Source of the DNA: Longilinea sp.
GTDB lineage: Bacteria; Chloroflexota; Anaerolineae; Anaerolineales; Anaerolineaceae
DNA: 43,485 bases
Direction: 5' to 3'
Assembly (NCBI GenBank): GCA_017996955.1
Contig: JAGOFZ010000002.1
Coordinates: 1-43,485 of the forward strand
Part shown: positions 1 through 43,485 of the stretch, piece by piece
How positions within the stretch are numbered: the stretch's first letter is position 1
Layout: each line of letters begins with the position of its first letter
The notes under the pieces: generated by a model
What the model saw: only the letters and a program-made list of their open reading frames with translations
Databases searched by the model: none
Told to the model about the DNA's origin: nothing
Translations under genes and position numbers: made by a program

Positions 1-1376
1 CCCGATTTGAAGGGCAGATCGTAAGCAAAAACAATCTGATAGTTGGTTCCCGGCGGGATGGCCTGATAGTCGCCAAAATCAGCGCCAAGGATGCTGAACC
101 GCCCGGCGGTGATCTGGTCGGCGAATTGCAGGTTTTCAGCCTGGTCGGGCAGGTCGAACCACAAAACCGGGTCGCCCGGCTGCTCGGCTACCACCAGGCG
201 ATTGGTTGCATTGACCAACAGGTACATTTGTACAACCTGAACCCAACCTGAGCGCGAATAATCCACCACAACCTGAAGGCGCTCGGCGGAGAGGGCCGAG
301 CGATCAGTGGTGGTTTCGTAGATCGTTAGCGGAAGATTGACATCCGCACTTGAGGCAATGCCATTGCCTGAAAGCGGGTCAGACTGGAAGGTGTAGTTGC
401 TGTAAATAACGGAGACCTGATAAATCCAATCGGGATGGAGGGGAACATTATCAAACCGATAGGCTCCTCCGAGAAGATCATTCAACGGCTGGGCAGCAGA
501 ATATACGTTTTGTGAGCCCTGGTAAGCGTTTAAGGCAATTTCCAGATCGGCGGGAAGACCGTTTTGCGATCCATTGGTTACCGAGCCTTCAATATCCAGG
601 GTAGCCATTGGGGTGGCGGCCGGGCTGACGGATGTAATTGACAGCGACTGAGGCCAGCCAAAGAGGAAGGATTGAACATAGCCAGCGACCGAGCGCAATT
701 CGTATTCGCTGAGGCGATTGGCAAAGGCTGGCATGGACGGTGCTAATCCTTGAGCGATGGATTCTTTCAGTTCCATGGCACTGTAGGACGACAGGTTGGC
801 AGGAATGGTCCAATTGGGCGGGGTGAGGCCAGATTTGAGTGCCTTGTCGCCATCGCCAGCACCGGTGGTGCCGTGGCAGGTCTCGCAGCGGCGTTCATAA
901 ATGGTTTCTCCCAAGGCCAGACTGGCGGCATCGGTGTTTTGCATGAAGAGGTAGGCTACCAGGTCCCAGCGCTGGCGCTCCGTCAGCGAGGTACCATACG
1001 ACGGCATCTCTCCAGAGGGTATACCGCTGGTAATCGCGTCAAACCAATCCGCCGGGCGGCTGGTGCGGGCAACAGACATGTGATTGAAGGGGCGCAGGGG
1101 CTGATCGAGTGCAACGACCTGGGGACCCAGGCTTTCGTTTGCCTGGCCGTGGCAATCCTGGCAGAGATGGGCATACAACTGGCCACCGTTGGTGGCGTCT
1201 GGCAGCAGGTAGGGGCCACTGGCAACAGCGGTTTGAGATGGGGATGCTGAAGGCTGGGGATCAACAATTAGCGGCATGGGCGTTGGGGTACAGGCTGATA
1301 AGAGGGCAGGAATCAATAAAGCAACCATCACCCCCCACCAACTGTTTTTGCAAACGCCATCAGATGCCAGTTTCAA
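1..1376 (-). CDS. Diheme cytochrome c lipoprotein (partial, C-terminus off the left edge)
   Basis: Read on the minus strand, an open frame from about 1376 runs off the window at base 1 without a stop. It begins with a lipoprotein signal ending in the lipobox L-S-A-C (Cys29). Two cytochrome c domains follow: CQDCH (72-76) with a downstream Met124 in GEMPSY as probable axial ligand, and CETCH (164-168) with a later SMPAF Met. The rest, from about residue 250, has no heme motif and looks like beta-sandwich surface material. The protein is probably an extracytoplasmic electron carrier anchored to the membrane by lipid. It is the last visible gene of the ccm operon, which would attach its hemes. 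The start is taken as TTG, because GGAG lies 7 nt upstream; an internal ATG at codon 17 would shorten the signal peptide. Heme-domain assignment is firm, the start and the tail function are not. Confidence 0.85.
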   Translation of the reverse strand, partial: MKLASDGVCKNSWWGVMVALLIPALLSACTPTPMPLIVDPQPSASPSQTAVASGPYLLPDATNGGQLYAHLCQDCHGQANESLGPQVVALDQPLRPFNHMSVARTSRPADWFDAITSGIPSGEMPSYGTSLTERQRWDLVAYLFMQNTDAASLALGETIYERRCETCHGTTGAGDGDKALKSGLTPPNWTIPANLSSYSAMELKESIAQGLAPSMPAFANRLSEYELRSVAGYVQSFLFGWPQSLSITSVSPAATPMATLDIEGSVTNGSQNGLPADLEIALNAYQGSQNVYSAAQPLNDLLGGAYRFDNVPLHPDWIYQVSVIYSNYTFQSDPLSGNGIASSADVNLPLTIYETTTDRSALSAERLQVVVDYSRSGWVQVVQMYLLVNATNRLVVAEQPGDPVLWFDLPDQAENLQFADQITAGRFSILGADFGDYQAIPPGTNYQIVFAYDLPFKS

Positions 1377-1388
1377 ACCATTACTCCG

Positions 1389-1868
1389 TTATGACAGGGT
1401 TTTACCGCACCGGGCACAAAAACGGTCCGACTGCTGCACCGGGCGGCCGCATTGCGGGCAGAAACCCGCGGCCGTTTCCTGGCGGGCGGCGCGGCGCGCA
1501 GCCAAACGCTCCGTAAGGGCGCTGTCTTCTGTGGGAGAGAACAGTGAGGTGTCTTGAGGTGGCAGGGTGCTTTCAACGGTCTCCAGGCGCTGCAAAACGG
1601 ACGCGCCGGTGACCAGCAGGTGATTGCGCTGGGTGGTGTACTCATTCGGGGCAATTTTTCCCAGGGCAGAGTCCGAATCCAGTTCTTGAATCGCGGCGAG
1701 AATTCGCTCGCGCTCGGCGATGAGATTGCGGCGGATGACAATATCAGGGTGAAGTGCGGTATCAACGACCAGGGCTTCACCAGCCTGGGGCTGGAAGAAG
1801 GGGCGAATAATCCAGATACCTGCCAGCAGGGCAATGGCGATAATGAGAAATAAAGAGCCGAGATCCAT
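1389..1868 (-). CDS. CcmI-like membrane protein with C-terminal zinc ribbon
   Basis: This 159-residue protein has one N-terminal membrane segment (about 4-24). A charged helical region (about 45-95) follows, whose pattern of RxxLIAERERI, ELDSD, GKI and EY resembles the start of CcmI/CycH apocytochrome chaperones. The C-terminus is a two-knuckle zinc ribbon with Cys137, Cys140, Cys151 and Cys154. It sits between the thioredoxin-like gene and the diheme cytochrome gene, 12 nt upstream of the latter, so a role in presenting apocytochrome or in heme ligation is likely. The family link to CcmI is by pattern only and lacks the TPR half of proteobacterial CcmI. AGGAG lies 9 nt before the ATG. Confidence 0.7.
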   Translation of the reverse strand: MDLGSLFLIIAIALLAGIWIIRPFFQPQAGEALVVDTALHPDIVIRRNLIAERERILAAIQELDSDSALGKIAPNEYTTQRNHLLVTGASVLQRLETVESTLPPQDTSLFSPTEDSALTERLAARRAARQETAAGFCPQCGRPVQQSDRFCARCGKTLS

Positions 1869-1880
1869 TATGGCGGTCTC

Positions 1881-2438
1881 CTAGGGCGCGTAAGCGCTGC
1901 CGACAAACTGCTGAATTTCTGCCAGAGAGGTAAAGGGGCCAATCTTGACACCCCGCACAACTCCTGAAGCGTCAATTAGATAGGTTTCGGGCACGCCGGT
2001 GATGCGGTAGGCGCGCGAGATTTGCGTACCGAGGTCGGGGCCATTGGGATAGGTGATGTCGTACTCGTTGAGGTAGGCCAGGGCTTCAGGTTCAGTATCC
2101 ACATAATCCACGCCGATAAAGATGACATTGCCAGTGGGTTGATATTCTCGCCAGGCCTGTTCAAGATCAACGGCTTCTTCGGCGCAGGGGCTGCACCAGG
2201 AAGCCCAGAAATTAATCAGAATGACTTTTCCGGCAAGGTCTGTGCTGCTGATCGTCTGACCATCAAAGGTGGTGAGAGTAAACTCAGGAGCCGTGTCGCC
2301 GACTTCGGGTGGGCCGGACTGGGCTCGAGACAGGCTGATGCCCAGCAGGACAAGAAACCCGACCAGCAGGATAAAGGCCACAATGACAGCCCAACTGATG
2401 CGGCGCGGCGATGTTTTTGGGGGCAAGGCAGCAGACAT
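1881..2438 (-). CDS. TlpA/ResA/CcmG-type thiol-disulfide oxidoreductase
   Basis: A membrane-anchored thioredoxin of 185 residues. One transmembrane helix lies at about 15-36, followed by an extracytoplasmic thioredoxin fold. The active site is W81-C-S-P-C85 and the cis-proline loop is GVPET near the C-terminus. Proteins of this family reduce the CxxCH cysteines of apocytochromes so that heme can be attached. Its start overlaps the ccmH stop (TAATG), so the two are translationally coupled within the ccm operon. ResA, CcmG and TlpA cannot be told apart by sequence alone; context supports the CcmG role. Confidence 0.9.
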   Translation of the reverse strand: MSAALPPKTSPRRISWAVIVAFILLVGFLVLLGISLSRAQSGPPEVGDTAPEFTLTTFDGQTISSTDLAGKVILINFWASWCSPCAEEAVDLEQAWREYQPTGNVIFIGVDYVDTEPEALAYLNEYDITYPNGPDLGTQISRAYRITGVPETYLIDASGVVRGVKIGPFTSLAEIQQFVGSAYAP

Positions 2439-2944
2439 TATTCTTCCTCCGCTGAGGCGTCCGCTTTACGCTGCTGGAGTTCCGCTTCGAGACGGGCGAT
2501 AGCTTCGTCCGACACGACGGGGACGGGCTGGTTCACCGGGGTGCGGCGGGTAAACCGACGCAGCACCAGGAAGAGACCGATTAGGAAGGCCAGCGGCGGC
2601 AGCACATAGGCCAGGATGTTCAGGCCGCGGGGCGGCGGGGCACTGACCACCTGATCGCCATACTGGGTGAGAAAATATTCACGGATCTGGTCTTCGTTCC
2701 AACCGTCGGCAAGCTTCTGCCGAATCAGATCGCGCCACTGGGCGCAAGCCTGGGTGCCGCAAACATCCAGGGGGACATTCTCGCAGACCGGGCAGTAGAG
2801 CTGGCTGGCAATGGCATTGACCGCATCATCTGAAGGCGTGGGCTGCTGGGCCAGAGCCGGAGGCGGGGGCAGCAAAAATGCCAGCGCGAGCAATCCGGCA
2901 GTCAACGCCAGGGAGATGAGTCTGGTGTAAGCTATGTGCTTCAT
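2438..2944 (-). CDS. ccmH: CcmH/CycL-family cytochrome c maturation protein
   Basis: A protein of 168 residues with an N-terminal signal or anchor segment (about 8-30), a short soluble domain and a C-terminal membrane helix (about 104-125). The soluble domain carries the redox pair Cys51-P-V-Cys54 in the LYCPVCEN context, matching the LRCxxCQ motif of CcmH. Two further cysteines (62 and 67) lie in the next helix turn. CcmH works with CcmF and the CcmG thioredoxin in apocytochrome thiol reduction and heme ligation on the outer face of the membrane. Its ATG overlaps the ccmF stop by 4 nt. Confidence 0.9.
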   Translation of the reverse strand: MKHIAYTRLISLALTAGLLALAFLLPPPPALAQQPTPSDDAVNAIASQLYCPVCENVPLDVCGTQACAQWRDLIRQKLADGWNEDQIREYFLTQYGDQVVSAPPPRGLNILAYVLPPLAFLIGLFLVLRRFTRRTPVNQPVPVVSDEAIARLEAELQQRKADASAEEE

Positions 2945-4971
2945 GCAACCTCCGCAAGGGGTGTGCTCTTACGCGGCGGCCAGGCAGCCACCAGCGTGCC
3001 CAGCATAAAGATCAAACCGCCAATCCACAACCAGTTGATTAATGGATTGTAATATATTTTAAAAGTCGCCTGATTGGTGTAAATCGGGTTCCAGTCGGCC
3101 AAAATGATATAGAGGTCGCCAGCCAGCGTGCTGTAAACACCGGGCACCGTCATGGTTTGCTGGGCGTCATAGAAGTAATCGCTGCGGGGGGTGCTCTGTT
3201 TAATGAAGCGAGCTCCTCGATTGACGGTCAGATTGGCGGCAATGACATTACGCCCATCGTTTGAATCCCAGGAGGAAATTGATTGGAGGGTTACGGTATA
3301 ACCCGCCAGCGAGACGCTCTGCCCGTTCTGCAGGGTGGCTTGCGTCTGAGTCTGATACAGTTCAATGCCAATGATGCCAACAGCCATCAGTGCAACGCCA
3401 AGGTGAATGATGAACCCCCCATAGCGGCGGCGGTTGAGGTTGGTCAGCCGCCAGAATGCGTGCGGGAGGGCTTCTTTCAGGCGTAGGGAGCGGCCGCGTA
3501 CAGCCCGGCTATATTCCAATACAGTGGCGATGATCACCAGAGCAGCAAAGCCCAGGCCAACCAGTGCGGCCACCTGGCGGACGCCAAAGAGCAGTAAGAC
3601 AATCACAACCACAACGGATCCAAGCGCGGGCCAGAGCAGGCGCTTGCCCAGAGAACGGGACGAACCTGCGCCCCAGGTGGTCAGTGGGGCGATGCCTTTC
3701 AGGAGTAACAGCAGGGCAAACAACGGCCCGGCAACACTTTCGTAATATCCGGGGCCCATGGTGACCTGCTGTCCGGTGAAAATTTCTGAAATCAGGGGAT
3801 AGATGACGCCCCACAGACAGGCAATCAACAGGCCCATCATGACGAGATTGTTCATCAGGAAGAGGCCCTCACGGGAGAAGGGGCTCTGAAGCTGGGTATC
3901 GGCGCCAAGGTTGCGCCAGCGCAGTGCCAGCAAAACGAGCGAGATCAGCAACGTCAGAGCAATAAAGCCGAAAAAGAGCGGGCCGATGGCGCTTTGAGAG
4001 AAGGCATGCACCGAGGAGAACACCCCTGAGCGGGTGAGAAAAGTGCCAAAAATGACCAGCGAATAGGTTAGAATCATGAGGATCATGTTCCAACGTTTGG
4101 AAAGACCGCGCTTCTCCTGCATCATGATGGAGTGGAGAAAGGCGGTGCCGCTGATCCACGGCAATAGGGCGGCAACTTCCACGGGGTCCCAACCCCAGTA
4201 GCCGCCCCAGCCCAGCACATCATACGCCCAACGACTGCCGAGCAAAAGCCCCAGCGAAAGGAAGAGCCAGGCTACCAGCGACCAGCGCCGGGTGGCTCGA
4301 ATCCATTGATCATCTGAGCGGTTGGTGATGAGCGCCGCAATGGCATAGGCATAGGGGATGATGAAGCCAACAAAGCCCAGATAGAGCGCCGGGGGATGAA
4401 AAACCATGCCCGGATGGCGCAGCAAGGGATTCATGCCGCGGCCATCGAGGGGAATGAGCGGTAAAGCCCCCGCCGGTTGGAACAGGGCAACCATCTCGCT
4501 GCCGCCCGCCGTGCGCCAGAAACGCACAAAGGGGTTTTCGACAAAAATGACCAGGCTGAGGAAGAAGATTAGCGTGATGGCGATGACCAGGATGATCCAC
4601 GGCAACAGGTCTTGATCAGAGTGCCAGGAGCGCAGCGCGACGAGAAAGGCAGACAGGCCTAACAGCCAGCACCAAAAGAGCAGTGAGCCGGACTGCCCGC
4701 CCCAGATGGCGGTCAGTTTGAGATAGAAGGGCATTGAATTGCTGGCTACATTGTAGACGTATTGAACCTGATAGTCCCCCGCGACAATCAGCCCGGCAAG
4801 CGCCAGCATCGAGAGCGATAACAACGGAAAGGTGAGCACGGCTGCCGCACGGGCGCTTTCGGCCCAGACGCGGGCATTACGGGTAACGCCAATCATGGCG
4901 GCAATGCCGCTGTAGATCGCAACGATCAGGGTGATGATGAGCAGGCCAAAGCCGAGATTGGAAATGAGCAT
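2941..4971 (-). CDS. ccmF: Cytochrome c heme lyase subunit CcmF
   Basis: A 676-residue polytopic membrane protein of normal CcmF length. The tryptophan-rich heme-handling signature WGGYWGWDPVE is present, and the early WGGQSGSLLFW segment is also typical. The C-terminus holds a periplasmic loop followed by a last membrane helix. CcmF receives heme from holo-CcmE and joins it to CxxCH cysteines. It lies 9 nt after ccmE and overlaps ccmH by 4 nt, confirming one operon. CcmA, CcmB and CcmC, also needed for System I, are not in this window and would have to be encoded elsewhere. Confidence 0.96.
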   Translation of the reverse strand: MLISNLGFGLLIITLIVAIYSGIAAMIGVTRNARVWAESARAAAVLTFPLLSLSMLALAGLIVAGDYQVQYVYNVASNSMPFYLKLTAIWGGQSGSLLFWCWLLGLSAFLVALRSWHSDQDLLPWIILVIAITLIFFLSLVIFVENPFVRFWRTAGGSEMVALFQPAGALPLIPLDGRGMNPLLRHPGMVFHPPALYLGFVGFIIPYAYAIAALITNRSDDQWIRATRRWSLVAWLFLSLGLLLGSRWAYDVLGWGGYWGWDPVEVAALLPWISGTAFLHSIMMQEKRGLSKRWNMILMILTYSLVIFGTFLTRSGVFSSVHAFSQSAIGPLFFGFIALTLLISLVLLALRWRNLGADTQLQSPFSREGLFLMNNLVMMGLLIACLWGVIYPLISEIFTGQQVTMGPGYYESVAGPLFALLLLLKGIAPLTTWGAGSSRSLGKRLLWPALGSVVVVIVLLLFGVRQVAALVGLGFAALVIIATVLEYSRAVRGRSLRLKEALPHAFWRLTNLNRRRYGGFIIHLGVALMAVGIIGIELYQTQTQATLQNGQSVSLAGYTVTLQSISSWDSNDGRNVIAANLTVNRGARFIKQSTPRSDYFYDAQQTMTVPGVYSTLAGDLYIILADWNPIYTNQATFKIYYNPLINWLWIGGLIFMLGTLVAAWPPRKSTPLAEVA

Positions 4972-4980
4972 GGCGGGGTC

Positions 4981-5466
4981 CTATGGAACAGTCGTCTCAG
5001 CTTGCTGGGGGATTGATTCTTCGTAGCGGGTGGGACATTTGAGCAGTAATTCTTCCGCTTCAAAGACGCCATCGGCGCGGAGTGTGCCGGTGACAATGGC
5101 CTGCGCTTCGTTTTTTAATTGGTCGGGCCGGACGCCAGAATATTCAATTTTCAATCGAGTTCGAGCGGGGTCTTGCACAGCTGCATGCAGCACAGCCGCC
5201 AAACCACCCTGTGACTCAATCTCGTCATTATCGCCGGGGATGGCGACAATAGTAAAGCTGAGGGTCAGCGTGTTGGGGTCGTAGTAGATAGTGTCACCGA
5301 GGACTGCGCCTGAGATGCGCACACTGCGACCCTGCATCTGCTGGGATTGCTGCAGCAGTTCATCCACGGTCATGAAATACTGGGAATTTTTTTGGGTTGC
5401 AGACACTATTAGAAAGACCATTGCAGCCAGGATCAGCAGGCCGCCGATGATGTATTTAGCACGCAT
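4981..5466 (-). CDS. ccmE: Heme chaperone CcmE, Cys-type (CxxxY)
   Basis: A 161-residue protein with one N-terminal membrane anchor (about 5-22) and a beta-barrel OB-like domain. The C-terminal heme-binding site reads K-C-P-T-R-Y, with Cys144 and Tyr148, where enterobacterial CcmE has HxxxY. CcmE carries heme from CcmC/CcmD to CcmF on the outer membrane face. The start is placed at the second possible ATG, because GGAGG stands 9 nt before it; the upstream ATG at 5511 has no ribosome binding site. It is the first gene of the ccmE-F-H operon. The Cys variant is known from System I* of archaea and sulfate reducers. Confidence 0.93.
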   Translation of the reverse strand: MRAKYIIGGLLILAAMVFLIVSATQKNSQYFMTVDELLQQSQQMQGRSVRISGAVLGDTIYYDPNTLTLSFTIVAIPGDNDEIESQGGLAAVLHAAVQDPARTRLKIEYSGVRPDQLKNEAQAIVTGTLRADGVFEAEELLLKCPTRYEESIPQQAETTVP

Positions 5467-5512
5467 GAAATCATTCCTCCGGGAAATGAGCGGAATCCGC
5501 TCTTTGGTCATT

Positions 5513-5565
5513 TTCTCACACTGGGATTAACTGAGACTGAAAACTTTTTAAGTTAGATGTGAGAA
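5513..5565. repeat. 8-bp inverted repeat upstream of ccmE
   Basis: TTCTCACA at 5513-5520 and TGTGAGAA at 5558-5565 form a perfect 8-bp inverted pair with 37 nt between them. They flank the A/T-rich stretch ahead of ccmE. They could be operator half-sites or chance; nothing else in the window repeats them. Confidence 0.4.
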
Positions 5566-5593
5566 TCAATTAAGGTTTGGGAAATAGGCGATA

Positions 5594-5599
5594 ATTATA
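5594..5599 (-). promoter_or_regulatory. -10 box candidate for the ccm operon
   Basis: TATAAT on the minus strand in the AT-rich gap between the glycosyltransferase-like gene and ccmE. No good -35 hexamer is visible at 16-18 nt, so this is only a partial promoter. Confidence 0.4.
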
Positions 5600-5631
5600 C
5601 TAATTTTGTCTTTTTTGCACGGGATGAGCCG

Positions 5632-6885
5632 TTATTTCGGTTGAGTTAATTTACTGAGCACAGGGTGAATATCCCAGGGGATGTGATTGCTCGTCAGCAG
5701 TTCAATGAGGCTGCTGCGTTCAAGAATGCGGCGGCGGGTCAGGTCTTCGGGGCCACGCTGTGCCAGACTCCAGAGCAGGTCGGCGACATCCAGGGCGGCA
5801 CGGGGGCGCCCCAGCACGGCGGCGCTGCGGGTGCGGGCATCCAACAGGGCATGTTGATTGCCCAGCCAATGTGACAGGGTTTGCAGTACTTCTAACGGGG
5901 ATTGGACCTGCTCCCCTGCTCCATTCTCAACTACATAGGCGGCATTGCCTGTTTCCTGCCCGGGGATGGCATCAACCAGCAGCAGAGGCAGGCCAGCCGC
6001 CAGGGATTCAGTCACAATCAGGCCGCCAGCTTTGCAAAGAATGCAATCGGCTGCCAACATCATTTCGGGGATGTTGGAGGCAAATTCATAAATGTGAGCG
6101 GGGACATGCCATTCCATGCTGCGGAGTTCGGCAAAAAGCTCAGCGTCTTTACCGGCAACCGCGATTATCTGGAGCGGGGTGCCGAAATGATTGACGACAT
6201 TCAGGGCATCTACCAGGCGGTCCACCCGGCGGGAGCCAACCGCCAGCACCGTCAGCAGGTCGGGCTGCCAGCCGAGGCGGGTGCGCAGCTCAGCTTTGGG
6301 CAGGCGGGGTGCGGCAAATAACGGGTTGACCGGGATGCCCAGCGGGTGAATTTGATGTGGCGCCAGGCCGTAATTCAACGCCAGGTTCTGAACAATGGGG
6401 GTTGGCACCACGCAAGCATCTACGCGTGAGACAAACCAGGTGCGGTGCACGGTGGCAAGGTCAGTGACTGTGGTGACAAGGGGGATGTGGCGGCGGTTGA
6501 TGGCAAAGACAGAGAGGAGTGGGATTTGATAGAGTGGGTAAGTGGTCAGGATGGCATCCGGCTGGTGGGTATCCACCAGGTCACGCATAACTTCGTAGAG
6601 CAGCAGCGTGAGCGTACTTTCCATAATCGCCGAGGGAACCATATAATCACTGGCATCGTACCCCAACTGATAGAGCTGAGGCGACAGGCGGACAATACGG
6701 TCATAATCTGCAGCGCTCTCTCGCAGGAGGGGCGACACACGGGGGTCGTCAATGGGATTGATGATCGTCACCTCACAGCGGTCACCATACTGCTGCGCGA
6801 GGGCAGCTGCAACCGCATTGGCGGCGCTGCGATGTCCAAAGCCGGCATCGGCGGTTAAGATCAAAAGGCGTTTGGGCGTATCCAT
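5632..6885 (-). CDS. Diacylglycerol glycosyltransferase / MGDG synthase-like GT28
   Basis: A 417-residue GT-B glycosyltransferase. The N-terminal loop TADAGFGHRSAANA matches the acceptor-binding region of MGDG synthases and processive diacylglycerol glucosyltransferases. The C-terminal donor site reads CKAGGLIVTESLAAGLP followed by PGQETGNA, the usual nucleotide-sugar contact of this group. Such enzymes add glucose or galactose from UDP-sugar to diacylglycerol on the cytoplasmic membrane face. GGAGGG lies 7 nt before the ATG. The gene follows the CinA gene by 26 nt and is probably cotranscribed. The exact sugar and lipid are unknown from sequence. Confidence 0.85.
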   Translation of the reverse strand: MDTPKRLLILTADAGFGHRSAANAVAAALAQQYGDRCEVTIINPIDDPRVSPLLRESAADYDRIVRLSPQLYQLGYDASDYMVPSAIMESTLTLLLYEVMRDLVDTHQPDAILTTYPLYQIPLLSVFAINRRHIPLVTTVTDLATVHRTWFVSRVDACVVPTPIVQNLALNYGLAPHQIHPLGIPVNPLFAAPRLPKAELRTRLGWQPDLLTVLAVGSRRVDRLVDALNVVNHFGTPLQIIAVAGKDAELFAELRSMEWHVPAHIYEFASNIPEMMLAADCILCKAGGLIVTESLAAGLPLLLVDAIPGQETGNAAYVVENGAGEQVQSPLEVLQTLSHWLGNQHALLDARTRSAAVLGRPRAALDVADLLWSLAQRGPEDLTRRRILERSSLIELLTSNHIPWDIHPVLSKLTQPK

Positions 6886-6911
6886 GGATCAACCCTCCAA
6901 TAAAAGATGGC

Positions 6912-7421
6912 TCATTCCGGGCGGGGCTGGCCCTGCAAAACTTCCAGCAGCAGTTGCAGGGCCAGATCGGCGCTGAAAGATTTATTCTCCTGACGGTTGC
7001 CCTGGCCTATAAAATGCCAGGCAAAGTCACCGGCAGGGGCACTAATGCCAATCCATACCAGGCCGACGGGCTTATCTGGCGTGGCGCCGCCGGGGCCGGC
7101 AATCCCGCTGACGGAGAGGCCAATGACCTCATCCGGGGGGCACTCACCACCCAGCGATTGGCGCACACCGCGAGCCATTTCCAGGACGGTTTGGCGGCTG
7201 ACGGCGCCGTGGGCCAGCAGTGTTTCGGGGCGAACGCCCAGCAGACGCTGTTTGACGCCGTAAGAATAGGCGGTGATGCTGCCCAGGTAATACTCTGAGG
7301 AGCCGGGTACGTTAGTGATCCGGTGACCGATTAAACCACCCGTGCAGGATTCAGCCACAACCAGCTTAAGGCTGCCCTGGCGCAACCAATCGCCAACTTG
7401 AATTTCCAAAGATTGGATCAA
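6912..7421 (-). CDS. pncC: CinA C-terminal domain protein, NMN amidohydrolase (PncC-like)
   Basis: A 169-residue stand-alone CinA C-terminal domain. Family marks are VAESCTGGLIGHRIT, GSSEYYLGSITAYS, and SGIAGPGGATPDKPVG. Proteins of this type deamidate nicotinamide mononucleotide to nicotinate mononucleotide in pyridine nucleotide salvage. The start codon is TTG with GAGG 6 nt upstream. A TATAAT box at 7451-7456 on the minus strand lies just ahead and may be its -10. Confidence 0.92.
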   Translation of the reverse strand: MIQSLEIQVGDWLRQGSLKLVVAESCTGGLIGHRITNVPGSSEYYLGSITAYSYGVKQRLLGVRPETLLAHGAVSRQTVLEMARGVRQSLGGECPPDEVIGLSVSGIAGPGGATPDKPVGLVWIGISAPAGDFAWHFIGQGNRQENKSFSADLALQLLLEVLQGQPRPE

Positions 7422-7450
7422 ATGAAACCTCGCGGTTAAAGAATAGGTTG

Positions 7451-7456
7451 ATTATA
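7451..7456 (-). promoter_or_regulatory. -10 box candidate for the pncC/glycosyltransferase pair
   Basis: TATAAT on the minus strand, 30 nt before the pncC start codon. The -35 region is poor, so this call rests on the -10 alone. Confidence 0.4.
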
Positions 7457-7511
7457 CAGGATGATACCGCCGATCCAGGGGAGAATATCCCAGCCCCAGC
7501 AGTTTCTCAGG

Positions 7512-7517
7512 TACAAT
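7512..7517 (+). promoter_or_regulatory. -10 box candidate, possible leaderless start for the GT-C gene
   Basis: TACAAT ends 10 nt before the ATG at 7528. No Shine-Dalgarno sequence stands in the gap, so transcription would begin about 4 nt before or at the start codon. Confidence 0.4.
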
Positions 7518-7527
7518 TATATGTGTA

Positions 7528-9072
7528 ATGAAACCCCAAAAGCTGATCCTGGTTTTGCTTGTTGTGCTGGCGCTGACCATGCGGTTAATCCCCGGACCGC
7601 GGACGATTGACGACTCTTACATCACGTTTCGGTATGCGCGCAACCTGCTGGCTGGTGAAGGGTTTGTCTATAACCCGGGTGTGCCGGTTCAGGGAACTAC
7701 CACGCCGCTCTACACCCTGCTGATGACCGGACTGGGGGCCCTGGCGGGCGGAACACAGGCTGATTTTCCGGTGATTGCGTGGTTGTTCAATGCGGCAGCC
7801 GATGCTGCCGCCTGTATTCTGCTGTGGTTAATCGGTAAAAGGGTGCGGCATGAACTGGCAGGATTGGGCGCGGCACTGGTCTGGAGTGTGGCGCCCTACA
7901 GCGTCACGTTCTCGATTGGCGGGCTGGAAACCAGCCTGTATGTGCTGCTGCTCACCGGGCTGGCCTATGCTTACATCTCGCAAAAGCGGGTTTTGACCGG
8001 TTTGCTGGGGGCACTGGCGCTGCTCACACGGCCAGATGCGCTGATTTTTTTGGGGCCCTTGATGCTGGATCGCTTCATCCGGGCTGTACGGCCCGGGCTG
8101 CTGGGCGTCAAAACTGAGCCTGAGCGCTTGCAGTTGGGCGAAGTGCTGGCTTTTGTGATCCCGGTAGCGGCCTGGTATGGGTTTGCCACACTGACATTTG
8201 GCAGCCCTCTGCCCCACTCGGTGCAGGCCAAACTGCTGGCCTATCATCTGGAAGCACACGAGGCTCTGATCCGGTTAATTCAACATTATGCCACACCATT
8301 TATCGAGCAAAGTACGCTGGGGACAAAGATTGCCGTAGGGCTGGGATTGGTGCTTTATCCCTTCTTTTACATTCTGGGCGCCCGGCGAGTTTTTGCGGCT
8401 GAGCGGCGGCTGTTGGCCTGGATGCTGTTCCCGTGGTTGTACTTCATCACGTTTGCAATTCCTAACCCGTTGATTTTCCGCTGGTATCTGACCCCACCGC
8501 TGCCAGCTTACTTTTTCTTTGTTTTGGCAGGAGCCGGGAGTTTGTTCAAGTTGAATGGGGATTTACGCACAGCCCTCCGGCGCAGCTGGATCGCGGCGCT
8601 GATCATTCTGCTGCTGCCGGTTGGCCTTTCACTGCGCGCCTGGCAACTGCATCCGGACCATGGGCCAGATCGCCCGGCGCCCGGAATGGCGTGGTTTCAA
8701 TTAGAGCTGCTGTACCGAGAGGCGGCTGAGTTTGTGGCGCCCCAGATGAACGCCGATACCGTGCTGGCGGCTGGAGATGTGGGGGTGCTGGGCTACTACA
8801 CTCCTGCCCGGATTCTGGACACGGTGGGTTTGAACTCTGAAGAAGCGCTGAGCTATTACCCGCTGGACGAGGCCTATTATGTCATCAATTATGCGGTTGC
8901 GCCGCAGTTGATTCTGGATGAACAGCCGGACTGGGTGATTATTCTGGAAGTTTATGGGCGCGAGGGGCTGCTGAAAAACGAAACTTTCCAGCAACATTAT
9001 ACGCTGGTGAAAAAGCTGGAAACCGATATTTACGGCAGCGATGGGATGTTGATTTTTCAGCGGGCGCGTTAA
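7528..9072 (+). CDS. GT-C membrane glycosyltransferase (GT39/ArnT-like)
   Basis: A 514-residue polytopic membrane protein. The first periplasmic loop holds the acidic catalytic-type motif DDSYITFRYARNLLAGEG, followed by YNPG and GTTTPLYT, typical of polyprenyl-phosphate-sugar-dependent GT-C enzymes. About ten hydrophobic helices follow, then a soluble C-terminal domain from roughly residue 390. It probably transfers a sugar from a lipid carrier to a cell envelope glycan or protein on the outer face. It stands alone, divergent from pncC and convergent with the pyrophosphatase gene. Substrate is unknown. Confidence 0.8.
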   Translation: MKPQKLILVLLVVLALTMRLIPGPRTIDDSYITFRYARNLLAGEGFVYNPGVPVQGTTTPLYTLLMTGLGALAGGTQADFPVIAWLFNAAADAAACILLWLIGKRVRHELAGLGAALVWSVAPYSVTFSIGGLETSLYVLLLTGLAYAYISQKRVLTGLLGALALLTRPDALIFLGPLMLDRFIRAVRPGLLGVKTEPERLQLGEVLAFVIPVAAWYGFATLTFGSPLPHSVQAKLLAYHLEAHEALIRLIQHYATPFIEQSTLGTKIAVGLGLVLYPFFYILGARRVFAAERRLLAWMLFPWLYFITFAIPNPLIFRWYLTPPLPAYFFFVLAGAGSLFKLNGDLRTALRRSWIAALIILLLPVGLSLRAWQLHPDHGPDRPAPGMAWFQLELLYREAAEFVAPQMNADTVLAAGDVGVLGYYTPARILDTVGLNSEEALSYYPLDEAYYVINYAVAPQLILDEQPDWVIILEVYGREGLLKNETFQQHYTLVKKLETDIYGSDGMLIFQRAR

Positions 9073-9114
9073 AGCGCACAACTGAATCGTCAACACCCGA
9101 TTGATTATCCCAGG

Positions 9115-9729
9115 TTACGAGCCAAAAGCCTCTTCGTAATCGGCGATGGCGGCCTCAACAACGGTATAAGCCGCCTGGCGGTCGTAAGTACCGGCAATAA
9201 AAGTCACATTCTCTTTACCCGGCGTCAGCTTGTAAGTGCCGAAATAATGGCGCAGCCGTTCCACGAGGACGGGGGGCAGGTTTTCAATATCCTGTGCGCT
9301 GTCCCAGAAGCTGTCGTTTGCCAGCACGGCGATAATTTTGTCGTCTGCCTCGCCGTTATCAATCATCTGAATGCCGCCAATCACGCGAGCGTTCAGCACC
9401 ACTTCAGACTTGGTGATGGGGCGCTCTGAGATGACGCAAATATCCAGCGGGTCACCATCGCCGCGCTGCGATTGCGGAGACAGGCGCTGTACCCGCACGC
9501 CGCAATAGGTGCGAGGGATGATGCCATATAATGTAGGGGGCTGGGAGGAACTGCGCTGGGGACGATCTACCCGCAGATACCCCGTTTCTTTATCAACCTC
9601 GTATTTGACAAGGTCAAAGGGGGTAATTTCGATATAGGCATGAACGATTTCCGGGGGCTTAGGGCCGATTTCTAGCCCGTGCCAGGGGTGCGGACGCCAG
9701 CGATAGAATGGATGCGGAAAAGAAGACAT
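9115..9729 (-). CDS. ppa: Inorganic pyrophosphatase, soluble class I
   Basis: A 204-residue cytoplasmic enzyme. The metal-binding signature [11 protein letters not shown] is intact, and the [10 protein letters not shown] strand matches family I. It hydrolyses pyrophosphate, pulling nucleotide- and polymer-forming reactions forward. GGAGG precedes the ATG, and a TATAAT at 9758-9763 on the minus strand could give it its own promoter. It otherwise lies 44 nt after the DUF2804 gene at the end of the rarA chain. Confidence 0.93.
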
Positions 9730-9773
9730 GGGATACCTCCCGCCAAGAATCGGGTGTATTATACCGCTTTATC

Positions 9774-10817
9774 CTACCAGCGGGCGTTGTGATCTTCAGC
9801 CCAGCCAACCGCCTGTGAAACGGCAACCGTTTCGCCATCTGCAGTCAGCAGGGTGCCATCAAAACGACCAATCATTTGATGGACTTCAGAAGTCAGGATG
9901 AGGGCATCGGTTTTGGCCACGCGTTCAAAGAAGGGGGTGAAGATCAGGCGCACCCGCTCGCTGTCGGGGGTTTCGAGTCGCCAGGGGGCCATCCAATTAG
10001 CTGTGTTGTAAATGAAATTGACAGGTTCGCTGAGTTTGGTCAGACGACCATCCACCAGGATGCCGTTTTCGGTCATGCCGGTGTCATCCGTCCATTTGGC
10101 GCCCAGGTTGACGCCAATCTGCCGCCCGTTCTGGCAGGTTGAGAAGGAAGCCCAGTTCCATTTGGAGGCGTAGGGCCAGATGCCGCGGCCATAATCAAGA
10201 CAGGCAAAGGCAGCATCAGGGGAAAACTTATATTCCTGCGAGTCGAAGGTCAGGTTGCCAGAAACAGGCAGGCAATTCTGCTTGGAGGTGAACTGAAAAT
10301 GATCTGCATCCCAGGGGATAACGACATTGAGCGTCTCATGTCCGGCGGGGCGGCAGGCGTTCAGGGCAGTGGTGAGCATTTTGCCACCTAAATCCTGACT
10401 GAGGACCTCAATATCGATCTGGTTGCCAGCATCCATGAAGGCGATTTGCAATTTAGGGTTCTGGTAGTGAATGCGCCCGGTCACCGTGGGAGGCAATTCA
10501 AAGCCTTTGCCAAGCGGAATGGAGACTGTTTGTTCGGCGAATTTGAGGGTATGAAAATCGAGGAAATAGATGAACGCCATTCCCAGATAATCAATATTGG
10601 AGACGGTAGCCGAAAAAAGACAGTCGGGACTGGTGATGCACCAGTAATTCCAACGCTTTTTACGCGGCCAGTGCCCGCTGACGTTGCAGTTATGCAGCGG
10701 CTGGCGAGACCAGCCCACCGCGGCGCGATTAAGCCGCCCGGCAGAGTCACACAGGTCAACCGGAGCGGTCAGTTCGGGTTCGGGGTGCAGGGTATTGCGA
10801 AAAGACAGATCAGGCAT
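9774..10817 (-). CDS. DUF2804 family protein
   Basis: A 347-residue protein of the DUF2804 type. It begins with MPDLSFRNTL and a PVDLCDSAGRLNRAAVGWSR segment, followed by a WNYWCI strand and a beta-rich body with FLDF and the late LIFTPFFER. No catalytic motif is apparent and there is no signal peptide. The open frame extends 128 codons further upstream, but that part lies over the preceding gene and is rejected. The ATG overlaps the stop of the mutarotase-like gene by 8 nt, so the two are translationally coupled. Function of this family is not established. Confidence 0.8.
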   Translation of the reverse strand: MPDLSFRNTLHPEPELTAPVDLCDSAGRLNRAAVGWSRQPLHNCNVSGHWPRKKRWNYWCITSPDCLFSATVSNIDYLGMAFIYFLDFHTLKFAEQTVSIPLGKGFELPPTVTGRIHYQNPKLQIAFMDAGNQIDIEVLSQDLGGKMLTTALNACRPAGHETLNVVIPWDADHFQFTSKQNCLPVSGNLTFDSQEYKFSPDAAFACLDYGRGIWPYASKWNWASFSTCQNGRQIGVNLGAKWTDDTGMTENGILVDGRLTKLSEPVNFIYNTANWMAPWRLETPDSERVRLIFTPFFERVAKTDALILTSEVHQMIGRFDGTLLTADGETVAVSQAVGWAEDHNARW

Positions 10818-11634
10818 CGGTAAGCTCCCAGGTTTCAAGGTGTTCAACATCCTGGTCGGGCAGCAGTTCAATGCGCGGGCCCAGGGTCTCCAATTCAATG
10901 AAGCGGTTATAGGCATAGATCTCCGCATTGCAGCCATTATCCAGGTGCGGCAGGTCTGGCTGAGGCGTGAAGCGTTTGGTAAAGGCAATGCCAGCGCGGG
11001 TATATGTGATCCAGCCCAGATGGTTGAACCAGCCAAGCTTGAGCGGCGTTTCGGAAGGTTGGGCAACCAGGCACAGCGCATCCGCTTCCCAGCAGAGGCG
11101 GGGATCATTGAGTTGGGTGTAAGGCCAGTAAATAACGCTCCGATTGGGCAGCAGCGAGGCAGCCTGCGGGGCGCCGAAGGGCAGATGCGCTTCGCCGCCA
11201 AGCGGCAGCATGGTGAGCGACCAGGGCGCCAGTTCCACCGGAGCCGTGCCGCAGTTCTTCAGGGTGTGCCGCAGTTCTACAATCGGTTGGTCAGCGTGAA
11301 GATGGACCTCCAACTGTTTGCGGATGCCGGTCTGGGGTTCAATGGGGCCGATGAGCCTGATGCCATCAGAAAGCGGCACAACTTCCAACCCGGCATCATC
11401 GGGGGCATAGGTGGTGGGCATGACCTCTGGCGCGTGCCAGAGCCGGTGCCCGCCCCAGAGGTGATAATCCCCCGCGGGTGTAGGGATGGCAATGTCGGGA
11501 ACTTCAACCAGGACGTTCTCGGGATGATGGCGGTAAAAAAGACGCACCAGGCGCGGACCACCAGAGAGCAGATATTCGAGGCGTAGAAGCTGATTCTGCA
11601 AGACACCAACCGGTTGACCAAAAAAGTCGCTCAT
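10810..11634 (-). CDS. Aldose-1-epimerase/mutarotase-fold protein (DUF4380-like)
   Basis: A 274-residue protein with the beta-supersandwich pattern of galactose mutarotases: a LWGGHRLWHAPE segment near residue 60, a middle LRHTLKNCGTAPVELAPW strand pair and a later GWFNHLGWITY. It lacks an easily assigned catalytic His/Glu pair, so enzymatic activity is uncertain. It may bind a sugar or glycan. The start codon overlaps the stop of the phosphatase gene (TAATG), and its own stop overlaps the DUF2804 start. This places it in a coupled chain with both. Confidence 0.7.
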   Translation of the reverse strand: MSDFFGQPVGVLQNQLLRLEYLLSGGPRLVRLFYRHHPENVLVEVPDIAIPTPAGDYHLWGGHRLWHAPEVMPTTYAPDDAGLEVVPLSDGIRLIGPIEPQTGIRKQLEVHLHADQPIVELRHTLKNCGTAPVELAPWSLTMLPLGGEAHLPFGAPQAASLLPNRSVIYWPYTQLNDPRLCWEADALCLVAQPSETPLKLGWFNHLGWITYTRAGIAFTKRFTPQPDLPHLDNGCNAEIYAYNRFIELETLGPRIELLPDQDVEHLETWELTDA

Positions 11635-12257
11635 TATTTGAAAAATTCCTCATCGGGGTTTGTGGAGAAAGATTGATTGACCCGTACAACGCGGGGCTGA
11701 CTTTCATTCAGGCGCAGAACGGTGACCGAAGCCGGGCTGATGCACAGCCGGTGATATTCAGGCAGCGGCAGGCTGAGATAATGAGCCACAGACAGGCGGA
11801 TGATATCACCGTGGGTGATGCAGGCCACAAATTCGTTTTTGGGCAGGTGGGTGGCAATCTGCTCCAATGTGGTAATGGCGAGCTGCTGAGCTTCAATAAG
11901 CGTGCCGCCATCGGGGAAGCGCATGGACGCCGGATCGGCCAGCAAGGTTTGCCAGAGGCGGCGGCGGCGCAGGGATTTGTAGGTGCAGCCCTGCCAACTG
12001 CCGTAATCCACCTCGTTCAGACCGGGTTCAACCTGGACAGTGAGCTGCCGGGCAGCGGCAAGCGGTGCGGCAGTTTCAACGGCGCGTTCCAGAGGGCTGG
12101 CATATACCGCGCTGAGCGGCAGCGCAGCAAGGGCACGGGCAAGGTCAGCCGCCTGCTGGCGCCCCAGGGCGTTGAGATGAATGCCCGGGAGCCGCCCCGC
12201 AAGACGGTTATTCATGACATCATTGGCTGCGTGGCGAATCAGGAGCAGGGTGGGCAT
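11634..12257 (-). CDS. Histidine phosphatase (phosphoglycerate-mutase-like, MSMEG_4193 type)
   Basis: A 207-residue histidine phosphatase. The catalytic loop reads LLIRHAAND, where most members have RHG; His9 is kept. LAGRLPGIHLNALGRQQA, YASPLERAVETA and ITHGD complete the fold, giving both active-site histidines. Substrate is likely a small phosphomonoester, not glycolytic phosphoglycerate. The start is set at the ATG of MPTLLL; an open extension of 80 codons covers the end of rarA and has proline-rich out-of-frame composition. The gene overlaps rarA by 38 nt. Confidence 0.85.
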   Translation of the reverse strand: MPTLLLIRHAANDVMNNRLAGRLPGIHLNALGRQQAADLARALAALPLSAVYASPLERAVETAAPLAAARQLTVQVEPGLNEVDYGSWQGCTYKSLRRRRLWQTLLADPASMRFPDGGTLIEAQQLAITTLEQIATHLPKNEFVACITHGDIIRLSVAHYLSLPLPEYHRLCISPASVTVLRLNESQPRVVRVNQSFSTNPDEEFFK

Positions 12258-13626
12258 CAGAGTCTTTTTCTCCCGGTGCGGGCGGGGGATCGTTAGCGAG
12301 GGCTGCGGCCTGGGCGGCCCGCCAGGCGGCAACGCGCGCCGCGGCAGCGGATTCCTCGCCCTGGTCAGAGGGTTGGTAAAAATGGGTTCCAAGCACTTCG
12401 GTAGGCAGGTATTGCTGTGGGATAAAATGTCCGGAGAAGCTGTGTGGATATTGATAGCCCTTGCCATGCCCCAATCCGGCAGCATCACGACTGGCATCCA
12501 TCAGAGGCAGGGGAATGGGGCCGGCGCCAGACTGCTCGATGCGTTTGAGGGCTTCAAAATACCCCGTGGTGGAATTGGACTTGGGCGCCGTTGCCAGAAA
12601 CAGGGTGGCTTCGACAATGGGGAAAACGCCCTCCGGGAAACCAATGTATTCAAAAGCCTGGGCGGCGGCAACTGCCACCAGCAATCCGCGGGGTTCAGCC
12701 AGGCCAATATCTTCACCCGCCAGGATGATGAGGCGGCGCAGGATGAAGCGGGGATCTTCGCCAGCGTGGAGCATTTTGGCCAGCCAGTAGAGGGCGGCAT
12801 CGGGGTCTGAACCACGCACAGACTTGATGAAGGCAGAGATAGTATCGTAATGCGGATCGCCGTTCTTGCCATAGACCACCGCCCGGCGCTGGATGGATTC
12901 TTCAGCCACCGCCAGGGTGACGTGAATTTCACCGGCAAGGGTCGGCTGGGTGGTTTCCACGGCCAATTCCAGGGCATTGAGCAGGTTGCGGGCATCGCCG
13001 CCGCAGAGGCGCAGGAAATGCGCCCGGGCGTCGTCATCCAGATGAACTGTCAAACGACCATAGCCGCGTTCTGGATCCGTAAGGGCCCGGTCAAGCACAG
13101 TGCTCAACTGCTCATCCGTCAGGGGTTTGAGCTCAAAAACACGCGAGCGCGAGACCAGTGCTGGAATAACGTCAAAGTAGGGGTTCTCGGTGGTGGCGCC
13201 GATCAACGTGACCATGCCACTCTCAACATGGGGCAGCAGGGCATCTTGCTGGGCTTTGTTCCAGCGGTGAACTTCATCTATAAAAAGGATGGTGCGCTTG
13301 CGCTGCAGGCGGCGACGCTCTTGAGCCTCAACAATCACACGGCGCAGGTCGGCCACTCCCGCCAGGACAGCGGAAATGGACTCAAAATGCGCCTGGGTAT
13401 GCTGGGCAATTAACTGCGCCAAGGTGGTTTTACCTGTGCCGGGCGGGCCGGTAAGAATGATGGACGAAAACAGGCGATCTGCCTGAATGGCGCGGCGCAG
13501 CAAGCGCCCGGCGCCAACAATGTGCTCCTGACCGATAAATTCATCAAAGTTACGGGGGCGCAGCCGGGCAGCCAGCGGGGCTTCCTGATCCATTTGAGAC
13601 TGCATGGCGTGGTCAAAGAGATCCAT
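12220..13626 (-). CDS. rarA: Replication-associated recombination protein A (RarA/MgsA)
   Basis: A 468-residue AAA+ ATPase of the clamp-loader clade. Visible motifs are IGQEHIVG, Walker A GPPGTGKT at 60-67, Walker B FIDEVHRWNKAQQD and sensor-1 GATTENP. The C-terminal tetramerisation part contains PEGVFPIVEATLFLATAPKSN. RarA acts at stalled or gapped replication forks. The extreme C-terminus beyond about 435 is an Ala/Pro-rich tail that overlaps the next gene. No clear Shine-Dalgarno is seen before the ATG. Confidence 0.95.
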   Translation of the reverse strand: MDLFDHAMQSQMDQEAPLAARLRPRNFDEFIGQEHIVGAGRLLRRAIQADRLFSSIILTGPPGTGKTTLAQLIAQHTQAHFESISAVLAGVADLRRVIVEAQERRRLQRKRTILFIDEVHRWNKAQQDALLPHVESGMVTLIGATTENPYFDVIPALVSRSRVFELKPLTDEQLSTVLDRALTDPERGYGRLTVHLDDDARAHFLRLCGGDARNLLNALELAVETTQPTLAGEIHVTLAVAEESIQRRAVVYGKNGDPHYDTISAFIKSVRGSDPDAALYWLAKMLHAGEDPRFILRRLIILAGEDIGLAEPRGLLVAVAAAQAFEYIGFPEGVFPIVEATLFLATAPKSNSTTGYFEALKRIEQSGAGPIPLPLMDASRDAAGLGHGKGYQYPHSFSGHFIPQQYLPTEVLGTHFYQPSDQGEESAAAARVAAWRAAQAAALANDPPPAPGEKDSDAHPAPDSPRSQ

Positions 13627-13746
13627 GCTTCTATTCTATCACGGCTGGGTGGAGGCAGCGGGCAGAAGAGCATAAGCATAAATTCTGCACCTGGCGAACA
13701 GGCCAAACCAACAAAAAGAAATGTGAGATTAAATTTGTGGGTGCCA

Positions 13747-13776
13747 TTGACGAATTACCGCGCTTGCATCTATAAT
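13747..13776 (+). promoter_or_regulatory. Sigma-70-type promoter of the ferredoxin operon
   Basis: TTGACG at 13747-13752 and TATAAT at 13771-13776 are separated by 18 nt. The expected start point is near 13783, about 30 nt before the ferredoxin GTG. Confidence 0.75.
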
Positions 13777-13812
13777 GCTAACATCATTATTCCCCTTCAA
13801 GGAGAAGGCTGC

Positions 13813-14007
13813 GTGAAAGCTTTTGTAGACCCCGACATTTGCATCGGCTGCGGCGTGTGTGAAACGATTGCGCCTAACGTCTTCCAACTCTCAGATGGCG
13901 GGTTTGCCGTTGTCATTGTAGATGAAGTTCCCGTCGGAACTGAGGGCGATGTCCGCCAGGCGGCAGAGGAATGCCCGGAAGGCGCCATTTCCATCTTTGA
14001 AGATTAG
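13813..14007 (+). CDS. Small single-cluster ferredoxin
   Basis: A 64-residue ferredoxin. Cys10, Cys13 and Cys16 (CIGCGVC) plus Cys54 followed by Pro bind one [4Fe-4S] cluster. GTG is the start, with AGGAGAAGG just upstream. It is first in a plus-strand run reaching 16618. It may serve as an electron carrier for the 2-oxoacid:ferredoxin oxidoreductase encoded at 22954-25834, but no sequence evidence pairs them. The open frame extends upstream of the promoter, which rules out the longer version. Confidence 0.93.
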   Translation: MKAFVDPDICIGCGVCETIAPNVFQLSDGGFAVVIVDEVPVGTEGDVRQAAEECPEGAISIFED

Positions 14008-14063
14008 GTTAAGGTTCTCCCCAACTGGATTGGGATGAGGCATTAATTTTTTTGAGGTGTGAG

Positions 14064-14309
14064 ATGGATATCTTGCTGTTGGATGGTTCGCTGCGAGTTA
14101 AAATCTACTACGACGAAGATGACAGCACCTTTGAAGACAATATCTGCATCTGTCTCGAAGAAGATTGCCCGGAAGAAGAGCGCATCTTACGAGCTGATGA
14201 GGTTCGCATCTCCCTCACCCCGCTGGAAGCGCGCCGCCTGGCTCGCGCCCTGGATGCGGCAGCAGATACAAGCCTGGCTAACTACGAAACCAGCCCACAA
14301 GAAGATTGA
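14064..14309 (+). CDS. Small acidic protein of unknown function
   Basis: An 81-residue protein rich in Asp and Glu that I do not recognise. It opens with MDILLLDGSLRVKIYYDEDD, has two cysteines in ICICLEEDCPEE, and ends in a helix with LTPLEARRLARAL. The Cys-x-Cys and later Cys might bind metal, but there is no family match I can name. GAGGTG precedes the ATG by 4 nt; a TTG 12 nt upstream is less likely. It lies 56 nt after ferredoxin and 6 nt before the next gene. Confidence 0.7.
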   Translation: MDILLLDGSLRVKIYYDEDDSTFEDNICICLEEDCPEEERILRADEVRISLTPLEARRLARALDAAADTSLANYETSPQED

Positions 14310-14315
14310 TACCGG

Positions 14316-14735
14316 GTGGATATTTTTCTTTCAATAAAATTTTACGCTGATCAACGCAACCGCGCCTGGGTGGAGGCATTAACTGCTGCGCTGGCAGAAC
14401 ACGGACTGAAAGTTCAGTGCGTGGTGCGGGATATTGAAAACTGGGGGATGGTGAGCCTTTCGGCGGCAGAGTTGATGCGGCAGACCTTTGACCTGCTGGA
14501 ACGCTGCAGCCTGGTGGTGGTGAATCTGTCTGATAAGGGCGTGGGCCTGGGGATTGAAGCGGGCTACGCCTATGCGCATAATATTCCAGTTATGGCCGCG
14601 GTGCCGCAAGAGGCGGACCTCTCCACCACCCTGAGTGGTATTTCGCGCTGGACCATTCGCTATGCCGGGATGGAGGACCTGACCCGGCAAATCCTCAATG
14701 CCGTTGATGAGCTGGCTTTGCAGGAAGTTCAATGA
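14316..14735 (+). CDS. Nucleoside 2-deoxyribosyltransferase-like protein
   Basis: A 139-residue single-domain protein. It begins with an FLSIKF strand, has a central RCSLVVVNLS strand and the motif GLGIEAGYAYAHNIPV, where the Glu corresponds to the catalytic nucleophile of N-deoxyribosyltransferase-fold proteins. Members act on nucleoside N-glycosidic bonds or are broader nucleotide-processing relatives. The start is GTG with only a weak ribosome binding site. Its end overlaps the next start by 4 nt. Confidence in the fold is fair; activity is not shown. Confidence 0.6.
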   Translation: MDIFLSIKFYADQRNRAWVEALTAALAEHGLKVQCVVRDIENWGMVSLSAAELMRQTFDLLERCSLVVVNLSDKGVGLGIEAGYAYAHNIPVMAAVPQEADLSTTLSGISRWTIRYAGMEDLTRQILNAVDELALQEVQ

Positions 14736-15229
14736 ACGACAGCGAAAAGACCCGTCTGGCAATCGCCACAGGCGCGATGGGGATCCTCTTCCCGGTGGTG
14801 GGCTTAATTTTAGGCTGGAGTATAAAAGGATTCAAAACCGGCTTGCTGATTGCCGGAGTTCTGTTTGGGGTATTTTTTCTGTTCAGCCTGTTGTTTTTGG
14901 CACAGGTGCGTAACCCATCCAAATTTATTGTGGCGCTGCCGTTTTTGATGGGCGCGCTCTACAATATTCTGCCCGACGCCCTGCCGCTGGGCCTGGACGA
15001 TGCTGCCGCAGGCGTTCTGGGCGGCCTGCTGACGTTCCTGCTCTGGCTGCGCCGCCAACCCAACACGCCCCGCTGGATTGTGATCCCGCTGGTACTGGCA
15101 GGGTTATACGCGCTGGTAGGCGGTTTTATCCCCGGGCCGATCGATGAACTGCTGGTGTTTGGCGCCGCGGGGCTAACCGCCTGGCTGGGTGGCCGCACCC
15201 CCGGTCTGCCGCCGCCACAAAACCTATGA
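14732..15229 (+). CDS. Small integral membrane protein, unknown function
   Basis: A 165-residue protein with about five hydrophobic helices, in pairs around 10-60, 68-110 and 115-150. No enzymatic or transporter motif is visible. It overlaps its neighbours by 4 nt on each side (ATGA), so it is made in step with the deoxyribosyltransferase-like and acetyltransferase genes. Confidence 0.75.
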   Translation: MNDSEKTRLAIATGAMGILFPVVGLILGWSIKGFKTGLLIAGVLFGVFFLFSLLFLAQVRNPSKFIVALPFLMGALYNILPDALPLGLDDAAAGVLGGLLTFLLWLRRQPNTPRWIVIPLVLAGLYALVGGFIPGPIDELLVFGAAGLTAWLGGRTPGLPPPQNL

Positions 15230-16044
15230 TTCCCACGATTCTGCACGATCGTGCGGCCATTGCGGCCTATTTACGACAAGACCTGCTGGTTCATCTGTAT
15301 GAACTGGGAGATTTAGATGATTTCTTCTGGCCCTATACCACCTGGTATGCCAGTCTGAATCACGGCGATATTGAGCGTTTGGCGCTGCTTTATACAGGCT
15401 CAGAGCTGCCCATTTTACTGGCTACCGCCGCTGCCGACGACCAACCGATGATTAACCTGCTTAAGGCGCTGCTGCCATTTTTGCCGCGACAGTTTTATGC
15501 GCACCTGCCAGCCGGGATGGATTTTGGGTTCCTGCGGGCAGAATATCAGATGGAATCGTACGGGGTGCACGACAAAATGGCTCTGCAAGAAAGGACTGGA
15601 GCGGGCAGTCTGCCACACCCTGCGGATAAAATCCGGCAGGTTAAGATTGAAGATCTGCCGGAACTGATCGGCTTTTATGAGGCTGCTTACCCCGGCAACT
15701 GGTTTGACCCGCGGATGATTGAAACCGGGCAGTATTATGGGCTCTGGCGGTCTGGCAGGCTGGTGAGTGTGGCGGGGGTGCACGTCTATTCGCCAGCGCA
15801 GGGCGTGGCAGCGCTGGGAAACATTACCACCCTGCCCGAGCTGCGCGGCAGCGGGCTGGGGACAGCCGTTACCGGGGCCTTGTGCCAGGCGCTGGGCAAC
15901 CGGGTGGGCACGATTGGACTGAACGTACGGGCTGATAACACAGCGGCGATTGCCTGCTATCAAAAACTGGGATTCAGACGGGTGACGCAATACGAGGAAT
16001 GGATGCTAAAGACACGGCCGCTGGTGGAGGATAGGGATGACTGA
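15226..16044 (+). CDS. GNAT-family acetyltransferase
   Basis: A 272-residue protein. The C-terminal half carries the GNAT acetyl-CoA site LPELRGSGLGTAVTGALC, followed by LNVRADNTAAIACYQKLGF. The N-terminal half is a degenerate GNAT-like domain. It probably acetylates a small molecule or protein amine in the cytoplasm. It overlaps the membrane protein gene by 4 nt and the phosphatase gene by 8 nt. Confidence 0.85.
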   Translation: MIPTILHDRAAIAAYLRQDLLVHLYELGDLDDFFWPYTTWYASLNHGDIERLALLYTGSELPILLATAAADDQPMINLLKALLPFLPRQFYAHLPAGMDFGFLRAEYQMESYGVHDKMALQERTGAGSLPHPADKIRQVKIEDLPELIGFYEAAYPGNWFDPRMIETGQYYGLWRSGRLVSVAGVHVYSPAQGVAALGNITTLPELRGSGLGTAVTGALCQALGNRVGTIGLNVRADNTAAIACYQKLGFRRVTQYEEWMLKTRPLVEDRDD

Positions 16045-16618
16045 ATTGTGGCTGGTAAGGCATGGTCAGACTGATTGGAACCTGGAAAAGCGCTACCAGG
16101 GACAGGCCGACATCCCGCTGAATTTGACGGGGTTGCAGCAGGCGGCAGACCTGGCAAACAGACTGGAAGGCGAAGCGTTTGAAGCGCTTTACAGCAGCGA
16201 TCTTTCGCGAGCGCGACAGACGGCTGAACTGCTGACCCGAACGCTGGGGCTGCCCCTGCGGCTGGATGCCCGACTGCGCGAGATTCATCAGGGAGAGTGG
16301 CAGGGGGAATATCTGGATGATGTGCGTGAGCGGCACACCCAACTGTTGGAAGAACACTGGAATAATCCTGCCCGGTCACGGGCGCCGGGTGGAGAAAGTG
16401 TGATTGAAGTTGCCGGGCGAGCAGCACAGGCGATCAGTGAGATTTGCCGCAGACACCCCCGTGGGCGCGTCTTAATCGTCAGCCACGGGCTGACGCTGGC
16501 GACCCTCATTTGTCAGGCGCGCAGTGCATCGCTGGCGAGGGTATATTCGCTGATTCCCGAAAACACGCAGGTAGAGGTCATCTACTGGCCGCCAGTGCGC
16601 TTGCTGCAAGAAAATTAG
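16037..16618 (+). CDS. Histidine phosphatase (alpha-ribazole phosphatase/PGM-like)
   Basis: A 193-residue histidine phosphatase with the standard WLVRHGQTDWN loop, SSDLSRARQTAELL and the second histidine in VSHGLTL. Families with this look include alpha-ribazole phosphatase (CobC) and broad phosphatases; no cobalamin genes flank it, so CobC is not assigned. GGAGG lies within the upstream gene before the ATG. The stop overlaps the opposite-strand gene ending at 16615. Confidence 0.88.
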   Translation: MTELWLVRHGQTDWNLEKRYQGQADIPLNLTGLQQAADLANRLEGEAFEALYSSDLSRARQTAELLTRTLGLPLRLDARLREIHQGEWQGEYLDDVRERHTQLLEEHWNNPARSRAPGGESVIEVAGRAAQAISEICRRHPRGRVLIVSHGLTLATLICQARSASLARVYSLIPENTQVEVIYWPPVRLLQEN

Positions 16619-17070
16619 CGCTCGCGTCCGCCTTTGAGCTGGCCCTGAAGGGTTTCCAGTTCAGCCCACTGACCTTCAGCCGCCAGTTTGGCCTGCATTG
16701 GCCAGGTGGCAGGGTCGGCAATCCGCAGGTTGGCGACCGAAAGAATCTCGCGCAGGTGAGCGGCGTCTGCCGCGGCCAGGGCGGCATAGGTGGTAATGCC
16801 AGCCGCGTGGAGGATTTGTTCGATCTTGGGGCCAATGCCTTCAATAATTTTCAGGTCGTCGGCAGCAGTCACTACGGGGATTTCTGCGGCGCGGACAGCC
16901 AATGGGGGCTCTGCCGCGGCAGGCTCGACGGGGGTCTGCATCGGAGCGGATGCGCCGGGGGCAGCCTTCTTGCGGCGAGCGCGCCGGAAGATCCAGATGA
17001 GCAGGAAAATCATCAGGATGATGATTGCAAGCAGGATAGCCAAATAGATTAAAAGGGTTAAGTTCGCCAT
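16615..17070 (-). CDS. Membrane-anchored helix-hairpin-helix protein
   Basis: A 151-residue protein with one N-terminal membrane helix (about 5-27), a basic patch RRARRKK, an Ala/Pro linker, and a C-terminal helix-hairpin-helix region containing DDLKIIEGIGPKIEQILHAAGI. The same module is found at the end of some NuoE, ribosomal L21 and stand-alone proteins. It suggests binding of nucleic acid or protein near the membrane. GAGGAGG precedes the ATG by 5 nt. Function is not known. Confidence 0.8.
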   Translation of the reverse strand: MANLTLLIYLAILLAIIILMIFLLIWIFRRARRKKAAPGASAPMQTPVEPAAAEPPLAVRAAEIPVVTAADDLKIIEGIGPKIEQILHAAGITTYAALAAADAAHLREILSVANLRIADPATWPMQAKLAAEGQWAELETLQGQLKGGRER

Positions 17071-17109
17071 GGGAACCTCCTCAGGGTAGTGATCGTCTGA
17101 GTCAAGTCA

Positions 17110-17115
17110 ATTATA
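17110..17115 (-). promoter_or_regulatory. -10 box candidate for the HhH membrane protein
   Basis: TATAAT on the minus strand, 39 nt before the start codon at 17070. The matching -35 is weak (GGTTCA at 16 nt). Confidence 0.4.
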
Positions 17116-17158
17116 GCGGATTCTGGATTTTTGAACCCTGAAAACCGGGGGGAGTTCA

Positions 17159-17172
17159 AATGTATATACATT
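17159..17172. promoter_or_regulatory. 14-bp perfect palindrome, operator candidate
   Basis: AATGTATATACATT reads the same on both strands. It lies 23 nt upstream of the -35 of the HD-GYP gene and between two divergent genes, a normal place for a regulator site. Confidence 0.5.
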
Positions 17173-17195
17173 CAATAATCAAACCACCCAGCAGC

Positions 17196-17224
17196 TTGAT
17201 TATCCTCGCTGGCATGAGTACAAT
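17196..17224 (+). promoter_or_regulatory. Promoter of the HD-GYP operon
   Basis: TTGATT at 17196-17201 and TACAAT at 17219-17224 have a 17-nt spacer. The start point would be near 17231, leaving about 14 nt of leader before the ATG at 17245. Confidence 0.65.
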
Positions 17225-17244
17225 AAATTATCCCAGGTATTCCC

Positions 17245-19479
17245 ATGCCTCCCCCAACCAGGCCTCTGCCACTAAACCGGACGCTGCTCAAGATTCTGGT
17301 CAATGGACTGTTCATTCCATCGGCTATTTTAGCATTGGCCTTGATTGGGCTGAATGCTTATCTCAACGCCCGTTACCTGGGGCAAGAGCAGCTTCAACTG
17401 ACACGCTCAATGGCGCTGCGTCTAGACGATTATTTGCTTCATGCGGTTGAAGCACTGAACTCTACCGCAGAAATCAGTCGGACCAGCACCCTGGACGAAA
17501 CCCAGATTCATCTAGACGGTATGCGGGTCAATAATCCCTATTTCAATTCGCTTTACATTTTAGATGGGGAAGCAAAGATTATTGCCATCAGCCCGCTGGA
17601 TCCGCTGTATCTGGGTTTGGATATGTCAAACCAGGCTTACTACCGCCAGCGCGATCCACGCCGGACAACCAACATCTCGCATCCATTCATTTCTTCGCGC
17701 ACGGGGCAATTGACCGTATACCTGAGCCGGACCATGCTCAACGGTTATGTGACTGTGGGCGAGTTGAGCCTGGATAAGCTGCAAGAAGTGGTGGAATCGG
17801 AGCCCAATCCCATTTTTGGGCAGGTGGTTTTTGTTACAGATGCCAGCGGCACACTGCTGGCGCACCCCAATACCGCCTTGGTGGCGCAGCAAGCCAACCT
17901 GGCATATGTGCAGCCTTGGTCACCCACGCAAAAAGGCATTGGACAGCGGATTATCCTGGTAGAAGGAGAATATTATTTCCAGTCCACCACCCCGCTGGAA
18001 GAGGCGCCGTGGATCGTTACTTCTGAAGTGCCAGTGATCAGGGCCTACTGGCTCAATCTTGTTTTTCTGGGATTTTCTGGAACTGTGCTGCTGGGGTTGT
18101 GGTTACTGATTTTGCTGGGCATCCGCCGTCAAATTTTTCGCCGGATTGTGCAGCCGCTGACACAGCTTTCCCAAACAGCCACGGCGCTGGCCGAAGGCGA
18201 TGCATCTCGCCGGGCCAGTCTGGCGAGTGAGCATCCGGCGTTCACAGAAATTCATGAGCTGGCAAATAATTTTGAACACATGCTCGGCGCGCTTGAAGAG
18301 CGGCAAGCTGCACTGCGGCAGCGGGAAAAGACAGAACGCGAGCAGCGCATTCTGGCGGAGGCGCTGCGGAATACTGCGGCAGCCATCACCAGCACGCTGG
18401 ATTTTAAAGAAGTGTTGGATCGCATTCTGGATAATGTGGGCCGGGTAGTGCCGCATTCGGTTTCAAATATTATGCTGCTGGGCGAAGCCGGCGAGACAGT
18501 GCACATGGCAGCGGCCCGCGGCTACGAGAATTTCAATGTTCAGGAATGGGCCACTCAGCAGGTCTTTCCACTGGGACGGTTTCCGGGGTTGATGTGGATG
18601 AAGCGGACAGGCGAGGCACTGTTGATCTCGAATACGGCGCAATCACAGTTCTGGGTAAGCATCAGTGAAACCGCCTGGATTGCGTCCTATGTGGGTGCGC
18701 CAGTCCGTGACAAAGGCGTCGTAATCGGGTTCCTCAACCTGGACAGCACCACGCCCAATTTCTTCACGCAGCAACATGCTAACCTGCTGCAGGCTTTTGC
18801 AGACCAAGCTGGGGTAGCTATTCAAAACGCCCGGTTGTTGAGCGAACTGCAGAACTCGCATGATGATTTGTTGATTGCTTATGACACCACCCTGCAAGGG
18901 CTGGCTAAAGCACTGGCGCTGCGCGATAATGAGACGCAGGGTCATTCAGTACGCGTCACTGACATGACCATGCGACTGTCCAAACGGATGGGTCTGGCAG
19001 AACCTGCGCTGACCCACATTCGCTATGGCGCGTTGCTGCATGATATTGGTAAAATAGCTATTCCGGATTCGATTCTGTATAAAAACGGGCCTTTGAGCGA
19101 GCAGGAATGGGAGGTGATGCGGCTGCATCCAACCTATGCGCAGCAGCTGCTGGCAACCATTCCGTACTTGAAAGACTCCATGGATATCCCCCTGTATCAC
19201 CATGAACGGTGGGATGGCAGCGGGTATCCGTTTGGGTTGCGCGGTGAGCAAATTCCGCTGGCAGCGCGAATATTCTGTGTGATCGATGTGTGGGACGGGC
19301 TGCGGAGCGAGCGCCCTTACCACCCTGCCTGGCCCGAAGCCCAGGTGCGCGAGTATCTGCTGCAAAATTCGGGCAGCCATTTTGACCCGGAGATTGTTCA
19401 AAGCTTTTTGAAATTACTGAAAGAAGAAGCCCCATTATTGTTGACTGAGGAGAAAAACCATGCAAATCCGAAAGATTGA
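17245..19479 (+). CDS. Cache-HAMP-GAF-HD-GYP membrane signalling protein
   Basis: A 744-residue sensor. A first membrane helix (about 14-36) and a second (about 270-292) bound an extracytoplasmic Cache-type domain. HAMP (about 295-350), a coiled linker, and GAF (about 375-530) follow. The HD-GYP domain contains His599-Asp600 in LHDIGK, then H652-H653-E-R-W-D-G-S-G-Y661-P662, so the metal site and GYP signature are intact. HD-GYP proteins hydrolyse cyclic di-GMP or related cyclic dinucleotides. External ligand sensing is thus probably linked to second-messenger breakdown. No GGDEF or EAL domain is present in this window. Confidence 0.92.
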   Translation: MPPPTRPLPLNRTLLKILVNGLFIPSAILALALIGLNAYLNARYLGQEQLQLTRSMALRLDDYLLHAVEALNSTAEISRTSTLDETQIHLDGMRVNNPYFNSLYILDGEAKIIAISPLDPLYLGLDMSNQAYYRQRDPRRTTNISHPFISSRTGQLTVYLSRTMLNGYVTVGELSLDKLQEVVESEPNPIFGQVVFVTDASGTLLAHPNTALVAQQANLAYVQPWSPTQKGIGQRIILVEGEYYFQSTTPLEEAPWIVTSEVPVIRAYWLNLVFLGFSGTVLLGLWLLILLGIRRQIFRRIVQPLTQLSQTATALAEGDASRRASLASEHPAFTEIHELANNFEHMLGALEERQAALRQREKTEREQRILAEALRNTAAAITSTLDFKEVLDRILDNVGRVVPHSVSNIMLLGEAGETVHMAAARGYENFNVQEWATQQVFPLGRFPGLMWMKRTGEALLISNTAQSQFWVSISETAWIASYVGAPVRDKGVVIGFLNLDSTTPNFFTQQHANLLQAFADQAGVAIQNARLLSELQNSHDDLLIAYDTTLQGLAKALALRDNETQGHSVRVTDMTMRLSKRMGLAEPALTHIRYGALLHDIGKIAIPDSILYKNGPLSEQEWEVMRLHPTYAQQLLATIPYLKDSMDIPLYHHERWDGSGYPFGLRGEQIPLAARIFCVIDVWDGLRSERPYHPAWPEAQVREYLLQNSGSHFDPEIVQSFLKLLKEEAPLLLTEEKNHANPKD

Positions 19480-20584
19480 TACGCGCAATCGGGATGATGC
19501 GCGTCAGTTTATTGACCTGCCTTACCGGTTGTACCGCAAATCGCCTTACTGGGTGCCACCCCTGCGCTCAGAAATGGAGCTGGTGCTGGATCGGGACAAG
19601 CACCCATTCTACCAACATTCCGAGGCTGATTTTTTCGTTGCTGAAAGCGAAGGGCAGGTGGTGGGGCGGATTGCGGCGCTGCATAACCGCAACTACTGCG
19701 CCCACCACCATGAACAAACCGGATTTCTTTATTATTTTGATGCGGCCGATGACCAGCAGGCTGCCAATGGGCTGTTTGATGCGGCGGTGGGCTGGGCACG
19801 CGAGCGCGAGTTGGACTTGCTGCTGGCGGGTAAAGGCATCATCCGATCCAATGGAGCGGGGCTGCTAGTGGAAGGTTTTGATGACCCGTATATGCCGATT
19901 GGGATTTTATACAATTACCCTTATTATCAGACCCTGTTTGACAGCTATGGCTTTACCAAAGAAAACGATCATTTGTCGGGCATGCTGCTGAAAAGCGCCG
20001 ATATTGGGGAGCGCGTCCACGGAATCGCTGAACGCGTGCTCGAACAGGGTGGCTTTTCTATTATGGCCTGCAAGACCAAAAAAGAAATGTATCCCTGGAT
20101 TCCGCGGGTGGAGAAGGTGCATCACGAGGCCTTTCATACCAATGCAGGCTATTATCCCACTACACCGGCTGAATTTGAACTGCTGGCGCGCGGGTTCATC
20201 TCGCTGGCAGACCCGGCATTGATCAAACTGGTGATGAAGGGCGATGAAATTGCCGGTTTTGCGATGACATTCCCCAATATTGCGCCGGCGCTGCGGGCCA
20301 TTCGAGGGAGGCTGTGGCCGCTGGGGTGGATTCTGGTAATGCGGGCACAGAAGACTTCTAAAGTGATTGACGGAAGCGCAATTGGGCTGCTGCCGCAGTA
20401 CCAGGGGCGAGGCGCCAACGCCCTGCTGTACAATGAAATTGAAAAGACGCTGCGCGCCCGCAATGTTGAGCGGGTAAACATTATCCAGGTGGATGAGCGC
20501 AATGCCCGCAGCAAGGCAGACCACGAAACCATGGGCGTCAAATTCCATCTGCGGCACCGCACTTACCGCCTGCCGATTGGGTGA
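19460..20584 (+). CDS. GNAT-fold protein, possible N-acyltransferase
   Basis: A 374-residue protein. Near the N-terminus it has LYRKSPYWVPPLRSE and VVGRIAALHN, a pattern of GNAT-like proteins that act on large acceptors. The C-terminal half has the acetyl-CoA-type turn LPQYQGRGANALLYNEIEK followed by VNIIQVDERNARSKADHETMG. It is likely a double-GNAT acyltransferase of unknown substrate. It starts inside the end of the HD-GYP gene (20-nt overlap, GAGGAG upstream) and ends by overlapping the transporter start. Confidence 0.7.
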   Translation: MQIRKIDTRNRDDARQFIDLPYRLYRKSPYWVPPLRSEMELVLDRDKHPFYQHSEADFFVAESEGQVVGRIAALHNRNYCAHHHEQTGFLYYFDAADDQQAANGLFDAAVGWARERELDLLLAGKGIIRSNGAGLLVEGFDDPYMPIGILYNYPYYQTLFDSYGFTKENDHLSGMLLKSADIGERVHGIAERVLEQGGFSIMACKTKKEMYPWIPRVEKVHHEAFHTNAGYYPTTPAEFELLARGFISLADPALIKLVMKGDEIAGFAMTFPNIAPALRAIRGRLWPLGWILVMRAQKTSKVIDGSAIGLLPQYQGRGANALLYNEIEKTLRARNVERVNIIQVDERNARSKADHETMGVKFHLRHRTYRLPIG

Positions 20585-22026
20585 GCCAGATGCGTAACGC
20601 TGCCGCAGCACCGCTGACACGGCTGCAAAAGCTGATCTACGGCTCTGGCGACTGGAGCAAGGCCAGCTTCAACGTACTGCGGCAGCTATTCTACGCCATC
20701 TTTCTGACGGATGTGGTGGGGCTGGATGCGCGGCTGGCTTCACTAGCGGCACTGATCAGCATTGTATGGGATGCGGTCAACGATCCAATTATTGGGGCGC
20801 TGAGCGATAATGTGCGTACGCGCTGGGGGCGACGGCGGCCATTCATTTTGCTGTTTGCGGTGCCGTTTGCGCTGGCCTTTGTGCTGTTGTGGTGGGCGCC
20901 GCCCTGGCAGAGCCAGGTCATGCTGATGATCCATGTGACGCTGGCCTATATGGTCAGCGACACACTCCAGACCCTGGTCACAGTGCCATATCTTTCGCTG
21001 ACTCCGGAACTGGCAAAGGATTATGATGAGCGCACCTCTCTGACCAGCTACCGGATGTTCTTTAATCTGCTGGCTTCCCTGGCAACGGCTGTGGCGGCAC
21101 CGGGGATTCTGGATGCGGTGGTTAAAGCCGGGTACAGCCAACAGCAGGGCTATGTGACAGTGGGGGCGCTGTTTGGCGGACTGGCAGTGCTGCCGCTGCT
21201 GCTGATCTTCTTCAGCCTGCGCGAACAAGATGCTCCGCCTCAACCGCCCGAGGAGCAGCTTACATTTCGTAAAACCATCCGGGTGCTGTGGGCTAACCGG
21301 CCGTTCCGATTTGCGGCGGGTTTCTACGTGCTGAACTGGATTTCATTTGATGTGGTGGGGCTGATGCTGCCGTATTATCTGCTCTACTGGGTGGGCGAGG
21401 GCAACCTACTGGCCAAGGTAAACCTCTTGGGTGTGAGGCTGCCCCTGGAATCGGCAATCTTTGGGGTGTTGTTGATTACGGCCACGGCAGCCATACCGCT
21501 GTGGGGCTGGCTGGCGCGGCGGTTCAGCAAGCGGTTTGCTTACATTGCCGGGATGGGCTTCTGGATTGGGGTGCAGTTGTTGATTTATTCGCTGCAGCCT
21601 CAGCAAACCACCCTGATGCTGATGCTGGCGGCGCTGGCAGGGTTGAGTGTTTCCACCGCACATGTTCTGCCCGAGGCAATTTTCCCGGATGTGATTGACT
21701 GGGATGAGCTGCGTACGCATACCCGCCGCGAGGGCATGTATTACGGCGCCATCAATTTCATCCGCAAGTTGAGCAGTGCGCTGGCGACTTTCATCACGCT
21801 GCAATTTCTGGGCTGGTTTGGTTACCAGGCGCCTCCGGCAGATGCGCAAGTCTTCACCCAATCAGAGACGACCCTGCAGGTCATCCGGCTGCTGACGGGG
21901 CCGTTTGTGGCCGTGCTGCTGATTGGCGCGATTGGGTTTGCCTGGTTCTACCCACTCTCACGCGAACGGCAGAAACGGATTCGCCGGGCGCTGGAACGCC
22001 GATACCTGTTTGTAAAGGAAGGATAG
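20581..22026 (+). CDS. GPH/MelB-type MFS sugar:cation symporter
   Basis: A 481-residue transporter with about 12 membrane helices. The N-terminal region carries SGDWSKASFN and WDAVNDPIIGALSDNVRTRWGRRRP (first part), matching the glycoside-pentoside-hexuronide family, including the Asp pair in DAVNDP. It probably moves a sugar or related solute with a cation. A GTG at 20581 overlaps the previous stop; an ATG three codons later is an alternative start. No sugar catabolic genes adjoin it, so substrate is open. Confidence 0.88.
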   Translation: MSQMRNAAAAPLTRLQKLIYGSGDWSKASFNVLRQLFYAIFLTDVVGLDARLASLAALISIVWDAVNDPIIGALSDNVRTRWGRRRPFILLFAVPFALAFVLLWWAPPWQSQVMLMIHVTLAYMVSDTLQTLVTVPYLSLTPELAKDYDERTSLTSYRMFFNLLASLATAVAAPGILDAVVKAGYSQQQGYVTVGALFGGLAVLPLLLIFFSLREQDAPPQPPEEQLTFRKTIRVLWANRPFRFAAGFYVLNWISFDVVGLMLPYYLLYWVGEGNLLAKVNLLGVRLPLESAIFGVLLITATAAIPLWGWLARRFSKRFAYIAGMGFWIGVQLLIYSLQPQQTTLMLMLAALAGLSVSTAHVLPEAIFPDVIDWDELRTHTRREGMYYGAINFIRKLSSALATFITLQFLGWFGYQAPPADAQVFTQSETTLQVIRLLTGPFVAVLLIGAIGFAWFYPLSRERQKRIRRALERRYLFVKEG

Positions 22027-22030
22027 GCCA

Positions 22031-22873
22031 ATGTTCACGACATTTATCACGGCTGACGAACTGACTAAACACCTGAATCAACCCGACTGGGTGCTGGTGG
22101 ACTGCCGAACTGATTTGATGAAACCTGAATGGGGCCGGGAAGATTACCGGCGCGCTCATGTTCCGGGTGCGGTCTATGCCGACCTGAACCGCGACCTGTC
22201 TGGGTCAACCGGCCCACAAACCGGACGCCACCCCCTGCCAGAGCCGGGAGCGTTCTGCTCGGCTATGGGGAAGCTGGGGATTGACGCCAGCAAACAGGTG
22301 GTGGTGATTGATACCGCCGCGGGTGCTTTTGCCGCCCGGTTGTGGTGGATGCTGCGACTGTATGGACATGCGGCGGTGGCGGTGCTGGCGGGGGGATTTC
22401 CGCTGTGGGAGCGGGAGGGCCGCACCACCCGAAGCGGCGATGAGACCAACCCAATCACTCAGTTCAACGGAGAGCCGCAGAGCAGGTGTTTTTTGACAGC
22501 CGAAGAAGTCAATCGTGTGCGCGATGATTCGAACTGGCTGGTGGTGGATGCGCGCACACCCGAGCGCTACCGGGGCGAGCAAGAACCGATTGACCCGGTG
22601 GCGGGGAGAATTCCGGGTGCGGTTAACCGGGCGCACACGCTGAACTTGCAGGCGGGCGGTCTGCCGCTGCCACCAGAAACGCTGCGCGAGCAGTTTACAG
22701 CACTGCTGGGTTCCACCCCGCCGGAGAGAACTGTTTTCTACTGCGGGTCGGGGGTGACCTCGGCTTTTCACCTGCTGGCAATGGCCTATGCCGGAATGCC
22801 TGATGCCAGGCTGTATCCGGGTTCGTGGAGTGAGTGGATTCGCGACCCCAACCGGCCCATCGGAAAGGGCTGA
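22031..22873 (+). CDS. Thiosulfate/3-mercaptopyruvate sulfurtransferase (tandem rhodanese)
   Basis: A 280-residue protein of two rhodanese domains. The C-terminal domain has the active loop beginning with Cys238 in YCGSGVTS. The N-terminal domain lacks the cysteine and is structural, as is normal. The CGSGVTA-like loop favours 3-mercaptopyruvate sulfurtransferase or thiosulfate use, which the sequence cannot decide. AAGGA precedes the ATG. It is the last gene of its run and ends at a clear terminator. Confidence 0.92.
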   Translation: MFTTFITADELTKHLNQPDWVLVDCRTDLMKPEWGREDYRRAHVPGAVYADLNRDLSGSTGPQTGRHPLPEPGAFCSAMGKLGIDASKQVVVIDTAAGAFAARLWWMLRLYGHAAVAVLAGGFPLWEREGRTTRSGDETNPITQFNGEPQSRCFLTAEEVNRVRDDSNWLVVDARTPERYRGEQEPIDPVAGRIPGAVNRAHTLNLQAGGLPLPPETLREQFTALLGSTPPERTVFYCGSGVTSAFHLLAMAYAGMPDARLYPGSWSEWIRDPNRPIGKG

Positions 22874-22898
22874 TAGAGGCGTTTTTCGGGTCGAATAG

Positions 22899-22930
22899 AA
22901 ACCGCCCGGGCAAATATATCCGGGCGGTTT
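22899..22930. terminator. Bidirectional terminator, rhodanese / korB
   Basis: AAACCGCCCG at 22899-22908 pairs perfectly with CGGGCGGTTT at 22921-22930, and the stem extends by a further pair inward. It stands between convergent genes, with T-rich sequence after it on the plus strand. Confidence 0.85.
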
Positions 22931-22953
22931 GTCTTCAGGCTATGGGCGTTGGA

Positions 22954-23991
22954 TCAGGCGAATGAGGCGTTGAGGCGATCCAACGACTCGGGGGTGGGGC
23001 GCAGTTTGTGGGCTGGCAAGCGGTTGAGGCCTTCCTCGGGCAAGTTGTAGGCATCGAACATGGAGGGAATTTCTGGATTGACATAGATCAAACCGGTGAC
23101 CAGTTCGCCGCTCTGGTTGGCTTCTTCCAAAATCTGGAAGGCAGCAGCGCGGTTGGTGGGGTCGTAATCGCGTTCCAGTTTCTTGAGGCGAATCACAGCG
23201 CCATCGTGGAGTTCCACATCGCGCGTGGTGCCTTCTTCAAAATCCTCAACCGTGACTTCATCACGGGCGGGGACGTAAGAAATCTCGTGCAGGGGTTCTT
23301 CGTGCTCTTTGCCGTAGGTATAGGAATGCAGCCAGCCATCCTGGTTGTGGAAGGTGACGCAGGGGCTGATGATATCAATCACGGCAATGCCACGGTGGCT
23401 GTAGGCCGCTTTGAGCAGTTCTTTGAGCTGGCGAGGATCGCCTGCAAAGGAGCGTGCCACAAAAGAGGCGTTTGAAGCCAGTGCTTCCAGGCAGATATCC
23501 ACCGGCAGGAAGGGGTTGGTGCCCTGGCGTTTGAGGGAGAGGCCAAGCTCTGCCGTGGCGGAGAACTGACCTTTGGTCAGGCCATAGACGCCATTGTTCT
23601 CGACAATATAAACCATGGGCATATTGCGGCGGACGATGTGCTTGAACTGACCGATGCCAATGCTGGCGGTATCACCATCACCGCTGACGCCAATGCCATG
23701 CAGCCGGGCGTCGCCGAACAGCGCGCCGAGGGCCAGCGAAGGCATGCGCCCGTGAACGCCATTGAAGGCGAATGAGCGGCTGAGGAAGTAGGTGGGGCTT
23801 TTGCTGGAGCAGCCAATGCCGCTGAACTTTACCACTGTTTCGGGAACAACATTCAATTCGTAGAGTGCAGAGGTGATCTGGCTGGCGATGCCATTGTGAC
23901 CGCAGCCCTGGCAGAGGGTGCTGGGGGCGCCTTTATAATCGGCACGGGAAAGACCGGCCTGGTTGAGTTGTTGAGCAGCTTGAGTCGCCAT
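22954..23991 (-). CDS. korB: 2-oxoacid:ferredoxin oxidoreductase, beta subunit
   Basis: A 345-residue thiamine diphosphate subunit. CQGCGHNGIASQI near the N-terminus and later GDGDTASIG, with MVYIVENNGVYGLTKGQ, match KorB-type enzymes. With the alpha subunit it oxidises a 2-oxoacid to acyl-CoA and CO2 and reduces ferredoxin. The start is the ATG of MATQAA with GGAGGCG upstream; a longer frame overlaps the alpha gene. It follows alpha by 1 nt. 2-oxoglutarate is the likely substrate but pyruvate or branched-chain oxoacids cannot be excluded. Confidence 0.93.
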   Translation of the reverse strand: MATQAAQQLNQAGLSRADYKGAPSTLCQGCGHNGIASQITSALYELNVVPETVVKFSGIGCSSKSPTYFLSRSFAFNGVHGRMPSLALGALFGDARLHGIGVSGDGDTASIGIGQFKHIVRRNMPMVYIVENNGVYGLTKGQFSATAELGLSLKRQGTNPFLPVDICLEALASNASFVARSFAGDPRQLKELLKAAYSHRGIAVIDIISPCVTFHNQDGWLHSYTYGKEHEEPLHEISYVPARDEVTVEDFEEGTTRDVELHDGAVIRLKKLERDYDPTNRAAAFQILEEANQSGELVTGLIYVNPEIPSMFDAYNLPEEGLNRLPAHKLRPTPESLDRLNASFA

Positions 23992-23992
23992 G

Positions 23993-25834
23993 TTACTTCG
24001 CCTCCTGCGTGGTGATTTGATCACAGATCCATTTGGCGGTCAAAGGCATACCGTCAATATGGGCAACAGAAATCAATTTGGATGTGCAATCGGGGATATT
24101 GAGCCGCAAAATCTGGTGCAGTTGACCATCGCGGTTCATTTCCACAACATAGATACGGTCGTGGTTGCGGATGAAGTCGTAGACTTCATCAGAGAAGGGG
24201 ATCGCGCGCACCCGCAGGTAATCGGCGGGCAGGTTATGATCCGCCTGGAGGCAGTCGAGCGCTTCGATAATCGCCGGGTCGGTAGAGCCTACCGAGAGGA
24301 TGCCAATGCGGGCGCCCTGGCGGCTCTGGATGACGGGTTTGACCAGTTGATTGCGGGCGGTTTCGAATTTTTTGGCGATGCGGTTGAGGACGCGTTCCCA
24401 GACATCGGGCTCTTCGCTGTAGCGGGCATATTCATCATGTCCGGTACCACGCGCAAAGTAGGCGCTGCGGGGGTGGCGGTTGCCAGCCACGGTGCGGTAG
24501 GGGATGCCATCGTTATCAATATCCAGGTAGCGGCCCCAATCGCCGTTGCGTTCTTTGATCATTTTCTCAAGATCTTCTTCCCACAGCACTTTGCCACGAT
24601 CCATGGGTTGATCGGGGTATTCAAAGGCGGGGGTCATCCAGTAGTTCATGCCCAGGTCGAGATCCGACATGACGAGGACGGGAGTCTGGTAGCGCTCGGC
24701 ATAGTCGAGGGCGCGCCAGCCGAACTCGAAACATTCCTGGACGGAGCCGGGGAAGAGCAGGATGAACTGGGTATCGCCATGGCCAATGAAGTAGGCCTCG
24801 GTGATATCGCACTGGGCGGTGCGGGTGGGCAGGCCCGTGCTGGGGCCAACCCGCTGTACATCCCAGATGACGAGCGGAACCTCGGCATAGTAGGCCAGGC
24901 TGAGGTACTCAGCCATCAGGCTGAGGCCCGGGCCAGAGGTGGCGGTCATGGCGCGCAGGCCGGCAAAGCCAGCGCCCACAATCATGCCGGCAGCAGCCAG
25001 TTCATCTTCGGCCTGAACCACGGCAAAGGTTTGCTTGCCGGTTTCGGGGTCAGTGCGGAGAGGGGCAGCATAGTCGGTGAAGGATTCAACCAGGGATGAG
25101 GCCGGGGTAATGGGGTACCAGCCGCAGAACTGCATACCGCCATACAGAGAACCCAGCGCACCGGCGGTATTGCCATCGGTCATGATGTAGCCCTTGGTAC
25201 GATCCATGGGGGTTACTTCGTAGGGGTCGGTTTTGGTCAGGTTGGCGGCAGCCCATTCATAGGCGGCGCGCACGGTGCCGAAGTTGGAGTCAATGGCCTT
25301 CTGCTTGCCCTTGAAGTGGACCTCAATGGTCTGGCGTAGTACGTCCAGGGGCATCTTCAGCAGATAGCCCACTACACCTACATAGACCATGTTGGCGATA
25401 TAGTCGCGCAAGCCGGGAGCGACTTCGGACTCTTTGACAAGCTGCTTGACCGGCATGGGGTAGGCAATAATATCCGGGCGCAGCTCGGTCAGTTTGATGT
25501 CATCGGCATAAATCAGCACACCACCGGGGACAATAAAGCCAACTTCTTTGGCAATGGTGGCAGGGTTCATGGCGACCACAATGTCGTCACGTTCCAGGCG
25601 GGCCAGGTAGCCGTCTTTGCTCAGGCGCAGGGAATACCAGGTGGGCTGCCCCTGGATATTGGAAGGGAAGATATTTTTCCCCGATACCGGGATGCCCATG
25701 CGGAAAAATGCGCGCAGGAGGATATTATTTGCCGTAGCGCTCCCCGAGCCATTGATCGTGCTAAAAGTAATGCAAAAGTCGTTGACGATCGGCTTACGGG
25801 CCGGGCTGGCAGGTGCAGGGGTTTCTTCAGCCAT
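23993..25834 (-). CDS. korA: 2-oxoacid:ferredoxin oxidoreductase, fused gamma-alpha subunit
   Basis: A 613-residue protein. The first 190 residues are the gamma domain (GSGSATANNILLRAFFRMG). The remainder is the alpha subunit with GNTAGALGSLYGGMQFCGWYPITPASSLVE and SGPGLSLMAEYLSLAYYAEVP. The fused form pairs with the separate beta gene. GAGGAG lies before the ATG at 25834; an upstream start adds four residues. It follows the GntR/FCD gene in the same direction, which probably governs it. Confidence 0.93.
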   Translation of the reverse strand: MAEETPAPASPARKPIVNDFCITFSTINGSGSATANNILLRAFFRMGIPVSGKNIFPSNIQGQPTWYSLRLSKDGYLARLERDDIVVAMNPATIAKEVGFIVPGGVLIYADDIKLTELRPDIIAYPMPVKQLVKESEVAPGLRDYIANMVYVGVVGYLLKMPLDVLRQTIEVHFKGKQKAIDSNFGTVRAAYEWAAANLTKTDPYEVTPMDRTKGYIMTDGNTAGALGSLYGGMQFCGWYPITPASSLVESFTDYAAPLRTDPETGKQTFAVVQAEDELAAAGMIVGAGFAGLRAMTATSGPGLSLMAEYLSLAYYAEVPLVIWDVQRVGPSTGLPTRTAQCDITEAYFIGHGDTQFILLFPGSVQECFEFGWRALDYAERYQTPVLVMSDLDLGMNYWMTPAFEYPDQPMDRGKVLWEEDLEKMIKERNGDWGRYLDIDNDGIPYRTVAGNRHPRSAYFARGTGHDEYARYSEEPDVWERVLNRIAKKFETARNQLVKPVIQSRQGARIGILSVGSTDPAIIEALDCLQADHNLPADYLRVRAIPFSDEVYDFIRNHDRIYVVEMNRDGQLHQILRLNIPDCTSKLISVAHIDGMPLTAKWICDQITTQEAK

Positions 25835-25882
25835 AGCTCTCCTCAATAGGTGTACTGAACAGTGATGGTAAATATTCGGGGG

Positions 25883-26581
25883 CTACTCAAATTTTTGAGC
25901 GCCGTCCGATTTTGAACGTTCGTAAATCAGGTTCATATGATCGATCAGAGCCTGATAACCGGTGGCGAAATCGCCAACGCAAATCGCTTCAACCATGCGA
26001 TCATGGTATTCCCAGACACGCTTGAGATAGACCATGTCAGTATAGACGTTCAGGCCGATTGCCTCATACATATCCCAGTAGGCTTCCAGCAGGCCGGTGA
26101 CAAAGGGATTGTTGAGGCGGCGGTAGATGAGCAAGTGCAGGTCGCGATGTTCAGCGTGGGGGATTTGCGGCGTGGGGCGGTTGAGCCGGGCCTGAGCGCT
26201 TTGGACCAGCGCTCGCAGTTCGGCGTGATCTTCGAGCTTGAGCAGGCTGACCGCCGCCATATAATAGGACATTTCCAGGTGGTTGCGCAGATCAGAGAAA
26301 GCGCGGAAAGACCTGGTATCCAGCGAGACGGCATAACCCAGGCTGGTGAGCACGGCGGGCTTAAAGCGGTAGGGCAGGCGGCGGATGCCGACCTTGGGAC
26401 GCACTTCCACCACCCCCAGCGTCCGGGCGACTTCGAGCTGTTCACGCAAGCTGGCAATACTGACCCCAAGCTGCTGGCTTAACTCAGAAAGCGGCGGCAG
26501 CCTATCCCCCTCCGCATCGGTCCGCTCCGTCAGATATTGCAAAAAAGCTGATTGTTCCAGCACGTTACGCTCACGCAGCAT
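25883..26581 (-). CDS. GntR-family regulator, FCD (FadR-like) type
   Basis: A 232-residue regulator with a winged helix at the N-terminus (LPPLSELSQQLGVSIASLREQLEVA) and an all-helical FCD ligand domain containing DLRNHLEMSYYMAAV and late histidines typical of metal-dependent acid binding. FCD proteins usually respond to carboxylic acids. It lies 48 nt upstream of korA and is likely the first gene of that operon, so it may sense the oxoacid or a product. Ligand is unknown. Confidence 0.9.
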   Translation of the reverse strand: MLRERNVLEQSAFLQYLTERTDAEGDRLPPLSELSQQLGVSIASLREQLEVARTLGVVEVRPKVGIRRLPYRFKPAVLTSLGYAVSLDTRSFRAFSDLRNHLEMSYYMAAVSLLKLEDHAELRALVQSAQARLNRPTPQIPHAEHRDLHLLIYRRLNNPFVTGLLEAYWDMYEAIGLNVYTDMVYLKRVWEYHDRMVEAICVGDFATGYQALIDHMNLIYERSKSDGAQKFE

Positions 26582-26602
26582 GGCGAGCAGCCTCTTTTTG
26601 AT

Positions 26603-26612
26603 TGATTAATCA
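26603..26612. promoter_or_regulatory. 10-bp palindrome, GntR operator candidate
   Basis: TGATTAATCA is a perfect palindrome, between the predicted transcription start and the regulator's ATG (22 nt upstream of it). An autoregulatory site is the simplest reading. Confidence 0.5.
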
Positions 26613-26630
26613 GATTATTACGATGATTGG

Positions 26631-26659
26631 AGTATAGCACGCGGGATAGGGATTGTCAA
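26631..26659 (-). promoter_or_regulatory. Sigma-70-type promoter of the GntR-korAB operon
   Basis: On the minus strand TTGACA (26659-26654) and TATACT (26636-26631) are separated by exactly 17 nt. Transcription would start near 26624. Confidence 0.85.
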
Positions 26660-26718
26660 TCAGGATGAATGTCACGATTGCGGGCGAGGTTTGAGATTGG
26701 GAACACCCCGCTCTACCA

Positions 26719-26747
26719 AAGAGGCGAACCTTACTGGTTCGCCTCTT
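26719..26747. terminator. 12-bp hairpin after leuS, likely terminator
   Basis: AAGAGGCGAACC at 26719-26730 pairs perfectly with GGTTCGCCTCTT at 26736-26747, with a 5-nt loop. It lies downstream of leuS on the minus strand; the T tract after it is short, so strength is uncertain. Confidence 0.75.
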
Positions 26748-26812
26748 GACAGCATGGGTTTTCTATTCAGTTTTGGACCGGGGTGAGCATGTGCACCATC
26801 CGGGCATCGGAA

Positions 26813-29263
26813 TTACACAACGATGTTAACCAAGCGGCCGCGGACATAGACAACCTGGCGCGGAGGCTTGCCTTCCAGATGTTTCTGGATCACCTCGCTG
26901 GACAGGGCGGCGGCTTTGGCGGCTTCTTCGGTTACATCGGCGGGCAGGGTGATGCGGTCACGCACTTTGCCATTGACCTGGACGACCAGGGTAATCTCAT
27001 CTTCAGCAGCAGCAGCCTCATCCACAGCGGGCCAGAGCTGGTTGTGGATGGAATAGGGCTTGCCCAGGCGTGCCCACAGCTCTTCAGAGATGTGCGGGCA
27101 GATGGGCGCCAACATTTTCAAGTAGAGCTCAACGGCTTCGTTCCAAGCAGGGCTGTTCCACAGACCGGCTGATTTGACGCGCAGCATTTCGTTCATCAGC
27201 TCCATCAAGGATGAGACGATCGTGTTGAACTCAAAGGCCTGATAGTCGCGTGTGACGGAGCGCAGGGTTTGATGAACCTTGCGGCGCAACTGGCGCACCA
27301 GAACGGGATCGGGCGCGGCCATGGGAGCAGGGTCAATGACAGCCGACCAGACCCGGCGCAGCCAGCGAGAGGTGCCCTCAATGCCGCCGCTGGACCAGGG
27401 ACCGCCCATTTCCCAGCGGCAGAAGAACATCAGGAAGGCGCGGATGGTGTCGGCACCATAGGCATCCACCAGATCATCGGGAGCGATCACGTTGCCGCGG
27501 CTCTTGGACATTTTTTCGCCGTCTTCTCCCAGCACCATGCCCTGATTGCGCAGGCGCAGCATGCCGGAGTGGCCCTCGGTGATGCCAACATCACGGCAGG
27601 CTTTGTGGAAGAAGCGGGTGTAAATCAGGTGCATGGTGGCATGTTCAATGCCGCCGGTGTAGGTATCTACAGGCATCCAGTAGTCATATTCTTCCGGCGG
27701 GAAGGGGTACTGGTCGCTCATGCCTTTGTTCAAATAGCCCAGGTGATACCAGGACGAGCACATGAAGGTATCCATGGTGTCGGTTTCGCGCTCGGCAGGG
27801 CCACCGCACTGTGGGCAGGTGGTAAACCGCCAGGTGGGGTGCAGCTTGAGGGGGCTTTCGCCAGTGGGCTTCCATTCCACATCATCGGGCAGCAGAACAG
27901 GCAACTGGCTTTCGGGCACAGCCACCGGGCCGCAGGCCGGGCAGTAGACGATCGGGATGGGGGCGCCCCAGTAGCGCTGACGGGAGATCAACCAGTCACG
28001 CAGCTTGTAGTTAACCGCACCGTTGCCCAATCCACGCGCTTCCAGGTAGCCTACGGCGCGCTGGAAAGCCTCAGCGCCGGGGGTACCGGTGAGTGGGCCA
28101 GAATTGACCATGTCGCCCGAGGCAGGCACGGCGGCAGTCAGATCTTCCGGGCGAATGGGTTCCAGGTCAGACGGCTGGATAACGATCCGAATGGGCAGGT
28201 TGAATTTGCGGGCAAATTCAAAGTCGCGCTGGTCGTGGGCAGGGACAGCCATGATGGCGCCCGTGCCGTAGGTCATCAAGACGTAATCGGCGATCCAGAT
28301 GGGCACCCGCTCACCATTGACCGGGTTGATGGCGTAGCCGCCGGTGAAGACGCCGGTTTTTTCTTTGTCGGCAGCCTCACGCTGCACATCGGTCTGGCGG
28401 GTGGCCTGTTCGATGTAGGCCTGCACCAGAGGGCGCTGCGCCTCTGAGGTAATCTCAGCAACCAGGGGATGTTCCGGCGCCAGGACCATGAAGGTGACAC
28501 CCCACAACGTATCGGGGCGGGTGGTGAAGACGGTCAGCGGGGAGCCGGTTTCCGTGGTAAAGGTCACGTGGGCGCCATTGGAGCGGCCAATCCAGTTGGT
28601 TTGCAGCACGCGCACCGTTTCAGGCCAATCCAGGCCTTCGTAAGAGAGCAATTCTTCGGCGTAGCGGGTGGTGCGGAAGAACCATTGGTCCAGGTTTTTC
28701 TTGATGACCGGGGTGCCGCAGCGCTCGCAGTGACGGTCATCGCCCCAGACCTGCTCGCGGGCTAGGGTGGTGTTGCACTTGGGGCACCAGTCCACCGGGG
28801 AGTGTTTGCGGTAAGCCAGCCCGTTCTTGTAGAACTGGACGAAGAACCACTGCGTCCAGCGGTAATAAGCCGGGTCGCAGGTGACGATCTCGCGCCGCCA
28901 GTCAAACATGGCGCCCATCCGGCGCATTTGCTTGCGCATGCGCTCGATGTTTGCCATAGTGCGGATGCGGGGGTGAATGTTATCGCGGATGGCGGCGTTT
29001 TCGGCAGGCAGGCCGAAGGCGTCAAACCCCATGGGAAACAGGACATTGTAGCCCTGCATGCGCATGAAGCGCGCCTGGGCATCTGAGGGGGTCATGGCGT
29101 ACCAGTGGCCGATATGGAGGTCTCCAGAGGGATAGGGAAGCATGGTCAGGGCGTAATGTTTGGGACGGGCGGGATCCACGTCAGCCTCGTAGAGGCGATC
29201 AGCGGCCCAGCGGGCCTGCCATCTGGCTTCAATTTCTGCGGGATTGTAGATTTGTTCGCTCAT
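26813..29263 (-). CDS. leuS: Leucyl-tRNA synthetase
   Basis: An 816-residue class I synthetase that charges tRNA-Leu. HIGH is at 50-53 within PYPSGDLHIGH, and KMSKS is at 584-588. The editing CP1 domain carries TTRPDTLWGVTF, and there is a zinc site with CPKCN and CERCG around residues 165-190. A second CPAC and CPQC pair follows later. GGAGGTG lies 4 nt before the ATG. Expression is preceded by a leucine T-box leader (29318-29580), so it should rise when uncharged tRNA-Leu accumulates. Confidence 0.98.
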   Translation of the reverse strand: MSEQIYNPAEIEARWQARWAADRLYEADVDPARPKHYALTMLPYPSGDLHIGHWYAMTPSDAQARFMRMQGYNVLFPMGFDAFGLPAENAAIRDNIHPRIRTMANIERMRKQMRRMGAMFDWRREIVTCDPAYYRWTQWFFVQFYKNGLAYRKHSPVDWCPKCNTTLAREQVWGDDRHCERCGTPVIKKNLDQWFFRTTRYAEELLSYEGLDWPETVRVLQTNWIGRSNGAHVTFTTETGSPLTVFTTRPDTLWGVTFMVLAPEHPLVAEITSEAQRPLVQAYIEQATRQTDVQREAADKEKTGVFTGGYAINPVNGERVPIWIADYVLMTYGTGAIMAVPAHDQRDFEFARKFNLPIRIVIQPSDLEPIRPEDLTAAVPASGDMVNSGPLTGTPGAEAFQRAVGYLEARGLGNGAVNYKLRDWLISRQRYWGAPIPIVYCPACGPVAVPESQLPVLLPDDVEWKPTGESPLKLHPTWRFTTCPQCGGPAERETDTMDTFMCSSWYHLGYLNKGMSDQYPFPPEEYDYWMPVDTYTGGIEHATMHLIYTRFFHKACRDVGITEGHSGMLRLRNQGMVLGEDGEKMSKSRGNVIAPDDLVDAYGADTIRAFLMFFCRWEMGGPWSSGGIEGTSRWLRRVWSAVIDPAPMAAPDPVLVRQLRRKVHQTLRSVTRDYQAFEFNTIVSSLMELMNEMLRVKSAGLWNSPAWNEAVELYLKMLAPICPHISEELWARLGKPYSIHNQLWPAVDEAAAAEDEITLVVQVNGKVRDRITLPADVTEEAAKAAALSSEVIQKHLEGKPPRQVVYVRGRLVNIVV

Positions 29264-29317
29264 GCAGCACCTCCGAAAAAGAAAGGAATGTTGGTTTGGG
29301 GTTCCGGGCGGAGAAAC

Positions 29318-29349
29318 AAAAAAGCCCTCGTCCAGACAGGGACGAAGGC
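29318..29349 (-). terminator. Intrinsic terminator of the leuS T-box
   Basis: On the minus strand a 10-bp stem (GCCTTCGTCC pairing with GGACGAGGGC, one G-T pair, 6-nt loop) is followed by TTTTTT. This is the terminator that the T-box antiterminator competes with. Confidence 0.92.
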
Positions 29350-29580
29350 ATGCTCCGCGGTACCACCCTGATTGCCGGTTCGCACACAGCTTGCCGGCCG
29401 CTCAGAACGCTCTAACGGGCGAACCCGTTGCCGGTTACTAGTTTTCACCGGCACAGCCTGCTTCCTGAAAAAGAAGCGCAGCAGGCGAGTTCGATCTGGC
29501 TGATGCTCCGTTGGGCATCGTGTCGGGCTTTCACCTTGCTCTCCCGACTCGCTGACGGATGATCTACTACTCCTGCTCTG
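29318..29580 (-). promoter_or_regulatory. T-box riboswitch, leucine specifier, upstream of leuS
   Basis: The leader starts with a stem-I base (AGCAGG at 29577-29572 pairing with CCTGCT at 29485-29480) and an AGTA-type element. GGTG-GAAAGC follows, then GAA-CTC with specifier CTC at 29489-29487, a leucine codon. The antiterminator box AGGGTGGTACCGCG lies at 29369-29356; its TGGT bulge can pair with an ACCA tRNA end that has discriminator A. The intrinsic terminator and leuS follow. Uncharged tRNA-Leu(GAG) binding would block termination. Confidence 0.95.
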
Positions 29581-29591
29581 GCTTTTGTTTG

Positions 29592-29664
29592 TGGACCCAG
29601 AGGGATTCGAACCCTCGGCCTTCTCAATGCCATTGAGACGCGCTCCCAACTGCGCTATGGGCCC
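29592..29664 (-). tRNA. tRNA-Ala (anticodon GGC)
   Basis: A 73-nt cloverleaf on the minus strand. The acceptor GGGCCCA pairs with TGGGTCC, the anticodon stem TCTCA/TGAGA holds loop ATGGCAT, and the T arm GAGGG-TTCGAAT-CCCTC is intact. Anticodon GGC lies at 29631-29629. The 3' CCA is not encoded. It ends 11 nt before the T-box leader. Confidence 0.96.
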
Positions 29665-29711
29665 ATATAAACTGTTCCGTGCTTGTAAAGTACAGAGGGG
29701 TCAATCCCCAG

Positions 29712-29784
29712 TGGACCTGAGGGGAGTCGAACCCCTGGCCTCCTCAGTGCGATTGAGGCGCGCTCCCAACTGCGCTACAGGCCC
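29712..29784 (-). tRNA. tRNA-Ala (anticodon CGC)
   Basis: A 73-nt cloverleaf on the minus strand, with acceptor GGGCCTG/CAGGTCC, anticodon stem CCTCA/TGAGG and loop ATCGCAC giving anticodon CGC at 29751-29749. It differs from its neighbour mainly in the acceptor and anticodon arms, so the pair probably arose by duplication. CCA is not encoded. Confidence 0.96.
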
Positions 29785-29803
29785 GTTTGATTTGAGTAAG
29801 CCG

Positions 29804-29832
29804 ATTTTACCCGAGAGACTGGGGATTGTCAA
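29804..29832 (-). promoter_or_regulatory. Consensus promoter of the tRNA-Ala/T-box/leuS unit
   Basis: TTGACA (29832-29827) and TAAAAT (29809-29804) on the minus strand with a 17-nt spacer. It sits 19 nt before the first tRNA-Ala. No comparable promoter stands between the tRNAs and the T-box. Confidence 0.88.
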
Positions 29833-29862
29833 GAACGGATTTTGGAAAAATTTGACGATGTT

Positions 29863-29894
29863 TTGACGCCTGTCTGTCAAAATATGTCTATAAT
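29863..29894 (+). promoter_or_regulatory. Promoter candidate for the gene at 29931
   Basis: A perfect TATAAT at 29889-29894 is preceded by TTGACG at 29863-29868, but the 20-nt spacer is longer than usual. The -10 is convincing, the -35 less so. Confidence 0.5.
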
Positions 29895-29930
29895 CATATT
29901 ATTCCCCTGTGATTGCCAAAGGAGTTGATT

Positions 29931-30833
29931 ATGGGCACCATCGGTCAAGAAGTTGGGCGCGGCTGCGGACGATCCATTATCGTTTATATGATTGCCGGGA
30001 TTGTGATGCTCTGCCTGTTTGGCGGGCTGGTGTTGGTTCCGCTGTTTTATGTGATGAGTAATGATACCGTTAGCATCTGGTATCTAATTGTTCCGCTGGG
30101 CCTGTTTTTCCTGATTTTGACCGGAGGCGGGGTTGGTCTGCTGCTCTGGGTGACGGCGGCGCGCAAGCGAACGGTGGACGCCGCCTTTACCCCCTGGGGG
30201 CTGGCTGGCAACAATTATCTGATGACGTTCCGGCAGTATCATGGCTCAGTGCAGGGGCGGCAGGTGGATACCTATTACTACCGGGGTCCCATTCTGGACA
30301 TTGACATTCAGACCAGTCTCAAAACCCGGATGGGCGTCACCGGGCGGCAGGGAGACACAATTTTTCTGGCAAAACTGGCCGGACGCGCTCCAATGCAGTT
30401 ACCGTCAGAGTTGAGCGATTTGACGGTCTTTCCAAGTGACGAAGCCTGGGTGCGTGACCTGGTCAATGACCCGCAGGCAGCGGAAATTTTGCGGCGGCTG
30501 ACGACGCTGAACGGCGATTTCAGCCGGCAGCAGATTCTGCTGCGCCCTGGGACGCTGCGGCTGCAGCTTTCGGGCAGTCACAAGATGATGATTTTCAGCG
30601 CGAACTTTACCCCTGAGCAGGTGAACACCTGGATGCAGGACCTGTTTGCACTGGTGCGCATCATGGAGAGTCTGCCAGCCCCGGCGGTTGAGGAGCCGGT
30701 CAGCGGAGCGGATAACGTTTCCCGCCAAATCCGCAAGGTGAACTGGACGCTGGTGGCTGTGCTGATTGCCGGCGGCGTGATGTTGTGTGCCATTGGGGCC
30801 GGGGTGCTGGCTTATATTCTGGCCAGTCTTTAG
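29931..30833 (+). CDS. Membrane protein of unknown function
   Basis: A 300-residue protein I do not recognise. Two helices lie near the N-terminus (about 18-42 and 48-72), a soluble domain of about 180 residues follows, and the last helix is at about 275-298. The soluble part has an RQVDTYYYRGPILDIDI strand and a later SGSHKMMIFSANF, compatible with a beta-rich domain. Both ends face the cytoplasm or the outside together. AGGAG lies 6-7 nt before the ATG. It precedes a lipoprotein gene in the same direction. Confidence 0.75.
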   Translation: MGTIGQEVGRGCGRSIIVYMIAGIVMLCLFGGLVLVPLFYVMSNDTVSIWYLIVPLGLFFLILTGGGVGLLLWVTAARKRTVDAAFTPWGLAGNNYLMTFRQYHGSVQGRQVDTYYYRGPILDIDIQTSLKTRMGVTGRQGDTIFLAKLAGRAPMQLPSELSDLTVFPSDEAWVRDLVNDPQAAEILRRLTTLNGDFSRQQILLRPGTLRLQLSGSHKMMIFSANFTPEQVNTWMQDLFALVRIMESLPAPAVEEPVSGADNVSRQIRKVNWTLVAVLIAGGVMLCAIGAGVLAYILASL

Positions 30834-30974
30834 GGGAACTGATCCAGACAATTTGCGTTTTACGGGCTGTGGCTGGGAACTTCCCGGCTGCGCCAGGCGT
30901 CTTTATCTCGGCTGTACGCCAGAAGTCTACGTCTGCCAGTCCCATTCAAAGGTCAGTCAAACAAGGAGATAAAG

Positions 30975-31772
30975 ATGAAGTTTAGTTTTCGCCAGATTGT
31001 TTTATTAACCGGCATCGGGATGCTGCTGTGCTCTACATTGGGCTGCGCCATCAACCGGCCAAAAGATGGAGGAGATGAGATCATGGATCCGCAGGGTGTG
31101 ATTGAGAAGGTCAATAATGTCCTTCCCACCGGCTATATTCCAGAACATTTTACGCAAGAAGTTGGCAGTTACGCGCCACAGCCCGGCGATTTTGACCCCA
31201 TGGCCTTTTTCGAGGCTCTGGATGCCCTGACGATCAAGGAAGGCTACCGACTGGATTATGTCTATTATTTTGATGGCTTTGGCGGGTTCCCGGTTTTATA
31301 CGTTCGTCCGGAAGAGCAGGCGCCCTTCAGCAGTGTTGAGGAACTGGATGCCAGTCCCGATGCAGCGTTGATGCGGGATTATATGAGTTATATCCAGCCC
31401 GATGATACCGCTGATGGTTATTATCAATATGTGGTCTTTTCAACCATGGTGCGGCAATTCTATCTGTTCTGGCATTCCAATTACAACGATGTGCAGATTG
31501 TCTGCACATCGGAAAAGATCCGGCAGATTATTGATGCGACGGGTGAGTTCGGATCAGAAATGCCCGTGGACGATAAGGCGAAATCACTACTGATTAACCC
31601 CACCCCCACCGTTGCATTTTTTGATGGTCAGGTCCAGGTTCGTATTGTCACCTTCACCAACTGGGGTGGTTTTTACGAACAGATCTATACCATCTCGCGG
31701 ACAACTCCGGCCGACATTTCCAATGTTGAGGAGAATAATCTGGTGCCGTTTGACTGCGGCGTGATGTTCTAA
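30975..31772 (+). CDS. Lipoprotein of unknown function
   Basis: A 265-residue protein with a lipoprotein signal (basic start, hydrophobic core, lipobox STLGC with Cys24). The mature part has no motif that I can name; it is rich in aromatic residues and Asp, with segments such as RLDYVYYFDGFGG. It would be anchored on the outer face of the membrane. AAGGAG stands 6 nt before the ATG. The 141-nt gap before it holds nothing I recognise. Its stop overlaps the convergent HD gene by 4 nt. Confidence 0.8.
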   Translation: MKFSFRQIVLLTGIGMLLCSTLGCAINRPKDGGDEIMDPQGVIEKVNNVLPTGYIPEHFTQEVGSYAPQPGDFDPMAFFEALDALTIKEGYRLDYVYYFDGFGGFPVLYVRPEEQAPFSSVEELDASPDAALMRDYMSYIQPDDTADGYYQYVVFSTMVRQFYLFWHSNYNDVQIVCTSEKIRQIIDATGEFGSEMPVDDKAKSLLINPTPTVAFFDGQVQVRIVTFTNWGGFYEQIYTISRTTPADISNVEENNLVPFDCGVMF

Positions 31773-32398
31773 GCAACCAGTTTCCAGGTCAGTTTCAGTT
31801 TGCGGTTGAAGACCTGCTCAAATAGGTCGGCCTTATCGAGGGCGGCGGTGGCTTCGGCAGACGGGCGAGTCAGGACGCTGCAACGGAGGGTGACTTTCTT
31901 TTCGCCGATCTGGGCTTCCAGGTCGGCGATTGTGTTTTGATGCAAGCGGTCCAGGCCGTCGGCAATGCGCAGCAGCGCAGCAAGCTGGCTGACCATTTGC
32001 TGCTCGGCAGCAGAGAGGGTGGCAAAATGGTCGTGTTTCTGCGAGGGCAGGGCGCGGCGGTGGTAGCGGGCAATGGAGCCGATGATCAGCCGCGTGCGGG
32101 CGTCAAAGGGCAGCAGATTGGTGTTAAGGATGATTTGGAGCGTGGCTTTATGGTGGCCTTTCCAGCCCTCCAGCCAGCCGATATCATGCAAGACGGCGGC
32201 GCACTGCAGCCAGAAGCGTTCCTGGCTGCCAAGCTGGTGCAGATCGGCGAACAGGTCAAACAGGCGCAAGGACAGGCGGGTGACCTGCTGGGCATGGCGG
32301 GCATCCACTTCGCAAGACTGCGCCAGGTCTAGCGCGGCGGTCCAGGCGACCTGTTGTTCAGGCGTCAGCGGCTGGTGAGGGGTCTGAGGTGGGTTCAT
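31769..32398 (-). CDS. Stand-alone HD domain of the Ppx/GppA C-terminal type
   Basis: A 209-residue protein corresponding to the C-terminal HD domain of exopolyphosphatase. Visible marks are His35 in DARHAQQV, LHDIGW with His71-Asp72, KGHHK, IARYHRRALP, and LLRIADGLDRLHQ. The ASKHA phosphatase domain that normally precedes it is absent, and no frame upstream encodes it. It may hydrolyse a phosphate ester or a nucleotide, or regulate partner proteins. It starts 41 nt inside the end of the CHAD gene, so the two are coupled. Confidence 0.85.
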   Translation of the reverse strand: MNPPQTPHQPLTPEQQVAWTAALDLAQSCEVDARHAQQVTRLSLRLFDLFADLHQLGSQERFWLQCAAVLHDIGWLEGWKGHHKATLQIILNTNLLPFDARTRLIIGSIARYHRRALPSQKHDHFATLSAAEQQMVSQLAALLRIADGLDRLHQNTIADLEAQIGEKKVTLRCSVLTRPSAEATAALDKADLFEQVFNRKLKLTWKLVA

Positions 32399-33365
32399 GC
32401 GGGGGATCCTCCGGGGCCGGGGTGGTCACAGACTGTCGCAAAGCTGTCCAAATTTGACGGTTCTCCCAATCAGCCCAGGCATTCACCAGTTCGGCATAGG
32501 CGGCGGTACGATCTTCGTGGCAGTGTTGAGCAAAGGCCAGCATGCCCGGCTGAAGGCGGTTGAAGGGGCGCAGGGTGCCGTAATATTCCAGGGTGCGCTG
32601 ACGTTCCTGGGCCAGCAGTTCTGGCAGGGTCATCTGCCAGACATCGTCATCGTGGATCTGCCCAAGCAGGTCCTGGGCTTTGCGGAGGGTTTGAAGCGGG
32701 CGCTTGAGGGCATCGGGGTACAGTTCGGCAAAAATTTCCAAGGTGTAGCGCAAGCGCTTGCCAGCAATCCGCATGGCATGGAGTTCTTTCTGTGCTTCGG
32801 GTTGAGCAATGAAAGGCGCAAAGGCTAAGAATTCATCCAGGCGTTGGATAATCCATTGTTCTGCCCATTGATAGATTGTGTTCCCGGGCGCAAACTGCTC
32901 AGTCTTCAGGTTGGCAGGAGGGGAGAGAGTTTGCGTCAGGCTCAGGGCTGTGCCGCTCTTTTCGAACCGGGAGAGGGTGCGGTGCACCCTGGGCTGCAGG
33001 GCCTGGCGCTGCTGCTGCAGCCGGAGCAGCAGGCGGCGCGCGCCGGGGCGGTCTGGGCCGGCAGGCAGGTTCTGGTAAAAGGCGCGCACCCATTCAATCT
33101 GGACATCGGCATCACGGGCGACGCCCAGAGCTTTGGTCAGGGCGCGGACCTGTTCTTGCCAGCGTGCGGCGCGCTTGCGCGGCAGGTGGGGCTCAAAAAT
33201 TGCCAGGGCGGCGCGCAACCGGCGCGAGGCTACCCGCATCCGGTGAATACACTCAATATCCTGGGCGGTAGTCACGCCCGGCGCTTCGGTCAAGAGGCTG
33301 CCGAGGTGCTGCAGCAAGGCGGCGGCACCGTAAATCTGGATATCGGTGGGCGGCGCTTTTTTCAT
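32358..33365 (-). CDS. CHAD domain protein
   Basis: A 335-residue all-helical protein with the two conserved histidine-arginine repeats of CHAD: IHRMRVASRRLRAAL (His41) and, later, LHAMRIAGKRLRYTLEIF. The basic face of CHAD binds polyphosphate in studied members. The start is ATG at 33365; an extension of 34 codons covers the end of the upstream gene and is rejected. It lies 10 nt after the second kinase-like gene and overlaps the HD gene. Confidence 0.92.
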   Translation of the reverse strand: MKKAPPTDIQIYGAAALLQHLGSLLTEAPGVTTAQDIECIHRMRVASRRLRAALAIFEPHLPRKRAARWQEQVRALTKALGVARDADVQIEWVRAFYQNLPAGPDRPGARRLLLRLQQQRQALQPRVHRTLSRFEKSGTALSLTQTLSPPANLKTEQFAPGNTIYQWAEQWIIQRLDEFLAFAPFIAQPEAQKELHAMRIAGKRLRYTLEIFAELYPDALKRPLQTLRKAQDLLGQIHDDDVWQMTLPELLAQERQRTLEYYGTLRPFNRLQPGMLAFAQHCHEDRTAAYAELVNAWADWENRQIWTALRQSVTTPAPEDPPHEPTSDPSPAADA

Positions 33366-33375
33366 GTGCGGCGCA

Positions 33376-34065
33376 TCAGGGGTGGGCGAGCAGTTTACGC
33401 AGACGGCCGCGCAGATCGTCGAAAATTTCCATGGCGTTGCGGCAGGCGTCCACCGTTTCAAAGCCATACTCGAGGGTCATGGCGTCGAACTCTTGCAGCA
33501 GGCGGGATTGATAAACGCAAAAACTGTCATAGAGGTTGTCGGCGCAGCGAATATCCATGCCGGCTTCCCAGTAGTTGAAGCCGCGACCATGCACCATGCG
33601 AGCCACAAGCGTGGGCACATCTGCCCGCAGGTAGTAGGTGATATCGGGCTTGAGGGCAAAGCCATAGACCTTGCGCGCCCACTGAGGGTCGGCGCCGCGC
33701 ACGACATCACGGGCGATGGTTGAGTAGAAATAGCGATCTGAGAGGACGATAAACCCCGCTTTGAGTGCCGGGATGATTTGATTTTCCAGCCGGTCGGCAA
33801 AATCGGTGGCGTAGAACAGGCTCATGGTCAAGCTGCCGAGGGTATGACCGTTTTTGGCATTTTCCAGGCCAGCCTGGGTGAGCGTGGAGCGGCGCAATCC
33901 GGTATCGGAAACTGCATAGCCTTCATCTTCGAGCCATTTGCGCAGCATGGCAATCTGGGTGGATCGTCCCACCCCATCGTTGCCTTCAAGCACAATCAAT
34001 TTGCCGGGGAGGTCTTGAATGATGCGATAGGGAAAGCCAATGCCGTAATAGACGGGCTCGGTCAT
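33376..34065 (-). CDS. Thymidylate-kinase-like protein with altered P-loop
   Basis: A 229-residue TMK-fold protein. Walker A reads GNDGVGRST (28-36), so the invariant lysine is Arg34; the DNA codon is CGA. DRYFYS and the following RD correspond to the substrate helix, but the usual TREPGGT loop is missing (GLRRST instead). It may be inactive and act as a regulatory partner to its paralogue upstream, or it may use Arg. It overlaps that paralogue by 4 nt. It is not a credible house-keeping thymidylate kinase. Confidence 0.85.
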   Translation of the reverse strand: MTEPVYYGIGFPYRIIQDLPGKLIVLEGNDGVGRSTQIAMLRKWLEDEGYAVSDTGLRRSTLTQAGLENAKNGHTLGSLTMSLFYATDFADRLENQIIPALKAGFIVLSDRYFYSTIARDVVRGADPQWARKVYGFALKPDITYYLRADVPTLVARMVHGRGFNYWEAGMDIRCADNLYDSFCVYQSRLLQEFDAMTLEYGFETVDACRNAMEIFDDLRGRLRKLLAHP

Positions 34066-34802
34066 GATTCACCTCCCTGGGTGGCAATTTGTTTGAGCGC
34101 GCTGCGCCGGGAGCGGCGGGGGGGCAGGTTGGGGTTGGGCATGCCTTCGTAGCCGCGCAGCAGTCGTTTGACCGCTGTGCGAACCCGCTTTTGCTGATCT
34201 TGAACCACATCGGCGCCATCCACTACCTCGAAACTAAATTCATCCACCATGGCATCATACTCGCTGATGATGCGCTGCTGGAAGAGGCGGAAGCTGGTGA
34301 CGCGATTATCTGACAGGCCCAGGTCCATGCCGGCTTCATAATATTTGAGCTTGGCGCGGCCGGTGGTGATGCGATCTACAGCAATATTGACCGGGACACG
34401 GAAGTAAAAGACCAGGTCGGGTTGAGGGGCAAAAGAATACAGGTTGCGGACCCAGTCTCGATCAACCCCGCGGGCTACATCCCGGGCGAAGGCGGTAAAG
34501 GCGTAGCGATCTGCCAGGACGATGACCCCCGCTTTGAGCATGGGGAGGATGTGATTTTCCCAGCGGTCAGAAAAATCGGTGGCCTGCAGGAGGCTGAAGG
34601 TTGTGGGGGTGAAGGCTTTTTCGTCTTTGCCGAGCCGGGTGGTGCTTTTGACCAGTTCGGAGGAGTTCCATTCGCTAAAATAGACCGATTTACCCTGAGA
34701 CAGGAGCCACTTATAGAGCAAATCAATTTGCGTGGATTTGCCGCTGCCGTCGATGCCTTCAACGACAATCAATTTGCCGCGATAGGGATTAGGTTTTAGC
34801 AC
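34062..34802 (-). CDS. Thymidylate-kinase-like protein, intact P-loop
   Basis: A 246-residue TMK-fold kinase. Walker A is GIDGSGKST (16-24) and the substrate helix begins DRYAFT. The nucleotide loop reads FSEWNSS in place of the TREPGGT of true dTMP kinases, so the phosphoryl acceptor may differ. A basic tail PPRRSRRSALK ends the protein. The start is GTG with AGGA 9 nt upstream. It is first in a four-gene operon followed by its P-loop-altered paralogue, CHAD and HD proteins. Confidence 0.85.
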   Translation of the reverse strand: MLKPNPYRGKLIVVEGIDGSGKSTQIDLLYKWLLSQGKSVYFSEWNSSELVKSTTRLGKDEKAFTPTTFSLLQATDFSDRWENHILPMLKAGVIVLADRYAFTAFARDVARGVDRDWVRNLYSFAPQPDLVFYFRVPVNIAVDRITTGRAKLKYYEAGMDLGLSDNRVTSFRLFQQRIISEYDAMVDEFSFEVVDGADVVQDQQKRVRTAVKRLLRGYEGMPNPNLPPRRSRRSALKQIATQGGES

Positions 34803-34849
34803 GATGGTCGATCCTTTCCCGCCAAGCGGGCGTTACCAAATATGAAATA

Positions 34850-34855
34850 ATTATA
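34850..34855 (-). promoter_or_regulatory. -10 box candidate of the kinase-CHAD-HD operon
   Basis: TATAAT on the minus strand, 48 nt before the GTG at 34802. The -35 region falls inside the terminator stem at 34864-34897, and no good hexamer is seen there. Confidence 0.45.
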
Positions 34856-34863
34856 GCACTTTC

Positions 34864-34897
34864 AAAAAAGTCCCCGAAAAATTTCGGGGACTTTTTT
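34864..34897. terminator. Strong terminator after phoU
   Basis: AAAAAAGTCCCCGAAA at 34864-34879 pairs perfectly with TTTCGGGGACTTTTTT at 34882-34897. The T tract is good on both strands; on the minus strand it ends the pstB-phoU unit. Confidence 0.93.
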
Positions 34898-34910
34898 TGT
34901 GAACAGGGGT

Positions 34911-35600
34911 TTAGTCGATTTCTTCTGTATCCAGTTCGTCGTCGGTTGAGTCCATCTCCAGCAGTTCGCCGGTGGAGATGAAGACAGTGCGCTCGCAGAT
35001 ATTGGTCACACGATCGGCGGTGCGCTCCAGGTTGTGCGCCACCCAGAGCAAGAGGTTGGACTGGTCAATGGTGGCGGGGTTGGCAATCATGGCTTCGACA
35101 ATGGAGCGATAGGCCCGCTCGTAAAGGCTGTCCACCTGGTCATCTTCCTGCGAGATCACTACAGCCTCATTGGGGTTCTCATTAATGAAGGCGCTTAAAG
35201 CCCGGTGCAGCATGCCCACTGCGATTTCAGACATTTGCTCAAACTCATGGGCAGGCATGGGCACTTCGTGATCGCCCAGGCGGTGGGTGATTTTGGCGAT
35301 GCCCTTGGCGTAGTCGCCAATGCGCTCCAGTTCGGTGATGATCTCCAGCATGGCGGTAAGTTGGCGCAGGTCATGCGCCATAGGCTGCTGGGTGGCAATC
35401 AGAATCAGGACAGCGTTTTCAATGGCAAAACGTTTGTCATTAATCAGGGCGTCGTCACGGTAAATTCGATTGGCAGTCACCTGATTGCGTTGAAGCAGAG
35501 CATCTACCGCGCCCAGCATGGCTTGCTCGACCATGCTGCCCAACAGCAGCACCTCGTCTTGAATATGATGCAGTTGACGGTTCATCAATTCTCGCGGCAT
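34911..35600 (-). CDS. phoU: Phosphate signalling protein PhoU
   Basis: A 229-residue helical protein with two PhoU repeats. The metal-binding motif ELERIGDYAKGIA and the second-repeat counterpart NLERTADRVTNI are plain. PhoU restrains phosphate signalling and Pst transport, and acts together with PstB. GAGG lies 6 nt before the ATG. It follows pstB by 15 nt and ends in an acidic tail. Confidence 0.95.
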   Translation of the reverse strand: MPRELMNRQLHHIQDEVLLLGSMVEQAMLGAVDALLQRNQVTANRIYRDDALINDKRFAIENAVLILIATQQPMAHDLRQLTAMLEIITELERIGDYAKGIAKITHRLGDHEVPMPAHEFEQMSEIAVGMLHRALSAFINENPNEAVVISQEDDQVDSLYERAYRSIVEAMIANPATIDQSNLLLWVAHNLERTADRVTNICERTVFISTGELLEMDSTDDELDTEEID

Positions 35601-35615
35601 TTTGGCCCTCGTTTT

Positions 35616-36404
35616 CTATCCAAAGCGCCCGGTGATGTAATCTTCAGTCCGGGAATCGCGTGGATTGGTGAAAATTTGACTGGTAATCCCATATTCTACC
35701 AGTAAACCGGCGCGATCTTCAGAATCCATGGTGAAGAAGGCGGTAAAATCAGAGGCGCGGGCGGCCTGCTGCATGTTGTGGGTCACGATGATGATGGTGT
35801 ACCGCTCAGATAATTCGCGCATCAGGTCTTCGATTTTCAAGGTGGCGATGGGATCCAGGGCTGAACAGGGTTCATCCATGAGGATGATTTCGGGGTGAAC
35901 GGCCAGCGCCCGGGCAATGCAGAGGCGCTGCTGCTGACCGCCGGACAAGGACAGGGCGCTGTGTTTCAGGTTGTCTTTGACCTCGTCCCACAGTGCGGCC
36001 TGGCGCAGGCACTCTTCTACCAGATCATCGGCACTGCCACGCAGACCGTTCATGCGGGCACCCCAGGCGATGTTTTCATAAATGCTTTTGGGGAAGGGGT
36101 TGGGCTTCTGAAAGACCATGCCGATCAGGCGGCGGACTTCGACGGGATCGACATCGGGGGCGTAGATATTTTGCCCGCGGAATAAGATCTCCCCTTCCAC
36201 CCGGGTGCCGGGGATCAAATCATTCATGCGGTTGAAACAGCGCAAGACGGTGCTCTTACCGCAGCCCGAGGGGCCGATGATGGCGGTAATTTTGCGCGGC
36301 TCAATCGCCAGGTTGACTTGCTTGACAGCGCGAAAGCTGCCGTAGTAGAAATCTACGGATCGCATTTCAATAGCAAAATCGGGTTGCTTCTCTGGCATTG
36401 GCAA
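35616..36404 (-). CDS. pstB: Phosphate ABC transporter ATPase PstB
   Basis: A 262-residue ABC ATPase of PstB length. Walker [40 protein letters not shown], the signature [15 protein letters not shown] and Walker [14 protein letters not shown] are present. It powers high-affinity phosphate uptake by PstS-PstC-PstA, none of which is adjacent. The start is TTG with GGAG 9 nt upstream; an ATG two codons in is an alternative. Confidence 0.96.
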
Positions 36405-36431
36405 AATAGTTGGCTCCGTTACAGGATTGAC

Positions 36432-36489
36432 TAATTATATCGCCGGATAACCAATTTATGCGATGAAGGGATTGTAAACTTTCAGTTAA
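36432..36489 (-). promoter_or_regulatory. Possible Pho box and -10 for pstB-phoU
   Basis: On the minus strand TTAACT, TTTACA and TTCATC (starting at 36489, 36478 and 36467) repeat with an 11-nt period and 5-nt gaps. TATAAT lies at 36437-36432. The repeats fit the TTAACA-like pattern of PhoP/PhoB boxes, but are imperfect. Confidence 0.4.
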
Positions 36490-36532
36490 GGATTCGCCAG
36501 CAGGCGGTGGTGCAGAGGGTTATTGTTCGTAG

Positions 36533-36538
36533 TATAAT
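36533..36538 (+). promoter_or_regulatory. -10 box candidate for prfA
   Basis: TATAAT on the plus strand, 55 nt before the prfA ATG. No convincing -35 is seen. A small hairpin (CCGGAG at 36562-36567 with CTCCGG at 36573-36578) lies in the leader just upstream of the ribosome binding site. Confidence 0.5.
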
Positions 36539-36592
36539 TGCGGTTCTAAAAAACACATCATCCGGAGCGCTCCTCCGGCGAAGGTTAGAGAG

Positions 36593-37669
36593 ATGCTGGA
36601 AAAGATTGCAGTAATTGAAGCCCGATACGAAGAATTAAACCGCCTGCTGGAACAAACCGGCGAGGATTATCAGCGCGCGGCAGAGCTGGCAAAAGAACGC
36701 GCCGAGTTGGAAGATGTGGTGACTGCCGGGCGCGAGTATCGCCAGACGCTGCAACGCCTGGAAGAAGCCCGTGCTTTGCAAAGCAGTGAGGATGAAGACC
36801 TGCGTTCGCTGGCTGAGATGGAACTGGAAGAGCTGGCCCCGCGCGCTGAAGAACTGGGCAAAAAATTAAAATCAATGCTGGTGCCCAAAGACCCGCGCGA
36901 TGACCGCAATGTGATTGTGGAAATTCGGGCAGGGACAGGCGGCGACGAAGCTGCGCTGTTTGCGGCAGACCTTTTCCGGATGATTAACCGTTACGCCGAG
37001 CGCCGCCGCTGGACGGTGGAAATCCTCTCGCAGAATGAGATTGGGATCGGTGGATACAAGGAAATCACCTTTGCCGTCAAAGGCCGTGGGGCGTACTCAC
37101 GGTTGAAGTATGAATCGGGGGTGCACCGGGTGCAGCGGATTCCAACAACCGAGTCTGCGGGGCGGATTCACACCTCCACCATCACTGTGGCGGTTCTGGC
37201 TGAAGTGGAAGAAGTGGACCTGCACATTCCAGAAGGCGACATTGAGGTTGAAGTGTATCGTTCTGCCGGCGCAGGCGGGCAGAATGTTCAGAAGAACTCC
37301 ACAGCAGTGCGCATCACCCACAAGCCAACCGGCATTGTGGTGGCCTGCCAGGACGAACGATCACAACTCCAGAACCGGCTGCGGGCGATGGGGATTTTAC
37401 GCGCGCGGCTATACGAAGTAGAGCAAGAAAAGCGACAGCAGGAACGCGACGAGGACCGCCGCTCACAGGTGGGTACGGGCGAACGCTCTGAGAAAATCCG
37501 CACATATAATTATCCACAGAACCGGGTGACGGATCACCGCGTGAATGTTTCGTCATACAACCTGCCGGCAGTTATGGATGGCGAGCTGGACTTATTCATT
37601 GATGAGCTGTCGCTGCGAGATGAAACCGACCGGCTATCCTCCATTGGCGAAGGGGATGACGACGAATAA
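36593..37669 (+). CDS. prfA: Peptide chain release factor 1
   Basis: A 358-residue class I release factor. The GGQ peptidyl-hydrolysis motif is at 228-230, and the anticodon-like region contains [14 protein letters not shown], the PxT form that marks RF1 (stops UAA and UAG) rather than RF2. Length is normal. prmC, which methylates the GGQ glutamine, starts within its last codons. Confidence 0.97.
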
Positions 37670-38510
37670 TGTCGGCGGCTGGGCGGCTGCGGCTATCCAG
37701 CGGTTAGCCAGTGAAACCGACACACCCGGATTGGAAGCACAGTTGCTGCTGGGGCATGTTTTGGGCTGGCCGCGCACCCGGGTGGCGGCGCACCCTGAGA
37801 TTACATTATCTGTTGAAGAGGTGGAGCAGCTAGAGGCATTATTAAGCCGTCGCGTCAACGGTGAGCCGCTGCCCTACCTGCTGGGCGAGTGGGAATTTTA
37901 TGGCTTGAAGTTTTGGGTAACCCCAGATGTCTTGATCCCCCGCCCTGAGACTGAGCTGCTGGTTGAAATTGCACTGGGATGGCTGCAAACCCATCCTGAA
38001 AAGCGCCGGGCTGCAGATGTTGGCACGGGGTCGGGCTGCATTGCGGTGGCGCTGACCCGGCAGGTGCCAGACTTACACATGACCGCGATAGATTCTTCAC
38101 CCGCGGCGCTGAAGATTGCGACTAAAAACAAGCAGCGGCATGACGTTGAGGCGCGGATAAGCTGTGTACAGTCTGACTTGCTGAATGCGTGCCACGGGCC
38201 TTTTGACCTGGTCTGCGCCAACCTGCCCTACATTCCCAGTGAGACAGTAGATGGTTTGCCGGTGGCAGCCTACGAACCGCGCCAGGCGCTGGATGGCGGG
38301 CCTGATGGGCTGGACTTGATTGACCGTCTGCTGACCGACTCGCCGCGTTGGCTGGCGCCTGGTGGATTGATTCTGCTGGAAATTGAATCCGGGCAGGGAC
38401 AATCGGCGGCGGCGCTGGCGCAAAGCCGGCTGCCCGAAGCGCTGATCGTAACACTGCCTGACCTGGCCGGAAAACCCAGAATTTTGCGGGTGGAAAAGGT
38501 GGCCGAATGA
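37656..38510 (+). CDS. prmC: Release factor glutamine methyltransferase PrmC
   Basis: A 284-residue SAM-dependent enzyme that methylates the GGQ glutamine of release factors. The SAM site reads [14 protein letters not shown], and the catalytic motif is N189-L-P-Y192 instead of the usual NPPY. The N-terminal helical domain includes a LLGHVLGW helix and [15 protein letters not shown]. The start is the ATG overlapping the prfA end by 14 nt; the longer open frame is out of frame over prfA. It overlaps tsaC by 4 nt. Confidence 0.94.
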
Positions 38511-39127
38511 AAACAAAAATTATCGCGACGCAAGCGCAACAGGCGCTGCCAGAAGCGCTGAAAACACTGCAGCAGGGCGGGCTGGTGGCCTTTCCAACCG
38601 ATACTGTGTATGGATTGGCGGCACTGGCACACCGGGCAGATGCCATTCTACAGTTATTTGAAGCCAAGGGGCGTGATACAACCAAGGCCATTGCTGTGTT
38701 GATTGGCAGTCTGGATCAACTGGACCAGATGACACCCGGTCTGCCAAAATCCGCATTGAAGCTGGCCCGGCGGTTCTGGCCGGGTGCGCTGACGCTGGTG
38801 GTGGAGCGCCACCCCGACCTGCCCGAAGTTCTCTCGCCGCTGCCGACGATTGGCATCCGCATGCCGGATCATGCGCTGGCGCTGGCACTGCTGCAAGCCA
38901 GCGGACCGCTGGCAACCACCTCGGCCAACCGGTCGGGGGCAGCCAACCCGCTGACCGCTGCAGATGTACTGGCACAACTCGATGGGCAGGTGGATCTGAT
39001 TCTGGATGGCGGCGCCTGCCCCGGCGGGGTGCCTTCCACGGTGGTGGACTGCACCGGCCCTGAGTTGAAGATCTTACGGGTGGGGGCCATTACTGAAGCA
39101 ATGATTTTTGAGGCTATTTTAAAATAG
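38507..39127 (+). CDS. tsaC: L-threonylcarbamoyladenylate synthase (Sua5/YrdC family)
   Basis: A 206-residue YrdC-fold enzyme that makes threonylcarbamoyl-AMP from threonine, bicarbonate and ATP for tRNA t6A37. Marks are LVAFPTDTVYGLA, the KGRDTTKAIAVLI loop, RRFWPGALTLVVE, and TSANRSGAANP. The C-terminal Sua5 extension is absent, so it is the short TsaC form. It overlaps prmC by 4 nt, forming a prfA-prmC-tsaC translation-factor operon. Confidence 0.95.
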   Translation: MKTKIIATQAQQALPEALKTLQQGGLVAFPTDTVYGLAALAHRADAILQLFEAKGRDTTKAIAVLIGSLDQLDQMTPGLPKSALKLARRFWPGALTLVVERHPDLPEVLSPLPTIGIRMPDHALALALLQASGPLATTSANRSGAANPLTAADVLAQLDGQVDLILDGGACPGGVPSTVVDCTGPELKILRVGAITEAMIFEAILK

Positions 39128-39141
39128 GTCATTAAACCCAG

Positions 39142-39168
39142 TCAGGGCAGCCACAGAAGCTGCCCTGA
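39142..39168. terminator. Terminator between tsaC and the vWA gene
   Basis: TCAGGGCAGC at 39142-39151 pairs with GCTGCCCTGA at 39159-39168, with a 7-nt loop and a short T-rich tail on the plus strand. It separates two convergent genes. Confidence 0.75.
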
Positions 39169-39190
39169 TTGTTATAACCAATCAAGCGGG

Positions 39191-41569
39191 CTACAATATG
39201 CGGCGGCGGTAAAGGGCAAACCCCAAAGCGGCACCCAGGGGGATGAGCACGGCCGGGCAAAAGCCATTGGATGGGGATGATTGCGGCTGTGGGTCTTCAA
39301 TTGGATCAACCACATCGGGGACGACCACAATGGGTGTGCCAACCACCTCTGTGACTACGGGTGGGGTTACGGGGTCTGGCAGGGGCACATCCCCGGTCAC
39401 CGCATCGGTGGTCACCTCATAAGCAACGCCATCCACCATGACAATCACACGGTCTCCGAGGGCCAGGGCGGCGGCGACATCCGGGCGAGCAGAGGCAAGC
39501 TGGAAGTATTCCGCCGAGAGGAAGCTCACTTTCACCGTGGTCATGGTCTGGGGGTCGTAGGTGGTATCGAGCCAGACGCCATCCTGCTGGATGAATGTGT
39601 GGTCACCGGCAATGCGGATGGGCGCGGACGCCGCGCCTTCTTCGGTAACCACTGCGGGTGGCGGCGCTTCAGCAGCCGAGAGTGCACCCTGGTCGGCGGC
39701 CTTGTTGACCGCTGCCTCACCGCTCACCTGGGTGGGCTGCGCCATCAAATCATTGTAGGCCTCCCGCACCACTTCATCCTGATTGGCTGAACCCAGCAGC
39801 TCCGGCTCGGTGACCAGATAGGAGGTGTAGGGGGTGACGATGCCGTAGCGGATGCTCAAGCGGACAATTTGATCCACGGTTTCTTCATCCACACCCTGGA
39901 GGCGGATCTGATTAAGGAGATAGCCAATCTTGCGCGTGGCCCAGAGGCGCGGCAGCCCGGTGAGCGGGCCACTGAGGCCAGTGGTATCTTTGGCAAAGAC
40001 TTGGTCGGAATAGGTGAAGCGCATGGTTTCACCGTTCACATCACCAGTGAGGGTCACATCAAACGTGCCACCGGAGCGATAGCGCCCGACCACCACCACC
40101 TGGCTGCCGCGGAACAGATCGGGCAGCGGGGAGGGGTAGACATCATAGACATCGAGTCCGCCAAAATCCAACTGGAGGTTGGTGAGCACGGGCGTGCTGA
40201 TGCGGGCATAGAACGCCGACAGGATTTCATCCAGCGCTTCACCGGGTTTGACGTAGGTGCTGAGGCCATGATGATCTTGAGAAAGCGAGTCCAGCAGGTA
40301 GGTATCGACATCATAGCCTACGCCAAAGGCAAACAGGCGCAGGTTGCTGGGGGCCGCGCGGGCAAAATTATCCAGAATGCTGGCGCTGTTAATCTCACCC
40401 TCAGTGGGCAGGCCATCGGTCAGGAAGATGAGATAGGTAGGGCGCTCACGATCGGCCACGGCGGCAGTATCCAGCAGGGCCAGGTTGATATCGGTGCTGC
40501 CGGCGGCACTCTGGCGGCTCAGCCAGGCAATGGCAGAGCTGGCCTCGCTGGCGGGGCGCAGGTCCGATGCGTAGGTATCAATGCCGCTGCTGAAGGAGGT
40601 TACATAAAAACGATCTCCGGGGTTGAGGTTTTCCAGAATGAACCGGGCGGCCGCCTGGGCCTGGACAAACTTTTCACCATCCATGCTGCCGGAGCGATCC
40701 ATCACCAGGAGAATATCTTTGTCGATGACCTGGTCAATGGTTTTGGGGTTGGGGGCCAGCAGCAGCATGAAAAAGCCATCGGCATCCTGTGGATCGTTAG
40801 GGGTGCGGTAGCTGAAAAGGTGAAAAGCCTGCTGTTCGCCCAGGGAATAGTAGAGCGAGAAATCGGTATCGGGCAGAACATTGGCGCCTTCATAGCTGAC
40901 CCGGGCTGAATTTTGGTCGGGGCGTTGAATATCTACAGAGTGTGAGGGGGAATAGACCGCGCGAATGGACTGCGGATCGGCAATTGTGACGGTCACCGAG
41001 ACGCTCTCCAGCGGCAGCAGGGAAAATTTTTCAGTGTTCAAGGGATAGGTGTAGCGCACCAGGCCATTATCGGCAGTCAGGGCCTGAGTATATTCCAGCT
41101 CAATGCGGCGCTCGCCCTGGGGTGGGATGGGGAAGATGCTGGCCTTGACTGCCCCCTGACCGACGTACTCCAGCAAGGCCGGGTCTTGCAGGCTGCTGAC
41201 AATCTGCTGATAAGTCTGGCGGGCTTCATCGGCCGAGAGGACCTGACCCTGCACAGGCACGCCATCCACCCAGAGGGTGAACTCGCTGACCACAGCATCG
41301 AGCGGCAGCGGGAAGATGTAAGTGCCTTCAACTGCCCAATCATTGGGGTTGAAGAAAACCTGATCCACCCGGGTGACAGCAAGCTGGTCTTCAATGGTGA
41401 CGGTGACGTGATGGTAGCGGATGACGAGCTGGCTCATGGGGTTGGGCAAATCCTGGCAACCATCGGGCGGGCAGCCCGGGATGACAATGCCATCGGCTTG
41501 AACGGGGATCACCCATACCAGGGTGAGCAGCAAGCCCAGCAAAAAGGCAATTAACGACTTCGGTTTCAT
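39191..41569 (-). CDS. VIT and von Willebrand A domain surface protein
   Basis: A 792-residue exported protein. A signal peptide (about 1-25) is followed by a VIT domain (about 40-180, with a FFNPNDWAVEGTYIFPLP stretch) and a vWA domain with the MIDAS motif DRSGSM beginning at Asp291. Later segments are repetitive and Thr/Pro-rich, and a final membrane helix ends in YRRRIL. The layout resembles inter-alpha-trypsin-inhibitor-like and adhesin-type bacterial proteins. It probably binds a partner at the cell surface through the metal site. AGGAGG stands 5 nt before the ATG. Confidence 0.9.
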   Translation of the reverse strand: MKPKSLIAFLLGLLLTLVWVIPVQADGIVIPGCPPDGCQDLPNPMSQLVIRYHHVTVTIEDQLAVTRVDQVFFNPNDWAVEGTYIFPLPLDAVVSEFTLWVDGVPVQGQVLSADEARQTYQQIVSSLQDPALLEYVGQGAVKASIFPIPPQGERRIELEYTQALTADNGLVRYTYPLNTEKFSLLPLESVSVTVTIADPQSIRAVYSPSHSVDIQRPDQNSARVSYEGANVLPDTDFSLYYSLGEQQAFHLFSYRTPNDPQDADGFFMLLLAPNPKTIDQVIDKDILLVMDRSGSMDGEKFVQAQAAARFILENLNPGDRFYVTSFSSGIDTYASDLRPASEASSAIAWLSRQSAAGSTDINLALLDTAAVADRERPTYLIFLTDGLPTEGEINSASILDNFARAAPSNLRLFAFGVGYDVDTYLLDSLSQDHHGLSTYVKPGEALDEILSAFYARISTPVLTNLQLDFGGLDVYDVYPSPLPDLFRGSQVVVVGRYRSGGTFDVTLTGDVNGETMRFTYSDQVFAKDTTGLSGPLTGLPRLWATRKIGYLLNQIRLQGVDEETVDQIVRLSIRYGIVTPYTSYLVTEPELLGSANQDEVVREAYNDLMAQPTQVSGEAAVNKAADQGALSAAEAPPPAVVTEEGAASAPIRIAGDHTFIQQDGVWLDTTYDPQTMTTVKVSFLSAEYFQLASARPDVAAALALGDRVIVMVDGVAYEVTTDAVTGDVPLPDPVTPPVVTEVVGTPIVVVPDVVDPIEDPQPQSSPSNGFCPAVLIPLGAALGFALYRRRIL

Positions 41570-41672
41570 TTCGACCTCCTGAATAGAGACGCGTTTAAAC
41601 TGACGCCCGGCGTGACGTCTGGCGGTTCAAACACGGCTTGAAAAAACGGGAACGGTAGAAATAAGACGTCAA

Positions 41673-41699
41673 ATCCCTGCCAGGAGTTCCGGCAGGGAT
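41673..41699. terminator. Hairpin after the nitroreductase gene
   Basis: ATCCCTGCC at 41673-41681 pairs perfectly with GGCAGGGAT at 41691-41699. On the minus strand TTTGACGTCTTATTT follows, a moderate tail. It lies between the nitroreductase and the vWA gene. Confidence 0.65.
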
Positions 41700-41732
41700 G
41701 TATTGGAGACGATTCAGCTTTAGCTGGCGGGC

Positions 41733-42308
41733 TTACAAATCTACAATCAGATCATCCAGGGCACGCTTGGGGACGTGATGGACGTGTTTTTCGTCGCGCC
41801 AGTATTTGATATCGCCAGAGGGGGCGATGGGGTCAACAACAACTTCTTCAACGGGTTTGCCCAATGCCAGCACGAACAAGACTTCGTACCGGTCAGGAAT
41901 CTGGAGCAGGGGGATCAATTCTTTGCGATTGACCGAAGCGATGATGCAGCCGCCCAGGCCCTGAGCCACAGCGCCCAGGAGAATAGTTTGAACAGCAATG
42001 CCGGGATCAATATTGAAATTTTGGGCAATTTCTTTGTCGCCCAGGACGATGATGTAGGCCGAAGGGCGTTCACCTTCCACCGGACCGGGCCAGTCAGTCA
42101 GGTAGCCAGCCCAGGCCAGGGTAGGGAAGACTTTGGCGTTGGCTGCGGGGTCGCAGATTAGCGCGTATTTGAGCGGCTGAGCATTGCGCGCTGAGGGCGT
42201 CAGGCGGGCCAGGTCCACCAGGGCGCGCAACGTCTGCTTTGAAATTGAGAACGATTGGTCAAACCGGCGATAGGTGCGATTTTTACGGACCAGTTCAGCA
42301 AAATCCAT
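41733..42308 (-). CDS. Nitroreductase-family flavoprotein
   Basis: A 191-residue member of the nitroreductase fold. RKNRTYRRFDQ near the N-terminus, SARNAQPLKYAL and the later GLGGCIIAS, followed by the ALGKPVEE turn, fit FMN-binding enzymes of this family. It reduces an unknown electron acceptor with NAD(P)H. The ATG at 42308 has GGAGGT just upstream; a seven-residue extension lacks support. It lies 39 nt after ecfT and is probably cotranscribed. Confidence 0.88.
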   Translation of the reverse strand: MDFAELVRKNRTYRRFDQSFSISKQTLRALVDLARLTPSARNAQPLKYALICDPAANAKVFPTLAWAGYLTDWPGPVEGERPSAYIIVLGDKEIAQNFNIDPGIAVQTILLGAVAQGLGGCIIASVNRKELIPLLQIPDRYEVLFVLALGKPVEEVVVDPIAPSGDIKYWRDEKHVHHVPKRALDDLIVDL

Positions 42309-42347
42309 GGTGACCTCCAAACAGAGCAATTTGGTATGGAAATTGTA

Positions 42348-43214
42348 CTACGAGCCAGGTAACAAGAAATTGGGAACCCAAAACTTGCCGTAGCCAAAGA
42401 GCGCCAGCGCCGTGCTGAAGAGCAGCATGAGAACCCCCAGCCCAATCAAAACCCAGTCGTACCAGTGGAATTTGAGTTCGTCCAGCCAGGTGCGCGGGCC
42501 AACGCCGAAGGCGCGTAAATCCATGGCGTCAATAATATCTTCGCTGCCAGCAATGGCGTGAATGGTCACGGGCACCACCAGGGGGGCCAGCTTGCGAACC
42601 TGGGCAAACAGGCCGCCTTTGACCTTATCCAGTTCAAAACCGCGGGCTCGCTGGGCATCCATCGTCAGGGTGAAATCACGCCCATAGGTGGGGATGAAGC
42701 GCATGGTCAGATCCATGGCGTAGGCAATTTTATCGGGCAGGCCCAGGCCGCGGAAGGTGACCCCATAAAGCGCGGGGTTCAGCGAATAGGGGATGAGGAT
42801 TGTCATAATGGCGATGCTGAACACGCGCGCCATCATGCTCACGGCATACATGATGCGCTCGGCGGTGATTTTCAGCGTGGGAACCCAGCCGAATAGATCA
42901 AATGGAGCCCGAAATTCGCGCAGGATGTGTTCTTCTGAATACAGTTCCATGCCCCCGCGCCCGGTAAGGAAGGTGAGGAAGGCAAAGAAAAGGATGAACC
43001 CGCCGATAAACAAAACCGCCCGGCGAATCTCTGCCCAACTGACATCGGCAGCCAGGGTGATGCCGACAGTCAGGACAAAGAAGAAGAGCAGGTAGCGCAA
43101 ATCCCAAAAAGCCAGCACCGAGGCCAGGAAGCAAATGAAAAAGATGACCCAGGCGCGCGGATCAAAGAACTGGATGATGGATTTACGGATGCGATATCGC
43201 CAGGTAACCAGCAT
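42348..43214 (-). CDS. ecfT: ECF transporter transmembrane coupling protein EcfT
   Basis: A 288-residue membrane protein with about five to six helices. The coupling helices carry AQRARGFEL and, later, AMDLRAFG, corresponding to the Ala-Arg-Gly motifs that contact the EcfA ATPases; the second is altered (RAFG). EcfT joins a substrate-binding S component to two ATPases for vitamin or metal uptake. It follows the S component by 64 nt. No EcfA genes are in the window. Confidence 0.88.
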   Translation of the reverse strand: MLVTWRYRIRKSIIQFFDPRAWVIFFICFLASVLAFWDLRYLLFFFVLTVGITLAADVSWAEIRRAVLFIGGFILFFAFLTFLTGRGGMELYSEEHILREFRAPFDLFGWVPTLKITAERIMYAVSMMARVFSIAIMTILIPYSLNPALYGVTFRGLGLPDKIAYAMDLTMRFIPTYGRDFTLTMDAQRARGFELDKVKGGLFAQVRKLAPLVVPVTIHAIAGSEDIIDAMDLRAFGVGPRTWLDELKFHWYDWVLIGLGVLMLLFSTALALFGYGKFWVPNFLLPGS

Positions 43215-43230
43215 GATTCAACCTGTGGGG

Positions 43231-43264
43231 TGATTGCTCCGGCGGAAGACCACCGGAGCAATCA
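43231..43264. repeat. 12-bp intercistronic hairpin between S component and ecfT
   Basis: TGATTGCTCCGG at 43231-43242 pairs perfectly with CCGGAGCAATCA at 43253-43264 (10-nt loop). No T tract follows on the minus strand, so it resembles an mRNA-stability or attenuating hairpin more than a full terminator. Confidence 0.7.
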
Positions 43265-43278
43265 CAAAGGGACTAAAA

Positions 43279-43485
43279 CTAGCGACCCGACTGGCGCCGC
43301 ACAGCCGCAAAAGCAGCAACGAGGATCGGGACCAGGATGGCAGCAAAGATCAGGTTGGGGCCGGCGGAGGGGATGAACTCGCCAACGATGGCCACGGCCG
43401 GAGAGAAGCCGTTGATCCAGATATCGGAAACGGCGGCAAAGCCAATGCCCAGCAGGTTGCCCAGCATACTCCAGGTTACGGCAGC
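43279..43485 (-). CDS. ECF transporter S component (partial, N-terminus off the right edge)
   Basis: The last 68 residues of a membrane protein are visible. They contain helices with NLLGIGFAAVSDIWINGFSPA and GPNLIFAAILVPILVAAF, then a basic end RRQSGR. The gene precedes ecfT in the same direction, which is the main ground for the S-component call. The frame is open to the right edge, so the ATG at 43467 is probably internal. The substrate cannot be told. Confidence 0.6.
   Translation of the reverse strand, partial: AAVTWSMLGNLLGIGFAAVSDIWINGFSPAVAIVGEFIPSAGPNLIFAAILVPILVAAFAAVRRQSGR

Follow-up and report, generated by a model that had tools for sequence, protein, structure and literature searches.

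A probable single transcriptional unit of two tRNA-Ala genes, a leucine T-box and leuS in Anaerolineales, and related leuS T-boxes with a tRNA-Ala gene in Stem III

Introduction

T-box riboswitches and operons that combine tRNA genes with mRNAs are both known already. In the enterobacterial thrU-tyrU-glyT-thrT-tufB operon, tRNA genes and a translation gene are co-transcribed and then separated by tRNA processing. The leader of the Bacillus thrS T-box is cut by general nucleases between its sensing part and its terminator, which stabilises the mRNA. To our knowledge, T-boxes read tRNAs that are encoded elsewhere in the genome.

Here we analyzed a stretch of 43,485 nucleotides (the window) of Longilinea sp. 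contig JAGOFZ010000002.1, taken from a 78% complete MAG with an assembly of 2.0 Mb in 275 contigs. The nearest named relatives of its LeuS are from Chloroflexota, mostly Anaerolineales. The leuS leader in the window resembles the leucine T-box of the leuS attenuation type (RF00230) in having Stem I with a specifier, Stem II, Stem IIA/B, Stem III with purines, a UGGN bulge, a competing terminator and an aminoacyl-tRNA synthetase gene downstream. Unlike an ordinary leucine T-box, it is preceded by two tRNA-Ala genes in the same apparent transcript, while the corresponding leader of other lineages carries a tRNA-Ala gene within Stem III. The layout of tRNA genes followed by a translation gene is shared with the thrU-tyrU-glyT-thrT-tufB operon, which has no riboswitch between its tRNAs and its protein gene. 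The predicted cut in the nested leaders falls between sensing part and terminator as in Bacillus thrS, where the cut is not at an embedded tRNA.

Keyword look-ups in PMC7583486, PMC7778990 and PMC2494555 gave no mention of a tRNA gene before or inside a T-box leader. Nor did we find a description of such a gene in open papers, a set that does not cover two major T-box surveys. The fusion of a T-box with a tRNA gene, and especially the placing of the tRNA gene within Stem III, appears to be new, and the arrangement is likely novel.

Anatomy of the leuS locus

All features of the locus are on the minus strand, in the order promoter, tRNA-Ala(CGC), tRNA-Ala(GGC), leucine T-box, intrinsic terminator and leuS. 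The sequence scan found a sigma-70 type promoter (29804..29832) 19 nt 5' of the first tRNA, with TTGACA at 29832-29827, a 17-nt spacer and TAAAAT at 29809-29804. It matches 11 of 12 consensus positions, in agreement with the earlier note, which had placed a consensus promoter before the two tRNA-Ala genes. Both ARAGORN and Rfam identified tRNA-Ala(CGC) at 29712..29784 and tRNA-Ala(GGC) at 29592..29664; each has G3-U70 and A73, and neither has an encoded CCA. The full RF00230 model matched the leader at 29588-29335. Its Stem I (29481..29576), delimited by sequence reading, Rfam alignment and folding, has the basal helix GCAGG/CCTGC, and the specifier codon CUC (Leu) lies within GAACTC at 29487..29489. 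Stem III (29372..29403) was read from the sequence as GCCGG...CCGGC. The Rfam alignment placed the antiterminator at 29341..29369, with a T-box bulge UGGU (29365-29362) that fits a tRNA ending in ACCA. The intrinsic terminator (29317..29349, terminator scan) has a 10-bp stem followed by T6. Downstream, leuS (26813..29263) encodes an 816-aa leucyl-tRNA synthetase in which both the editing and the catalytic domain of LeuRS were recognized; the gene is preceded by the ribosome site GGAGGTG (29274-29268).

The earlier note's figure of 11-12 nt between the second tRNA and the T-box leader needs a small correction: the Rfam match begins 3-4 nt past the discriminator base and the basal helix of Stem I about 15 nt past it. 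The AGTA motif of Stem I is 17 nt from the end of tRNA-Ala(GGC).

Leucine T-box features of the leader

The window T-box scored 61.8 bits (E 6e-13), below the curated cut-off of 93 bits. Five further T-boxes in the same genome scored 61-92 bits against Rfam, also all below the cut-off, indicating that this lineage simply scores low; the T-boxes of relatives with a nested tRNA scored 94-133 bits. Other features point to a genuine T-box. The specifier CUC agrees with the regulated gene, leuS, and the antiterminator with its UGGN bulge overlaps a competing intrinsic terminator. PMC7583486 describes RRRxG and AA purine strings flanking Stem III for the T-box discriminator, and the window reads GAGCG-GCCGG...CCGGC-AA at this place. 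The same traits recur at other loci. A CTC specifier was found in 52/56 loci with tRNA-Ala upstream of the T-box and in 68/73 loci with a nested tRNA, and a terminator hairpin in 39/56 and 38/73, respectively, compared with one in the shuffles of each set. The five further T-boxes of the genome had no tRNA at their loci. A strict, unvalidated pattern for a tRNA-Leu(GAG) gene had no match in this 78% complete MAG, a negative that therefore carries no weight.

Conservation, gene copy number and promoter positions

We surveyed 60 relatives, 36 from the same family and 24 from the same order. Order of the genes in related genomes had been proposed as a check by the earlier note, and tRNA-Ala, T-box and leuS followed one another on one strand within ~1.4 kb in 43 of the 60. 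The usual tRNA order in these 43 relatives was CGC first and GGC second, and one named locus (L095) had the reverse order. The remaining relatives had contig edges, no clear leuS, or separated parts. The end of the tRNA and the AGTA motif of Stem I were 6 to 144 nt apart, depending on the locus. In six Anaerolineales loci (L018, L036, L042, L043, L046, L098), the gap between T-box and leuS was 600-850 nt, leaving room for an extra gene under the T-box.

Copy numbers were estimated by pattern searches of genomes. In the window's genome, the tRNA-Ala(CGC) at leuS is the sole clear CGC match and the tRNA-Ala(GGC) at leuS the sole GGC match. Each of the Anaerolineales genomes checked had one genuine-looking match for GGC and one for CGC, nearly always at leuS; a few extra pattern matches elsewhere did not resemble tRNA-Ala. 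The pair was far from leuS in genome G017, and in G007 neither a T-box nor leuS was found within 1.5 kb of the pair.

Promoter positions were compared at 55 loci of the upstream type, where tRNA-Ala precedes the T-box (44 from sampled genomes and 11 named). All of them had a promoter matching at least 10 of 12 consensus positions 10-40 nt 5' of their first tRNA, nearly always at the distance seen in the window. Only three of the 55 had a match of 9/12 or better anywhere from the start of the last tRNA up to Stem I. These positions support the earlier note's proposal that the two tRNAs, the T-box and leuS form one transcript, in which the T-box leader has no room for its own promoter except inside the tRNA. 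No terminator was found between the tRNAs and the T-box, the sole terminator-like site in 29200-30000 being the one after the T-box. A single transcript for the tRNAs, T-box and leuS is therefore well supported, as judged from sequence, though a weak or non-sigma-70 promoter may lie inside tRNA-Ala or in the short gap.

Such a promoter would be needed if the tRNAs and leuS were neighbours by inherited gene order only, with leuS served by an undetected promoter of its own and the tRNAs ended by an unseen terminator. The tRNAs and leuS are indeed apart in a few Anaerolineales relatives (G010, G015, G017, G050, G051, G058), so the linkage is not obligatory; separation is viable, and leuS must use another promoter where the parts are apart. 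However, the window's flanking genes were not found at the 12 named and 59 relative loci. Because the unit is kept while its flanking genes are not, the linkage looks selected, and general synteny was ruled out as the cause of the conserved order. Together with the 52 of 55 loci whose gap has no promoter, the single terminator-like site, and the lineages described below in which the tRNA is physically within the leader, this makes mere inherited adjacency very unlikely.

tRNA-Ala(GGC) genes inside leuS T-boxes

Judged by the sequences of more distant leuS loci, the linkage extends far beyond this order, up to tRNA-Ala genes within the T-box. We searched for leuS across GTDB species and examined the loci for tRNAs with ARAGORN. 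In loci of other Chloroflexota and of Bacillota, ARAGORN identified a tRNA-Ala(GGC) that follows the specifier and precedes the antiterminator, at the position of the Stem III loop. A full-model T-box spanning an intact tRNA and scoring at or above the Rfam cut-off was found at L088, L060, L065, L097, L099, L082, L114, L122, L123, L156, L161, L170 and L172. A general pattern, designed to catch the T-loop of whatever tRNA lies shortly 5' of an antiterminator, matched in 35/400 Chloroflexota genomes (~31 with an alanine tRNA; one match for the reversed control pattern) and in 45/199 Bacillota genomes (44 with an alanine tRNA; four for the control). Six pattern matches suggesting nested non-alanine tRNAs were rejected: they did not resemble tRNAs, and in the four fetched ARAGORN found none before the antiterminator. 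The tRNA of the fetched nested loci was always Ala(GGC), ended 9-30 nt before the antiterminator, and was followed by leuS in nearly all cases, with L161, L162 and L172 as exceptions. Thermosyntropha lipolytica DSM 11003 and Tengunoibacter tsumagoiensis are among the species of the nested type. In the Ktedonobacteria-like group, a tRNA-Ala(CGC) also lies just 5' of the nested leader, so both arrangements share the same two tRNAs.

Sixty-two of 68 nested loci had a promoter 5' of Stem I, in Bacillota often a perfect TTGACA-17-TATAAT. A possible internal promoter was seen in 14 of the 68, all from the Ktedonobacteria-like group.

Some of these loci had additional features. At L172, the sole clear case of its kind, a leucine T-box with a nested tRNA-Ala(GGC) precedes an acyl-CoA ligase-like gene in place of leuS. 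At L161, a group II intron (Rfam matches) starts directly 3' of the terminator that ends the nested T-box, and at L162 intron-like sequence, recognized by eye, does so; some group II introns habitually insert after terminators, with which both cases are consistent. L118, a leuS locus of the same order as the window, had a nested-pattern match and an antiterminator motif 5' of leuS, with no tRNA or specifier detected in the leader.

The position of the nested element, precisely within Stem III of a structured RNA, is what might be expected if it were a tRNA-like part of the T-box and not a tRNA gene. This reading is extremely improbable, since the nested elements have a full cloverleaf, a GGC anticodon, G3-U70 and often an encoded CCA, score 57-69 bits against the Rfam tRNA model, and are usually the sole GGC alanine tRNA match of their genome by pattern search. 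The Rfam tRNA scores, the alanine identity and the usual single copy likewise excluded false ARAGORN calls inside T-boxes.

The sequences flanking the nested tRNA pair with each other. Their mean pairing energy was -10.7 kcal/mol, compared with -7.5 kcal/mol when flanks were swapped between loci, and 0 of 5000 permutations were as good. At the first positions of the Stem III helix, G-C, A-T, T-A and C-G pairs replace one another between nested loci, a tally that is weaker than the swap test because its 5' anchor was picked for best pairing. The Stem III helix is thus kept around the nested tRNA. In the LeuS tree, whose branch support was mixed, nested types are spread over Bacillota and several deep-lying branches of Chloroflexota, and upstream types make up most of Anaerolineae. 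We lean towards the nested form being the older of the two.

Proposed expression of the unit

We propose that one sigma-70 promoter produces a single RNA with both tRNAs and a leuS throttled by the T-box, as part of a wider linkage that includes the nested form; we consider this explanation highly probable. RNA polymerase would start at the tRNA promoter, always make both tRNA-Ala, and then meet the T-box. With charged tRNA-Leu, the terminator would form and only the tRNAs and leader would be made. Uncharged tRNA-Leu (anticodon GAG, specifier CUC) would stabilise the antiterminator and allow leuS to be made. RNase P would cut the tRNA 5' ends, and an RNase Z type cleavage after A73 is expected at the 3' ends because CCA is not encoded. 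The 3' cut would free the tRNAs and leave a T-box leader whose new 5' end lies immediately ahead of Stem I; established tRNA biology predicts that 3' processing of the tRNA would release the leader in this manner. leuS would in this way use a strong promoter of the stable-RNA kind, held in check by the T-box. Where tRNA-Ala(GGC) is inside the leader, each leuS leader transcript would also be a tRNA-Ala precursor.

The earlier note had further supposed that tRNA-Leu sensing would be linked to the supply of tRNA-Ala. This part is not supported for the window, where both tRNAs lie 5' of the T-box terminator and would be made regardless of leuS. In the upstream and the nested form alike, the terminator comes after the tRNAs, so that tRNA-Ala should be made whatever the T-box decides, and the gene order indicates that leuS would depend on the tRNA promoter and not tRNA-Ala on the T-box.

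The adjacent or nested tRNA-Ala could also serve mainly as a processing signal, its excision by RNase P and 3' nucleases trimming the leader so that leuS mRNA starts at a stable hairpin, much as leader cleavage acts on some Bacillus T-box mRNAs. The short distance between nested tRNA and antiterminator speaks for this, as the mRNA would be left with a short, structured 5' end. However, a second GGC alanine match is usually absent and the tRNA looks functional, so that making it is probably a purpose of its own, and in the window arrangement the cleavage would fall upstream of the entire T-box. As the main role, processing is possible but doubtful; it is compatible with the single-transcript explanation. 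In our view it is unlikely that the nested tRNA-Ala takes part in the switching itself, shaping the decision between Stem III and antiterminator by the way it folds or is bound or cut by tRNA-processing enzymes, with the upstream form of the window derived from such a system. If so, one leader would read tRNA-Leu charging while being itself a tRNA-Ala precursor.

Implications

Under the single-transcript explanation, a T-box leader is joined to a tRNA gene, or in two phyla contains one, and this tRNA is usually the cell's sole match for its anticodon. Transcription of the leader would thus be needed for one tRNA, while leuS, expressed from the same promoter, would be restrained by the sensing of another. 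The nested leaders indicate that Stem III is able to hold a whole tRNA domain. The linkage would offer a natural system for testing how a single RNA accommodates a riboswitch decision, the maturation of a tRNA and the release of an mRNA. Annotating the tRNA and the T-box as separate genes would miss this linked unit.
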